A DNA stretch of 40,952 nt. It comes from Candidatus Blautia faecavium. Lineage in GTDB: Bacteria > Bacillota > Clostridia > Lachnospirales > Lachnospiraceae. This document shows, piece by piece, positions 1 through 40,952 of this stretch. The notes beneath the pieces are model-generated. The model was not told the DNA's origin and did no database searches. It saw only the letters and a list, made by a program, of their open reading frames with translations. The stretch is from NCBI GenBank assembly GCA_019118425.1, contig DWYZ01000201.1, forward strand, positions 1 to 40,952, written 5' to 3'. Every line of letters starts with the position of its first letter. Position 1 is the stretch's first letter. Position numbers and translations under genes: made by a program.

Positions 1-80
1 TAGCAGTGATAAAGATAGAAGATTAGTCGTATTATTTAAGTAAAGTAAGTTTAAAGTGGAAGAGGAAGGAGGTGAAAAAA

Positions 81-560
81 ATGAAGAAATGGTTAAAATT
101 TGCAGCAACGGGACTTCTATCAAGTTCTATAATTATCACTTCTATTAGTCCTGTATGTGCACAATCTGGTAGCATATTAGAGAAAATTACAGATTTAGAG
201 ACGACAGAGGATTTTGCAGAAGACACCAGTTATAGTTTATTGAGGGGCAATAATCTTAATTATGGGAGCGCTAAGATATCTAAGCTAGCAAGTAACAAAA
301 TAAATGTTTACGGATATACTCAATGCCATCATAAGTGTGATGAAGTCTATCTAGATCTTTTTTTGGAGAGAAAAGTAAACGGAAGCTACGGAACATATAA
401 GTCGTGGGAATTTACTGATACAAACGTATCTAATTTAACCGCAAGCATCGATGTCATCGTCCCAAGCGGCTACTACTACCGCATACGCGGCTACCACGCA
501 GCCAAAGATGGTTCCAAGGAATCCACAACAACATTGACAGATGGTATTTTAGTGAAATAA
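81..560 (+). CDS. Small secreted protein, possibly DUF6147-like
   Basis: The product is 159 residues. I chose the ATG at 81 over an in-frame GTG at 72 because the AAGGAGG at 66-72 sits 8 bases before 81 and overlaps 72. The N-terminus is a Sec signal peptide: lysines, then a hydrophobic stretch of about 20 residues ending in PVCAQ, a likely signal peptidase I site. The mature part begins with an acidic linker and continues as a beta-rich domain (RGNNLNYGSAKIS near residue 57, GYYYRIRGYHAAK near the end). That pattern recalls the DUF6147 family of small clostridial secreted proteins; I recall this and could not check it. It ends with no anchor, so it is probably released or wall-associated. 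Function is unknown. Codon use shifts from AT-rich to GC-richer at about 440. It stands alone, with no linked genes on its strand nearby. Confidence 0.75.
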   Translation: MKKWLKFAATGLLSSSIIITSISPVCAQSGSILEKITDLETTEDFAEDTSYSLLRGNNLNYGSAKISKLASNKINVYGYTQCHHKCDEVYLDLFLERKVNGSYGTYKSWEFTDTNVSNLTASIDVIVPSGYYYRIRGYHAAKDGSKESTTTLTDGILVK

Positions 561-994
561 CACATTACATAGTATGGTGATTCACTAAATTCCACTGCAT
601 CCCCCCGCTGCTTAACAACCAGCGGCACCAAATTTACAACTGAATAGCGGGACATGGGGCTGTCTTGAGAATGAAAAATTTTTTAAAATCAAATAAAACC
701 ACATGTAAACTTACGTTACCGTTCTCTTGCGCGAAGTGTCCGCAGACCTTTATAGGTGAAACCCCAAAACATATCATATGATGCAACCTCATGCGATGTA
801 ATTAGAAGGTTTGAAATTTTTCTGCCTATGCGGACATTACACATAACACACTTTTTCGCTTTGGTGAAAAATTAACAGGGCTTTCGCATATCAGATATTT
901 GCTGGGAAAAGACTGTTAAAATCCCTGATTGTCGTGTATAATATATACAATACAGCATGTGATTGGAATATATAGGACAAAAGGGGGCTTCATT
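561..994. other. Intergenic region with inverted repeats
   Basis: No gene is supported in these 434 bases. There is a perfect 6-bp stem (CCGCTG/CAGCGG, 605-625, 9-base loop) after the secreted-protein gene, but no T-run follows it, so it is a poor terminator. Two arms, TGTCCGCA at 737-744 and TGCGGACA at 829-836, can pair over an 84-base interval and could enclose a structured region. The end of the gap carries a TATAAT for the next gene. Confidence 0.45.
914..942 (+). promoter_or_regulatory. Candidate sigma-A promoter for the MBL-fold gene
   Basis: A perfect -10 box TATAAT lies at 937-942. The -35 position holds only a weak TGTTAA (914-919) at a 17-base spacing. The start codon follows 52 bases downstream. 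Confidence 0.4.
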
Positions 995-2611
995 ATGAAA
1001 ATTACCTTTTTAGGAGCAACGCATGAAGTGACGGGAAGCTGTTATTACCTGGAGGCCGCAGGAAAGAAATTTTTAGTAGACTGCGGTATGGAGCAGGGAC
1101 CGAACTATTATGAAAATAAAGAACTTCCCGTTAATCCTGGAGAATTAGATTTTGTATTGCTGACCCATGCACATATGGATCATTCTGGAAATCTGCCCGC
1201 AATTTATGCAAAGGGATTCCAGGGGCCCATTTATGCCACAGAGGCTACCTGCCATCTCTGCGATATTATGCTGCGGGACAGTGCGCATATCCAGATGTTT
1301 GAGGCCGAATGGCGCAACCGCAAGGCCCGCAGACAGGGCAAGCCGGATTACGTCCCAGCCTACACTATGGAAGATGCCATGGGAGTGCTGAAAAATTTTG
1401 TGGATTGTCCATATGAAAAAACAGTCACTCCTGCAGAAGGCATTCATGTCCGCTTTATTGATGCCGGACATCTTCTGGGATCGGCCAGTATCGAGATAAA
1501 GATCACAGAAGAGGGAAAAGAGAAAACAATTGTATTTTCCGGCGATATTGGGAATAAGAATCAGCCGCTGATCAAAGATCCCCAGTATCTTCATGAAGCA
1601 GACTACGTGGTCATGGAATCTACTTACGGGGACAGAAGTCATGGAGAGAGACCGGATTACGTGGGAACACTGGCAGAAGTGATACAGAGAACTTTCGACA
1701 GAGGGGGAAATCTTGTGATCCCCTCCTTTGCAGTAGGGCGTACCCAGGAAATGCTTTATTTTATCCGTCAGATAAAGGCGGAGGGACGTATCCATGGACA
1801 TGACAATTTTAAAGTATATGTAGACAGTCCGCTGGCAAATGAAGCCACGACAATTTTTGCAGAGCACGAATATGACTGCTTTGATGAGGAAGCGCTGGAA
1901 TTGATCAAAAAAGGAATCAATCCCCTTAGCTTTCCGGGATTAAGAACCTCCGTCACAAGTGAGGATTCCAAGGCTATCAATGAAGATGATACGTGCAAGG
2001 TCATTATTTCTGCCAGTGGAATGTGTGATGCAGGACGGATCAAGCACCATCTGAAACACAATCTGTGGGGCAGACAGAATACCATTCTTTTTGTAGGTTA
2101 TCAGGCAATTGGTACTTTAGGACGCTCACTGTTGGAAGGTGCGGGTGAAGTGAAATTATTCGGAGAGCCTGTACAAGTGGCGGCGGAGATCTGTCAGATG
2201 CCGGGTATCAGCGGACATGCAGATGTAAACGGCCTGCTGGACTGGATTAAGGCTTTTGGAAAAACGCCCCAAAAAGTTTTCGTTACACATGGGGACGACA
2301 GCGTAACAGAGATTTTTGCAAAACGTCTTCAAGAGGAGCTCGGATACAGCACAATGGCTCCTTTCAGCGGAACAGTTTATGATCTGGCAGGTAATTTCTG
2401 CATTTATGAAGCACAGGGGATCAAGGCACAGAAAGCCGCCGCGTCACCTAAGGCGGCGAAAGCAGCCAGAGCCTTTGAGAAACTTGTTTCTCTTGGACAC
2501 CGCCTGATGAGTGTTATAAAAAAGAACGAAGGGTGTCCCAATAAAGATCTTGAAAAGTTTTCCAGAGAGATCCAGTCCCTATGTGACAAATGGGATCGCA
2601 CGGATATTTAA
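995..2611 (+). CDS. MBL-fold beta-CASP hydrolase (CPSF73/RNase-like)
   Basis: The product is 538 residues, a metallo-beta-lactamase fold protein with an inserted beta-CASP domain. That combination is found in nucleases of the CPSF73/RNase J superfamily, which cut RNA with two zinc ions. The zinc signature HAHMDH is at residues 58-63, followed by AGHLLGSA, SGDIG and ESTYGDR, typical of this branch. The C-terminal zinc/catalytic motifs appear as GISGHAD and VTHGDD. An Ala/Lys-rich linker and a helical tail of about 60 residues follow the core. The start at 995 is preferred because AAGGGGG precedes it by about 8 bases; an upstream in-frame start at 929 would overlap the -10 box. The gene is monocistronic: a terminator follows and the next gene is convergent. 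Bacterial members are usually annotated only as MBL-fold hydrolases, and the RNA substrate is inferred from the family. Confidence 0.88.
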   Translation: MKITFLGATHEVTGSCYYLEAAGKKFLVDCGMEQGPNYYENKELPVNPGELDFVLLTHAHMDHSGNLPAIYAKGFQGPIYATEATCHLCDIMLRDSAHIQMFEAEWRNRKARRQGKPDYVPAYTMEDAMGVLKNFVDCPYEKTVTPAEGIHVRFIDAGHLLGSASIEIKITEEGKEKTIVFSGDIGNKNQPLIKDPQYLHEADYVVMESTYGDRSHGERPDYVGTLAEVIQRTFDRGGNLVIPSFAVGRTQEMLYFIRQIKAEGRIHGHDNFKVYVDSPLANEATTIFAEHEYDCFDEEALELIKKGINPLSFPGLRTSVTSEDSKAINEDDTCKVIISASGMCDAGRIKHHLKHNLWGRQNTILFVGYQAIGTLGRSLLEGAGEVKLFGEPVQVAAEICQMPGISGHADVNGLLDWIKAFGKTPQKVFVTHGDDSVTEIFAKRLQEELGYSTMAPFSGTVYDLAGNFCIYEAQGIKAQKAAASPKAAKAARAFEKLVSLGHRLMSVIKKNEGCPNKDLEKFSREIQSLCDKWDRTDI

Positions 2612-2688
2612 CCAAATCCGCAAAGCGGCTGACATTCCTGGAGTGAAGCCAGCGTACGAAATTGCGGAAAATCAAATAATATTGCTTC

Positions 2689-2720
2689 AGATATGGCATG
2701 GCCCAGGCCATGCCATATCT
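2689..2720. repeat. Perfect 15-bp-arm palindrome
   Basis: The arms AGATATGGCATGGCC and GGCCATGCCATATCT are separated by only 2 bases. The element lies between the convergent ends of the MBL-fold gene and the TSCPD gene. Neither strand has a T-run after it, so it is not a standard terminator. It may form a cruciform or protect RNA 3' ends. Confidence 0.7.
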
Positions 2721-2732
2721 CATAGGAATTAT

Positions 2733-2767
2733 AGGCTGTACAGCTGTTTGATACAGCCTGTCTTTTA
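2733..2767 (+). terminator. Rho-independent terminator of the MBL-fold gene
   Basis: The 8-bp arms AGGCTGTA (2733-2740) and TACAGCCT (2752-2759) are followed by GTCTTTTA. The tail overlaps the stop codon of the convergent TSCPD gene. Confidence 0.6.
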
Positions 2768-3007
2768 TGCCAGGGCATTTTTTAAGGCAATAGAGAGCTG
2801 GTCCGGGCAGGAAGTGGGCTTACGGCCGCATTTGATTCCCTCCAGACGGCGGATTGCCTCATTTGCGTCCATTCCTTCCACCAGGCGGGCAACTCCCTGT
2901 GTATTTCCAGAACATCCGCCGATAAAATTTACATTGTGCACCTTGTTATCTTCTGTAATTTCAAATTCGATTGCCTGTGAACAGACACCGCTTGTCTTAT
3001 AAAGCAT
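2765..3007 (-). CDS. TSCPD-domain protein (TIGR03905-like)
   Basis: The product is 80 residues and spans a whole TSCPD domain. The family's namesake motif TSCPD is near residues 67-71, and cysteines occur in GGCSGN and IKCGRKP. Related domains occur at the C-terminus of some ribonucleotide reductases and as stand-alone small proteins in Clostridia; the stand-alone form has no established function. The conserved cysteines suggest metal or Fe-S binding, which is inference. AGGAGGAAGAGTT precedes the ATG. It has its own sigma-A promoter at 3069-3097 on the minus strand and is convergent with the MBL-fold gene. Confidence 0.85.
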   Translation of the reverse strand: MLYKTSGVCSQAIEFEITEDNKVHNVNFIGGCSGNTQGVARLVEGMDANEAIRRLEGIKCGRKPTSCPDQLSIALKNALA

Positions 3008-3035
3008 AACTCTTCCTCCTGTTCGTAATAAAAAT

Positions 3036-3057
3036 TTTACCTAAAAAGATAGGTTAA
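3036..3057 (-). promoter_or_regulatory. Inverted repeat in the TSCPD gene leader
   Basis: TTTACCTA (3036-3043) and TAGGTTAA (3050-3057) form an imperfect inverted repeat with a 6-base centre, between the -10 box and the ribosome binding site. It could be an operator or an RNA hairpin. I cannot name a regulator. Confidence 0.35.
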
Positions 3058-3068
3058 GTCCGTCACTC

Positions 3069-3097
3069 ATTATAGCAGAGTATCTTTAAAGTTTCCA
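3069..3097 (-). promoter_or_regulatory. Sigma-A promoter of the TSCPD gene
   Basis: On the minus strand, TGGAAA (3097-3092) and TATAAT (3074-3069) are separated by 17 bases. Confidence 0.6.
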
Positions 3098-3116
3098 CTT
3101 AAAAAATCCCACACCT

Positions 3117-3200
3117 ATGATTCAACAGGAAATTTGGCTAAAGCGAAGCGAACTTTAAATGCCAAATTGCCCGCTGCTGGTCACTGTGTGACCAGTAACC
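3117..3200. repeat. Dispersed two-hairpin repeat, copy A
   Basis: This copy contains a first palindrome with arms AATTTGG and CCAAATT around an inner AAAG/CTTT stem, then a second hairpin with arms CTGGTCA and TGACCAG. It is nearly the same as 22041-22124 and as the right half at 26964-27015. It lies between the divergent promoters of the TSCPD and MTA nucleosidase genes. Confidence 0.8.
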
Positions 3201-3213
3201 CTTAATTTAATAT

Positions 3214-3241
3214 TTGATAAACGAAAAACTTTTGGTATAAT
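3214..3241 (+). promoter_or_regulatory. Sigma-A promoter of the mtnN-gal gene run
   Basis: TTGATA at 3214-3219, 16 bases, then TATAAT at 3236-3241, preceded by TG in the extended -10 position. The sequence is close to consensus. It is the only clear promoter before the terminator at 10919, so it may drive the whole six-gene run. Confidence 0.7.
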
Positions 3242-3351
3242 GAGAGTACTTAATGACATGGCGGCTGTGGGAGGATTCTTCTTTCGCAGCCTGAATGCCG
3301 GGATATCATAGAAAATTTGAATTGTTTTTTATAGAAAGGACTTTAGTTATT

Positions 3352-4053
3352 ATGGGAGCAATAGGAATTATAGGGGCAATGGAAGAAGAGGTTTCCTGTC
3401 TCAAGGATAAAATGAGTGAAGTTAAGGTCACCAGAAAGGCATCTATGGACTTTTATGAAGGCGTGCTTGAGGGAAAAGCCGTGGTAGTAGTACGGTCCGG
3501 AATAGGAAAAGTAAATGCAGCGGTCTGCACCCAGATCCTGGCGGACACTTTTCAGGTAGAGGCCATTATTAATACAGGGATCGCAGGCAGCTTGAACAAT
3601 GAGATAAATATTGGAGACATCGTGCTTTCCACTGATGTTCTGCACCACGATATGGATGCCACAGGATTTGGCTATCCTAAATGCCAGATACCCCAGATGG
3701 AAGAATTCTCCTTTCCGGGGAATGTGAAAATGCGTGAAACGGCTCTTTCAGTCTGCCGGGAAGTGAACCCTGAGATTCAGGTCTTTGAGGGAAGGATTGC
3801 TTCCGGGGACCAGTTCGTATCTGATAAAGACGTGAAAGACGAGATCATAAAGAACACAGGTGCCTTTGCAGTGGAGATGGAAGGGGCTGCTATCGGACAC
3901 ACCGCCTACTTAAATAACATACCCTTCCTGGTGATACGGGCCATTTCAGATAAGGCGGACGGAAGCGCGCAGATGGATTATTCTGAGTTTGAGGCCAAGG
4001 CCATTGAGCACAGCGTCCGGCTTACGCAGGGATTGATCGCCCGGCTGAGTTAA
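3352..4053 (+). CDS. mtnN: 5'-methylthioadenosine/S-adenosylhomocysteine nucleosidase
   Basis: The product is 233 residues, the usual length for this cytoplasmic enzyme, which cleaves adenine from MTA and SAH. It removes the inhibitory by-product of methyltransferases and feeds the methionine and LuxS cycles. The N-terminus has IGIIGAMEEEV with the glutamate used in catalysis. TGIAGSL and the substrate-binding VEMEGAAIGH occur mid-protein, and the catalytic aspartate is in AISDKAD near the C-terminus. The start at 3352 places M directly before GAIGIIGAMEE, as in known MtnN proteins, with AGAAAGGA upstream; the longer upstream reading frame is not conserved-looking. The second gene downstream is a SAM methyltransferase, whose product SAH this enzyme would clear. 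Confidence 0.95.
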   Translation: MGAIGIIGAMEEEVSCLKDKMSEVKVTRKASMDFYEGVLEGKAVVVVRSGIGKVNAAVCTQILADTFQVEAIINTGIAGSLNNEINIGDIVLSTDVLHHDMDATGFGYPKCQIPQMEEFSFPGNVKMRETALSVCREVNPEIQVFEGRIASGDQFVSDKDVKDEIIKNTGAFAVEMEGAAIGHTAYLNNIPFLVIRAISDKADGSAQMDYSEFEAKAIEHSVRLTQGLIARLS

Positions 4054-4142
4054 AAGGGAAGACAAGCCGGAAGCAATAGCAGGAGAAAGGAGTACTGCAT
4101 ATACTGGAGTAGACGATCAATAGAAGGAATCCAGGTTTTTGT

Positions 4143-4511
4143 ATGTATTATGATAAATATTTTCCATTTTATACCACATATGCAAATTCCCTCCTTTATG
4201 ACGGTGAAAAATTACAGGAAAAAGAGTTTGACCTGATGAAATCTTATTATCCGGAAACAGCAAGAAAAATACAGGAAAAGGTAGAGGCAGAATGCGAGCG
4301 CCTTGATTATGAGGGCAGCAGGCTTTATGACGAATATCCGGATAAGTATATGCTGTATCACCTTTGCCTTCAGATCCGCAGGGAGATGGAGCCGGAGATG
4401 GCGGCTTCGGAAATTCCAGGCAATTTCCTGGACGATTTGATCCAGGTGCTTTTATACCAGGAAATTTCCAGAAGACGGTGCAGACGTCATAGGTGCAGAC
4501 ACTATTTTTAA
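4143..4511 (+). CDS. Hypothetical protein, 122 residues
   Basis: I do not recognise this protein. It is predicted soluble and largely helical, rich in Tyr, Glu and Lys at the front, with an Arg/His/Cys-rich tail (RRRCRRHRCRHYF). It has no signal peptide or membrane segment. The ribosome binding site is weak: AGAAGGAA lies about 15 bases upstream of the ATG, and the start is the first ATG of the frame. It lies 90 bases after mtnN and 16 bases before the methyltransferase start on the same strand, so it is probably co-transcribed. The frame is open through the whole gap, and no better candidate overlaps it. Confidence 0.65.
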   Translation: MYYDKYFPFYTTYANSLLYDGEKLQEKEFDLMKSYYPETARKIQEKVEAECERLDYEGSRLYDEYPDKYMLYHLCLQIRREMEPEMAASEIPGNFLDDLIQVLLYQEISRRRCRRHRCRHYF

Positions 4512-4527
4512 CTCAGGAGCAATGAGA

Positions 4528-5697
4528 ATGAAAACTATAAGAGCGTTCTTAGAAGAACAAATAAATGAACAGACGCAGCAGGCTGTTTTAAGCCAGAGCC
4601 GCATAAAAGAAGGCCCATCCAAGATTAAAATACGCCCGGTGGAGCAAAAAGGAAGGATCTACTACCAGGCTTCCGTTACAGAAGGAACGAAGGTTCTGCA
4701 TAAAAATTATGAGAGGGAAGAGATGATCGCCTATATGGAAGAGGCCTTATCCTCCGATTTTTCGCAGCTTCAGGTACAGGGACAGCAAAGAGACGGAAGC
4801 GTCCTCATAAGCAAAAAAGGAAAAGCCACCATAAAGACCCGGATGCACCAGGCTGTGGCTCCGGCGAAGATCCTGTCTCATAACCGGGTAAAGAATTATA
4901 TTTTGAAAGAAGGCACGGCCGTTCCCTTTTTAGTCGATCTGGGAGTGATGACTCCTAACGGAAAGGTTGCTGCGGCGAAATATGACAAATTTAAACAGAT
5001 AAACCGTTTCCTGGAATTTATAGAGGATGTCCTTCCCAGGCTTTCCAGGGAGCGGGAGATCACCATCCTGGATTTTGGATGCGGAAAATCTTATCTGACC
5101 TTTGCCGTTTATTACTATTTGAGAGAACTGAAAGGATACGATGTGAATATCATCGGACTGGATCTGAAAAAAGATGTCATCGAAAAATGCAGCTCTCTTG
5201 CAGAAAAATATGGATACGAAAAACTGCATTTTTATCAGGGCGATATCGCGGATTATGAGGGAGTCAGCAAGGTGGACATGGTAATTACCCTTCATGCCTG
5301 TGATACAGCCACAGACTATGCCCTGGCAAAGGCGGCAGGCTGGAATGCCCAGGTGATCCTGTCTGTCCCCTGCTGCCAGCATGAGCTTAACAGTCAGATA
5401 AAAAACGAATTGCTTGCCCCCATCTTAAAATATGGTATATTAAAAGAGCGGATAAGCGCCCTTTTGACAGACGGAATACGAGGGGAGATTTTAAGAGCGT
5501 GGGGTTACGATGTACAGATCCTGGAGTTTATTGATATGGAGCACACCCCGAAGAATCTGCTGATCCGGGCAGTGAAGACAGGAAAGAAAAAAGATATGAG
5601 CCGTTTAGAGGAGATGCTTCGCGAGCTGGATGCAAGGCCTACCCTTTTGCGGCTGCTTAATACAACGGAAGAGAGCTCCGCAGGAAAGGGAGTATAG
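4528..5697 (+). CDS. Class I SAM-dependent methyltransferase (Methyltransf_32-like)
   Basis: The product is 389 residues. The N-terminal 140 residues form a poorly defined domain. A Rossmann methyltransferase domain follows, with the SAM-binding motif ILDFGCGKSYLTFAVYYYL near residues 184-202, motif II IIGLDLKKDVI, and a post-motif VDMVITLHACDTATDYALAKA. CCQHEL near residue 290 is typical of the Methyltransf_32 group. The substrate is unknown; relatives are implicated in rRNA or protein methylation, which is only a lead. The ATG at 4528 has CAGGAG at the right distance (8 bases), while the ATG at 4522 is only 2 bases from it. It overlaps nothing and ends 1 base before the next start codon, so coupling is likely. 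Confidence 0.85.
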   Translation: MKTIRAFLEEQINEQTQQAVLSQSRIKEGPSKIKIRPVEQKGRIYYQASVTEGTKVLHKNYEREEMIAYMEEALSSDFSQLQVQGQQRDGSVLISKKGKATIKTRMHQAVAPAKILSHNRVKNYILKEGTAVPFLVDLGVMTPNGKVAAAKYDKFKQINRFLEFIEDVLPRLSREREITILDFGCGKSYLTFAVYYYLRELKGYDVNIIGLDLKKDVIEKCSSLAEKYGYEKLHFYQGDIADYEGVSKVDMVITLHACDTATDYALAKAAGWNAQVILSVPCCQHELNSQIKNELLAPILKYGILKERISALLTDGIRGEILRAWGYDVQILEFIDMEHTPKNLLIRAVKTGKKKDMSRLEEMLRELDARPTLLRLLNTTEESSAGKGV

Positions 5698-5698
5698 A

Positions 5699-8149
5699 AT
5701 GAAATATATTTTGCGCAGGATCCTCATACTGGCAGTGATTTTTGTGCTGGGCGTGGCGGGTACTGCTTTTTTACTGAACAGCGAAACAACGGACGACCGC
5801 TCTGATATGAATGATCCTGTTTTGCCTGAGCTGATGGTAAATATTGGCGGGAATTACGCAAACAGGATGTATGGTTACATGCAGGAAATGCAGGCGGATT
5901 ATATCCGGGATTGTATTACGCCGTTGGATACCACGAAACAGATCACATTTGTGGTATATCCTTATGATGGAGAAGTAAACAGCCTGTCCTATGAGATCCG
6001 CACATCAGACGGCAGCAAAGTCCTTGAAAATAGAAGGATAAATAACCTGGAGGCGAGCAACAGTTATCTGCAGACCACAGTGCAAGTGGAGAGCGATCTG
6101 CGTATGAACCAGGAGTATCCTATGCAGATCACTTTAAATACGGACAATGGAGATGTGTTTTATTATACAAGAGTAGTTTCACGTTCTCAGACAAATACAG
6201 AGCATTATGTGAGTTTTGTCCAGAATTTCTCCGAAACCTGTCTGAATAAAAGCGCTGCGGAAAATCTGGCAAGCTACCTGGAGCCGGAGGAAAATCAAGG
6301 AGCTACGAATTATGCGGATATTTCTATTCATTCCAGTCTTTCGGAGGTGAGCTGGGGGAGCCTTGCTCCCACTATAGCCAAAAGAGGCGTTCCTGTGATC
6401 AAAGAGATCAATGAGACTACCGCAAGCATCTCCTTAGACTATCAGATAACTGCAAAGGACGCGGAAGGAAATACAGAGCTTTACGATGTATCGGAATTTT
6501 ACAGGATGCGCTATACAGAGTCCAGGATCCGGCTGCTGGATTTTGAACGTTCAGTAAACCAGATTTTTGATCCTCAGCTGTCTGTGGTTACAGATGACGG
6601 ACTGATCTTAGGAATTCGGGAACGGGATGTTTCCTATATGACAAATGAAGAAACAAGCGTGATCGCCTTTGTACAGCAGGGAGATTTATGGTCCTATTCT
6701 CCTGAAAATGGAAAGATTGTCAAAATCTTCAGTTTTCGTAAGGATGAGAATGGGGATTTCAGAGATTCCAGGAACGAGCACGACATACAGATCATACGCG
6801 TGGAAGAAAACGGAGATGTAGATTTCGTTCTGTATGGTTACATGAACCGGGGGAATCATGAAGGCTACAGCGGCATTTCTGTATATCATTACAGCAATGA
6901 CCAAAATGCGGTGGAAGAAAGAGTGTTCATTCCAAGCACAGAATCCTATGACTTTTTAAAGAAGGAGCTGGGAACCCTTTCTTATGTCAGCCAGGACAAC
7001 CAGTTGTTCCTTTTGTTCGCGGAAAAATTATATCAGGTGGATATTGAGGGAGGAACCTATGAAGTTCTGGAAGAGGGAATAGACAGCGGCAGCTTCGCTG
7101 TTTCCCAGACCAATGCCCATGCTGCCTGGCTGGTGACAGAAGGGGAGGATGCGGGAAAGATAAAAATGATCGACTTTGACACCCTTTCTACCCGTTTCAT
7201 CGAACCGGAAGGCGGCCAGCAGCTTCGCGCACTGGGCTTTATGAATGAGGACCTGGTTTATGGGCTTATTATGGACGGCGATATCACTGTGGATGAGAAT
7301 GCCCATGTGACAGAAGGTATCCATACACTCAGGATAGAAAGCTTTGACGGCGAATTAAAGAAAGAATACCATGAAGACGGACTGTATATTACAGATATTA
7401 CCGTGGGAGAGACTATGGCGGAATTTGAGCTTTCTTCAAAGTCTGGAAATGGTTATACTTTCCGAAAAAAAGATAATATTATGAATAACCAGAATACGTC
7501 AGCTGCTCAGGTGTCTGTGGAACTGGTATCCGCAGAGAGGACAGGAGTACAGGTGCGTCTCGGGTTTGGGGAAGCTCCCATTACAGATAATCCTCTGGTG
7601 TTATCTGCGAAAATACGCAGTGTGGATGAGCATATCATTGCCTTTGACACACAGGTGCCGGATGAAGAACTGTACTATGTATATGCAGGAGGAGGTCTGG
7701 ACAGTACCTTTACAGATCCGGCGCAGGCAATCCTTCGGGCAGATGAAATGCTTGGCGTTGTTTTAAACAAGGACCAGCAGTATGTGTGGGAACGTGGAAA
7801 TAAGAGAACAAGGCTTCAGCTTAATATTGAAGATGTTCCGGAAGTGATGCGGACGGGAGTATGGGACGTGCAGCAGCTTCAGGAAGGCCTTGGGGAGGGC
7901 GGAACTGTACTGGATCTTTCCGGCTGTACTTTAGACAGTGTTCTTTATGAGGTCAGCGCCCAAAGGGCTGTGATCGCGAAGACGGGATCCAATACAAGCG
8001 TGGTAATCATAGGGTATGATGAATACAATACGTACCTTTATGACCCTGCTACAGGGGAAGTGAGCCCCTACGGAATGAATGACAGCACGGCTCTCTTTGA
8101 GAATGCCGGAAATGTATTTATCAGTTATATAGAAGCATTAGATCATTAA
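5699..8149 (+). CDS. Large membrane-anchored protein of unknown function
   Basis: The product is 816 residues. It starts with a single membrane segment (RRILILAVIFVLGVAGTAFLL, about residues 5-26) and probably has a large outer domain. I recognise no family. The body is rich in beta-strand patterns and short turns (YDGEVNSLSYEIR, DGLILGIRERDVSY, QQGDLWSYSPENGKIVKIF, QLFLLFAEKLYQVDIEGG), which resembles a repeat-built, possibly beta-propeller ectodomain. It has few cysteines and no LPxTG motif or lipobox. The start at 5699 has AGGAAAGGGAG just upstream and begins 1 base after the methyltransferase stop; the longer frame from 5630 would overlap that gene. galK follows 24 bases later. A role in sensing or envelope work linked to sugar supply would be speculation. 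Confidence 0.75.
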   Translation: MKYILRRILILAVIFVLGVAGTAFLLNSETTDDRSDMNDPVLPELMVNIGGNYANRMYGYMQEMQADYIRDCITPLDTTKQITFVVYPYDGEVNSLSYEIRTSDGSKVLENRRINNLEASNSYLQTTVQVESDLRMNQEYPMQITLNTDNGDVFYYTRVVSRSQTNTEHYVSFVQNFSETCLNKSAAENLASYLEPEENQGATNYADISIHSSLSEVSWGSLAPTIAKRGVPVIKEINETTASISLDYQITAKDAEGNTELYDVSEFYRMRYTESRIRLLDFERSVNQIFDPQLSVVTDDGLILGIRERDVSYMTNEETSVIAFVQQGDLWSYSPENGKIVKIFSFRKDENGDFRDSRNEHDIQIIRVEENGDVDFVLYGYMNRGNHEGYSGISVYHYSNDQNAVEERVFIPSTESYDFLKKELGTLSYVSQDNQLFLLFAEKLYQVDIEGGTYEVLEEGIDSGSFAVSQTNAHAAWLVTEGEDAGKIKMIDFDTLSTRFIEPEGGQQLRALGFMNEDLVYGLIMDGDITVDENAHVTEGIHTLRIESFDGELKKEYHEDGLYITDITVGETMAEFELSSKSGNGYTFRKKDNIMNNQNTSAAQVSVELVSAERTGVQVRLGFGEAPITDNPLVLSAKIRSVDEHIIAFDTQVPDEELYYVYAGGGLDSTFTDPAQAILRADEMLGVVLNKDQQYVWERGNKRTRLQLNIEDVPEVMRTGVWDVQQLQEGLGEGGTVLDLSGCTLDSVLYEVSAQRAVIAKTGSNTSVVIIGYDEYNTYLYDPATGEVSPYGMNDSTALFENAGNVFISYIEALDH

Positions 8150-8173
8150 ATTCATATAAGGAGGATGCGGTAT

Positions 8174-9340
8174 ATGCAAAAAGAATGGATGGAGAAATTT
8201 CAGGAGATTTATGGAAACGGCGGAGATATCCGAAGCTACTTTGCCCCGGGCAGGGTAAATCTGATCGGTGAGCATACGGATTATAGCGGCGGCCATGTTT
8301 TTCCCTGCGCCTTAACGATCGGAACTTATGGACTGGCGAGAAAGAGAGAGGACAATAAGCTGCGTTTCTATTCTTTGAATTTTTCCAAGCTGGGAGTGAT
8401 CGAATCTTCTCTGGAGGATTTGATCCCATCTGAAGAGGCGGGATGGACAAACTATCCGAAAGGGGTTATGTGGACTTTTGAGAAAAGGGGATACAAGCTT
8501 CCTTTCGGACTGGACTTCTTTATTTACGGAAATATTCCCAATGGCTCAGGCCTCTCATCTTCTGCCTCTTTGGAAGTACTGACCGGGGTGATGCTTAAGG
8601 ATCTGTTCGGGTTTTCCGATCTTACCATGCAGGACCTGGCTCTTATCGGCCAGTATTCGGAAAATAATTTTAATGGAATGAACTGCGGCATTATGGATCA
8701 GTTTGCAAGTGCCATGGGCAAGAAAGACTGCGCGATCTTCCTGGATACCAGCACATTGGAATTTGAATATGCCCCAGTGAAGCTTCCGGACGCAAAGATC
8801 GTTATTACGAACAGCAAAGTAAAGCACAGTCTTGTAGGCTCCGCTTATAACGACAGAAGAAACGAATGTGAAACGGCGCTGAAAGATCTTCAGGGGGTAA
8901 TGGATATTAAAGCCCTGGGAGAACTTACAGAAGCTGAATTTGAGGCCCATAAGGACGCGATCAAAGATCCTGTATGCCAAAAACGTGCGAAACATGCCGT
9001 ATACGAGAACCAGAGGACCATTAAAGCAGTAAAAGCATTGAAAGAGGATAAGATAGAGGAATTCGGACGTCTGATGAATGACTCTCACGTGTCTCTTAGG
9101 GATGACTATGAGGTTTCCTGCGAAGAGATAGATATACTGGTGGATCTTGCCTGGAAAATGCCGGGAGTGCTTGGTTCACGTATCACCGGAGGCGGTTTTG
9201 GCGGATGTACCGTAAGTATTGTAAAAAATGAAGCCGTAGATGCCTTTATCGAAAAAATCGGCAGGGAATATAAGGAAAAAGTAGGCCATGAGGCGGAATT
9301 TTATGTAGTGGATATCGGCGATGGGGCAAGAAAGCTTTAA
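8174..9340 (+). CDS. galK: Galactokinase
   Basis: The product is 388 residues, the usual length. It phosphorylates galactose to galactose-1-phosphate with ATP, the first step of the Leloir pathway, and is cytoplasmic. The GHMP kinase signatures are clear: the galactose-binding motif APGRVNLIGEHTDYSGGHVF at residues 24-43, the phosphate-binding loop PNGSGLSSSASLEV near residues 120-134, and TGGGFGGCTVSIV near the C-terminus. AAGGAGG at 8158-8164 gives a 9-base spacing to the ATG at 8174; the in-frame ATG at 8165 is too close. galT follows after 56 bases. No galE or mutarotase gene is in the window. Confidence 0.96.
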   Translation: MQKEWMEKFQEIYGNGGDIRSYFAPGRVNLIGEHTDYSGGHVFPCALTIGTYGLARKREDNKLRFYSLNFSKLGVIESSLEDLIPSEEAGWTNYPKGVMWTFEKRGYKLPFGLDFFIYGNIPNGSGLSSSASLEVLTGVMLKDLFGFSDLTMQDLALIGQYSENNFNGMNCGIMDQFASAMGKKDCAIFLDTSTLEFEYAPVKLPDAKIVITNSKVKHSLVGSAYNDRRNECETALKDLQGVMDIKALGELTEAEFEAHKDAIKDPVCQKRAKHAVYENQRTIKAVKALKEDKIEEFGRLMNDSHVSLRDDYEVSCEEIDILVDLAWKMPGVLGSRITGGGFGGCTVSIVKNEAVDAFIEKIGREYKEKVGHEAEFYVVDIGDGARKL

Positions 9341-9396
9341 GCATTTGCGGTATTCTAGGATTTCATCCATCTAAATCCATTAAAGGGGGACAGGAA

Positions 9397-10887
9397 ATGT
9401 TAAGTGAAAATATAAAGAAGCTGGTTCAGTATGGGATAGAAACAGGTCTTACGCCAGCCTGCGAAAAAATATATACCACAAATCTTTTGTTGGATATTTT
9501 TAAAGAAGAGGAATATCAGGAGCCGGAAGAAGAATACAGCGAGATCTCACTGGAGGAGGTTTTAAAGGAGCTGATTGACGAAGGGGTAAAAAGAGGTCTG
9601 ACAGAGGACAGCATTGTATACCGGGATCTGTTTGACACCAGACTGATGAACTGCCTGATGCCGAGGCCAGCTCAGGTTCAGAAAGAATTTTGGGACAGAT
9701 ATCAGACAAGTCCCAGAGAAGCTACTGATTATTTCTATAAGCTAAGCCAGGACAGCGACTATATACGGCGCTATCGTGTGAAAAAAGATCAAAAATGGAC
9801 AGTGGAAAGTGAATACGGAGAAATCGACATCACCATTAATCTGTCCAAGCCCGAGAAGGATCCAAAGGCCATCGCCGCAGCTAAAACCGCCAAGGCAAGC
9901 AGCTATCCCAAATGTCTTCTCTGCCCGGAGAATGAAGGATATGCGGGAAGAGTAAATCATCCTGCCAGAGAAAACCACAGGATTATCCCTCTTACCATTA
10001 ATGACAGTCCCTGGGGATTTCAGTACTCCCCTTATGTATACTATAATGAGCACTGCATTGTATTTAACTGCAAACATACACCTATGAAAATCGAGAGGAA
10101 TACTTTTATAAAGCTCTTTGACTTTGTGAAGTTGTTTCCCCATTATTTCCTTGGCTCGAATGCGGACCTGCCTATTGTAGGCGGCTCTATTTTAAGCCAT
10201 GACCATTTCCAGGGAGGGCATTATACTTTTGCCATGGCTAAAGCGCCTATGGAGAAAATGGTAACTATACCCGGATATGAGGATGTGGAGGCGGGAATCG
10301 TAAAATGGCCTCTTTCCGTACTGCGTATCCGCCATAAAGATGAAAAACGCCTAGTGGATCTTGCCGCACATGTTTTGGAGGTGTGGAGAGGCTATACGGA
10401 TGAAGAAGCGTTTATTTTCGCTGAGACAGACGGTGAGCCGCATAATACCATCACGCCTATCGCGCGGAAAGTGGGAGACATGTATGAACTGGATCTGACT
10501 CTGCGGAACAACATTACCACAGAGGAACATCCCCTGGGAGTGTACCATCCCCATGCCCAGTATCATCATATAAAGAAAGAGAATATCGGTCTGATCGAGG
10601 TAATGGGACTGGCGGTGCTGCCTGCCCGCCTGAAGGAAGAGCTGGAGCTTTTGGAAGAATATATCCTTGAAGGAAAGGATATCGCGTCTAATGATAAAAT
10701 CGAAAAGCACGCAGCCTGGGCCGCAGAATTCATTCCCAAGTATGACAAGCTTGATAAAGATAATATTAAAGAAGTGCTTCGAAAAGAAGTCGGCAATGTA
10801 TTTATCCATGTTCTTGAGGATGCGGGCGTATATAAATGTACAGAAGAAGGGCGGAAGGCCTTTTTGAAATTTATCTCAGCCCTTTGA
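9397..10887 (+). CDS. galT: UDP-glucose--hexose-1-phosphate uridylyltransferase, type 2
   Basis: The product is 496 residues. It exchanges UMP between UDP-glucose and galactose-1-phosphate, the second Leloir step. The length and sequence fit the Firmicutes type-2 GalT family rather than the shorter enterobacterial type. The catalytic His-x-His is in SHDHFQGG at residues 267-274 (H268, H270). CLLCPEN, TPMKIERNTF and EEHPLGVYHPHAQYHHIKKENIGLIEVMG are further family landmarks. AAAGGGGGACAGGAA precedes the ATG. It is the last gene of the run and is followed by a strong terminator at 10919. Together with galK it supports use of host- or diet-derived galactose. Confidence 0.95.
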   Translation: MLSENIKKLVQYGIETGLTPACEKIYTTNLLLDIFKEEEYQEPEEEYSEISLEEVLKELIDEGVKRGLTEDSIVYRDLFDTRLMNCLMPRPAQVQKEFWDRYQTSPREATDYFYKLSQDSDYIRRYRVKKDQKWTVESEYGEIDITINLSKPEKDPKAIAAAKTAKASSYPKCLLCPENEGYAGRVNHPARENHRIIPLTINDSPWGFQYSPYVYYNEHCIVFNCKHTPMKIERNTFIKLFDFVKLFPHYFLGSNADLPIVGGSILSHDHFQGGHYTFAMAKAPMEKMVTIPGYEDVEAGIVKWPLSVLRIRHKDEKRLVDLAAHVLEVWRGYTDEEAFIFAETDGEPHNTITPIARKVGDMYELDLTLRNNITTEEHPLGVYHPHAQYHHIKKENIGLIEVMGLAVLPARLKEELELLEEYILEGKDIASNDKIEKHAAWAAEFIPKYDKLDKDNIKEVLRKEVGNVFIHVLEDAGVYKCTEEGRKAFLKFISAL

Positions 10888-10918
10888 CGCTGTATATTTT
10901 CATAAATACGAAAAATCT

Positions 10919-10965
10919 GAGCTTATCCATGACTGTTAAAAGGCCCTTTGGATAAGCTCTTTTTC
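10919..10965 (+). terminator. Terminator after galT
   Basis: The 11-bp perfect arms GAGCTTATCCA (10919-10929) and TGGATAAGCTC (10949-10959) are followed by TTTTTC. Confidence 0.85.
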
Positions 10966-11186
10966 TATCGGCAAAAAAAACAAAAATTTTTTTATTTTCC
11001 ATGCAATAAAATGGGGGTTTTATGCATTATATAAGTAGAAGGGTATAGAAAACAGAAATAATTCCCAATTTAGCCAATTGCAATGGGAGAAGGAATCCTT
11101 TATACTTATTTATGTATCTGACGGCCGAAAAGCCCGGACGGACTTTACATGTATAACATAAGCGCAGTTTTAGTTAAGGAGAATTT
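10966..11186. other. Intergenic leader of the SGNH gene
   Basis: This A/T-rich gap has a near-palindrome TGCAATAAAA (11002-11011) / TTTTATGCA (11018-11026) around a G5 run. A later stretch, 11064-11100, contains a TCCCA/TGGGA pair. I recognise no known riboswitch class. The ribosome binding site TAAGGAG lies just before 11187. Confidence 0.35.
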
Positions 11187-13616
11187 ATGGATAATAAGAA
11201 AAAACAAAAAAGGATAAGAGCGAAATTGGTTTGCTGGTTCATGACGGCGATGATGCTGGCCGGATCCGCAGAGGTGTCAGCCGCTTCTTTTTCAGCGGGA
11301 GAGAGTGCCCAGGAGATGTTCAGCTCCGGTGAAGATACAGGCAGTGTTTCCGCACAGACAGATACAGGAAGCGTGGAAGCATTTTCAGATGCTGCTTCTT
11401 CAGACAGTACGGCAGAAGTGCCGGCAGAGGATACGGAAAATGACGCAGGGCTTTCCGATTCGGATACGGAAGTGTTTTCCGCAGAAGAGGAGGAAACTCT
11501 TTTAGGAGCAGGTACGGAGCTTCAGGTGGGAGATCCGGTAAGAGTGACCTTTGCAGATAATTCAGGTAATCCATACGGAAGCGATATGGATATTATAACG
11601 AAAATGGGAGAATCTTTTGTCCTTCCTCAGGTACCTGATTCCCAGGGACTGGAAGGCAGCGGATGGAAGCTGGCCCTTGATACGCCGGATGAGGATGCCA
11701 TTGTGCTGGAAGCCGGAGAAGAATTTTCATTGTCGCCAGATGAAGATATTGACAACTACATCATAGACGGGGTGCTTACTCTTTACGCAGTACAGGGAGA
11801 ACGCCTTTATACGGTGAATTTTTATAATAATAGCGGAACCGCTTTGTTTTCCGGAGGACAGATGAAGGTCACGAAAGGGACGACCATCATCATGCCGGAT
11901 TACCCAAACAGTAAATATGTAAACTTCGGCTGGACCACTACAAAAGGCGGAAGAACGGTAGAATACGAATTCGGTGAGAAATATACAGTAAGTGGAAATA
12001 TGGACTTTTATATCATCCGTTATGCCACTTCCAGCACAGCCACGGTAAACTTTACGAATCCTTCAGGACAGCAGAATTCTACGTTTAAAGCCCTGACTGC
12101 TGTGGTGGTAAAGGGGAATTCCATTAAACTTCCTTCTGTGCCTGCGGTCAGCGGATACACCGCCCTTGGCTGGTCCACCAAAAAAAATGCCACTACGCCT
12201 ATGTACCTGGCAGGAAGAACCCTAACGATAAAAAAAGATACGACTTTATACGCAGTCCGTAAAAAAGTAGCCACCTATACGGTTACCTTTAATAACAACA
12301 GCGGGACAAGTACAAGCTCCGCTTATAAAAAACTGAATCAAAAAGTGGCAAGAAACAGTTACCTTATCCTTCCGGATCTACCTGATGCCACCGGCTATGT
12401 AAATCTTGGCTGGACTACCACGAAAAACGGAAAAAAGCCTCTTTATAAAGAAGGAGCCCGGGTAAAAATCACAAAGAATACGAAATTTTACACTGTGCGC
12501 CGCAAGAGCAATTATTATACGGTTACTTTCTATTTGGGCAATGGAGGAAGCAACAGTACCTATAAGAGCCTGCAGATGAGAGTGGAGGAAGGCACGAAGA
12601 TCACCCTTCCAAGTGTTCCGGACAGGGACGGTTATGTGAACCTTGGCTGGACTACCACGAAAAACGGCACTTCTGTCACCAATCGGGCAGGTACGAAATA
12701 CAGTGTGACGAAAAATACAGCTTTTTATGCTGTCCAGAGCAAGGAGGTAACGGTAACACTGCACTACAATACCGGAGCGATTTACCGGACCGTGCAGGTA
12801 GGGGAGGGAGACAGCCTGGAGCTTCCGGGAATGACGGCGAATCCTCCTTATACAATGATGGGATGGTCCACTGTGCCGAACCAGACCGCATCGCCGCAGT
12901 ACGAGGTGGGAGAGACGATTGAGGTAGACCAGGCTATGCATCTGTATGCAGTCATATTTAATCGTAATTATGAACCGGATATCAGTGCGGATAATCTTTC
13001 TCAGGCGGATCTGCGCAGATATGAACAGATCATCTTTGTGGGAGATTCTAGGACACACCGGATGGAAAGCACTCTGCTTAATCAGTTCGGAACGCTCCTT
13101 ACCCAGGGCGTGACCTTTATCAGTCAGGAAGGCGGCGGTCTTTCATGGCTGCAGTCTACAGGCTATACACAGCTGATGCAGGCGGTTGGAAACAGTTCGT
13201 CCGGGATCCTGGCTAAGCCTACAGTAGTTATCTTTAATTTAGGCGTAAACGATCTGGGCAGCAGCTCCAGTTATATTTCTTACATGAAAGAACTGGGAGA
13301 GGAGCTTGAGGAAAAAGGATGCATCCTTTACTATATGTCCGTAAATCCGGTAAATGACAGGCTGATTCAGGCAAGCGGCAAGCCGTCCAGGCCGGAGGCA
13401 AGCGTAAGAAGCTTTAATGCAGCCATCAAATCCGGACTCTGCAGCAGCGGCCTATACACTTATATTGATACCTACACGTATTTAATGAACACAGGCTATG
13501 GGACGGATGCAAGTACTACAGGCGTAGACAGCGGCATAGACGATGGCCTGCATTATACCACGAAAACATATAAGAGGATTTACCAGTACTGCATGGAATT
13601 GCTGAATTCTGTTTAA
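11187..13616 (+). CDS. Secreted InlB-repeat protein with SGNH/GDSL hydrolase domain
   Basis: The product is 809 residues. A signal peptide (LVCWFMTAMMLAGSAEVSA) is followed by an acidic, Ser/Thr/Asp/Glu-rich linker to about residue 110. Then come about six Listeria-Bacteroides-type B repeats (Flg_new family), recognised by TVTFxxNxG at the start, LPxxPxxxGYVNLGWTTTK in the middle and LYAV at the end, spanning about residues 110-595. The C-terminal 200 residues are an SGNH hydrolase: GDSR with nucleophile Ser621, GVND at 686-689, and the DGLH dyad Asp786/His789. It probably removes acyl or acetyl groups from a glycan or wall polymer outside the cell. The repeats likely serve as spacer or adhesin modules. 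There is no sortase motif. It is monocistronic: terminators lie on both sides and TAAGGAG precedes the start. Confidence 0.88.
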   Translation: MDNKKKQKRIRAKLVCWFMTAMMLAGSAEVSAASFSAGESAQEMFSSGEDTGSVSAQTDTGSVEAFSDAASSDSTAEVPAEDTENDAGLSDSDTEVFSAEEEETLLGAGTELQVGDPVRVTFADNSGNPYGSDMDIITKMGESFVLPQVPDSQGLEGSGWKLALDTPDEDAIVLEAGEEFSLSPDEDIDNYIIDGVLTLYAVQGERLYTVNFYNNSGTALFSGGQMKVTKGTTIIMPDYPNSKYVNFGWTTTKGGRTVEYEFGEKYTVSGNMDFYIIRYATSSTATVNFTNPSGQQNSTFKALTAVVVKGNSIKLPSVPAVSGYTALGWSTKKNATTPMYLAGRTLTIKKDTTLYAVRKKVATYTVTFNNNSGTSTSSAYKKLNQKVARNSYLILPDLPDATGYVNLGWTTTKNGKKPLYKEGARVKITKNTKFYTVRRKSNYYTVTFYLGNGGSNSTYKSLQMRVEEGTKITLPSVPDRDGYVNLGWTTTKNGTSVTNRAGTKYSVTKNTAFYAVQSKEVTVTLHYNTGAIYRTVQVGEGDSLELPGMTANPPYTMMGWSTVPNQTASPQYEVGETIEVDQAMHLYAVIFNRNYEPDISADNLSQADLRRYEQIIFVGDSRTHRMESTLLNQFGTLLTQGVTFISQEGGGLSWLQSTGYTQLMQAVGNSSSGILAKPTVVIFNLGVNDLGSSSSYISYMKELGEELEEKGCILYYMSVNPVNDRLIQASGKPSRPEASVRSFNAAIKSGLCSSGLYTYIDTYTYLMNTGYGTDASTTGVDSGIDDGLHYTTKTYKRIYQYCMELLNSV

Positions 13617-13624
13617 GAAAACAG

Positions 13625-13672
13625 ATAAGAGGCTGCCAGGAAGAATATTATTCCCGGCGGCCTCTTATTTTA
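13625..13672 (+). terminator. Terminator after the SGNH gene
   Basis: The arms ATAAGAGGCTGCC (13625-13637) and GGCGGCCTCTTAT (13656-13668) have one G-T pair and are followed by TTTAT. Confidence 0.8.
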
Positions 13673-13792
13673 TGGTCTTTTATTCCCGCGAGCAACGAGC
13701 CAAGCGGACATGATTACACGTATATTCGGCAGGTTTTTGAAATAACATTTTAAAAACTTTTTCTTATTGAGAAAAAAAGTCAATAAAAGTTA

Positions 13793-13824
13793 TTTACTTC
13801 TAATTAAAGTTAGACTATATTAAC
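13793..13824 (+). promoter_or_regulatory. Promoter and metal-type operator of the Fur-like gene
   Basis: TTTACT at 13793-13798, 17 bases, then TATATT at 13816-13821. The near-palindrome GTTAGACTATATTAAC (13809-13824) covers the -10 box. It matches the TTAG-N6-CTAA operator seen elsewhere in the island with one mismatch (TTAA in the right half-site). Its offset to the -10 box equals that at feoA. Confidence 0.6.
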
Positions 13825-13842
13825 ATATATAGAAATAAAGTT

Positions 13843-13919
13843 ATGAAGTAAATTTCCACATCTATCATTATTGACGCAGCCAACGTACTCCGTGAGTAAA
13901 GTGTGTCAGATAGGAGGAA
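13843..13919 (+). repeat. Leader element shared with the flavodoxin gene, copy 1
   Basis: The core TTTCCACATCTATCATTATTGACGCAGC (split here as TTTCCACATCTATC and ATTATTGACGCAGC) runs from 13853 to 13880 and matches 21408-21434 closely. Both copies continue to a GTCAGA-A/T-AGGAG ribosome-binding-type sequence. This copy carries an additional stretch of about 20 bases with a TACTC/GAGTA hairpin. Confidence 0.6.
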
Positions 13920-13976
13920 TTATACAGGAAAGTAATTTGAAAAGCATTGCCATTGGAAATGGAGGACTGATACATA

Positions 13977-14447
13977 GTGCAGGATGTTTTAAAACAGAGC
14001 AAGGAGCAGGACTCTGTGAACTACAGAAGAACCAAAATGCAGAAGGAGTTAGTGCTGCAGAAGCTGAAAGAACAGGGATGCAGAATTACAAAGCAGCGGG
14101 TAATGCTTCTGGATATTATCCTGGAAGAAGAGTGTTCCTGCTGTAAAGAGATATATTACCGGGCTTCCAGGCTTGACCCGAAAATCGGTTCCGCCACGGT
14201 CTACCGAATGGTAAATACTCTGGAAGAAATTGGAGCGATCAGCAGAAAAAATATGTACAGGATCGTCTGTGATTCCGGATGTGAAACAGAGGAAGCTTGT
14301 ACGATTAAACTGGAAAACGGAACTGTACATCATCTTTCTGCAAAGGCTTGGAATGACGTGATTACAGCAGGGATGAAAGCGGAAGGTTATATTCACGGCG
14401 AAAAGATAAAAAGTGTAGAAGTGCAGTCCTGCGGCTGCAATGGCTGA
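13977..14447 (+). CDS. Fur-family transcriptional regulator
   Basis: The product is 156 residues from a GTG start preceded by GGAGG (13961-13965, 11 bases). An internal ATG at 14037 would give 136 residues and also leaves the domain intact, so the exact start is uncertain. The N-terminal winged helix is typical of Fur: LKEQGCRITKQRVMLLDIIL, then GSATVYRMVNTLEEIGAISR, where the recognition helix carries the family's ATVYR. The C-terminal dimerisation part is short. It has HHLSAK and a terminal CGCNG but lacks the two regular CxxC zinc pairs, so metal specificity cannot be read from sequence. It lies at the head of the iron island, behind the same operator type as feoA, and is convergent with the DtxR-like gene. 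It could be Fur, Zur or PerR-like; Fur-like is the safest call. Confidence 0.85.
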   Translation: MQDVLKQSKEQDSVNYRRTKMQKELVLQKLKEQGCRITKQRVMLLDIILEEECSCCKEIYYRASRLDPKIGSATVYRMVNTLEEIGAISRKNMYRIVCDSGCETEEACTIKLENGTVHHLSAKAWNDVITAGMKAEGYIHGEKIKSVEVQSCGCNG

Positions 14448-14480
14448 ACTTAGCTGTGGATGAGTATGAAACCTACAATT

Positions 14481-14861
14481 TCAGTTTTCGTCAGGTGAAA
14501 AGGGTTTTACATGGTTTCGCAGTGCCTCAAAACTTTGGGAACTGATTACATGCTCTATCCTGCAGGCGTCTTTTGCAGCAGTATCGGCGTCTACTCCCAG
14601 GCGGGTAAGCCAGGAGGTCAGCAATGTGTGGCGCTCATAGATTCGGTCAGCGATTTCCTTTCCGGTTTTGGTCAGCGTAATGTAGCCTTTTGGAGAAACA
14701 AGGATATACCCGCTGTTTTTCAGTTTTTTCATTGCTACGCTGATGCTGGGCTTTTTAAAATTCAGTTCAGCAGCAATGTCAACGGAACGGACAACAGGGA
14801 GCTGCTTGCTGAGAATGAGTATTGTTTCCAGATAATTTTCAGCGGATTCGTTTGTGTGCAT
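14481..14861 (-). CDS. DtxR/MntR-family metal-dependent repressor
   Basis: The product is 126 residues, the length of an MntR-type protein with no SH3 domain. An N-terminal winged helix (ESAENYLETILILSK, VRSVDIAAELNFKKPSISVAMKKLKNSGYI) is followed by the metal-binding dimerisation helices (RHTLLTSWLTRLGVDADTAAKDACRIEHVIS). The Asp/Cys, Glu and His residues in DACRIEHVIS fit metal coordination in this family. Such proteins bind palindromic operators and block transcription when Mn2+ or Fe2+ is bound. The ATG at 14861 has GAGGT 8 bases upstream; the longer frame from 14906 lacks one. It is encoded between the Fur-like gene and feoAB. The TTAG/CTAA half-sites repeated in this region resemble those in DtxR/IdeR boxes, so I infer that it is their regulator. 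Confidence 0.9.
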   Translation of the reverse strand: MHTNESAENYLETILILSKQLPVVRSVDIAAELNFKKPSISVAMKKLKNSGYILVSPKGYITLTKTGKEIADRIYERHTLLTSWLTRLGVDADTAAKDACRIEHVISSQSFEALRNHVKPFSPDEN

Positions 14862-15034
14862 AGAAGTACCTCGTTTTTGTTTTATAATAATACAGGCGGG
14901 ATGCAAAAATAAGGTAAAAAGTTCTTAAGCTGTTTTATCACCAGCACTGTATAAGATAGATCAATTGTCAGGTTTCTATTATAGCATAGTACAAGGGGGA
15001 AAGCGAGCTTTCTGATAAAAATGGGAAAATATTC
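14862..15034. other. Divergent regulatory gap between the DtxR-like gene and feoA
   Basis: The gap is A/T-rich and has several possible -10 boxes for the minus-strand DtxR-like gene (for example the complement of 14977-14982, TATAAT). I find no good TTAG-N6-CTAA copy for that gene, so autoregulation is not supported by the sequence. Confidence 0.35.
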
Positions 15035-15066
15035 TTGACAGATACAGAGTGTTAGCTTATACTAAC
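15035..15066 (+). promoter_or_regulatory. feoA promoter with operator over the -10 box
   Basis: A consensus -35 TTGACA (15035-15040) and TATACT (15058-15063) are separated by 17 bases. The palindrome GTTAGCTTATACTAAC (15051-15066; TTAG-N6-CTAA with outer G/C) overlaps the -10 box. A repressor bound there would block RNA polymerase directly. Confidence 0.8.
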
Positions 15067-15145
15067 AACGAGATGTATAAATGAGAAAAAGACAGTAAAA
15101 GGGATACGGCTTACTGATATAAGAGTAGTCAGGAGGAATGAGGAT

Positions 15146-15358
15146 ATGAATTTACTTGATGCGATAGAAGGCGAAGAATATACCATAAAAAATATTGCCA
15201 CAGACGATGAGGAAATGGAAGCTTTTTTGTTTTCTCTGGGGTGCTACAGTGGTGAGCCCATCACGGTGGTTTCCCATCTGAAAGGCGGCTGTGTGGTTTC
15301 CATTAAGGATGGACGATATAATATTGATACTGATCTAGCGAAAGCTATTTCAATATAA
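15146..15358 (+). CDS. feoA: Ferrous iron transport protein A
   Basis: The product is 70 residues, normal for FeoA, a small cytoplasmic SH3-like beta-barrel protein that works with FeoB in Fe2+ uptake. The pattern EGEEYTIKNIATDDEEMEAFLFSLGCYSGEPITVVSHLKGGCVVSIKDGRYNIDTDLAKAI is typical: a polar start, the LGCYSGEPI turn, and the final DTDLAKAI. AGGAGGAATGAGGAT precedes the ATG. It has its own promoter with an operator over the -10 box and is followed by a terminator, then separate operators before feoB. FeoA may therefore be made without FeoB or in excess of it. Confidence 0.93.
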   Translation: MNLLDAIEGEEYTIKNIATDDEEMEAFLFSLGCYSGEPITVVSHLKGGCVVSIKDGRYNIDTDLAKAISI

Positions 15359-15387
15359 AAATGGTGATTTTTATCGCCGTTTTTTTA
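15359..15387 (+). terminator. Terminator or attenuator between feoA and feoB
   Basis: The arms GGTGAT (15363-15368) and ATCGCC (15373-15378), with a T4 loop and one T-G pair, are followed by seven T's (15380-15386). The upstream A-run can extend pairing with the T-tail. Confidence 0.75.
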
Positions 15388-15394
15388 CCAGCTA

Positions 15395-15434
15395 GAATTA
15401 GTTAAAACTAATTCTAATTAGCGATATCTAATTT
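15395..15434 (+). promoter_or_regulatory. Tandem TTAG-N6-CTAA operators before feoB
   Basis: GAATTAGTTAAAACTAATTC (15395-15414) is a perfect palindrome with 9-bp arms, and AATTAGCGATATCTAATT (15416-15433) follows. The two TTAG half-sites start at 15398 and 15418, exactly 20 bp apart, which places both on one DNA face. A promoter is presumably embedded, but no single -35/-10 pair stands out. Confidence 0.75.
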
Positions 15435-15466
15435 TTATTTGAGGGAAAAGGAGGAACTATTGGATT

Positions 15467-17464
15467 ATGAGGATTGCTTTTGCGGGAAATCCCAACAGCG
15501 GAAAAACAACCATGTATAATGCCCTCACCGGTCGAAACGAACGTGTGGGAAACTGGGCTGGCGTTACGGTTGAAAGAAAGGAAAGTCTGATCAAAAAGAA
15601 TTACTACAGCACAGGAGAGGAACTGATCGCAGTGGATCTTCCCGGTGCATATTCTATGTCGCCTTTCACCTCTGAGGAGAGTATTACAAGCGGCTATGTG
15701 AAAAATGAAAATCCGGATGCTATTATCAATATCGTGGACGCTACGAACTTAAGCCGAAGCCTGTTTTTTACCACACAGCTTCTGGAACTGGGTATTCCGG
15801 TAGTCGTAGCCCTGAATAAGAGCGATGTTACGGAAAAGAAACAGACGAAGATTGATGAAAAGCTTTTGTCTGAGAAGCTTGGCTGTCCGGTTATTAAGAC
15901 AATTTCCACTTCCGCAGGCCATGAAGGACTGAAAGAAGTAGTAAACGCGGCCGCTGCTTTGAAGGGGAAAGGACAGAAGGCCCCGTATGTGCAGGCTGAC
16001 ATTAATCTGAAAGACAAGGCTGCGGTAGAGGCGGCAGACAGAAAGCGCTTTGAATTTGTCAATGGCATTGTAAAACAAGTAGAAAAGCGTAAGGTGTTTA
16101 CAAAGGATAAAAACGTACAGGATAAAATTGACAGTATCATTACACATAAGATCATCGGTATTCCAATCTTTGCGGCGATCATCTTCCTTGTATTTTATAT
16201 ATCACAGACTACTGTGGGTACTTGGATCGCAGACTGGCTGGTTGCCTGGATTGAAACTTTCCAGGGCTGGGTAGGCGGATTGATGGAAAATGCCAATCCT
16301 CTTTTATATGCCCTTTTAGTAGATGGTATCATCGGCGGTGTTGGTGCGGTAGTAGGCTTCCTGCCGTTGGTAATGGTAATGTATTTCCTGATCGCTCTGT
16401 TGGAGGACTGCGGTTATATGGCCCGCGCCACAGTAGTGCTTGACCCGATCTTTAAGCGCGTTGGTCTTTCTGGAAAATCCGTAATTCCTATGGTTATTGG
16501 TACCGGATGCGCGATCCCGGGAGTTATGGCATGCCGTACCATCCGAAATGAAAGAGAACGGAGAACAACGGCTATGCTTACACCATTTATGCCCTGCGGT
16601 GCCAAGATCCCAGTAATCGCACTGTTTGCCGGAGCCTTTTTTGCAGATGCATGGTGGGTATCTGCTACCATGTATCTGGTAGGTATTGTGCTGGTTCTTT
16701 TAGGCGCTCTTCTTGTGAAAAAGATCACAGGACAGAAATACAGAAAGTCTTTCTTTATCATCGAGCTTCCGGAATATAAGATCCCAAGCCTGAAGAGAGC
16801 GCTTGTATCCATGCTGGAGCGTGGAAAAGCATACATCATAAAAGCAGGAACTATCATCCTGGTGTGCAATACAGTGGTACAGATCATGCAGAGCTTTAAC
16901 TGGCAGTTCCAGTTAGTGGAAGAAGGAGCAGAGGGAACCTCTATCCTGGCTTCTGTAGCTCATCCGTTTGCTATTCTGTTTATTCCTCTTGGGTTTGGCG
17001 TATGGCAGCTTGCAGCTGCAGCTATCACCGGATTTATCGCAAAGGAAAACGTAGTTGGTACGCTTGCGGTTGTTTATGGTGTTACCAACCTGATCGACAC
17101 AGATGAGCTGGCGCTGGTTGGAAGCGGAAATGAAGTAGCAGCAATCATGGGTCTTACGAAAGCGGCTGCTCTTGCCTACCTGATGTTCAACCTTTATACA
17201 CCGCCGTGCTTTGCGGCACTGGGAGCTATGAACTCAGAGATGAAGAGCGGAAAATGGCTGTTCGGAGGTATTTGTCTCCAACTTGCCACAGGATATACGG
17301 TTGCCTTCGCGGTATACCAGATCGGCACATTGATCACCACTGGTTCTCTTGGAACAGCTTTTGTTCCGGGACTTATCGCGGTCATTGTATTTGCCCTGAT
17401 CATTCTGTGGAGAATACGTAAATCAGATACGGAATTTGCGGCAGAATATAGTTTGCATACATAA
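15467..17464 (+). CDS. feoB: Ferrous iron transport protein B (GTPase-coupled Fe2+ transporter)
   Basis: The product is 665 residues, within the normal range for FeoB. The N-terminal G domain has G1 GNPNSGKTT at residues 7-15, DLPG at 57-60 (G3) and NKSD at 117-120 (G4). A helical linker precedes a polytopic membrane region from about residue 225. That region contains two Gate-like repeats with conserved cysteines (VIGTGCAIPGVMACRT, NLYTPPCFAALGAM) and an FMPCGAKIPVIA segment. It imports Fe2+ across the cytoplasmic membrane. Strong AAAGGAGG precedes the ATG. Tandem operators lie just upstream, implying repression when metal is plentiful. The Cys-rich FeoB-associated protein is encoded 85 bases downstream. 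Confidence 0.96.
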   Translation: MRIAFAGNPNSGKTTMYNALTGRNERVGNWAGVTVERKESLIKKNYYSTGEELIAVDLPGAYSMSPFTSEESITSGYVKNENPDAIINIVDATNLSRSLFFTTQLLELGIPVVVALNKSDVTEKKQTKIDEKLLSEKLGCPVIKTISTSAGHEGLKEVVNAAAALKGKGQKAPYVQADINLKDKAAVEAADRKRFEFVNGIVKQVEKRKVFTKDKNVQDKIDSIITHKIIGIPIFAAIIFLVFYISQTTVGTWIADWLVAWIETFQGWVGGLMENANPLLYALLVDGIIGGVGAVVGFLPLVMVMYFLIALLEDCGYMARATVVLDPIFKRVGLSGKSVIPMVIGTGCAIPGVMACRTIRNERERRTTAMLTPFMPCGAKIPVIALFAGAFFADAWWVSATMYLVGIVLVLLGALLVKKITGQKYRKSFFIIELPEYKIPSLKRALVSMLERGKAYIIKAGTIILVCNTVVQIMQSFNWQFQLVEEGAEGTSILASVAHPFAILFIPLGFGVWQLAAAAITGFIAKENVVGTLAVVYGVTNLIDTDELALVGSGNEVAAIMGLTKAAALAYLMFNLYTPPCFAALGAMNSEMKSGKWLFGGICLQLATGYTVAFAVYQIGTLITTGSLGTAFVPGLIAVIVFALIILWRIRKSDTEFAAEYSLHT

Positions 17465-17485
17465 TGCGAAAATTGAAATAGGTAA

Positions 17486-17523
17486 CTGGCGGTGGGCAAG
17501 GCGGCTAAGCTTTGCCTGCCGCT
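17486..17523 (+). other. Stem-loop between feoB and the FeoB-associated gene
   Basis: GCGG...GGCAA can pair with TTGCC...CCGC around the centre GGCGGCTAAGC. No T-run follows, so I read it as an RNA-processing or stabilising hairpin rather than a terminator. Confidence 0.4.
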
Positions 17524-17549
17524 TCCTGTTAAAAAAGGAGTTAGAATAA

Positions 17550-17927
17550 ATGGAAAATCTTGTTGCGGCGGTTATTCTCATACTTATAGTGGGAGGAGCG
17601 GCTGCTTATCTGGTCAAGGCTAAAAGAAGCGGAGTGAAATGTGTAGGATGCCCTGCCGGAGGAAGCTGTTCCAGCAGCCGGAAGACGAAAAAGAAAAAAT
17701 TAAGCGGACCGGTACTTGGAAAGAAGACTATAAAAATTACAGGAATGGAATGTGCTCATTGCGCGCAAAGCGTTACAGAAAGCCTGAATCAGATCGAGGG
17801 CATCCGCGCAAAGGTGGATCTCTCGGATGGAAAAGCCGTGGTGTCTTATGACCGGGAGGTAGAAGATGAGGTCTTAAAGGCGGCGGTGGAGAAGGCTGGC
17901 TTTGCCGTTGTTTCTATTACTGCCTGA
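17550..17927 (+). CDS. FeoB-associated Cys-rich membrane protein fused to an HMA domain
   Basis: The product is 125 residues and has two parts. Residues 1-48 match the small FeoB-associated Cys-rich proteins: one N-terminal membrane helix (about residues 4-21), then KCVGCPAGGSC. A basic linker (RKTKKKK) leads to residues 58-125, a heavy-metal-associated (HMA) ferredoxin-like domain with the metal-binding GMECAHCAQSV and the typical ending VEKAGFAVV. FeoB-associated proteins are normally about 45-60 residues without such a domain. I infer a membrane-tethered metal acceptor or chaperone on the cytoplasmic side of FeoB, perhaps handing metal to or from the ATPase encoded downstream. AAAAAAGGAGT precedes the ATG. 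Confidence 0.85.
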   Translation: MENLVAAVILILIVGGAAAYLVKAKRSGVKCVGCPAGGSCSSSRKTKKKKLSGPVLGKKTIKITGMECAHCAQSVTESLNQIEGIRAKVDLSDGKAVVSYDREVEDEVLKAAVEKAGFAVVSITA

Positions 17928-17998
17928 AAAAAAATCTTGTACGGCAGAGGAATAAAGCGGAATTACGGCGTTAAAGAGAATGTTTATCAATAAAGAGA

Positions 17999-18035
17999 GT
18001 TAGAGTTGACTATCTTAAAAAATAGTTGTTATTCT
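17999..18035 (+). promoter_or_regulatory. Promoter and degenerate operator of the ATPase cluster
   Basis: GTTAGAGTTGACTATC (17999-18014) fits TTAG-N6-CTAA with one mismatch at the last base of the core. TTGACT (18006-18011) and TATTCT (18030-18035), 18 bases apart, form a plausible promoter whose -35 box is inside the operator. Confidence 0.45.
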
Positions 18036-18085
18036 GGGTATGCAACCTAGGAGAAAATATTGTGTAAAAAGGAAGTGATGTAGCT

Positions 18086-18166
18086 GTGAAACAACACAGA
18101 TTCTGGGCATGGGCAGCTGTCTTTTGCTTTGTAATGGTATTCTATACAGGCTACAAACATAAATAG
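18086..18166 (+). CDS. 26-residue membrane peptide
   Basis: A GTG-started frame, too short for routine gene calling, encodes a basic N-terminus (VKQHRFWAWAA), a hydrophobic helix (VFCFVMVFYTG) and a basic tail (YKHK). GGAAG lies 10 bases before the GTG. The frame closes with TAG 16 bases before the DUF6110 start, directly after the promoter/operator at 17999. Charge layout and length fit a single-pass membrane microprotein. I recall similar short proteins (HRFWAWAA...YTGYKHK) in Lachnospiraceae but cannot name the family with certainty. Its place as first gene of the ATPase operon suggests a regulatory or stabilising partner of the pump or of FeoB, which is inference. The main alternative is an unexpressed chance frame; the clean topology argues against that. 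Confidence 0.65.
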   Translation: MKQHRFWAWAAVFCFVMVFYTGYKHK

Positions 18167-18182
18167 AACGGAGGTATGACAT

Positions 18183-18482
18183 ATGTTAGATTGCTTTAAA
18201 TGTTTAGATATGAAAAAAACAGGAATTTTTGCCGCAGGGGTGCTGTTCGGCACGGCAGGCATTAAGATTTTGTCCAGCAAAGACGCGAAAAAGGTTTACA
18301 CAAATTGTACGGCAGCAGTTTTACGGGCGAAAGAGTGCGTAATGAAAACCGCAAACACTATTCAGGAGAATGCGGAGGATATTTATGAAGAGGCCAAAGT
18401 CATTAATCAGGAAAGAGCAGCTATGGCGGAAGCGGAAGTATGCGAAGATGAAAATGAAGACGCAGAGGCAAAAGAACAGTGA
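18183..18482 (+). CDS. DUF6110-like small membrane-associated protein
   Basis: The product is 99 residues. A weakly hydrophobic segment, FAAGVLFGTAGIKIL (about residues 16-30), is followed by KDAKKVYTNCTAAVLRAKECVMKTANTIQE and an acidic, helical tail rich in Glu and Ala. This layout (glycine-rich short helix, AKKVYxxxxAxxLRAK, acidic tail) is what I associate with DUF6110, found beside heavy-metal ATPases in Clostridia. GGAGGTATGACAT precedes the ATG. The stop TGA overlaps the GTG start of the ATPase by 4 bases (GTGA), so the two are translationally coupled. The acidic tail could buffer metal ions near the pump, which is speculation. Confidence 0.7.
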   Translation: MLDCFKCLDMKKTGIFAAGVLFGTAGIKILSSKDAKKVYTNCTAAVLRAKECVMKTANTIQENAEDIYEEAKVINQERAAMAEAEVCEDENEDAEAKEQ

Positions 18483-20557
18483 AATTTATCATAAAACATG
18501 AAACAAAAGGACGCATTCGTGTCCATATGGCGCAGAAGACAATGACCTGCCGGCAGGCGGATACACTGCTTTACTATTTGACTAAGGCATCCTGTGTAAC
18601 GAAGGCCAAGGTCTATGACCGGACGGGAGACGCAGTGATCTTTTATTCTGGAGACAGAAAAGAAGTCCTTGCCTTACTTAAAAAGTTTAACTGCGAAAAT
18701 ACAGAGGTACCCTCAGAGGTTCTGGAAAATTCCGGAAGAGAACTAAATGAGGCATATAAAGAAAAACTGATCGGAAAGGTTCTGCTGCGCTATGCAGGAA
18801 AGCTGTTCGTGCCTGCTCCCCTGCGGGCAATATATATCAGCTTGAAATCCATAAAATACCTGTATAAAGGAGTGCGCTGCCTTTGCAAAAGAAAGATAGA
18901 AGTTCCGGTCTTAGATGCCACTGCCATTGCCGTGTCTGTGCTTCGAAATGATGTGGACACTGCCAGCTCGGTCATGTTCCTTTTAGGAATCGGCGAACTT
19001 TTAGAGGAGTGGACTCATAAGAAATCCGTGGATGATCTGGCCCGGACAATGTCCCTGAACGTGAGCAAGGTATGGCTCTTAAGGGAAGATCAGGAGATCC
19101 TCGTACCCGTATCTAAAGTAAAGGCGGGAGATCAGGTTGTTATCCATATGGGCAATGTGATTCCCTTTGACGGGATTGTAACAGAGGGGGAGGCTATGGT
19201 AAACCAGGCCTCCCTTACAGGGGAATCCGTACCTGTACGCAAAGTAAGAGAAAACGCTGTGTACGCAGGAACAGTGGTGGAAGAAGGAGAGCTTACCATT
19301 ACAGTAAAACAAGCAGGAGGTTCCAGCAGATTTGAAAAGATCGTGACTATGATCGAAGAATCGGAAAAGCTGAAATCTGCTCTGGAAAGCAAGGCGGAGC
19401 ATCTGGCGGACAGACTGGTTCCTTATATGCTTGGGGGAACGGCCCTTACTTACCTTGTTACCAGAAATGTCACAAAGGCTCTTTCTGTATTGATGGTGGA
19501 CTTTTCCTGCGCGTTAAAGCTGGCCATGCCGATTTCCGTGCTTTCCGCTATCCGTGAGGCAAGCACTTACCGCATTACGGTAAAAGGCGGAAAATACCTG
19601 GAAGCTGTGGCAGAGGCGGATACCATTGTATTTGATAAAACAGGAACGCTCACCAAAGCAAAACCCACAGTAATGGAGGTGATCTCCTTCAATGAACAGG
19701 ATCCGGATGAACTTTTGCGGATCGCGGCCTGTATGGAGGAACATTTCCCGCATTCCATGGCAAACGCGGTAGTGAATGCGGCAAAAGAAAAGAAGCTTTC
19801 ACATGAAGAAATGCACTCCAAGGTGGAATACGCAGTAGCCCACGGTATTTCTACCACGATTGAAGGGAAAAAGGCGATAATCGGAAGCTATCATTTTGTA
19901 TTTGAAGATGAGAAATGCCGGATTCCAGAGGGAATGGAAGAGAAATTTGAAAACCTTCCTCCAGAGTACTCCAGGCTGTATCTGGCCATTGAGGGAAGCC
20001 TTGCCGCAGTCATCTGCATTGCGGACCCGCTGCGGGAGGAGGCGCCGGATGCACTTCGTATGCTGCGGGAAGCAGGGATCTCTAAAATCGTTATGATGAC
20101 AGGCGACAGCGAACAGACTGCTGCATCTATCGCCGCTAAGGTAGGGGTGGACGAATATTATTCTGAAGTCTTGCCCCAGGACAAGGCCAGGTTCGTGGAA
20201 CAGGAAAAGGCGAAAGGGAAAAAGGTCATAATGGTAGGAGACGGGATCAATGATTCTCCGGCTCTCTCGGCGGCAGACGCAGGCATAGCCATCAGCGACG
20301 GAGCGGAACTTGCCAGGGAAATCGCAGACATCACCATTGGCGCGGAGGAACTGTATCAGATAGCCGTTTTAAAAAGGCTGGGAGACAGTCTGATGAAACG
20401 GATACATAAAAATTATCGTGTTATTGTAGGGTTTAATTCCGCTTTGATATTTTTAGGCGTAGGAGGAATCCTGCAGCCTACTGCATCGGCTTTGCTCCAT
20501 AATACATCTACCCTTGCCATCAGCCTGAAAAGTATGCAGAATCTGCTTCCAAGATAA
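18479..20557 (+). CDS. P1B-type metal ATPase with noncanonical SCALK membrane motif
   Basis: The product is 692 residues, starting at a GTG inside the previous gene's stop. An N-terminal HMA_2-like domain (residues 1-70) lacks CxxC. P-type ATPase landmarks are complete: TGES at 247-250, phosphorylated Asp386 in DKTGT, an HFPHS variant of the P1B histidine region, MTGDSEQTA, and GDGINDS at 587-593. The membrane metal-site motif is DFSCALKLAMP (residues 341-351), in place of the CPC or SPC of copper, zinc/cadmium or cobalt/iron pumps. There are also few predicted membrane helices before the actuator domain. Relatives are annotated as heavy-metal translocating ATPases, and the ion cannot be named from sequence. 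Position after FeoAB behind a related operator points to Fe2+ or Mn2+. Export is likelier than import for this class. Confidence 0.9.
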   Translation: MKFIIKHETKGRIRVHMAQKTMTCRQADTLLYYLTKASCVTKAKVYDRTGDAVIFYSGDRKEVLALLKKFNCENTEVPSEVLENSGRELNEAYKEKLIGKVLLRYAGKLFVPAPLRAIYISLKSIKYLYKGVRCLCKRKIEVPVLDATAIAVSVLRNDVDTASSVMFLLGIGELLEEWTHKKSVDDLARTMSLNVSKVWLLREDQEILVPVSKVKAGDQVVIHMGNVIPFDGIVTEGEAMVNQASLTGESVPVRKVRENAVYAGTVVEEGELTITVKQAGGSSRFEKIVTMIEESEKLKSALESKAEHLADRLVPYMLGGTALTYLVTRNVTKALSVLMVDFSCALKLAMPISVLSAIREASTYRITVKGGKYLEAVAEADTIVFDKTGTLTKAKPTVMEVISFNEQDPDELLRIAACMEEHFPHSMANAVVNAAKEKKLSHEEMHSKVEYAVAHGISTTIEGKKAIIGSYHFVFEDEKCRIPEGMEEKFENLPPEYSRLYLAIEGSLAAVICIADPLREEAPDALRMLREAGISKIVMMTGDSEQTAASIAAKVGVDEYYSEVLPQDKARFVEQEKAKGKKVIMVGDGINDSPALSAADAGIAISDGAELAREIADITIGAEELYQIAVLKRLGDSLMKRIHKNYRVIVGFNSALIFLGVGGILQPTASALLHNTSTLAISLKSMQNLLPR

Positions 20558-20604
20558 AAAACATACGCAGTAAATGTGTGGTTTGTGTATGGCGCGAAAT
20601 TAAA

Positions 20605-20651
20605 AAGGCTTCTAATGAGGAAATATGTCATTAGGAGCCTTGACTATTTTA
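20605..20651 (+). terminator. Terminator after the P-type ATPase
   Basis: The arms AAGGCTTCTAATGA (20605-20618) and TCATTAGGAGCCTT (20628-20641) pair with one G-T and are followed by GACTATTTT. The stem is strong but the T-run is interrupted. Confidence 0.65.
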
Positions 20652-20658
20652 GGAAAGT

Positions 20659-20693
20659 TTGTTATGATTAACTTAAAGTTAGATAATACTAAC
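20659..20693 (+). promoter_or_regulatory. Promoter and operator of the DUF3793 gene
   Basis: GTTAGATAATACTAAC (20678-20693) is a perfect TTAG-N6-CTAA palindrome, identical in its arms to the feoA operator. It overlaps GATAAT (20682-20687), which is 17 bases from TTGTTA (20659-20664). The ATG follows 13 bases after the operator, so the leader is very short. Confidence 0.7.
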
Positions 20694-20706
20694 TCAAGGA
20701 GGAGAT

Positions 20707-21324
20707 ATGACACAGGAAGTATTTGAGATCGTCAAAGGTATGGACTTAAAAAATATCGAGACACAGCTTGCCCTTCAATGTGCGCCCCTGCTTACCGGGA
20801 TAAAAGTATCGAATTTGCTGATCGTCCCTTTAAGCAATGAAAAGATGGTAAGAGGGCTGCTTAGAAAAACAGGAATTTCCTGTTATCGCCTTTTAAATAC
20901 AGGGAAAAAGATCACGTTTCTTCTGTTCCGCAGAAAACAGCTGGAGGCTTTTCTGGAAGATCAGGAAGCCAGGGAAGTACTTAAGGAACAGGGATACGAA
21001 AGATTTACCCTGGGAGGGATCCTGGCTGACTTTCAGAAACGTTATCAGGAATATAAGGACGGTATTCTGCCGTTTCCTCATGAGATGGGGATCCTTTTAG
21101 GGTATCCTATTGAGGACGTCACAGGGTTTATACATAATAAAGGAAAGAATTATTTATATTCCGGGTATTGGAAAGTGTACGGCAATATTCATGAGAAATT
21201 AGATTTGTTCCAGCGCTACCAGAAAGCTAAAGAGACTTTGATACAGCTTCTTGCTTCCGGGTTCAGCATGGAGTCGATCATCGAAAGTTATGGAAAAAAT
21301 GAGCTGCAAAATGCAGCTGTCTAG
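20707..21324 (+). CDS. DUF3793-family protein
   Basis: The product is 205 residues with no signal peptide or membrane segment. LALQCAPLLTGIKVSNLL near the start, FPHEMGILLGYPIEDVTGFI in the middle and KNYLYSGYWKVY late match what I recall of DUF3793, a family found in anaerobic Firmicutes beside iron transport and flavodoxin genes. The biochemical role is unknown. AAGGAGGAG precedes the ATG. A perfect TTAG-N6-CTAA operator overlaps its promoter, placing it in the same putative metal regulon as feoA. The flavodoxin gene follows 133 bases later on the same strand, and no terminator is evident between them. Confidence 0.85.
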   Translation: MTQEVFEIVKGMDLKNIETQLALQCAPLLTGIKVSNLLIVPLSNEKMVRGLLRKTGISCYRLLNTGKKITFLLFRRKQLEAFLEDQEAREVLKEQGYERFTLGGILADFQKRYQEYKDGILPFPHEMGILLGYPIEDVTGFIHNKGKNYLYSGYWKVYGNIHEKLDLFQRYQKAKETLIQLLASGFSMESIIESYGKNELQNAAV

Positions 21325-21334
21325 AGAAGGAAAA

Positions 21335-21353
21335 TTTAGAAGTAAACTTCTGA
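21335..21353 (+). promoter_or_regulatory. Small palindrome upstream of the flavodoxin gene
   Basis: TTTAGAAGTAAACTTCTGAA includes the perfect arms AGAAGT/ACTTCT around AA. It does not match the TTAG-N6-CTAA form. It may be a separate operator or an intercistronic hairpin. Confidence 0.3.
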
Positions 21354-21393
21354 ATTTACTATTATAAAAACAGTACACTAGCGAGGAGGAAAA

Positions 21394-21453
21394 GTGTGAA
21401 AGAAAACTTTCACATCTGCCATTATTGACTCAGCAAGTGCGTCAGAAAGGAGA
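21394..21453 (+). repeat. Leader element shared with the Fur-like gene, copy 2
   Basis: The core TTTCACATCTGCC plus ATTATTGACTCAGC (21408-21434) matches 13853-13880 with few changes. It ends in GTCAGAAAGGAG, the ribosome binding site of the flavodoxin gene. TGACTCA and TGCGTCA can form a short hairpin directly before that site. Confidence 0.6.
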
Positions 21454-21457
21454 AAAC

Positions 21458-21889
21458 ATGAACAAGATCACTGTAGTATATTGGTCACAGTCCGGAAACA
21501 CAGAGGCAATGGCCGAAGCCATTGGCAAAGGGATTGAGCAGGGCGGAAAAGAAGCAGAGGTAGTTGTGGTAGGCGAGGCTTCCATCGACAGCCTGAAGGA
21601 AGCGGATGTTTTCGCTTTAGGGTGCCCGGCTATGGGGGATGAGGTCCTGGAGGAAGATGAGATGGAACCCTTTGTAGCTCAGGTGGAAGGCTTTGCTTCA
21701 GGTAAGAATATCGCGCTGTTCGGATCCTATGGATGGGGTGATGGACAGTGGATGAGAGAATGGGTGGAACGCATGACAAATGCAGGCGCCAAAGTAGTAA
21801 ATGGAGAAGGGCTTATGTGCCAGGAGGAACCAGATGAGGATACCATCCAAAGCTGTATCGATCTGGGAAAACAGCTGGCTTCCATGTGA
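21458..21889 (+). CDS. Flavodoxin
   Basis: The product is 143 residues, a short-chain clostridial-type flavodoxin, a cytoplasmic FMN electron carrier. The FMN phosphate loop is WSQSGNTEAMA (residues 8-18). The isoalloxazine-flanking loops are near GCPAMGDE and GSYGWGDGQWM. Flavodoxins commonly replace ferredoxin when iron is short, which fits its place at the end of an iron-uptake island. The start at 21458 is set by AGAAAGGAG, 5-8 bases upstream; the frame extends upstream but without a better site. It has a leader element shared with the Fur-like regulator gene and ends at a strong terminator. Confidence 0.93.
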   Translation: MNKITVVYWSQSGNTEAMAEAIGKGIEQGGKEAEVVVVGEASIDSLKEADVFALGCPAMGDEVLEEDEMEPFVAQVEGFASGKNIALFGSYGWGDGQWMREWVERMTNAGAKVVNGEGLMCQEEPDEDTIQSCIDLGKQLASM

Positions 21890-21923
21890 TAGATGTCGTT
21901 TCCTTTTTTTAAGTATCCCTTTA

Positions 21924-21974
21924 AAAACGGATCCGCCGGGGAATTTCGGTGTTCCCCGGATGGATCCGTTTTCT
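21924..21974 (+). terminator. Strong terminator after the flavodoxin gene
   Basis: The outer arms AAAACGGATCC (21924-21934) and GGATCCGTTTT (21962-21972) enclose the inner arms CCGGGGAA (21936-21943) and TTCCCCGG (21952-21959). The stem ends in TTTTCTG. Confidence 0.9.
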
Positions 21975-21990
21975 GTATAAAAATAAAAAA

Positions 21991-22124
21991 GTTACATGTC
22001 ACACCCGAACCATGAATTTGTTGCATGGTTACGGGCCAGCATGATTCAACATGCAATTTGGCTAAAGCGAAGTGAACTTTAAATACCAAATTGCCAGTTG
22101 CTGGTCATCGTGTGACCAGTAACA
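21991..22124. repeat. Dispersed repeat, copy B (both modules)
   Basis: Module 1 (21991-22040, CACCCGAACCATGAA...GCATGGTTACGGGC) also occurs at 27595-27650. Module 2 (22041-22124) is the two-hairpin element also at 3117-3200, with perfect arms CAATTTGG/CCAAATTG and CTGGTCA/TGACCAG. This is the most complete copy in the window. Confidence 0.85.
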
Positions 22125-22170
22125 TAAAAAAGCGGAATGCCGGAAATGCCGGACGAGCAAGAGTTAAGTG

Positions 22171-22199
22171 TTGAAAATCGGCGTTTGAGATGATAGAAT
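22171..22199 (+). promoter_or_regulatory. Sigma-A promoter of the GNAT gene
   Basis: TTGAAA (22171-22176) and TAGAAT (22194-22199) are separated by 17 bases. GGGGAGATGGAGG lies just before the ATG at 22232. Confidence 0.65.
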
Positions 22200-22231
22200 A
22201 AAAAATTAAGGGAAGAAAGGGGAGATGGAGG

Positions 22232-22825
22232 ATGTCAAAAGAAACAGTGCGGATCAGGACGGTTCAGGAAGGGGATATAGAAAAACTCCTTTTTATTTAT
22301 GCTCCCTATGTAAAAAAGACAGCCATTACCTTTGAGTATGAAGTTCCCTCCCTGGAGGAGTTTGCCGGGAGAGTCCGGCATACTTTAGAAAAATACCCAT
22401 ATTTCGTGGCTGAGGCAGAGACGGAAATCCTGGGTTATGCCTATGCAGGACCTTTTCATGAAAGAGCGGCTTATGAATGGTCCTGCGAGATGAGCATTTA
22501 TCTGCGCCAGGACAGCAAGCGCCAGGGAATCGGAAGGCTGCTTTATGAAACCCTGGAGAAGACACTGAAAGCCCAAAACATCCTGAACCTTTACGCCTGC
22601 ATTGCCTATCCCCAGACAGAGGACGAATATCTGACCAGGGACAGTGTAAGATTTCATGAGCGTATGGGGTATCATTTGATCGGAGAATTCCATCAGTGCG
22701 GCTATAAGTTCGGGCGCTGGTATGACATGGTATGGATGGAAAAACACCTTGGAAATCATAAGGCAGATCCGCCTAAGGTATGTTCTTTTTGCGAAATTTA
22801 CTCCTTGCATGAACACGCGGAATAG
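22232..22825 (+). CDS. GNAT N-acetyltransferase (phosphinothricin-acetyltransferase-like)
   Basis: The product is 197 residues. The fold begins with VRIRTVQEGDIEKLLFIYAPYV, continues with ITFEYEVPSLEEFAGRV, and has the acetyl-CoA loop RQDSKRQGIGRLLYETL (about residues 92-108). The late region VRFHERMGYHLIGEFHQCGYKFGRWYDMVWMEK is characteristic of the Pat/Bar/YncA group that acetylates small amino compounds. A tail of about 25 residues with CSFCEIY is not part of the usual family and may be strain-specific. The natural substrate is unknown. It is monocistronic, with its own promoter and a terminator-like hairpin downstream. Confidence 0.88.
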   Translation: MSKETVRIRTVQEGDIEKLLFIYAPYVKKTAITFEYEVPSLEEFAGRVRHTLEKYPYFVAEAETEILGYAYAGPFHERAAYEWSCEMSIYLRQDSKRQGIGRLLYETLEKTLKAQNILNLYACIAYPQTEDEYLTRDSVRFHERMGYHLIGEFHQCGYKFGRWYDMVWMEKHLGNHKADPPKVCSFCEIYSLHEHAE

Positions 22826-22835
22826 TCTATACTAT

Positions 22836-22877
22836 AAGGCGAAACGGATGTTTGCGGCATCCGCTTTGCCTTATTTT
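22836..22877 (+). terminator. Terminator-like hairpin before asnS
   Basis: AAGGCGAAACGGATG pairs with CATCCGCTTTGCCTT (one mismatch near the middle) and is followed by ATTTTGG. The short gap leaves no room for a T-box leader. Confidence 0.6.
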
Positions 22878-22941
22878 GGTTTCCCTTGTAAAAAGGGCCG
22901 CTATTTGAAGCAGAAGAATAATGAGGAAAGAGGAATAGATT

Positions 22942-24333
22942 ATGAAGCTTACCACAGTAAAAGAAATTTACAGAGAAAGAGAAAAATTTCTCGACAAAGA
23001 AGTCACAGTAGGAGGATGGGTACGCAGTGTCAGAGACTCTAAAACCTTTGGGTTCATTGTGCTCCATGACGGATCCTTTTTTGAGACTTTGCAGATCGTT
23101 TATCATGATTCCATGGATAATTTTGCAGAGATCAGTAAATTAAACGTGGGAGCTGCTATCATTGTAAAGGGTACCCTTGTGGCTACTCCTCAGGCGAAAC
23201 AGCCCTTTGAGATCCAGGCGTCTCAGGTGACTGTAGAAGGAGGATCTGCACCGGATTATCCTCTTCAGAAGAAACGTCACAGTATGGAATATTTAAGGAC
23301 TATTACCCATCTCCGTCCCAGAACGAATACGTTCCAGGCTGTTTTCCGGGTACGCTCCCTGTGCGCGTATGCCATTCATCAGTTTTTCCAGGAAAGAGGG
23401 TTTGTATATGTGCATACGCCTCTTATTACAGGAAGCGACTGTGAAGGCGCAGGAGAAATGTTCCGGGTTACTACCCTGGATGCGAAGAATCCGCCTCTGG
23501 ATGAAAACGGAAACGTGGATTTCAGCCAGGATTTCTTTAATAAAGAGACCAACCTCACCGTCAGCGGACAGCTGAACGGGGAAACCTTTGCCCAGGCGTT
23601 TAGGAACATTTATACCTTTGGCCCCACTTTCCGGGCGGAAAATTCCAATACCACCCGTCATGCGGCGGAATTCTGGATGATCGAGCCGGAGTGCGCTTTC
23701 GCGGATCTGAACGATAATATGGATCTTGCGGAATCCATGCTGAAATACATCATCCGCTATGTGCTGGAAAATGCGCCGGAGGAAATGAATTTCTTCAATT
23801 CTTTTGTGGATAAGGGGCTTCTGGATCGTCTGAATCATGTGATGAATTCAGAGTTTGGCCATGTGACTTACACGGAGGCCATAGAGCTTCTTGAGAAAAA
23901 TAACGATAAATTCGACTATAAAGTATTCTGGGGCTGCGATCTGCAGACGGAACATGAGCGCTACCTGACAGAAGAAATTTTTAAAAAACCGGTATTTGTC
24001 ACAGATTATCCAAAGGAGATCAAGGCGTTTTACATGAAGCTTAATGAAGATAACAAGACAGTGGCCGCTATGGACTGCCTGGTTCCCGGCATCGGAGAGA
24101 TCATTGGAGGAAGCCAGAGAGAGGACGATTACAATAAGCTGAGGGCACGTATGGATGAGCTTGGACTGAAGGCAGAGGACTATGATTTTTATCTGGATCT
24201 GCGCAAGTATGGCTCTACACGTCATTCCGGCTTTGGTCTTGGATTTGAGAGGTGCGTGATGTACCTTACCGGAATGGGGAACATCCGTGACGTGATCCCG
24301 TTCCCGAGAACAGTAAATAACTGTGAATTATAA
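22942..24333 (+). CDS. asnS: Asparaginyl-tRNA synthetase
   Basis: The product is 463 residues, normal for class IIb AsnRS, which charges tRNA-Asn with asparagine. An N-terminal OB-fold anticodon-binding domain ([31 protein letters not shown]) is followed by the class II core: motif 1 region [16 protein letters not shown], motif 2 [25 protein letters not shown] and motif 3 [28 protein letters not shown]. The [11 protein letters not shown] sequence favours AsnRS over AspRS. AGAGGAATAGATT precedes the ATG. It ends 15 bases before the next gene, so it may be co-transcribed with the YhaO/YhaN-like pair. Confidence 0.96.
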
Positions 24334-24348
24334 TGAAAGAAGGGTATT

Positions 24349-25401
24349 ATGAGATTTATTCATCTTGCAGATGTACATTTAGGGGCAGTTCCGGATAAGG
24401 GCTGCCCATGGAGCAGTAAGCGGGAGGAAGAAATCTGGGAAACATTCCGCCGGGTGATCGCTGATATCAGCAATGCCCCGGTGGATTTGTTATTTATTGC
24501 AGGAGATTTGTTCCACCGTCAGCCCCTCCTTAAAGAACTGAAAGAAGTAAATTATCTGTTTTCTACTATACCCCGGACGAAAGTATTTTTAATGGCAGGG
24601 AATCATGATTATCTGAAGCAGGGCTCCTTTTACCGGGACTTCCAGTGGGAGCCTAACGTGGTCTTTTTTGACCAGGAGAAGGTGACCTGTGCGGGAGACG
24701 AGGAACTGGGAGTTTATGTATACGGCATGAGCTACCACAGCCAGGAGATCCGGGAGAATATTTATGATGAAGTGAAACCCATAGACAAAAAGGGATTTCA
24801 TGTCCTGCTGGCCCATGGAGGAGACGAAAAGCATATTCCCATGGATATAGCGGCTATTGCCGGCGCAGGATTTGATTATATAGCGCTGGGGCATATACAC
24901 AAGCCTCAGACTTTGATCAAGGATATGGCGGCCTATGCAGGGACTTTGGAGCCTATAGACAGAAATGATCTGGGACCTCACGGCTATGTGGAAGGCCGCT
25001 ATGAGGAAGGCCGTGTAAAAACGAATTTTGTTCCTTTTGCATGCCGTTCCTATCAGCAGCTTCTTCTTACTATCAGGGAGGATTCCACCCAGTTTTCTCT
25101 GGAAGAGATGTTAAAGACGGATATTATGAAACGGGGCGGAAGAAATATTTACCGGGTGATCCTGCAGGGAGTGCGGGCTCCGGAATTTATGATCATGACA
25201 GAACGGCTTAAGGTGTACGGAAATATCACGGAGGTTTTGGATGAGACTCGTCCTGCCTATGATCTGGAAGAACTGCTTGTGCAGTACAGAGGAACGCTGA
25301 TCGGCGATTATATCGAATATTTTCTGGATAAAAAGAGAACCTCAGTGGAGGAGAAGGCGCTTTATTATGGGCTGCAGGCATTACTGGAGACCAGCAGATG
25401 A
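24349..25401 (+). CDS. SbcD/YhaO-like DNA repair metallophosphoesterase
   Basis: The product is 350 residues. The calcineurin-like phosphoesterase motifs are complete: D8-x-H10 (LADVHLG), GD at 52-53, GNHD at 84-87, His156 (LAHGG) and GHIH at 181-184, which together bind two Mn2+ ions. It is the nuclease subunit type of the Mre11/SbcD family, closest in plan to Bacillus YhaO. The C-terminal 130 residues form the capping/partner-binding part. The ATPase partner is encoded 12 bases downstream, so the two probably form a complex that trims DNA ends. AGAAGGG precedes the ATG. Confidence 0.9.
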   Translation: MRFIHLADVHLGAVPDKGCPWSSKREEEIWETFRRVIADISNAPVDLLFIAGDLFHRQPLLKELKEVNYLFSTIPRTKVFLMAGNHDYLKQGSFYRDFQWEPNVVFFDQEKVTCAGDEELGVYVYGMSYHSQEIRENIYDEVKPIDKKGFHVLLAHGGDEKHIPMDIAAIAGAGFDYIALGHIHKPQTLIKDMAAYAGTLEPIDRNDLGPHGYVEGRYEEGRVKTNFVPFACRSYQQLLLTIREDSTQFSLEEMLKTDIMKRGGRNIYRVILQGVRAPEFMIMTERLKVYGNITEVLDETRPAYDLEELLVQYRGTLIGDYIEYFLDKKRTSVEEKALYYGLQALLETSR

Positions 25402-25413
25402 CGGAGAAAGAAA

Positions 25414-26964
25414 ATGAGGATCAAAGGACTGACAATAAAAAATTTTGGAAAAATCCATGATAAAGAAATAAAGCTTTCCCCAGGCATTAACGTGCTGTAC
25501 GGAGAAAACGAAAGCGGAAAGACCACAGTGCACACGTTTATAAAATCCATGCTTTACGGTATCACGAGGATGCGGGGAAGAGCGGCGAAAAATGATAACT
25601 ATGCAAAATATGAACCATGGGAGAATTCTGCGGTTTATGGCGGTACCCTGTGGTTTGAAATAGACGGCAGAACCTATCGTTTATCTAGAAATTTTCATAA
25701 GGAGAATCCGTCCAGTGAATTTTTATGTGAGGACAGCGGAGAGCTTCTGGATGTGGAAAAAGGAGACCTGGAAGTAGTTCTGGATGGAGTCAGTGAGGCG
25801 GTTTATGATAATACCGTATCCATTGCCCAGTTAAAAAGTGTGACAGGGCAGGAACTGGTCCGGGAGCTGCAGAATTATATGGCTAGTTACCAGGGGACAG
25901 GGGATAATGCGGTGGATTTAGGCAGAGCTTCGCAGATGCTTAAAATGACCAGAAAAGGATACCAGACACAAAAAGAAAGGCGAGAGAAAGAAATGGAGAA
26001 GACCCGGGAAAAACTTGCTTCCGGGTTGGAATTTTTACAGGAAGATATGGAGAAGCTGAGAGAGAGACGGGATAACGTGTCCTCCCAGGAAGAACAGCTT
26101 CACATGGTAGACGGAGAGGAAGACGGGAGTGCTATTCTGGACCGGCGTGTCCAGGCTGTAGAACGAAAACGCTGGGGGACGATCTTTGGGATGGCTTTGG
26201 GGATACTCCTTGCTGTTGGAGGAAACGCGGCAGCGGATATTTTAGCGCCTCAGCTTCTATACCTTAGGGTTTTGGCGGGAGTCCTGGGGGCGGTAATTTT
26301 TGTTGTCTCGCTTCTCTCTTATAAAAAGCAAAGCCGGGAGCTGAACAAGAGAAGGCGCATGAAAACCAGATGGATGCAAAAGCAGGAAAAGCTTCGGTGG
26401 AGCAAGGAGAATATCCTGGGAGAGCTCGCGCAGCGCGCTACCGCTTATGAAAATCTTCAGGAAGAGTACAGAGAGTGTACCGAGGCCCTTGGGTATCCTT
26501 CCAATGAAGATATGGAGATCCAGGCCCTGAACCTCGCCATGGAAACCATCGACAGTCTGTCGGGCACTATTTATAAAAGAGTAGGGACGAGGCTTAAAGA
26601 AAGGACATCTCAGATCTTAAGCGAGATCACCGGAGGAAAATATCAGGAAGTCCTGATGGATTCAGAATTTAAGATAAAGGTGAATACCCAGGACCGGGCC
26701 GTAGCACTGGAGCGGCTCAGCAGAGGAACCATAGAACAGATATACTTTGCCCTGAGAATGGCGGCGGGAGAACTGCTCTGCAAAGGAGAGCCATTCCCGG
26801 TGATCTTAGACGATGTATTTGGGATGTATGATGAAGACCGCCTTGGAGCAGTATTGAAATGGATCTATAAGGAAAAACGGCAGGTCATCATCAGCACCTG
26901 CCATAAAAGAGAAATGCAGATACTTGAAAAAAATGGAATTCCTTTCCAAAAGATCCTTCTGTAA
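25414..26964 (+). CDS. Short SbcC/YhaN-like ABC ATPase with membrane segments
   Basis: The product is 516 residues. The N-terminal half of a RecN/SMC-type head carries Walker A GENESGKTT at residues 30-38. The C-terminal half carries an ABC signature LSRGT at 435-439 and Walker B VILDDVFGMYDED with Asp466-Asp467. Between them is a short coiled coil rather than the long SbcC arm, interrupted by two hydrophobic helices (about residues 254-303, WGTIFGMALGILLAVGG and VLAGVLGAVIFVVSLLSY). Bacillus YhaN is about twice as long and also has central hydrophobic segments, as I recall. It is probably the ATP-driven partner of the upstream nuclease and may tether the complex to the membrane. The stop codon is followed directly by a dispersed repeat. 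Confidence 0.85.
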   Translation: MRIKGLTIKNFGKIHDKEIKLSPGINVLYGENESGKTTVHTFIKSMLYGITRMRGRAAKNDNYAKYEPWENSAVYGGTLWFEIDGRTYRLSRNFHKENPSSEFLCEDSGELLDVEKGDLEVVLDGVSEAVYDNTVSIAQLKSVTGQELVRELQNYMASYQGTGDNAVDLGRASQMLKMTRKGYQTQKERREKEMEKTREKLASGLEFLQEDMEKLRERRDNVSSQEEQLHMVDGEEDGSAILDRRVQAVERKRWGTIFGMALGILLAVGGNAAADILAPQLLYLRVLAGVLGAVIFVVSLLSYKKQSRELNKRRRMKTRWMQKQEKLRWSKENILGELAQRATAYENLQEEYRECTEALGYPSNEDMEIQALNLAMETIDSLSGTIYKRVGTRLKERTSQILSEITGGKYQEVLMDSEFKIKVNTQDRAVALERLSRGTIEQIYFALRMAAGELLCKGEPFPVILDDVFGMYDEDRLGAVLKWIYKEKRQVIISTCHKREMQILEKNGIPFQKILL

Positions 26965-27015
26965 GCTTTAAATGCCAAATTGCTTTGTTGCTGGTCGATG
27001 TATGACCAATAACAT
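26964..27015. repeat. Dispersed repeat, copy C (right half of module 2)
   Basis: It starts at the last base of the upstream stop codon and matches the right part of copies A and B: CTTTAAATGCCAAATTGC, then CTGGTCGATGTATGACCAATAAC. The left arm is missing, so the first hairpin cannot form. Confidence 0.75.
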
Positions 27016-27034
27016 CAGAAAGATGGGAGATCAT

Positions 27035-27502
27035 ATGAAAGAAAAGCTGAGAATTTTGGGAATGGCAGCCTTGACTCTTGCTCTGGCGGCTATGATCGCT
27101 GGCTTCTGGTTTTTTGTAGGGAAGCAGGCGGCCAAGGAGCAGGAAAGAGAGGAAGCTTTGGCCATTGATGCCATGTATGTAGAGATTGGAAGCCATGGAG
27201 ACTACATGTTTGTAAATGTTGATACAGAAACACCGTTTACAGCAGAATTTCCCACGGGACAGGTATTTCGGGAGAATGGGGAGAAGCTTTCACGGGAACA
27301 AATTTCTACAGGGGATGTATTCCGGATTTATGGAGACGGCGCTATGACCATGTCCCTTCCGGCCCAGTATCCGGGAGTGACAAGGATGGTCCGCATAAAA
27401 TATGGTTCCCCTGAGGATGCAGAACAGTACAATGAGATATTGGAACAATTTAAAACAGATCCTATTTATACTCAGGAAGAGGGGATTATCCCTCCTGAAT
27501 AA
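27035..27502 (+). CDS. Membrane-anchored DUF3221-like protein
   Basis: The product is 155 residues. An N-terminal membrane anchor or signal (RILGMAALTLALAAMIAGFWFFVG) has no lipobox cysteine. An outer domain of about 110 residues shows the pattern of a small OB-like beta domain: FRENGEKLSREQISTGDVFRIYGDGAMTMSLPAQYPGVTRMVRI. The step GDVFRIYGDG...S.PAQYPGV is like DUF3221/YobA-type proteins, a tentative match. The ATG at 27035 has GGGAG 5-9 bases upstream; the longer frame starting at 26972 begins inside the repeat. It follows the YhaN-like gene by 70 bases. Function unknown. Confidence 0.7.
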   Translation: MKEKLRILGMAALTLALAAMIAGFWFFVGKQAAKEQEREEALAIDAMYVEIGSHGDYMFVNVDTETPFTAEFPTGQVFRENGEKLSREQISTGDVFRIYGDGAMTMSLPAQYPGVTRMVRIKYGSPEDAEQYNEILEQFKTDPIYTQEEGIIPPE

Positions 27503-27532
27503 AAATAAGAAGATACGTTTTTGAAAAAATAG

Positions 27533-27573
27533 AAATCCCTGCTTTCTTTTTGCAGAGAAAGCGGGGATTTTTG
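27533..27573. terminator. Bidirectional terminator
   Basis: The arms AAATCCCTGCTTTC and GAAAGCGGGGATTT have one mismatch pair and are flanked by TTTTT on the + side and by a T-rich run on the minus side. It serves the + strand small gene and probably also the minus-strand prs operon. Confidence 0.85.
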
Positions 27574-27594
27574 ATCAGAAGCTTTTAATTATAT

Positions 27595-27650
27595 GTTACA
27601 CCCGAACCACGAACTTGCTGCGTGGCTGCGGGCAGCTTTTGGCCAGCAGT
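27595..27650. repeat. Dispersed repeat, copy D (module 1)
   Basis: GTTACACCCGAACCACGAA through TGCGTGGCTGCGGGC matches module 1 of copy B (21991-22040) with several compensatory-looking changes in the CCATG/CATGG stem (here CCACG/CGTGG). It lies just beyond the prs stop codon. Confidence 0.7.
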
Positions 27651-27655
27651 AGTTT

Positions 27656-28837
27656 TTATTTATAACGGCTCATATAATTAGATACGCATCGCTTGATCCT
27701 GTCAACCGGGTTCAGCAGGTGGCTGACGGAGAGATCATGATTTAATGTGTCAATGATCAGGGCAATATATTTACTCATGTCACAGTTAATGTAATAGTCT
27801 TTTTCCAGAAGCTGCGGTGTCTGGTATACAAGATTGGTAGTGAGAAGCTTGTCGAAAACACCTTCTTTATGAGCTTTATCGAATTTTTCCAGTCCATCGG
27901 TAAAGAGTCCGAAAGTAGCACAGATAAAAATCCTTCCGGCTCCTCTCTCCTTTAAAAGGGAAGCAATCTCTAATACAGTGTCGCCGGAGGAAATCATATC
28001 ATCCACAAGGATCATATCCTTGCCGGTGAGCTTAGGTCCCAGGAATTCATAAGCTGCAATGGGATGACGGCCTTTTTCGATGGTGGAATAATCCAGACGC
28101 TTATAGTACATACCCATATCCACTCCAAGGATATTGGCCAGATAAATAGCCCTTCCCATGCTGCCCTCATCCGGGCTGATGATCATAAAATGTTCATTGT
28201 CAATGTAAAGCCCGTCTTCGTGGTTTAAAAGGGCTTTTATAAACTGATAGGACGGCTGTACTGTCTCAAAGCCGTGAAGCGGCGTAGCGTTCTGTATACG
28301 GGCATCGTGGGCGTCAAAGGTGATGATATTTTCTACGCCCATATTGATCAGTTCCTGGAGGGAGGTAGCGCAGTCCAGAGATTCTCTGCCTACACGTTTG
28401 CTCTGACGGCTTTCATAAAGATAAGGCATGATCACATTTACCCTTCTCGCCTTTCCTCCGATTGCGCCAATGGCTCGTTTCAGATCCTGAAAATGGTCAT
28501 CAGGAGACATAAGGTTTGTGTAGGGGCCCATGCGGTAAGTCATGCTGTAATTGCACACATCTACCATCAGATAAATATCATCGCCCCGGACGGATTCGCC
28601 GATCACGCATTTTGCCTCTCCGGATCCGAAACGGGGAATTTTAGCGGAGACAATGTAGGAATCCCTCCGATAGCCTTCAAAGGCAAAAGACTCCATCTGG
28701 GGATGAGTCCGCTCATTTCTCCATTGAACAAGCCAGTTGTTTACCTTCTGTCCCAGTTTCTGACAGCTGTCCAGTGGAATCAGTCCCAGTCTTCCTACCG
28801 GAAGTGTAGTCAAATCTTTTGTAGTTACCTGTGCCAT
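27656..28837 (-). CDS. prs: Divergent ribose-phosphate pyrophosphokinase
   Basis: The product is 393 residues, about 75 longer than the usual 315. It makes PRPP from ribose-5-phosphate and ATP for nucleotide, histidine and tryptophan synthesis. The PRPP-binding loop MILVDDMISSGDT is at residues 275-287. VNVIMPYLYESRQSKRVGRES at 133-152 replaces the standard ATP-flexible loop sequence, and ITFDAHD at 172-178 replaces DLHA. The N-terminal 60 residues are an addition. This fits a divergent Prs class seen in Clostridia. AGGAGG lies inside the end of dnaI, whose stop is 3 bases from this ATG, so the two are coupled. It is the last gene of dnaD-dnaI-prs. Confidence 0.9.
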   Translation of the reverse strand: MAQVTTKDLTTLPVGRLGLIPLDSCQKLGQKVNNWLVQWRNERTHPQMESFAFEGYRRDSYIVSAKIPRFGSGEAKCVIGESVRGDDIYLMVDVCNYSMTYRMGPYTNLMSPDDHFQDLKRAIGAIGGKARRVNVIMPYLYESRQSKRVGRESLDCATSLQELINMGVENIITFDAHDARIQNATPLHGFETVQPSYQFIKALLNHEDGLYIDNEHFMIISPDEGSMGRAIYLANILGVDMGMYYKRLDYSTIEKGRHPIAAYEFLGPKLTGKDMILVDDMISSGDTVLEIASLLKERGAGRIFICATFGLFTDGLEKFDKAHKEGVFDKLLTTNLVYQTPQLLEKDYYINCDMSKYIALIIDTLNHDLSVSHLLNPVDRIKRCVSNYMSRYK

Positions 28838-28840
28838 GCT

Positions 28841-29830
28841 TTATTTTCCTCCTAAAAATATTTTCTGTATTCGAATGTCTTTTCCAATCAGCTTTACCAT
28901 TTGGTAGTTGCTGGCTATACGGGAAAACGTTCGCTCAGAATAAGTTTCTGAAAAATTTTCCAGTTCCAGGTTCGTAGAAATAATGGTGGATTTTCTACGC
29001 ATGATTCTTTCGTTAATACACAAAAACAGCTGGGAAGAGACAAAACTGTTAGTAAGCTCTGTACCCAGATCGTCAATGATCAGCAGATCACAGTCAAATA
29101 TAAATTCTTCGCCCACATCTGTATCTTTCCTGGTGGAAAAGGCAGAGCGCGCAAGAAGGTCAAAAAGATCAAAGGCAGAAAAATACAGCACACAATGGGC
29201 ACTTTCCACAAGATCATGGGCAATGCAGTGGGAGAGAAAGGTCTTTCCCACGCCGGTGTTTCCATACAGAAAAAGATTCTGGAAACGGGTATCAAAGTTT
29301 TTTACAAAATCTTTTGCAGTGTGGTAAGCTTTTTGGGCCATCTCCAGTGCGGACAGGCCTGTAGCTTCGTTTTTCATTGTATCAGAATAAAACTCAAATG
29401 AAAAGTGGTCAAAATTTTCTTTTTCGAGAATTTCTTTCAGGTTGGACTGGGTATAGAGCAGCTCTATTTCCGCTTTTTTAAAGCAGACGCACTTTTCGCT
29501 TCCTATATATCCTGTATCCTGGCATAGAGGACAAGTGTAGGAAAGTTCAAGGTAATCTTCCGGATAGCCGTTCCCTGCAAGAAGGGCCTTGCGTTCCAGG
29601 GAAAGGAGGGAAATGGCGGATTTTAAATCTTCTACGCCGGTTTCCGTACGATTCAGCAGTGCGCGTGCTTTTTTGGCGCTTAAAGTGGCAACCTCTTCGT
29701 CGATCTCCTTTAGGCGGGGGATCTTTTCGTAGGCTTCTTTTTGGCGCTTTTCCAGTTTATGACGGTTCGCCGCCTGGCGGCGATGATATTCTCTCATGAT
29801 GGTATCGTATTGATAATTTTGTAAGGGCAC
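28841..29830 (-). CDS. dnaI: DnaI/DnaC-like helicase loader
   Basis: The product is 329 residues. A helical N-terminal part is followed by a zinc-binding cluster, C100-P-L-C103 ... C114-V-C116, as in Bacillus DnaI. The AAA+ domain has Walker A LYGNTGVGKTF (G190-T197 core) and Walker B LLIIDDLG (Asp253-Asp254). It continues with sensor-like STNLELENFSETYSERTFSRI, including the arginine of the initiator/loader clade. The protein loads the replicative helicase during initiation and restart. The + strand sequence CCTCC at 29837-29841 corresponds to GGAGG before the ATG. It follows dnaD, its functional partner, on the minus strand. IstB transposition proteins share this fold, but the zinc cluster and the context favour DnaI. 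Confidence 0.92.
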   Translation of the reverse strand: MPLQNYQYDTIMREYHRRQAANRHKLEKRQKEAYEKIPRLKEIDEEVATLSAKKARALLNRTETGVEDLKSAISLLSLERKALLAGNGYPEDYLELSYTCPLCQDTGYIGSEKCVCFKKAEIELLYTQSNLKEILEKENFDHFSFEFYSDTMKNEATGLSALEMAQKAYHTAKDFVKNFDTRFQNLFLYGNTGVGKTFLSHCIAHDLVESAHCVLYFSAFDLFDLLARSAFSTRKDTDVGEEFIFDCDLLIIDDLGTELTNSFVSSQLFLCINERIMRRKSTIISTNLELENFSETYSERTFSRIASNYQMVKLIGKDIRIQKIFLGGK

Positions 29831-29854
29831 GATTGCCTCCTTTTATAGCGTTTA

Positions 29855-29896
29855 GTTATATGTCATATCTGGTCCGCGCGCTTAAGGACCAGCAGA
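29855..29896. repeat. CTGGTCC hairpin between dnaD and dnaI
   Basis: CTGGTCC (29869-29875) and GGACCAG (29886-29892) form a perfect stem. The preceding TTATATGTCATAT resembles the start of module 1 of the dispersed repeats, so this may be a decayed copy. Confidence 0.4.
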
Positions 29897-29902
29897 CAAC
29901 GT

Positions 29903-30973
29903 TTACTTGTTAAGTAAACGCTTTTCGTATTCGTCAAAATCGTAATTGCGCTGCTGGAAATTATTAAACCGATTCGGCGGGGAAACGGTCTGGCGTTTCG
30001 AGCTTCTTTCCAGCCGGCGCTTTTTATGTTCTGCATCTAAGACCGCGATGTCGTTTTTATTTTTCACATTTTTATCTTTCCAGCCTTTTAAGATTTTATC
30101 CGCATACTGAAAACTAGGCTGGCCAGTTTGAAGGACTGTGCGGCTGCAGGCCTCCTGGATGATATCCATGGAAAATCCGTAGGACTTCAGCCAGGTATTC
30201 ATAAGGGAAATCTCAGTGTCCACAGGATTGCGCCCGGAGATTCCTAAGGCTTTCAGGATGGTAAAATAATCCTTGCTGTACCGGGAGGATGCGTCTTTGG
30301 CGTCTGAAACGGTAGTGATTCCTCCTTCCGCCCAGGCCAGGGCTACCTTTTCGATATAGCGGATGCTTTTATGGTTATGGCTTACACAGTACTCAATGAG
30401 ATATTCGATAAGATCCGCAGAAAAATGAAGTTCATCGTAAAAAAACAAAAGCTTCTGTATTTCTGTGGGGCTTAAAGTTTTGCCCAGATACTGTTCGGCT
30501 ATATAGAGAAGCTGTATGATCTCTTCATTTTGCTTTAATTCTTTTATCCGGTCTGGGGTCAAGGGGATTACGGAGACCGTTTTTTCTTCCTTGGGAGACT
30601 GTGCTGCCGCGGATTTCTCCTGGGTATCAAAAGCCGGAGAATCCGAAGAGGCGGCGGTCTCTTTGGAAACGGAAACATCTAAAGGGATGATGGAAATACC
30701 GCAGAGCTTATGGCTTGCATCTTCTTCTAAAGCGACCAGACCTGCCTTGGACCAGTATTTTAAAGCACGCAGGATATCCCCCTCTGTACAGAGAAGCTGA
30801 TCCGCCATTTGCTCCAAGCTGAAAGAAACCGGGGCGTTTCTGAGAATGCGTAAAAGATAGATATAAACTTTTACAAATTCTCCGTTTGCCTCCGGCATGT
30901 ATTCGTCAATAAAAATATTTGATAAAAAGGTAGCCTCTCTTTGTGAGGCATCATGTAAGGTGATCATATCCAT
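29903..30973 (-). CDS. DnaD-domain replication protein
   Basis: The product is 356 residues from the ATG at 30973 (an ATG at 30967 is also possible). An N-terminal winged-helix domain (FVKVYIYLLRILRNAPVSFSLEQMADQLLCTEGDILRALKYWSKAGLV) is typical of DnaD. An acidic linker with many Ser/Ala residues leads to the DnaD/DnaB-type C-terminal domain (ELKQNEEIIQLLYIAEQYLGKTLSPTEIQKLLFFYDELHFSADLIEYLIEYC). A basic tail (KKRRLERSSKRQ) and YDFDEYEKRLL end the protein. DnaD bridges DnaA at oriC and helicase loading. dnaI follows after 72 bases. Upstream are an extended -10 promoter and a cluster of DnaA boxes. Confidence 0.9.
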   Translation of the reverse strand: MDMITLHDASQREATFLSNIFIDEYMPEANGEFVKVYIYLLRILRNAPVSFSLEQMADQLLCTEGDILRALKYWSKAGLVALEEDASHKLCGISIIPLDVSVSKETAASSDSPAFDTQEKSAAAQSPKEEKTVSVIPLTPDRIKELKQNEEIIQLLYIAEQYLGKTLSPTEIQKLLFFYDELHFSADLIEYLIEYCVSHNHKSIRYIEKVALAWAEGGITTVSDAKDASSRYSKDYFTILKALGISGRNPVDTEISLMNTWLKSYGFSMDIIQEACSRTVLQTGQPSFQYADKILKGWKDKNVKNKNDIAVLDAEHKKRRLERSSKRQTVSPPNRFNNFQQRNYDFDEYEKRLLNK

Positions 30974-31020
30974 GAACAACAGCTCACTTTCTAATTCGGG
31001 TTTCCATTTTCAATACCAGG

Positions 31021-31049
31021 ATTATAACACATCCTTTCCTTTTTGAAAA
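31021..31049 (-). promoter_or_regulatory. Extended -10 promoter of the dnaD-dnaI-prs operon
   Basis: On the minus strand, TTTTCA (31049-31044), 17 bases, then TGTTATAAT with TATAAT at 31026-31021. The DnaA-box cluster begins 23 bp upstream of the -35 box. Confidence 0.65.
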
Positions 31050-31071
31050 GAGAATTGCTTTTTATGTGACT

Positions 31072-31280
31072 TTTTCCACAATCAAATGTGGATAATGTGG
31101 ATAATGTGGAAATGACGAGGGATAAAAATTATTGGAAACCAAATGAAAAGGCGCAATATAGGGAAAAATAGAATCATTTGCTGAAATTTGGAAGTCGAAT
31201 TATGTAAATCTGTGCGGTGAAAAAAATCCACATGCCATACACAGAAAAAATGTGTATAAACATGTGGATAATGTGGATAA
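31072..31280. promoter_or_regulatory. DnaA-box cluster
   Basis: Four perfect TGTGGATAA boxes (complement of TTATCCACA) lie at 31087-31095, 31096-31104, 31263-31271 and 31272-31280, as two head-to-tail abutting pairs. One-mismatch boxes are TGTGTATAA at 31251-31259 and, on the other strand, TTTTCCACA at 31072-31080. A weaker TGTGGAAAT continues the first pair at 31105. The last box touches the murC stop codon. The cluster fills most of the murC-dnaD gap. Confidence 0.85.
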
Positions 31281-32660
31281 CTATTTTCCGAGAAGGTGTT
31301 CCCCAATTTTTACAACGTCTCCCGCCCCCATAGTTATCAACAGGTCACCCTGTGTACAATTTTCCAATAAATAATTTTCAATCTCATCAAATGTGGAAAA
31401 GTATTCACAGGGAGTGCCAAGATCCTGGATACATTTTTGCAGATCAGCGGAAGAAATTCCTAACGTGTCGGTTTCCCTTGCCGCGTAAATATCCGCCAGC
31501 ACTACATGGTCAGCCAGGGTCAGAGCCTTGGCAAATTCCGGAAGGAGAGCCTTGGTGCGGGTATAGGTGTGAGGCTGGAATACGCACCATATTTTTTTAT
31601 GGGGATAGTTAGAAGCCGCGTGGAGGGTGGCTTCGATTTCCGTAGGATGGTGGGCATAATCATCGATGACAGTGACGCCGGCGATTTCTCCCTTCTTTTG
31701 GAAACGGCGGTCTGTTCCGGTGAAATGTTCAAGCCCCAGAGCGATCACCTCATCCCGTATTCCCAGCAGCCGGCCTGTTATAATGGCTGAGAGTGCATTG
31801 GATACATTGTGGATGCCGGGAACACAAAGACGGTAAGTTCCTATGGGAACACCGTTTTCCAAAACAGTAAAAGAGGCATGGCCAAAGGCGTCATAGGAAA
31901 TGGAGGAAGCAGTATACTGGGCTTCGTGTTCCAGACCGTATGTAATGACCTGGCAGGGAAGATCCTTTACTACAGTTTCGTAGGCAGGCGTATCCGCATT
32001 TATGATCAGGGTACCGTCAGAAGGAAGAAGCTGGGCGAAACGCCGGAAAGAATGGCGGATGTCTTCGATATCTTTAAAAAAGTCCAGATGATCTGCGTCC
32101 ATATTCAGGATAATGCTGATTTTAGGGAAAAAGCTTAAAAAGCTGTTTGTATATTCGCATGCCTCTGTGAGGAAAATCTGGGATTTTCCTACCCGGATGT
32201 TTCCATGAATGGCAGGAAGGATCCCGCCTACGCTGATGGTAGGATCGCTGTCATTTTCCAGGAGGATATGGGAGATCATGGAAGTGGTGGTGGTTTTTCC
32301 ATGCGTACCTGCTACGGCAATGGGAATTTCGTAATTTTTCATGATCTGTCCAAGAAGTTCAGCTCTGGAAAGCATGGGAATGTTCTTTTCCACAGCGCAG
32401 GCATATTCCGGGTTATCCGGATGGATGGCTGCGGTGTAAACTACAATTTCTACAGAATCGTCGATATTGGAAGCCCTTTGTCCATAGTAGATCTTTGCGC
32501 CTCTTTCTTCCAGGGTACGGGTGAGAGGGCTTTCTTTGGCATCGGATCCAGAAATGATAAAGTTTTCTTCCAGAAGCACTTCGGCAAGTCCGCTCATGCT
32601 GATGCCTCCGATTCCGATGAAATGGATATGCTTTGGTTTTTGAAAGTCTATCTGATACAT
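31281..32660 (-). CDS. murC: UDP-N-acetylmuramate--L-alanine ligase
   Basis: The product is 459 residues, normal for MurC, the cytoplasmic enzyme that adds L-alanine to UDP-MurNAc in peptidoglycan synthesis. The nucleotide-binding GIGGISMSGLAEVL is at residues 16-29, the ATP P-loop GTHGKTTTTSM at 118-128, and the Mur ligase landmarks LTEACEYTNSFLSF, NMDADHLD, and VIDDYAHHPTEIEATL with FQPHTYTRT follow. TAAGGAGATTATT precedes the ATG. It appears monocistronic on the minus strand. No terminator is visible between it and dnaD, only the DnaA-box region. Confidence 0.96.
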   Translation of the reverse strand: MYQIDFQKPKHIHFIGIGGISMSGLAEVLLEENFIISGSDAKESPLTRTLEERGAKIYYGQRASNIDDSVEIVVYTAAIHPDNPEYACAVEKNIPMLSRAELLGQIMKNYEIPIAVAGTHGKTTTTSMISHILLENDSDPTISVGGILPAIHGNIRVGKSQIFLTEACEYTNSFLSFFPKISIILNMDADHLDFFKDIEDIRHSFRRFAQLLPSDGTLIINADTPAYETVVKDLPCQVITYGLEHEAQYTASSISYDAFGHASFTVLENGVPIGTYRLCVPGIHNVSNALSAIITGRLLGIRDEVIALGLEHFTGTDRRFQKKGEIAGVTVIDDYAHHPTEIEATLHAASNYPHKKIWCVFQPHTYTRTKALLPEFAKALTLADHVVLADIYAARETDTLGISSADLQKCIQDLGTPCEYFSTFDEIENYLLENCTQGDLLITMGAGDVVKIGEHLLGK

Positions 32661-32919
32661 AATAATCTCCTTAAATGTTTTATCTTAGCCCTGAAAAACA
32701 GTGGCTGCAGAATTTTTTCTATTATAACCCCAATGGGAAAAAATGAAAAGAATTTCTTTTTATGGTCGAAATGTGAAGAAATGACAAAGAAATAACGATA
32801 ACAGAGAAAAAAATGTACAAAAATGACATTATTCCTAAGATTTTGGAAAATTCTGCCGAAAAACTATAGTCAATAACGATAAAAAAAATAAAATCTAAGC
32901 AAAATAATTGTAAAAAATG
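32661..32919. other. Divergent gap between murC and glgC
   Basis: This gap is A/T-rich and divergent. It holds an 11-base direct repeat AATAACGATAA (32791-32801 and 32872-32882) of unknown meaning and the likely minus-strand promoter of murC, which I could not define. No gene is supported. Confidence 0.35.
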
Positions 32920-32948
32920 TTCACTAATTCGGAGAAGTATGGTATAAT
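32920..32948 (+). promoter_or_regulatory. Sigma-A promoter of glgC-glgD
   Basis: TTCACT (32920-32925), 17 bases, then a perfect TATAAT (32943-32948) preceded by TG in the extended -10 position. AGAGGTG precedes the ATG at 32980. Confidence 0.7.
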
Positions 32949-32979
32949 AATGAAATCATAACATACAAGAGGTGATTGC

Positions 32980-34257
32980 ATGATAAAGAAAGAAATGATT
33001 GCCATGCTTTTAGCTGGCGGCCAGGGTAGCAGGCTAGGTGTTCTTACTGAAAAAGTCGCAAAGCCGGCAGTCGCTTTTGGTGGAAAATACAGGATCATCG
33101 ACTTCCCCTTAAGTAATTGCATCAACTCAGGCATTGACACGGTAGGTGTTTTAACGCAGTATCAGCCGCTGCGGCTAAATACACATATCGGCATCGGGAT
33201 TCCGTGGGATCTGGATAGAAATGAAGGCGGCGTTACTGTACTGCCTCCATACGAGAGAAGTACAAACAGCGAATGGTATACAGGAACTGCTAATGCTATT
33301 TTTCAAAATATGGATTACATGGAACAGTATAATCCGGATTATGTTCTGATCCTGTCAGGAGATCACATCTATAAGATGGACTACGAGGTAATGCTTGATT
33401 TCCACAAAGCAAATAAAGCTGATATCACCATCGCATGTATGCCTGTACCAATTGAAGAGGCAAGCAGATTCGGCATCATGGTGACAGATGAGACGAGCCG
33501 TATCACAGAGTTCGAAGAAAAGCCGGAGCACCCCAGCAGTAATCTTGCTTCCATGGGCATCTATATTTTCAGCTGGCCTGTTTTAAAGGAAGCGCTCTAT
33601 GCTCTCAAAGATCAGAACGGCTGTGATTTCGGCAAACATATCCTGCCATACTGTAAGGAAAAGGGAATGAACCTTTTTGCCTATGAGTACAATGGATACT
33701 GGAAAGATGTGGGAACATTGGGCTCCTATTGGGAAGCAAACATGGAATTGATCGACATTATTCCGGAATTTAATCTTTACGAAGAATTCTGGCGAATATA
33801 TACAAAAGGCGATATCATCCCTCCGCAGTATATTTCAGCAGACGCGGTAGTGGACAGATGCCTGATCGGAGAAGGTGCAGAGATTTATGGAGAGTTACAT
33901 AACTCTGTGATCGGACCGAATGTAGTGATTGGAAAGGGAAGCGTTGTGCGTGATTCCATTATCATGCGCAATTCCGTTGTAGGCGAAGGGGTGACTATGG
34001 ATAAGGCCATTGTTGCAGAGGATGTTGTCATCGGAAATCATGTAGTCCTGGGATGCGGGGAAGAGGTTCCCAATGTAGTGAAACCGGCAGTCTATGCTTT
34101 TGGAATCGCTACCATCGGAGAACGCAGTGTGATTCCGGACAATGTAAGGATTGGAAAGAACACGGCCATATCCGGTGTGACTACGCCTGACGATTATCCC
34201 GATGGCGAACTGGCAGGCGGACAGGTAATTGCGGCAAAGGATGGTGGTAAGGCATGA
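32980..34257 (+). CDS. glgC: Glucose-1-phosphate adenylyltransferase, catalytic subunit
   Basis: The product is 425 residues. It makes ADP-glucose from ATP and glucose-1-phosphate, the committed step of glycogen synthesis. The nucleotidyltransferase signature [20 protein letters not shown] is at residues 10-29. [10 protein letters not shown] and EEKPEHPSS are in the core, and a C-terminal left-handed beta-helix is built from hexapeptide repeats ([29 protein letters not shown]). Low-GC Firmicutes encode a GlgC/GlgD pair in which GlgC is catalytic. Its stop overlaps the glgD start by 4 bases (ATGA), so subunits are made by coupled translation. No other glg gene is in the window. Confidence 0.95.
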
Positions 34258-35372
34258 GAGCAATCGGTATTATTTTGGCAGGCGGAAACAATAACCGCAT
34301 GAGAGAATTATCAAATAAAAGGGCGATCGCGGCAATGCCCATTGCCGGAAGCTACAGAAGCATTGACTTTGCTCTGAGCAATATGGCTAATTCCCATATC
34401 CAGAAGGTTGCTGTGCTGACACAGTATAATGCCCGCTCCTTAAACGAGCATTTAAGTTCTTCCAAGTGGTGGGATTTCGGCAGAAAGCAGGGCGGCCTTT
34501 ATGTGTTTACGCCTACTATTACCAAGGAAAACAGCTTCTGGTACCAGGGAACTGCGGACGCGATCTATCAGAATCTTACATTCCTTAAAAACAGTCATGA
34601 ACCCTACGTAGTAATTGCGTCAGGGGATGGTATTTATAAGCTGGATTATAATAAGGTTCTGGAATATCATATTGCGAAGCGTGCGGATGTTACAGTTGTA
34701 TGTACCACCTGCCGGGATCAGAGCGAGATAGAGCGGTTTGGTGTGATCCGTATGAACGAGGACTGCAGGATTGAGGAATTTGAGGAAAAACCAGTAGTTT
34801 CTCCTTATAATACCATATCTACAGGTATTTACGTGATCCGCAGGAGACAGCTGATCGAGCTTATTGAAAAGGCAGCTTCAGAAGGCAGGAATGATTTTGT
34901 AAATGATATTCTTATCCGTTATAAAAATCTGAAGAGGATCTATGGGTATAAGATTGATTCCTATTGGAGCAATATTTCCACTGTAGATTCTTACTATAAA
35001 ACCAATATGGCATTTTTGGAGCCGGAGATCAGGGACTATTTCTTTAAACAGCCTCCCGCTATCAAGACAAAGATAGATGATCTTCCTCCGGCAAAGTATA
35101 ATCCAGGTGCAGTTGTAAAGAACAGTCTTGTTTCCAGCGGATGCATCATTAATGGAGTGGTGGAAAATTCCGTTCTGTTTAAAGATGTTTTTGTGGGAAA
35201 TAACTGTGTGATCAAGAATTCCGTTATCCTGAATGACGTTTATCTGGGCGATAATACCCATATTGAAAACTGTATTGTTGAGAGCAGAGATACCATTAAA
35301 GCGAATTCTTATTATTGCGGCGAAGGCGAAGTAAAGATCGTCGTAGAAGAAAATGAACGCTACGTATTATAA
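34254..35372 (+). CDS. glgD: Glucose-1-phosphate adenylyltransferase regulatory subunit
   Basis: The product is 372 residues, a homologue of GlgC with a degenerate catalytic site. The signature loop reads [22 protein letters not shown] rather than GGxGxRLxxLTxxRAKPA. [11 protein letters not shown] and [14 protein letters not shown] remain recognisable. The beta-helix ([23 protein letters not shown]) is shorter than in GlgC. In other Firmicutes GlgD modulates or boosts GlgC in a hetero-oligomer, and I infer the same here. Translation is coupled to glgC through the ATGA overlap. spoVG follows 55 bases later. Confidence 0.94.
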
Positions 35373-35427
35373 ATATACGAAATATATATTTGAAAATACG
35401 AAGGCAAAATGAAAGGGGCAAGCGAAG

Positions 35428-35721
35428 ATGAATATTACAGATGTACGCGTAAGAAAGGTTGCAAAGGAAGGAAAGATGAAAGCGGTTGTATCAATTACCA
35501 TTGACGATGAATTTGTCGTTCATGATATTAAGGTAATTGAAGGCGAGAAAGGCCTGTTTATCGCTATGCCGAGCCGAAAGGCTACAGACGGCGAATATCG
35601 CGACATTGCGCATCCCATCAACTCTGCTACAAGAGACAGAATCCAAACCATCATTCTGGATAAGTACCAGGAAGTAATGGCTGCCGAACCGGAAGAACCT
35701 TTCGAAGCGGCCGCTGAGTAA
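35428..35721 (+). CDS. spoVG: Septation protein SpoVG
   Basis: The product is 97 residues, the usual size for SpoVG, a small nucleic-acid-binding regulator of sporulation, septation and envelope functions in Firmicutes. [51 protein letters not shown] is almost the family consensus, as is [17 protein letters not shown]. The last 15 residues are acidic and variable. GAAAGGGGCAAGCGAAG precedes the ATG. It lies after glgD with no terminator between, so it may be part of that transcript. Confidence 0.96.
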
Positions 35722-35820
35722 GGACTACCCTTCACCAGCCGCATCTGCGGCAAGAGAGGGATACCTTGCAGGATGTGAGACTATTTCGATCATGCAAAGG
35801 AGATAAAGAGTGGTATTAAG

Positions 35821-35858
35821 AAAGAGACCGTCTGCGATGAAGGCAGGCGGTCTTTTTG
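35821..35858 (+). terminator. Terminator after spoVG
   Basis: The arms AGACCGTCTGC and GCAGGCGGTCT (one T-G pair), with a GATGAAG loop, are followed by TTTTTGG. Confidence 0.85.
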
Positions 35859-35968
35859 GTGTGTCAGGAAACCTGATTTTCGAAGGACATTTGCAAGCTT
35901 TGGAAGAATAAGGGAATTTAGGAAAAAGGTGATTTATTACGTAAATATTACAAAATAAATAAAAACTG

Positions 35969-35996
35969 TTGATTTATTTTTAAAATGTGTTATACT
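35969..35996 (+). promoter_or_regulatory. Extended -10 promoter of the 3D-domain gene
   Basis: TTGATT (35969-35974), 16 bases, then TATACT (35991-35996) with TG just upstream in TGTTATACT. The ATG follows 30 bases later, with CGAGGTG between. Confidence 0.65.
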
Positions 35997-36026
35997 TTAC
36001 CTCATAAAGTATTACGAGGTGTATAT

Positions 36027-37286
36027 ATGAAGAAAAGGAAAGTTTTTTCATTACTGCTTGCAGGTGCTCTGACAGTTGCTATGGGAACCAGTGTATTTGC
36101 ATCTACAGAGGATGAGATTGCATATGCGCAGGCGGAAAAGCAGGCGGCAGAAGCGGACCTTGCCCAGACTCAGGAGAATATCAGCAGTCTTGAGGGAAAG
36201 AAGCAGGAGCTGGAAAACTATTTAGCAGAGCTGAATGCACAGTATGATGAATTGACGGAAAGTGTAGCACAATTAGGAATAGAAGCAGCCGAAAAAGAAG
36301 AAGAGCTGAAACAAGTAAAGCAGGAACTGAAAAAAGCGAAGAAAGCTGCTAAAAAACAATACGAGGCAATGAAGATCCGTATTGTGTATATGTATGAAAA
36401 CAGCGGCGGTTCTGTTCTGGAAAAGCTTTTGTCCAGTGAGAGTATCGCGGATTTTCTAAACCAGATAGAATATTTCAGCCAGATTTCCAAATATGACAGA
36501 GATATGCTGAAGAAATATGAGGAGATCAGGCAAAGCATTAAAGAACAGCAGCAGCAGATCAAACAGGAGTCAGAAGAAATTAACGAGCTTTTAAGCCAGC
36601 GTGCAGCGAAAAAACAGGAAGTACAGGCAATGGCGGAAAGCACCAGCGGCAGTATCTCTTCCTACGTCAGCCAGATCAGTGCCAGTGAGGCAGAGGCAAG
36701 TGCATTGCTTGCACAGATAGACAGTGCGGATAACAGCATTGTAGCGCTGATGCAGCAGGCAGAGGAAGAACAGGCGGCAGCAGAGGCCGCGGCAGCTGCA
36801 GAGGAAGAGCAGGCGGAAGAAGATTACGGATACGATCCTGAGACAGATACTACAGAGTCATCCAGCAGTTCTACCAGCAGTGATATTATTGTGGAAGAAG
36901 AAGCCCCGGAAGATTATTACGGAGGGGTGGAAGAAGTGGAAGAAAGCACGGAGGATTATGGAAGCAGTGAGGATTCATCAGCGGAAACATCCTCTGACTC
37001 CGGTCAGGGTACATATCTTGGAAACTTTACACTGACAGGCTATTGTAATTGCGCACAATGCTGCGGAACGGCGGGAAATGCAACTGCCAGCGGGGTTATG
37101 CCTACAGCAGGACATACCGTTGCTATGTCGGGAGTTCCCTTTGGAACCCAGCTTTTGATTAACGGTACCGTCTATACGGTGGAAGATTTAGGAACGCCAT
37201 ATGGCCATGTAGATATTTACTTTGATAATCATTCTGATGCTTTGAACTTCGGACTCCAGTATGCGGATGTTTATCAGCTTTCTTAA
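36027..37286 (+). CDS. Secreted coiled-coil protein with C-terminal 3D domain
   Basis: The product is 419 residues. A signal peptide (KVFSLLLAGALTVAMGTSVFA) is followed by a long coiled coil of about 200 residues (EIAYAQAEKQAAEADLAQT onward). The YMYENSGGSVLEKLLSSESIADFLNQIEYFSQISKYDRDML segment is characteristic of the PcsB/CwlO N-terminal module that docks on FtsEX. A Glu/Ser/Tyr-rich disordered linker of about 90 residues follows. The C-terminal 85 residues (about 333-419) are a 3D domain of the YocH/MltA-like double-psi barrel type: TLTGYCNCAQCCG, GNATASGVMPTAGHTVA and VEDLGTPYGHVDIYFDNHSDALNFG, with three aspartates. It is a likely wall lytic enzyme. The start at 36027 is chosen for CGAGGTG and the signal peptide. 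Confidence 0.9.
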   Translation: MKKRKVFSLLLAGALTVAMGTSVFASTEDEIAYAQAEKQAAEADLAQTQENISSLEGKKQELENYLAELNAQYDELTESVAQLGIEAAEKEEELKQVKQELKKAKKAAKKQYEAMKIRIVYMYENSGGSVLEKLLSSESIADFLNQIEYFSQISKYDRDMLKKYEEIRQSIKEQQQQIKQESEEINELLSQRAAKKQEVQAMAESTSGSISSYVSQISASEAEASALLAQIDSADNSIVALMQQAEEEQAAAEAAAAAEEEQAEEDYGYDPETDTTESSSSSTSSDIIVEEEAPEDYYGGVEEVEESTEDYGSSEDSSAETSSDSGQGTYLGNFTLTGYCNCAQCCGTAGNATASGVMPTAGHTVAMSGVPFGTQLLINGTVYTVEDLGTPYGHVDIYFDNHSDALNFGLQYADVYQLS

Positions 37287-37338
37287 TAATTTTAGATCCT
37301 GGTTTATTATAGTAAAATGACGTTTACACAAAATAAAG

Positions 37339-37370
37339 AATGCGGCGTGTTCTCTATGCACGCCGCATTT
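37339..37370. terminator. Terminator between convergent 3D and BMC genes
   Basis: The perfect 11-bp arms AATGCGGCGTG (37339-37349) and CACGCCGCATT (37359-37369) have a short T-rich tract on each side (CTTTATTTT on the minus strand), so it may act in both directions. Confidence 0.8.
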
Positions 37371-37419
37371 ACATATCCTTTTTAGCGGGAAGTCCCATAT
37401 GGTATGAATTGCGTTTTTA

Positions 37420-38133
37420 TTATAAATAGGGGGTACCGGGAATATCCGGGTAACTTCCCATCCCGATCAAAAGTTCAAGACCAATCTGCCTTGCGCTTAA
37501 AACCGCTTCCTTTACTGCACTGGCATCTCCTGAAATGGCAAGGATAACCTCATTGGAATGACTGGTTCCAAGACTAGGGGTCATATAGCAGACAATTTTT
37601 ACTGCAGAAGCTTTTACTGCAGTATCTGCCATTACAAGGCCGATGGCGGCGGGAGAACCGGCCATAAACCCAAAGGCTTCATTGGAAACGGCTCCAAAAC
37701 CTTTACAAAGAGCCGGACCGGCGCTGGCGGAAAAAGCAAATTCCAAATGCCCGGACTCACTGATATACAGCTCTCCAGCGTATTTATTAGTCAATTCTAA
37801 AGCAAGTTCGACTGCATGACGTACATCAGATATATCGTTTCCTCCGATTACCATATAATTTCCATGTCCGCCCCACCCTTTAGTGTCCCTGGGAAATTCA
37901 ATGGAAAGGATTTCTGTATTGGTAGCCTTAATAGCATCATCTACAGCGGTAATCTGCCCGGCTGCGCCGGTTCTGGAGCTGAAAAGCCCCAATGCATGGT
38001 ATTTAGTTCCAATATTCATTTCCTTTAATAAGGCATCGTCAATTCCAGAAATAACAAGTCCGATGGTATCTAAAACGGCGGTGCCTACAAATTCTGTCCG
38101 TGTACAGTGGGTACTGATGCTGTGTACATCCAT
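37420..38133 (-). CDS. PduB-like tandem-BMC microcompartment shell protein
   Basis: The product is 237 residues with two BMC domains (about residues 12-115 and 122-225), the plan of trimeric BMC-T shell proteins. FVGTAVLDTIGLVISGIDDALL, KATNTEILSIEFPRDTKGWGGHGNYMVIGG, SAVKIVCYMTPSLGTSHSNEVILAISGDASAVKEAVLSARQIG and the ending GSYPDIPGTPYL closely follow PduB as I know it. Such shells enclose diol or ethanolamine enzymes. It lacks the longer N-terminal extension of full PduB, resembling the PduB' short form. No other microcompartment shell, enzyme or regulator gene is in the window. TAAAGGAGACATTCTC precedes the ATG, and several palindromes lie upstream. Confidence 0.92.
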   Translation of the reverse strand: MDVHSISTHCTRTEFVGTAVLDTIGLVISGIDDALLKEMNIGTKYHALGLFSSRTGAAGQITAVDDAIKATNTEILSIEFPRDTKGWGGHGNYMVIGGNDISDVRHAVELALELTNKYAGELYISESGHLEFAFSASAGPALCKGFGAVSNEAFGFMAGSPAAIGLVMADTAVKASAVKIVCYMTPSLGTSHSNEVILAISGDASAVKEAVLSARQIGLELLIGMGSYPDIPGTPYL

Positions 38134-38179
38134 GAGAATGTCTCCTTTATAAATCCTGTCGTTGGTTTAAGTTTATATT

Positions 38180-38258
38180 GCTGTCAGACAGCATAAAACT
38201 TTTCTCTTATCTATTTAGATCAGATATGTTTTTCTGATAGGGACTATGATAATAGTCC
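38180..38258. promoter_or_regulatory. Palindromes upstream of the PduB-like gene
   Basis: There are three inverted repeats: GCTGTCAGACAGC (38180-38192, perfect 6-bp arms), ATCAGA/TCTGAT (38219-38238) and GGACTATGATAATAGTCC (38241-38258, perfect 7-bp arms). They could be operators for the shell gene or hairpins beyond the end of the serine hydrolase gene. I could not fix a promoter. Confidence 0.45.
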
Positions 38259-38371
38259 GGCCTGTTTATGACAAGGATATTAGGTGTTTTTTTCAGTATA
38301 GCATGTATATGGAAATTTAGCCAATGTATTTTTCGTTGCCAACAGGTTAAACAGCGGCATGTGATATATAA

Positions 38372-39550
38372 TCACAGTTCTTGGCTAAGAATCACATTTC
38401 TTAATCTTCTCACTAAAGGAATCGTCCCGGCATCCTTTTTCTGCTGCATGACCAGGAAAGTCATATTAGACTTTGGAAAATTAGCAAAATAGCATCCAAG
38501 CCAGCCGTCCCAGCCATATTCGTCCTTTTGGGATAAAACCGATGTACGGCCGGGGTCTATACATCTGCGCATAAGGTGAGAGTAAGTATAACCCTCCAGT
38601 CCCATCCACTGTTCCATGATCTCCTGCTGTCTGGGCAGCAATTTTCCGGAGGTAAAGAATTGAACGGTTTTTTCGCTCATTACTCTTACGCCGTCCAGAG
38701 TTCCTTTGTTTAGCAGCATTTGGGCGAATCTTGCATAATCGTCGATGGTGGAAACCAGACCGGCTCCGCCGGACTCAAAAGCTGGCGGCTTATCCTTGCG
38801 GTAGGAAATCACAAGATGGTTTCCTCTATATGGAAGCAATTCGCCTTTTTCTGTGGTCTCATAGGCATCTGCCAGACGGGATATTTTTTCTTCTGGCACC
38901 CAAAATCCTGTATCTTTCATCCCCAGGGGCTTAAAAAGATAGGTTTCCAGAAATTCACCGAACCGCATTCCGGAAACTTTTTCGATCACTGCGCCCAGGA
39001 TATCCGCCGAAAGTCCATAGGCCCAGGCGCTGGCCGGTTCAAAGGAAAGAGGAATAGAGCCCAGATGGCAGGCAAATTCCTCTGTTGTCACAGCCTGATC
39101 TGTGTGCAGCCTTTCGATACAGCTTTGCAGATACTGCTGGATCATCCTTCCGGCTTTTGTATCTTCATCGCCGTAGGTAATCCCGGATGCCATGTTCAGA
39201 AGATAATGCAGGGTGAGCATTTTTTTTGCAGGACGGATCTCGCCGTTTTCTTCTACCATAAGGTGCTCGTAGCCTGGAAGAATTTCTGCCACAGGCTGGG
39301 CGAGATCCAGCTTACCCTGCTCCATCAGGATCATTGCCGCCGCCGCAGTAATGGGTTTTGACATGGAATACAGACGGAAAATGGTATTTCTCTGTATTTT
39401 TTTCCCTTCCTCCAGGTTTCGGAATCCATGCTCTGTGTAGAATATTTCTTCATTGTCTTTTCGCACCAGCATGTTCATTCCTGCTGTGATGTTTTCGTCT
39501 ATGGCCTGGCTGATTAGAGTTTGAAGTTTTTCTTTTGTTTCTTCTTTCAT
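38372..39550 (-). CDS. Serine hydrolase, class C beta-lactamase-like
   Basis: The product is 392 residues with no signal peptide, so it is cytoplasmic. The nucleophile motif S-x-x-K is YSMSKPIT with Ser62 and Lys65. The second motif is Tyr178 in WAYGLSADILG, and a late GxxG-type loop is near DEYGWDGWLGCYF. This fits the beta-lactamase/transpeptidase-like family that includes EstB esterases and D-aminopeptidases. Intracellular location argues against a role in beta-lactam resistance, and an esterase or peptidase acting on small substrates is likelier. GGAGGCGTTTCCCC precedes the ATG. It is 50 bases downstream of the Rpn-type gene on the same strand and may share its transcript. Confidence 0.88.
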   Translation of the reverse strand: MKEETKEKLQTLISQAIDENITAGMNMLVRKDNEEIFYTEHGFRNLEEGKKIQRNTIFRLYSMSKPITAAAAMILMEQGKLDLAQPVAEILPGYEHLMVEENGEIRPAKKMLTLHYLLNMASGITYGDEDTKAGRMIQQYLQSCIERLHTDQAVTTEEFACHLGSIPLSFEPASAWAYGLSADILGAVIEKVSGMRFGEFLETYLFKPLGMKDTGFWVPEEKISRLADAYETTEKGELLPYRGNHLVISYRKDKPPAFESGGAGLVSTIDDYARFAQMLLNKGTLDGVRVMSEKTVQFFTSGKLLPRQQEIMEQWMGLEGYTYSHLMRRCIDPGRTSVLSQKDEYGWDGWLGCYFANFPKSNMTFLVMQQKKDAGTIPLVRRLRNVILSQEL

Positions 39551-39600
39551 GGGGAAACGCCTCCGTTTTATTTGATAGTTATAGTCCGATTTCTGCGCAG

Positions 39601-40557
39601 TTACTCTATATTGTATTCTTTCATCAATTGCTGCTCAAATTTTGTATCCTTAGTAGAACGCCGCAAGTCATCCAAACGGCCATCTTCTAATAGGAGCCGA
39701 GTCAGTTCTCTCCATTCTTTGCGGCCTGTACTAAGCCCTTCAGCCCAGCCTTCCTGACGAAGCGTTTTTTCATGCAGTTCCCTATCATATTCTTCTAAAA
39801 ACATTCCAACTACCTCCTTGCGGTGCTTCTTCAACAGATCTTTCAGTATCCCTTCCTGCAAACAATGGGTAACAGCCAGATCCACTGCTTTTTCAGGTGC
39901 GTATCCTGCTTTCAGTTTTTCCCGGATGTTGTGGATGAAATAGGAATATTCCCATAAGGGGCGGCATTTTTCCATCAACGCCCGGTTTTGGCCATAATTG
40001 ATGTTTAATACTAAGGCTTTACACTCCAATGCAGGAGGAAAGGGAATCTCGCCATCAGGAGACATTTTCCGGAACGCATCGGAAAGGGAAAGGATCTGCC
40101 GTTCAGGCTGACTGGCTGTGCCATTGTAAAAGACCACATACTGGGGACAGGGTAAAGGGATAAGCGAGGAGCTGTATAGATCCCATTCCCTTTGGACGAT
40201 AAAATCCTGGTACAGTCTTGCAAAGTATAGTACGCCCCGAAGAGGCATATTAGGATTCACGGTGGTTTGATGCTCGGCCAGGAAGAGCGTACAGTCCAGG
40301 AGAAAGGATACATCATTTTTATACCCTAGATAGATGACATTCTCCAGTGTGGTAAGGAGCAGGCTGTTTTCGTCCTGATGATCGGATCCGTTGAGAGCGT
40401 TATACAGTTGTAACAGATTTTTCTTATCCCGAAAGATAAAGCGGAATAAGGTATCTTTATGTGTTCTTTGCACATGCGTGCCTTTATCTGGAGTAAGGGA
40501 AGCGAGCCGCTTCTTTTTCACATGGGGCTTAGGCCCGTTGGATTTTTTTTTTTCCAT
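39601..40557 (-). CDS. Rpn-family PD-(D/E)XK nuclease (transposase-like)
   Basis: The product is 318 residues. A basic N-terminus is followed by THKDTLFRFIFRDKKNLLQLYNALNG and a PD-(D/E)XK core with Asp82 (KNDVSFLL) and Glu95-x-Gln97 (LAEHQTTVNPNMPLRGVLYFARLY), as in the recombination-promoting nuclease (Rpn) / PDDEXK_2 family. A helical C-terminal region of about 100 residues ends in EQQLMKEYNIE. The Escherichia coli members stimulate recA-independent recombination and some have been linked to phage defence; whether this one does is unknown. AAGGAGAAGATAC precedes the ATG. Codons 2-5 lie in a run of 11 A's, a potential slippage site. Confidence 0.88.
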   Translation of the reverse strand: MEKKKSNGPKPHVKKKRLASLTPDKGTHVQRTHKDTLFRFIFRDKKNLLQLYNALNGSDHQDENSLLLTTLENVIYLGYKNDVSFLLDCTLFLAEHQTTVNPNMPLRGVLYFARLYQDFIVQREWDLYSSSLIPLPCPQYVVFYNGTASQPERQILSLSDAFRKMSPDGEIPFPPALECKALVLNINYGQNRALMEKCRPLWEYSYFIHNIREKLKAGYAPEKAVDLAVTHCLQEGILKDLLKKHRKEVVGMFLEEYDRELHEKTLRQEGWAEGLSTGRKEWRELTRLLLEDGRLDDLRRSTKDTKFEQQLMKEYNIE

Positions 40558-40952
40558 GTATCTTCTCCTTTATTATAAATGTAAAAGCGGGGTTTTTAAA
40601 GAGGGAGTTTGGAAATAGACTCCAAACCTATCTGGATGACGCGGCAGGTACGTAAAAAGAGAAATGAACGTTTTTTATACAGAGCTGCTGTTTATGAATA
40701 AATCTTTGGACACAAGGCAGAAAGAAGAGGGGGGGGATCTGGAGCTTTGCAGGGTAAAAACTGTTTTGAGCTATTTCAGGCTGAAACGGACAATCAAAAT
40801 TGAAAAATTAAGGACGGGGAAAATAGATAGGCAGAATAGCCTTAGATGAAAGAAAGCCTATATTGATTTCGGTAAAGTAAGCTTAAAAATTATTTGTAAA
40901 AAAGTCAAGAAAATATTTCTAAAATAAAAATGAAAATATTCTCAGATATGGA
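40558..40952. other. Intergenic region at window end, no supported gene
   Basis: A 61-residue frame at 40664-40849 lacks a proper ribosome binding site and looks like chance coding. The stretch is A/T-rich with a G7 run near 40731. The minus-strand promoter of the Rpn gene should lie at its left end, but I cannot define it with confidence. Confidence 0.4.

Follow-up and report, generated by a model that had tools for sequence, protein, structure and literature searches.

A conserved palindrome of iron genes in Candidatus Blautia faecavium and other Lachnospiraceae, with a short DtxR-family protein as its likely reader

The feoAB locus of Candidatus Blautia faecavium encodes both a Fur-like and a DtxR-like protein, amid promoters that carry similar palindromes, and raises the question of whether these promoters form one regulon and which protein reads it. 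The window is the whole stretch of DNA analysed (40,952 nucleotides), in which the original prediction had placed a metal-responsive regulon marked by TTAG-N6-CTAA. The features concerned are the following:

13809-13824, operator GTTAGACTATATTAAC, one mismatch to GTTAG-N6-CTAAC, over the likely -10 box TATATT of the Fur-like gene
13977..14447, + strand, Fur-like protein with a Fur winged helix only, CxxC before KE and a non-canonical C-terminal part
14481..14861, - strand, short DtxR-family regulator, 126 aa from ATG, divergent from feoA, proposed operator reader
15035..15063, + strand, likely feoA promoter TTGACA-N17-TATACT, read from the sequence, its -10 inside operator GTTAGCTTATACTAAC
15051-15066, operator GTTAGCTTATACTAAC, between dtxR and feoA, exact TTAG-N6-CTAA
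15146..15358, + strand, feoA (PF04023)
15397-15412, operator ATTAGTTAAAACTAAT, first of a pair between feoA and feoB, exact TTAG-N6-CTAA
15417-15432, operator ATTAGCGATATCTAAT, second of the pair, 20 bp after the first, exact TTAG-N6-CTAA
15467..17464, + strand, feoB (TIGR00437, 467 bits)
17550..17927, + strand, N-terminus resembling the FeoB-associated Cys-rich family (sub-threshold at 22.1 bits, cut-off 27) fused to an HMA metal-binding domain
17999-18014, operator GTTAGAGTTGACTATC, one mismatch to GTTAG-N6-CTAAC, over the likely -35 box TTGACT of the peptide-DUF6110-ATPase operon
18086..18166, + strand, 26-residue membrane-type peptide VKQHRFWAWAAVFCFVMVFYTGYKHK
18183..18482, + strand, DUF6110 protein (PF19605, 135 bits)
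18479..20557, + strand, heavy-metal P-type ATPase (TIGR01525, 489.2 bits)
20678-20693, operator GTTAGATAATACTAAC, exact TTAG-N6-CTAA, just 3' of the likely TTGACT-N17-TATGAT promoter of the DUF3793 gene
20707..21324, + strand, DUF3793 protein (PF12672, 186.2 bits)
21458..21889, + strand, short-chain flavodoxin (TIGR01753, 151.1 bits), downstream of DUF3793

All six operators were located again in the window sequence where they had been described, four of them as exact TTAG-N6-CTAA and those of the Fur-like gene and the ATPase cluster with one mismatch. The palindrome had also been said to keep the same offset to the -10 box in the Fur-like and feoA promoters, and indeed TATATT and TATACT each begin 7 bases into the site; across loci, the operator frequently overlaps the -10 box, which lies at offset +7 in 60 of the 112 site-strand cases with a strong promoter. 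A site between feoA and feoB is also present in each of the three near relatives inspected.

The window holds five exact TTAG-N6-CTAA against 0.64 expected, a number reached in none of 100 shuffles (the fifth core, at 37787, lies within an ORF). Looser forms of the motif are at chance frequency, as they would be if the palindromes were accidental or were RNA hairpins: with up to two mismatches the 16-mer occurs 13 times in the window (11.57 expected), and across the whole genome neither the bare core (29 matches, 56 for the reversed pattern) nor the 16-mer with at most one mismatch (28 and 47) is enriched, so both are poor scanners. The exact GTTAG-N6-CTAAC, by contrast, is found 11 times in the genome and its reversed pattern not once. 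The similar density at random places that would have spoken against the original prediction is seen for the loose forms but not for the exact 16-mer, and the signal resides in this exact 16-mer, in the clustering of sites and in their conservation. An origin by chance or as hairpins is contradicted by the exact counts, the conservation and the promoter register, and by the position of the -10-covering sites, mostly upstream of the RNA, and we consider it extremely improbable. A riboswitch or other known RNA was rejected, as no Rfam family reached its gathering score in 13500-21500. The exact sites of the genome adjoin feoA, DUF3793-flavodoxin and a FecCD siderophore-type transporter, as well as Trep_Strep transporters, ABC transporters and DUF2325, and the six sites of the window belong to a regulon that extends beyond it.

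Scanning related genomes gave the same picture, with 1234 exact sites against 359 control matches in 200 Lachnospiraceae genomes, many of which hold few sites and 22 of which hold fewer than their own control. Using an unbiased dyad scan, to which no motif was supplied beforehand, we found TTAG-N6-CTAA to be the top dyad upstream of the dtxR-like gene in 61 genomes (35 of 61 regions, 0.6 expected); a second scan of named genomes recovered it in 39 of 80 regions (1.0 expected), the two sets partly overlapping. The remaining 26 of the 61 regions, mostly those of solitary dtxR genes, have no exact core, and simple dtxR autoregulation was accordingly rejected as a general rule. Among 305 distinct RTTAG-N6-CTAAY matches, all loci and chance matches included, the layout is 6-6-6, and A or G precedes GTTAG in 76%.

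The membership of individual genes can be followed in the same way. Within 350 bp upstream, a site with at most one mismatch precedes feoA in 18 of 20 relatives, DUF3793 in 9 of 14 and DUF6110 in 10 of 18 (none of these exact), where shuffling gives 0.0 to 0.2. For the 26-residue peptide, conserved in 30 loci read (our own included) and followed by DUF6110 in 27, a site lies in the 300 bp upstream in 15 of the 30, the window's own counted; in relatives the site ahead of this operon takes GTTAG-xxTTGACTA-xC forms. In many relatives with DUF3793 in the stretch fetched, a flavodoxin gene follows on the same strand. For the Fur-like gene, which in many relatives sits downstream of feoB, no more than 4 of 37 show a site within 350 bp (0.4 expected); the main explanation treats the gene as a regulon member. 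This conservation upstream of relatives' genes supports the original proposal that feoAB, the Fur-like gene, the ATPase cluster, DUF6110, DUF3793 and the peptide form one regulon.

Which protein, then, reads the operator? The Fur-like protein, itself a regulon member, is one candidate, and genomes with a strong Fur-like match have a mean of 7.74 sites, against 5.62 in those with none, but this surplus would also be expected if the gene marks genomes richer in iron operons. Its DNA-binding half matches PF01475 (FUR; 43.5 bits, cut-off 23.1) over profile positions 1-64 of 121, so that the Pfam match stops halfway through the Fur domain; the dimerisation and metal-binding half (positions 65-121) is unmatched, and in relatives this tail is different or nearly absent. 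A match of the CxxCK[ED] type is present in 33 of the 40 relative entries. As operator reader the Fur-like protein was rejected on the 102 dtxR-positive genomes without a Fur-like match, which keep 573 sites against 150, and we regard this reading as very unlikely. The only other Fur-family match of the genome (91.7% complete) adjoins rubrerythrin-like genes and is therefore probably PerR-like.

The DtxR-like protein is more likely to be the reader, since the sites are enriched in those same dtxR-positive genomes and since, outside the family, their excess tracks the dtxR orthologue. Indeed, among 233 other Clostridia an excess is seen only where a strong orthologue is present (455 sites against 220 in 118 genomes), the counts being 70 against 84 where the match is middling (33 genomes), 22 against 58 where it is weak (32 genomes) and 37 against 92 where there is none (50 genomes). 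Within the family, 195 of 200 genomes have a dtxR match at E <= 0.001; of the small group of five without, two keep plausible sites, one (G165) with two exact sites ahead of DUF3793-like and flavodoxin-like genes and the other (G124) with a single exact site ahead of an ABC gene, possibly read by the product of an overlooked dtxR gene or by a different protein.

That a DtxR-like gene lies in the middle of the cluster is borne out by both Pfam domains of the family, PF01325 (45.5 bits, cut-off 26) and PF02742 (56 bits, cut-off 27), corresponding to an N-terminal Fe_dep_repress winged helix and the Fe_dep_repr_C dimer and metal domain. The protein ends after domain 2, and the SH3-like (FeoA-type) third domain is absent. 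With MntR numbering, and taking positions 8, 11, 77, 99, 102 and 103 to be the metal ligands, E11, H77, E102 and H103 are present in all 61 orthologues, while Asp8 of MntR is replaced by Asn in 58 (Asp in 3) and Glu99 by Cys in 61 of 61, this Cys being presumably equivalent to the DtxR iron ligand C102. The same protein might nevertheless sense Mn2+ first, as MntR does, with the iron genes as secondary targets: its nearest solved structures and best NCBIfam matches are MntR proteins, though it falls below the MntR equivalog cut-offs (86.8 of 153 bits for NF008273, 71.9 of 138 for NF003025), and SloR, which has the same 6-6-6 layout, is Mn-dependent (PMC12096823). The Cys at the Glu99 position argues against manganese, as do the targets feoAB, FecCD-type transport and flavodoxin, which resemble the Fur set of Clostridioides difficile (PMC6311696); incidentally, no Mn transporter was noticed beside a site. 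We judge manganese sensing improbable.

Three further DtxR-family proteins (four matches in all) are encoded in the genome, and consequently the reader of each individual site is not fixed. Paralogues may share the word, the protein with the C102-type ligand serving feo and DUF3793 and the others the adjoining Trep_Strep or ABC clusters; two of the four matches do adjoin Trep_Strep-like or ABC genes, and the recognition-helix letters differ (SKPSVCHAV and KKPSISVAM). However, one relative (G157) has a single dtxR match (E <= 0.001) and yet 18 exact sites against 0 in the control, so a single DtxR-like protein may serve a large regulon. Division among paralogues is a possibility we hold to be rather doubtful; it is compatible with the main explanation.

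The main explanation, to which we give a probability of about 0.8, is that the short SH3-less DtxR-family protein with its DtxR-type Cys site represses the operator promoters when iron is plentiful. We observe where the sites lie, both here and genome-wide, that they are conserved, that they overlap predicted promoters and that across genomes they go with the dtxR orthologue; binding, repression, Fe2+ as the metal and the functions of the unnamed proteins are inferred. The protein would be the iron sensor of Candidatus Blautia faecavium and of most Lachnospiraceae, its Fe2+-loaded dimer binding a 16-18 bp palindrome, (R)GTTAG-N6-CTAAC(Y). This palindrome would cover the -10 box at feoA and the Fur-like gene and the -35 box at the peptide-DUF6110-ATPase operon and would lie just past the -10 box at DUF3793-flavodoxin, so that the bound protein would keep RNA polymerase off. 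As iron drops, the protein would release the DNA, allowing synthesis of FeoAB, of importers of the siderophore and ECF/ABC types, of the unnamed proteins and of flavodoxin, which replaces ferredoxin without needing iron. Against this explanation count the sites kept by two of the five family genomes lacking a dtxR match, the three DtxR-family paralogues, the ligand change to Asn at position 8, the absence of a site beside most solitary dtxR genes and the low site numbers of many family genomes.

Related systems are known. DtxR and IdeR have TTAG-type half-sites and a Cys in the metal site, and SloR has a third domain. The present system shares with DtxR/IdeR the half-site type, the Cys and the control of iron genes, but its palindrome is single, spaced by 6 bp, and its regulator has no SH3-like domain. 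In Actinobacteria the DtxR/IdeR site is typically of 19 bp and holds two dimers, though IdeR can also bind half sites (PMC8464063); the conserved word here, GTTAG-N6-CTAAC, does not have that form. SloR of Streptococcus mutans (PMC12096823) is a 25 kDa DtxR-family dimer with 6-6-6 inverted repeats, several sites per promoter and -10/-35 overlap; the family, the 6-bp repeats, the 6-bp spacer, the multiple sites and the promoter overlap are alike, whereas its half-site is AATTAA rather than (A/G)GTTAG and our protein has 126 aa. MntR of Bacillus subtilis and E. coli shares the two-domain length and the closest structures, and differs in the scores and ligand positions given above and in the iron-type targets here. 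Fur with a Fur box governs feo, siderophore-type ABC transport and flavodoxin in C. difficile and C. acetobutylicum (PMC6311696), a similar gene set under another word and, in our case, a likely DtxR-type regulator. Other lineages use other readers, since feoAB of lactic acid bacteria is predicted to be under PerR (PMC3616900).

The ATPase is less easily accommodated. That iron starvation should switch it on is not obvious and counts against the explanation; among solved structures its closest matches are copper pumps, followed by those for cadmium and zinc, and its sequence does not tell which metal it moves. PADLOC gave no result for DUF6110 or DUF3793. FeoC of the gamma-proteobacterial feoABC operon is a small cysteine-bearing winged-helix protein; the Fur-like protein is likewise a small winged helix with cysteines, in the feo operon of many relatives, but it is a Fur-family member with its CxxC at another place. 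A tentative reading, which we would not favour as a whole, is that Fur, in Lachnospiraceae and other Clostridia, gave up the control of iron to the short DtxR protein and the word particular to it, that the leftover Fur winged helix became a CxxC-bearing, FeoC-like feo accessory, and that the peptide, DUF6110 and the P-type ATPase act together as a three-part metal pump working only at iron shortage, for example expelling competing metals that enter via Feo.

Lachnospiraceae rank among the most common bacteria of the gut. In the open-licence literature, screened by title and by the opening lines of abstracts, no description of a comparable iron regulon in this family was found; the 20 best of 2,239 gut-genus-wide matches concerned only microbiota and gut health, and DUF3793 occurs in one unrelated paper. 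The regulon provides an operator open to experiment, together with a likely regulator and several candidates for iron genes: DUF3793, DUF6110, DUF2325, DUF454-ABC, Trep_Strep transporters, LCM-type methyltransferases, BAAT_C hydrolases and the 26-residue peptide. In Lachnospiraceae, a short DtxR relative appears to take over the usual job of Fur via GTTAG-N6-CTAAC, and the prediction is that these bacteria would sense iron through a DtxR-type protein, unlike their gut co-resident C. difficile, which is Fur-governed (PMC6311696).

Of the 318 contigs that make up the 3.5 Mb draft genome of Candidatus Blautia faecavium (91.7% complete), the window is one (C102), and its genes follow the order Fur-like, dtxR-like, feoA, feoB, HMA protein, 26-residue peptide, DUF6110, heavy-metal P-type ATPase, DUF3793 and flavodoxin. 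The nearest named dtxR loci belong mainly to Mediterraneibacter, plus [Ruminococcus] torques and one Dorea (72-78% identity), which points to Lachnospiraceae as the family. The following window features are considered here:

13977-14447, Fur-like gene
14481-14861, minus strand, dtxR-like gene
18086-18166, 26-residue peptide (FWAW...TGYKH)
37787-37800, exact TTAG-N6-CTAA within the minus-strand ORF 37420-38133
3117-3199 and 22041-22123, dispersed 83-nt repeat (90% identical copies), with no visible link to the regulon

The original prediction placed feoAB and the neighbouring genes in one metal-responsive regulon on the basis of six palindromic sites, every one of which was confirmed in the window. 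Exact TTAG-N6-CTAA occurs there five times against 0.64 expected; four of these are predicted sites, and the fifth, within an ORF, is probably a chance occurrence, while loose forms of the motif are not enriched in the window (13 against 11.57 expected). The proposed genome-wide scan bore out the exact 16-mer GTTAG-N6-CTAAC (11 matches against 0 for the reversed control pattern) and not the looser forms, neither the 16-mer with up to one mismatch (28 against 47 for the control) nor the bare TTAG-N6-CTAA (29 against 56) being enriched.

Exact GTTAG-N6-CTAAC sites in the draft genome:
Window: feoA and DUF3793
C71: before a DUF2325 gene
C78: two sites, with a DUF454-ABC transporter set on one side and a cyclase gene on the other
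C125 and C238: before Trep_Strep membrane proteins
C255: before a protein resembling Trep_Strep, by eye
C92: within an ABC/ECF-like gene set
C308: two sites, preceding an operon that encodes a FecCD permease and a Peripla_BP_2 binding protein

Under the ORF call used, the sites on C125 and C92 lie within ORFs, at ends judged to be overcalled. An ECF-type heme transporter is known from Staphylococcus lugdunensis (PMC7299338), and the Fur regulon of C. difficile (PMC6311696) has a gene set alike in kind, with feo, a siderophore-type transporter and flavodoxin.

For the window and 60 relatives, the 450 bp preceding the dtxR orthologue were scanned without bias for all 4-letter dyads with spacers of 0 to 15. 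The same word emerged, TTAG with spacer 6 being the top dyad (35 of 61 regions, 0.6 expected); it was again the top dyad in 80 named loci (39 against 1.0 expected), a set sharing some species with the first. Allowing one mismatch, a site was found within 350 bp upstream of feoA in 18 of 20 relatives (expected 0.0), of DUF6110 in 10 of 18 (0.0) and of DUF3793 in 9 of 14 (0.2). Upstream of the Fur-like gene it was found in 4 of 37 relatives (0.4 expected), in three of which (L061, L090 and L202) this gene is the first one divergent from dtxR. Ten near loci lacking an exact site were read, and all had GTTAG-N6-CTATC as the best match by feoA; in the three examined in full, the TTGACA-N17-TAAACT register is retained with this variant, and between feoA and feoB there is an RTTAG-N6-CTAAT site.

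The position of the sites relative to promoters was studied using 262 distinct sites from fetched loci, weighted to dtxR-feoA regions and sites, by looking on either strand for a strong sigma-70-like promoter close to the site. Among 112 site-strand cases with such a promoter, the -10 begins exactly 7 bases into the operator in 60, an offset slightly favoured by the motif, which sets the final letter of the -10, and lies 13 to 16 bases before it in 28; random positions, read on one strand only, gave promoters in 19 of 786, without preferred offset. In the ATPase operon the operator itself includes a TTGACT resembling a -35 box, both in the window and in the majority of relatives whose site has one mismatch. 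Judged from sequence, this placement is the geometry predicted for a polymerase-excluding repressor.

The exact 16-mer occurs 1234 times in 200 Lachnospiraceae genomes and the reversed pattern 359 times, with an excess of exact sites in 160 genomes and a deficit in 22; the highest count is that of G133 (43 against 2). The 102 genomes that have dtxR and no Fur-like match contain 573 sites against 150 reversed, and the five without a dtxR match 7 against 7. Outside the family, 233 genomes of the same class graded by dtxR match gave 455 sites against 220 reversed where the match was strong (E about 1e-38 or better, n=118), 70 against 84 where middling (n=33), 22 against 58 where weak (n=32) and 37 against 92 where absent (n=50); in some of these outside families, sites within 1 kb of dtxR are among those listed (G387, G273, G353, G221). 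Two genomes with no dtxR match run counter to a dtxR reader: by eye, G165 has two exact sites just before DUF3793-like and flavodoxin-like genes, and G124 has one before an ABC gene. Some operators may belong to DtxR paralogues, since the Blautia genome encodes three further DtxR-family proteins, two of which adjoin Trep_Strep-like or ABC genes. These two (L270 and L271, on C125 and C124) are near-identical, and their location suggests that such transporter loci bring their own regulator.

The DtxR-like protein, the most likely reader, has both DtxR-family domains above cut-off and its chain stops after them; it matches MntR models, yet under their cut-offs. At the metal-ligand positions, numbered as in MntR, all 61 orthologues carry Glu11, His77, Glu102 and His103 and have Cys at position 99; at position 8, Asn stands in 58 of them and Asp in 3. 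DtxR and IdeR also have a Cys at the place of residue 99, which fits iron.

The Fur-like protein retains the Fur winged helix and lacks the Fur metal half, its tail being unlike Fur or nearly absent, and some relatives' proteins end shortly past the winged helix. Of 40 entries, 33 have a CxxC-type motif ahead of Lys-Glu/Asp; the 40 include repeats of some species and two unreadable entries. The gene lies downstream of feoB in many relatives, and we infer that its product is a co-regulated accessory, perhaps FeoC-like. The other Fur-family match in the genome, beside rubrerythrin-like genes, would from these neighbours be PerR-like.

With a limit of E 0.1, matches to the 26-residue peptide were found in 54 of the 200 family genomes, including that of the window; the weaker of these are probably fortuitous. 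The best 30 loci (L272-L301, the window's included) all give a 26-residue form if the aligned start is taken as residue 1, this start being M in 23, V in 5 and L in 2; K2, H4, F6, A8, T21 and G22 are invariant. In 27 of the 30 the peptide is followed within 400 bp by DUF6110, and in these the P-type ATPase is present too; a site with at most one mismatch lies upstream of the peptide in 15.

Two relatives picked for high counts have 19 and 18 exact sites and no control matches, with 30 of the 37 sites outside all ORFs of at least 50 aa and 7 inside. Genes adjoining them include, by eye, feoA/feoB and DUF3793, and ten others scanned comprised two LCM-type methyltransferases, two BAAT_C hydrolases, one ATC_hydrolase, one ABC ATPase, one AraC regulator, one other methyltransferase and two without match. 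In G148 the LCM-type methyltransferases, BAAT_C hydrolases and ATC_hydrolase come immediately after exact operators (L238, L249, L246, L250, L240) and possibly serve siderophore processing or metal-ligand chemistry.

The regulon is real and widespread, probably responds to iron and is most likely read by the short DtxR-family protein. This type of system is already known from SloR, a DtxR-family repressor with a 6-6-6 operator; within the literature searched, the word, the subtype of regulator, its use across the family in place of Fur and several members seem new.
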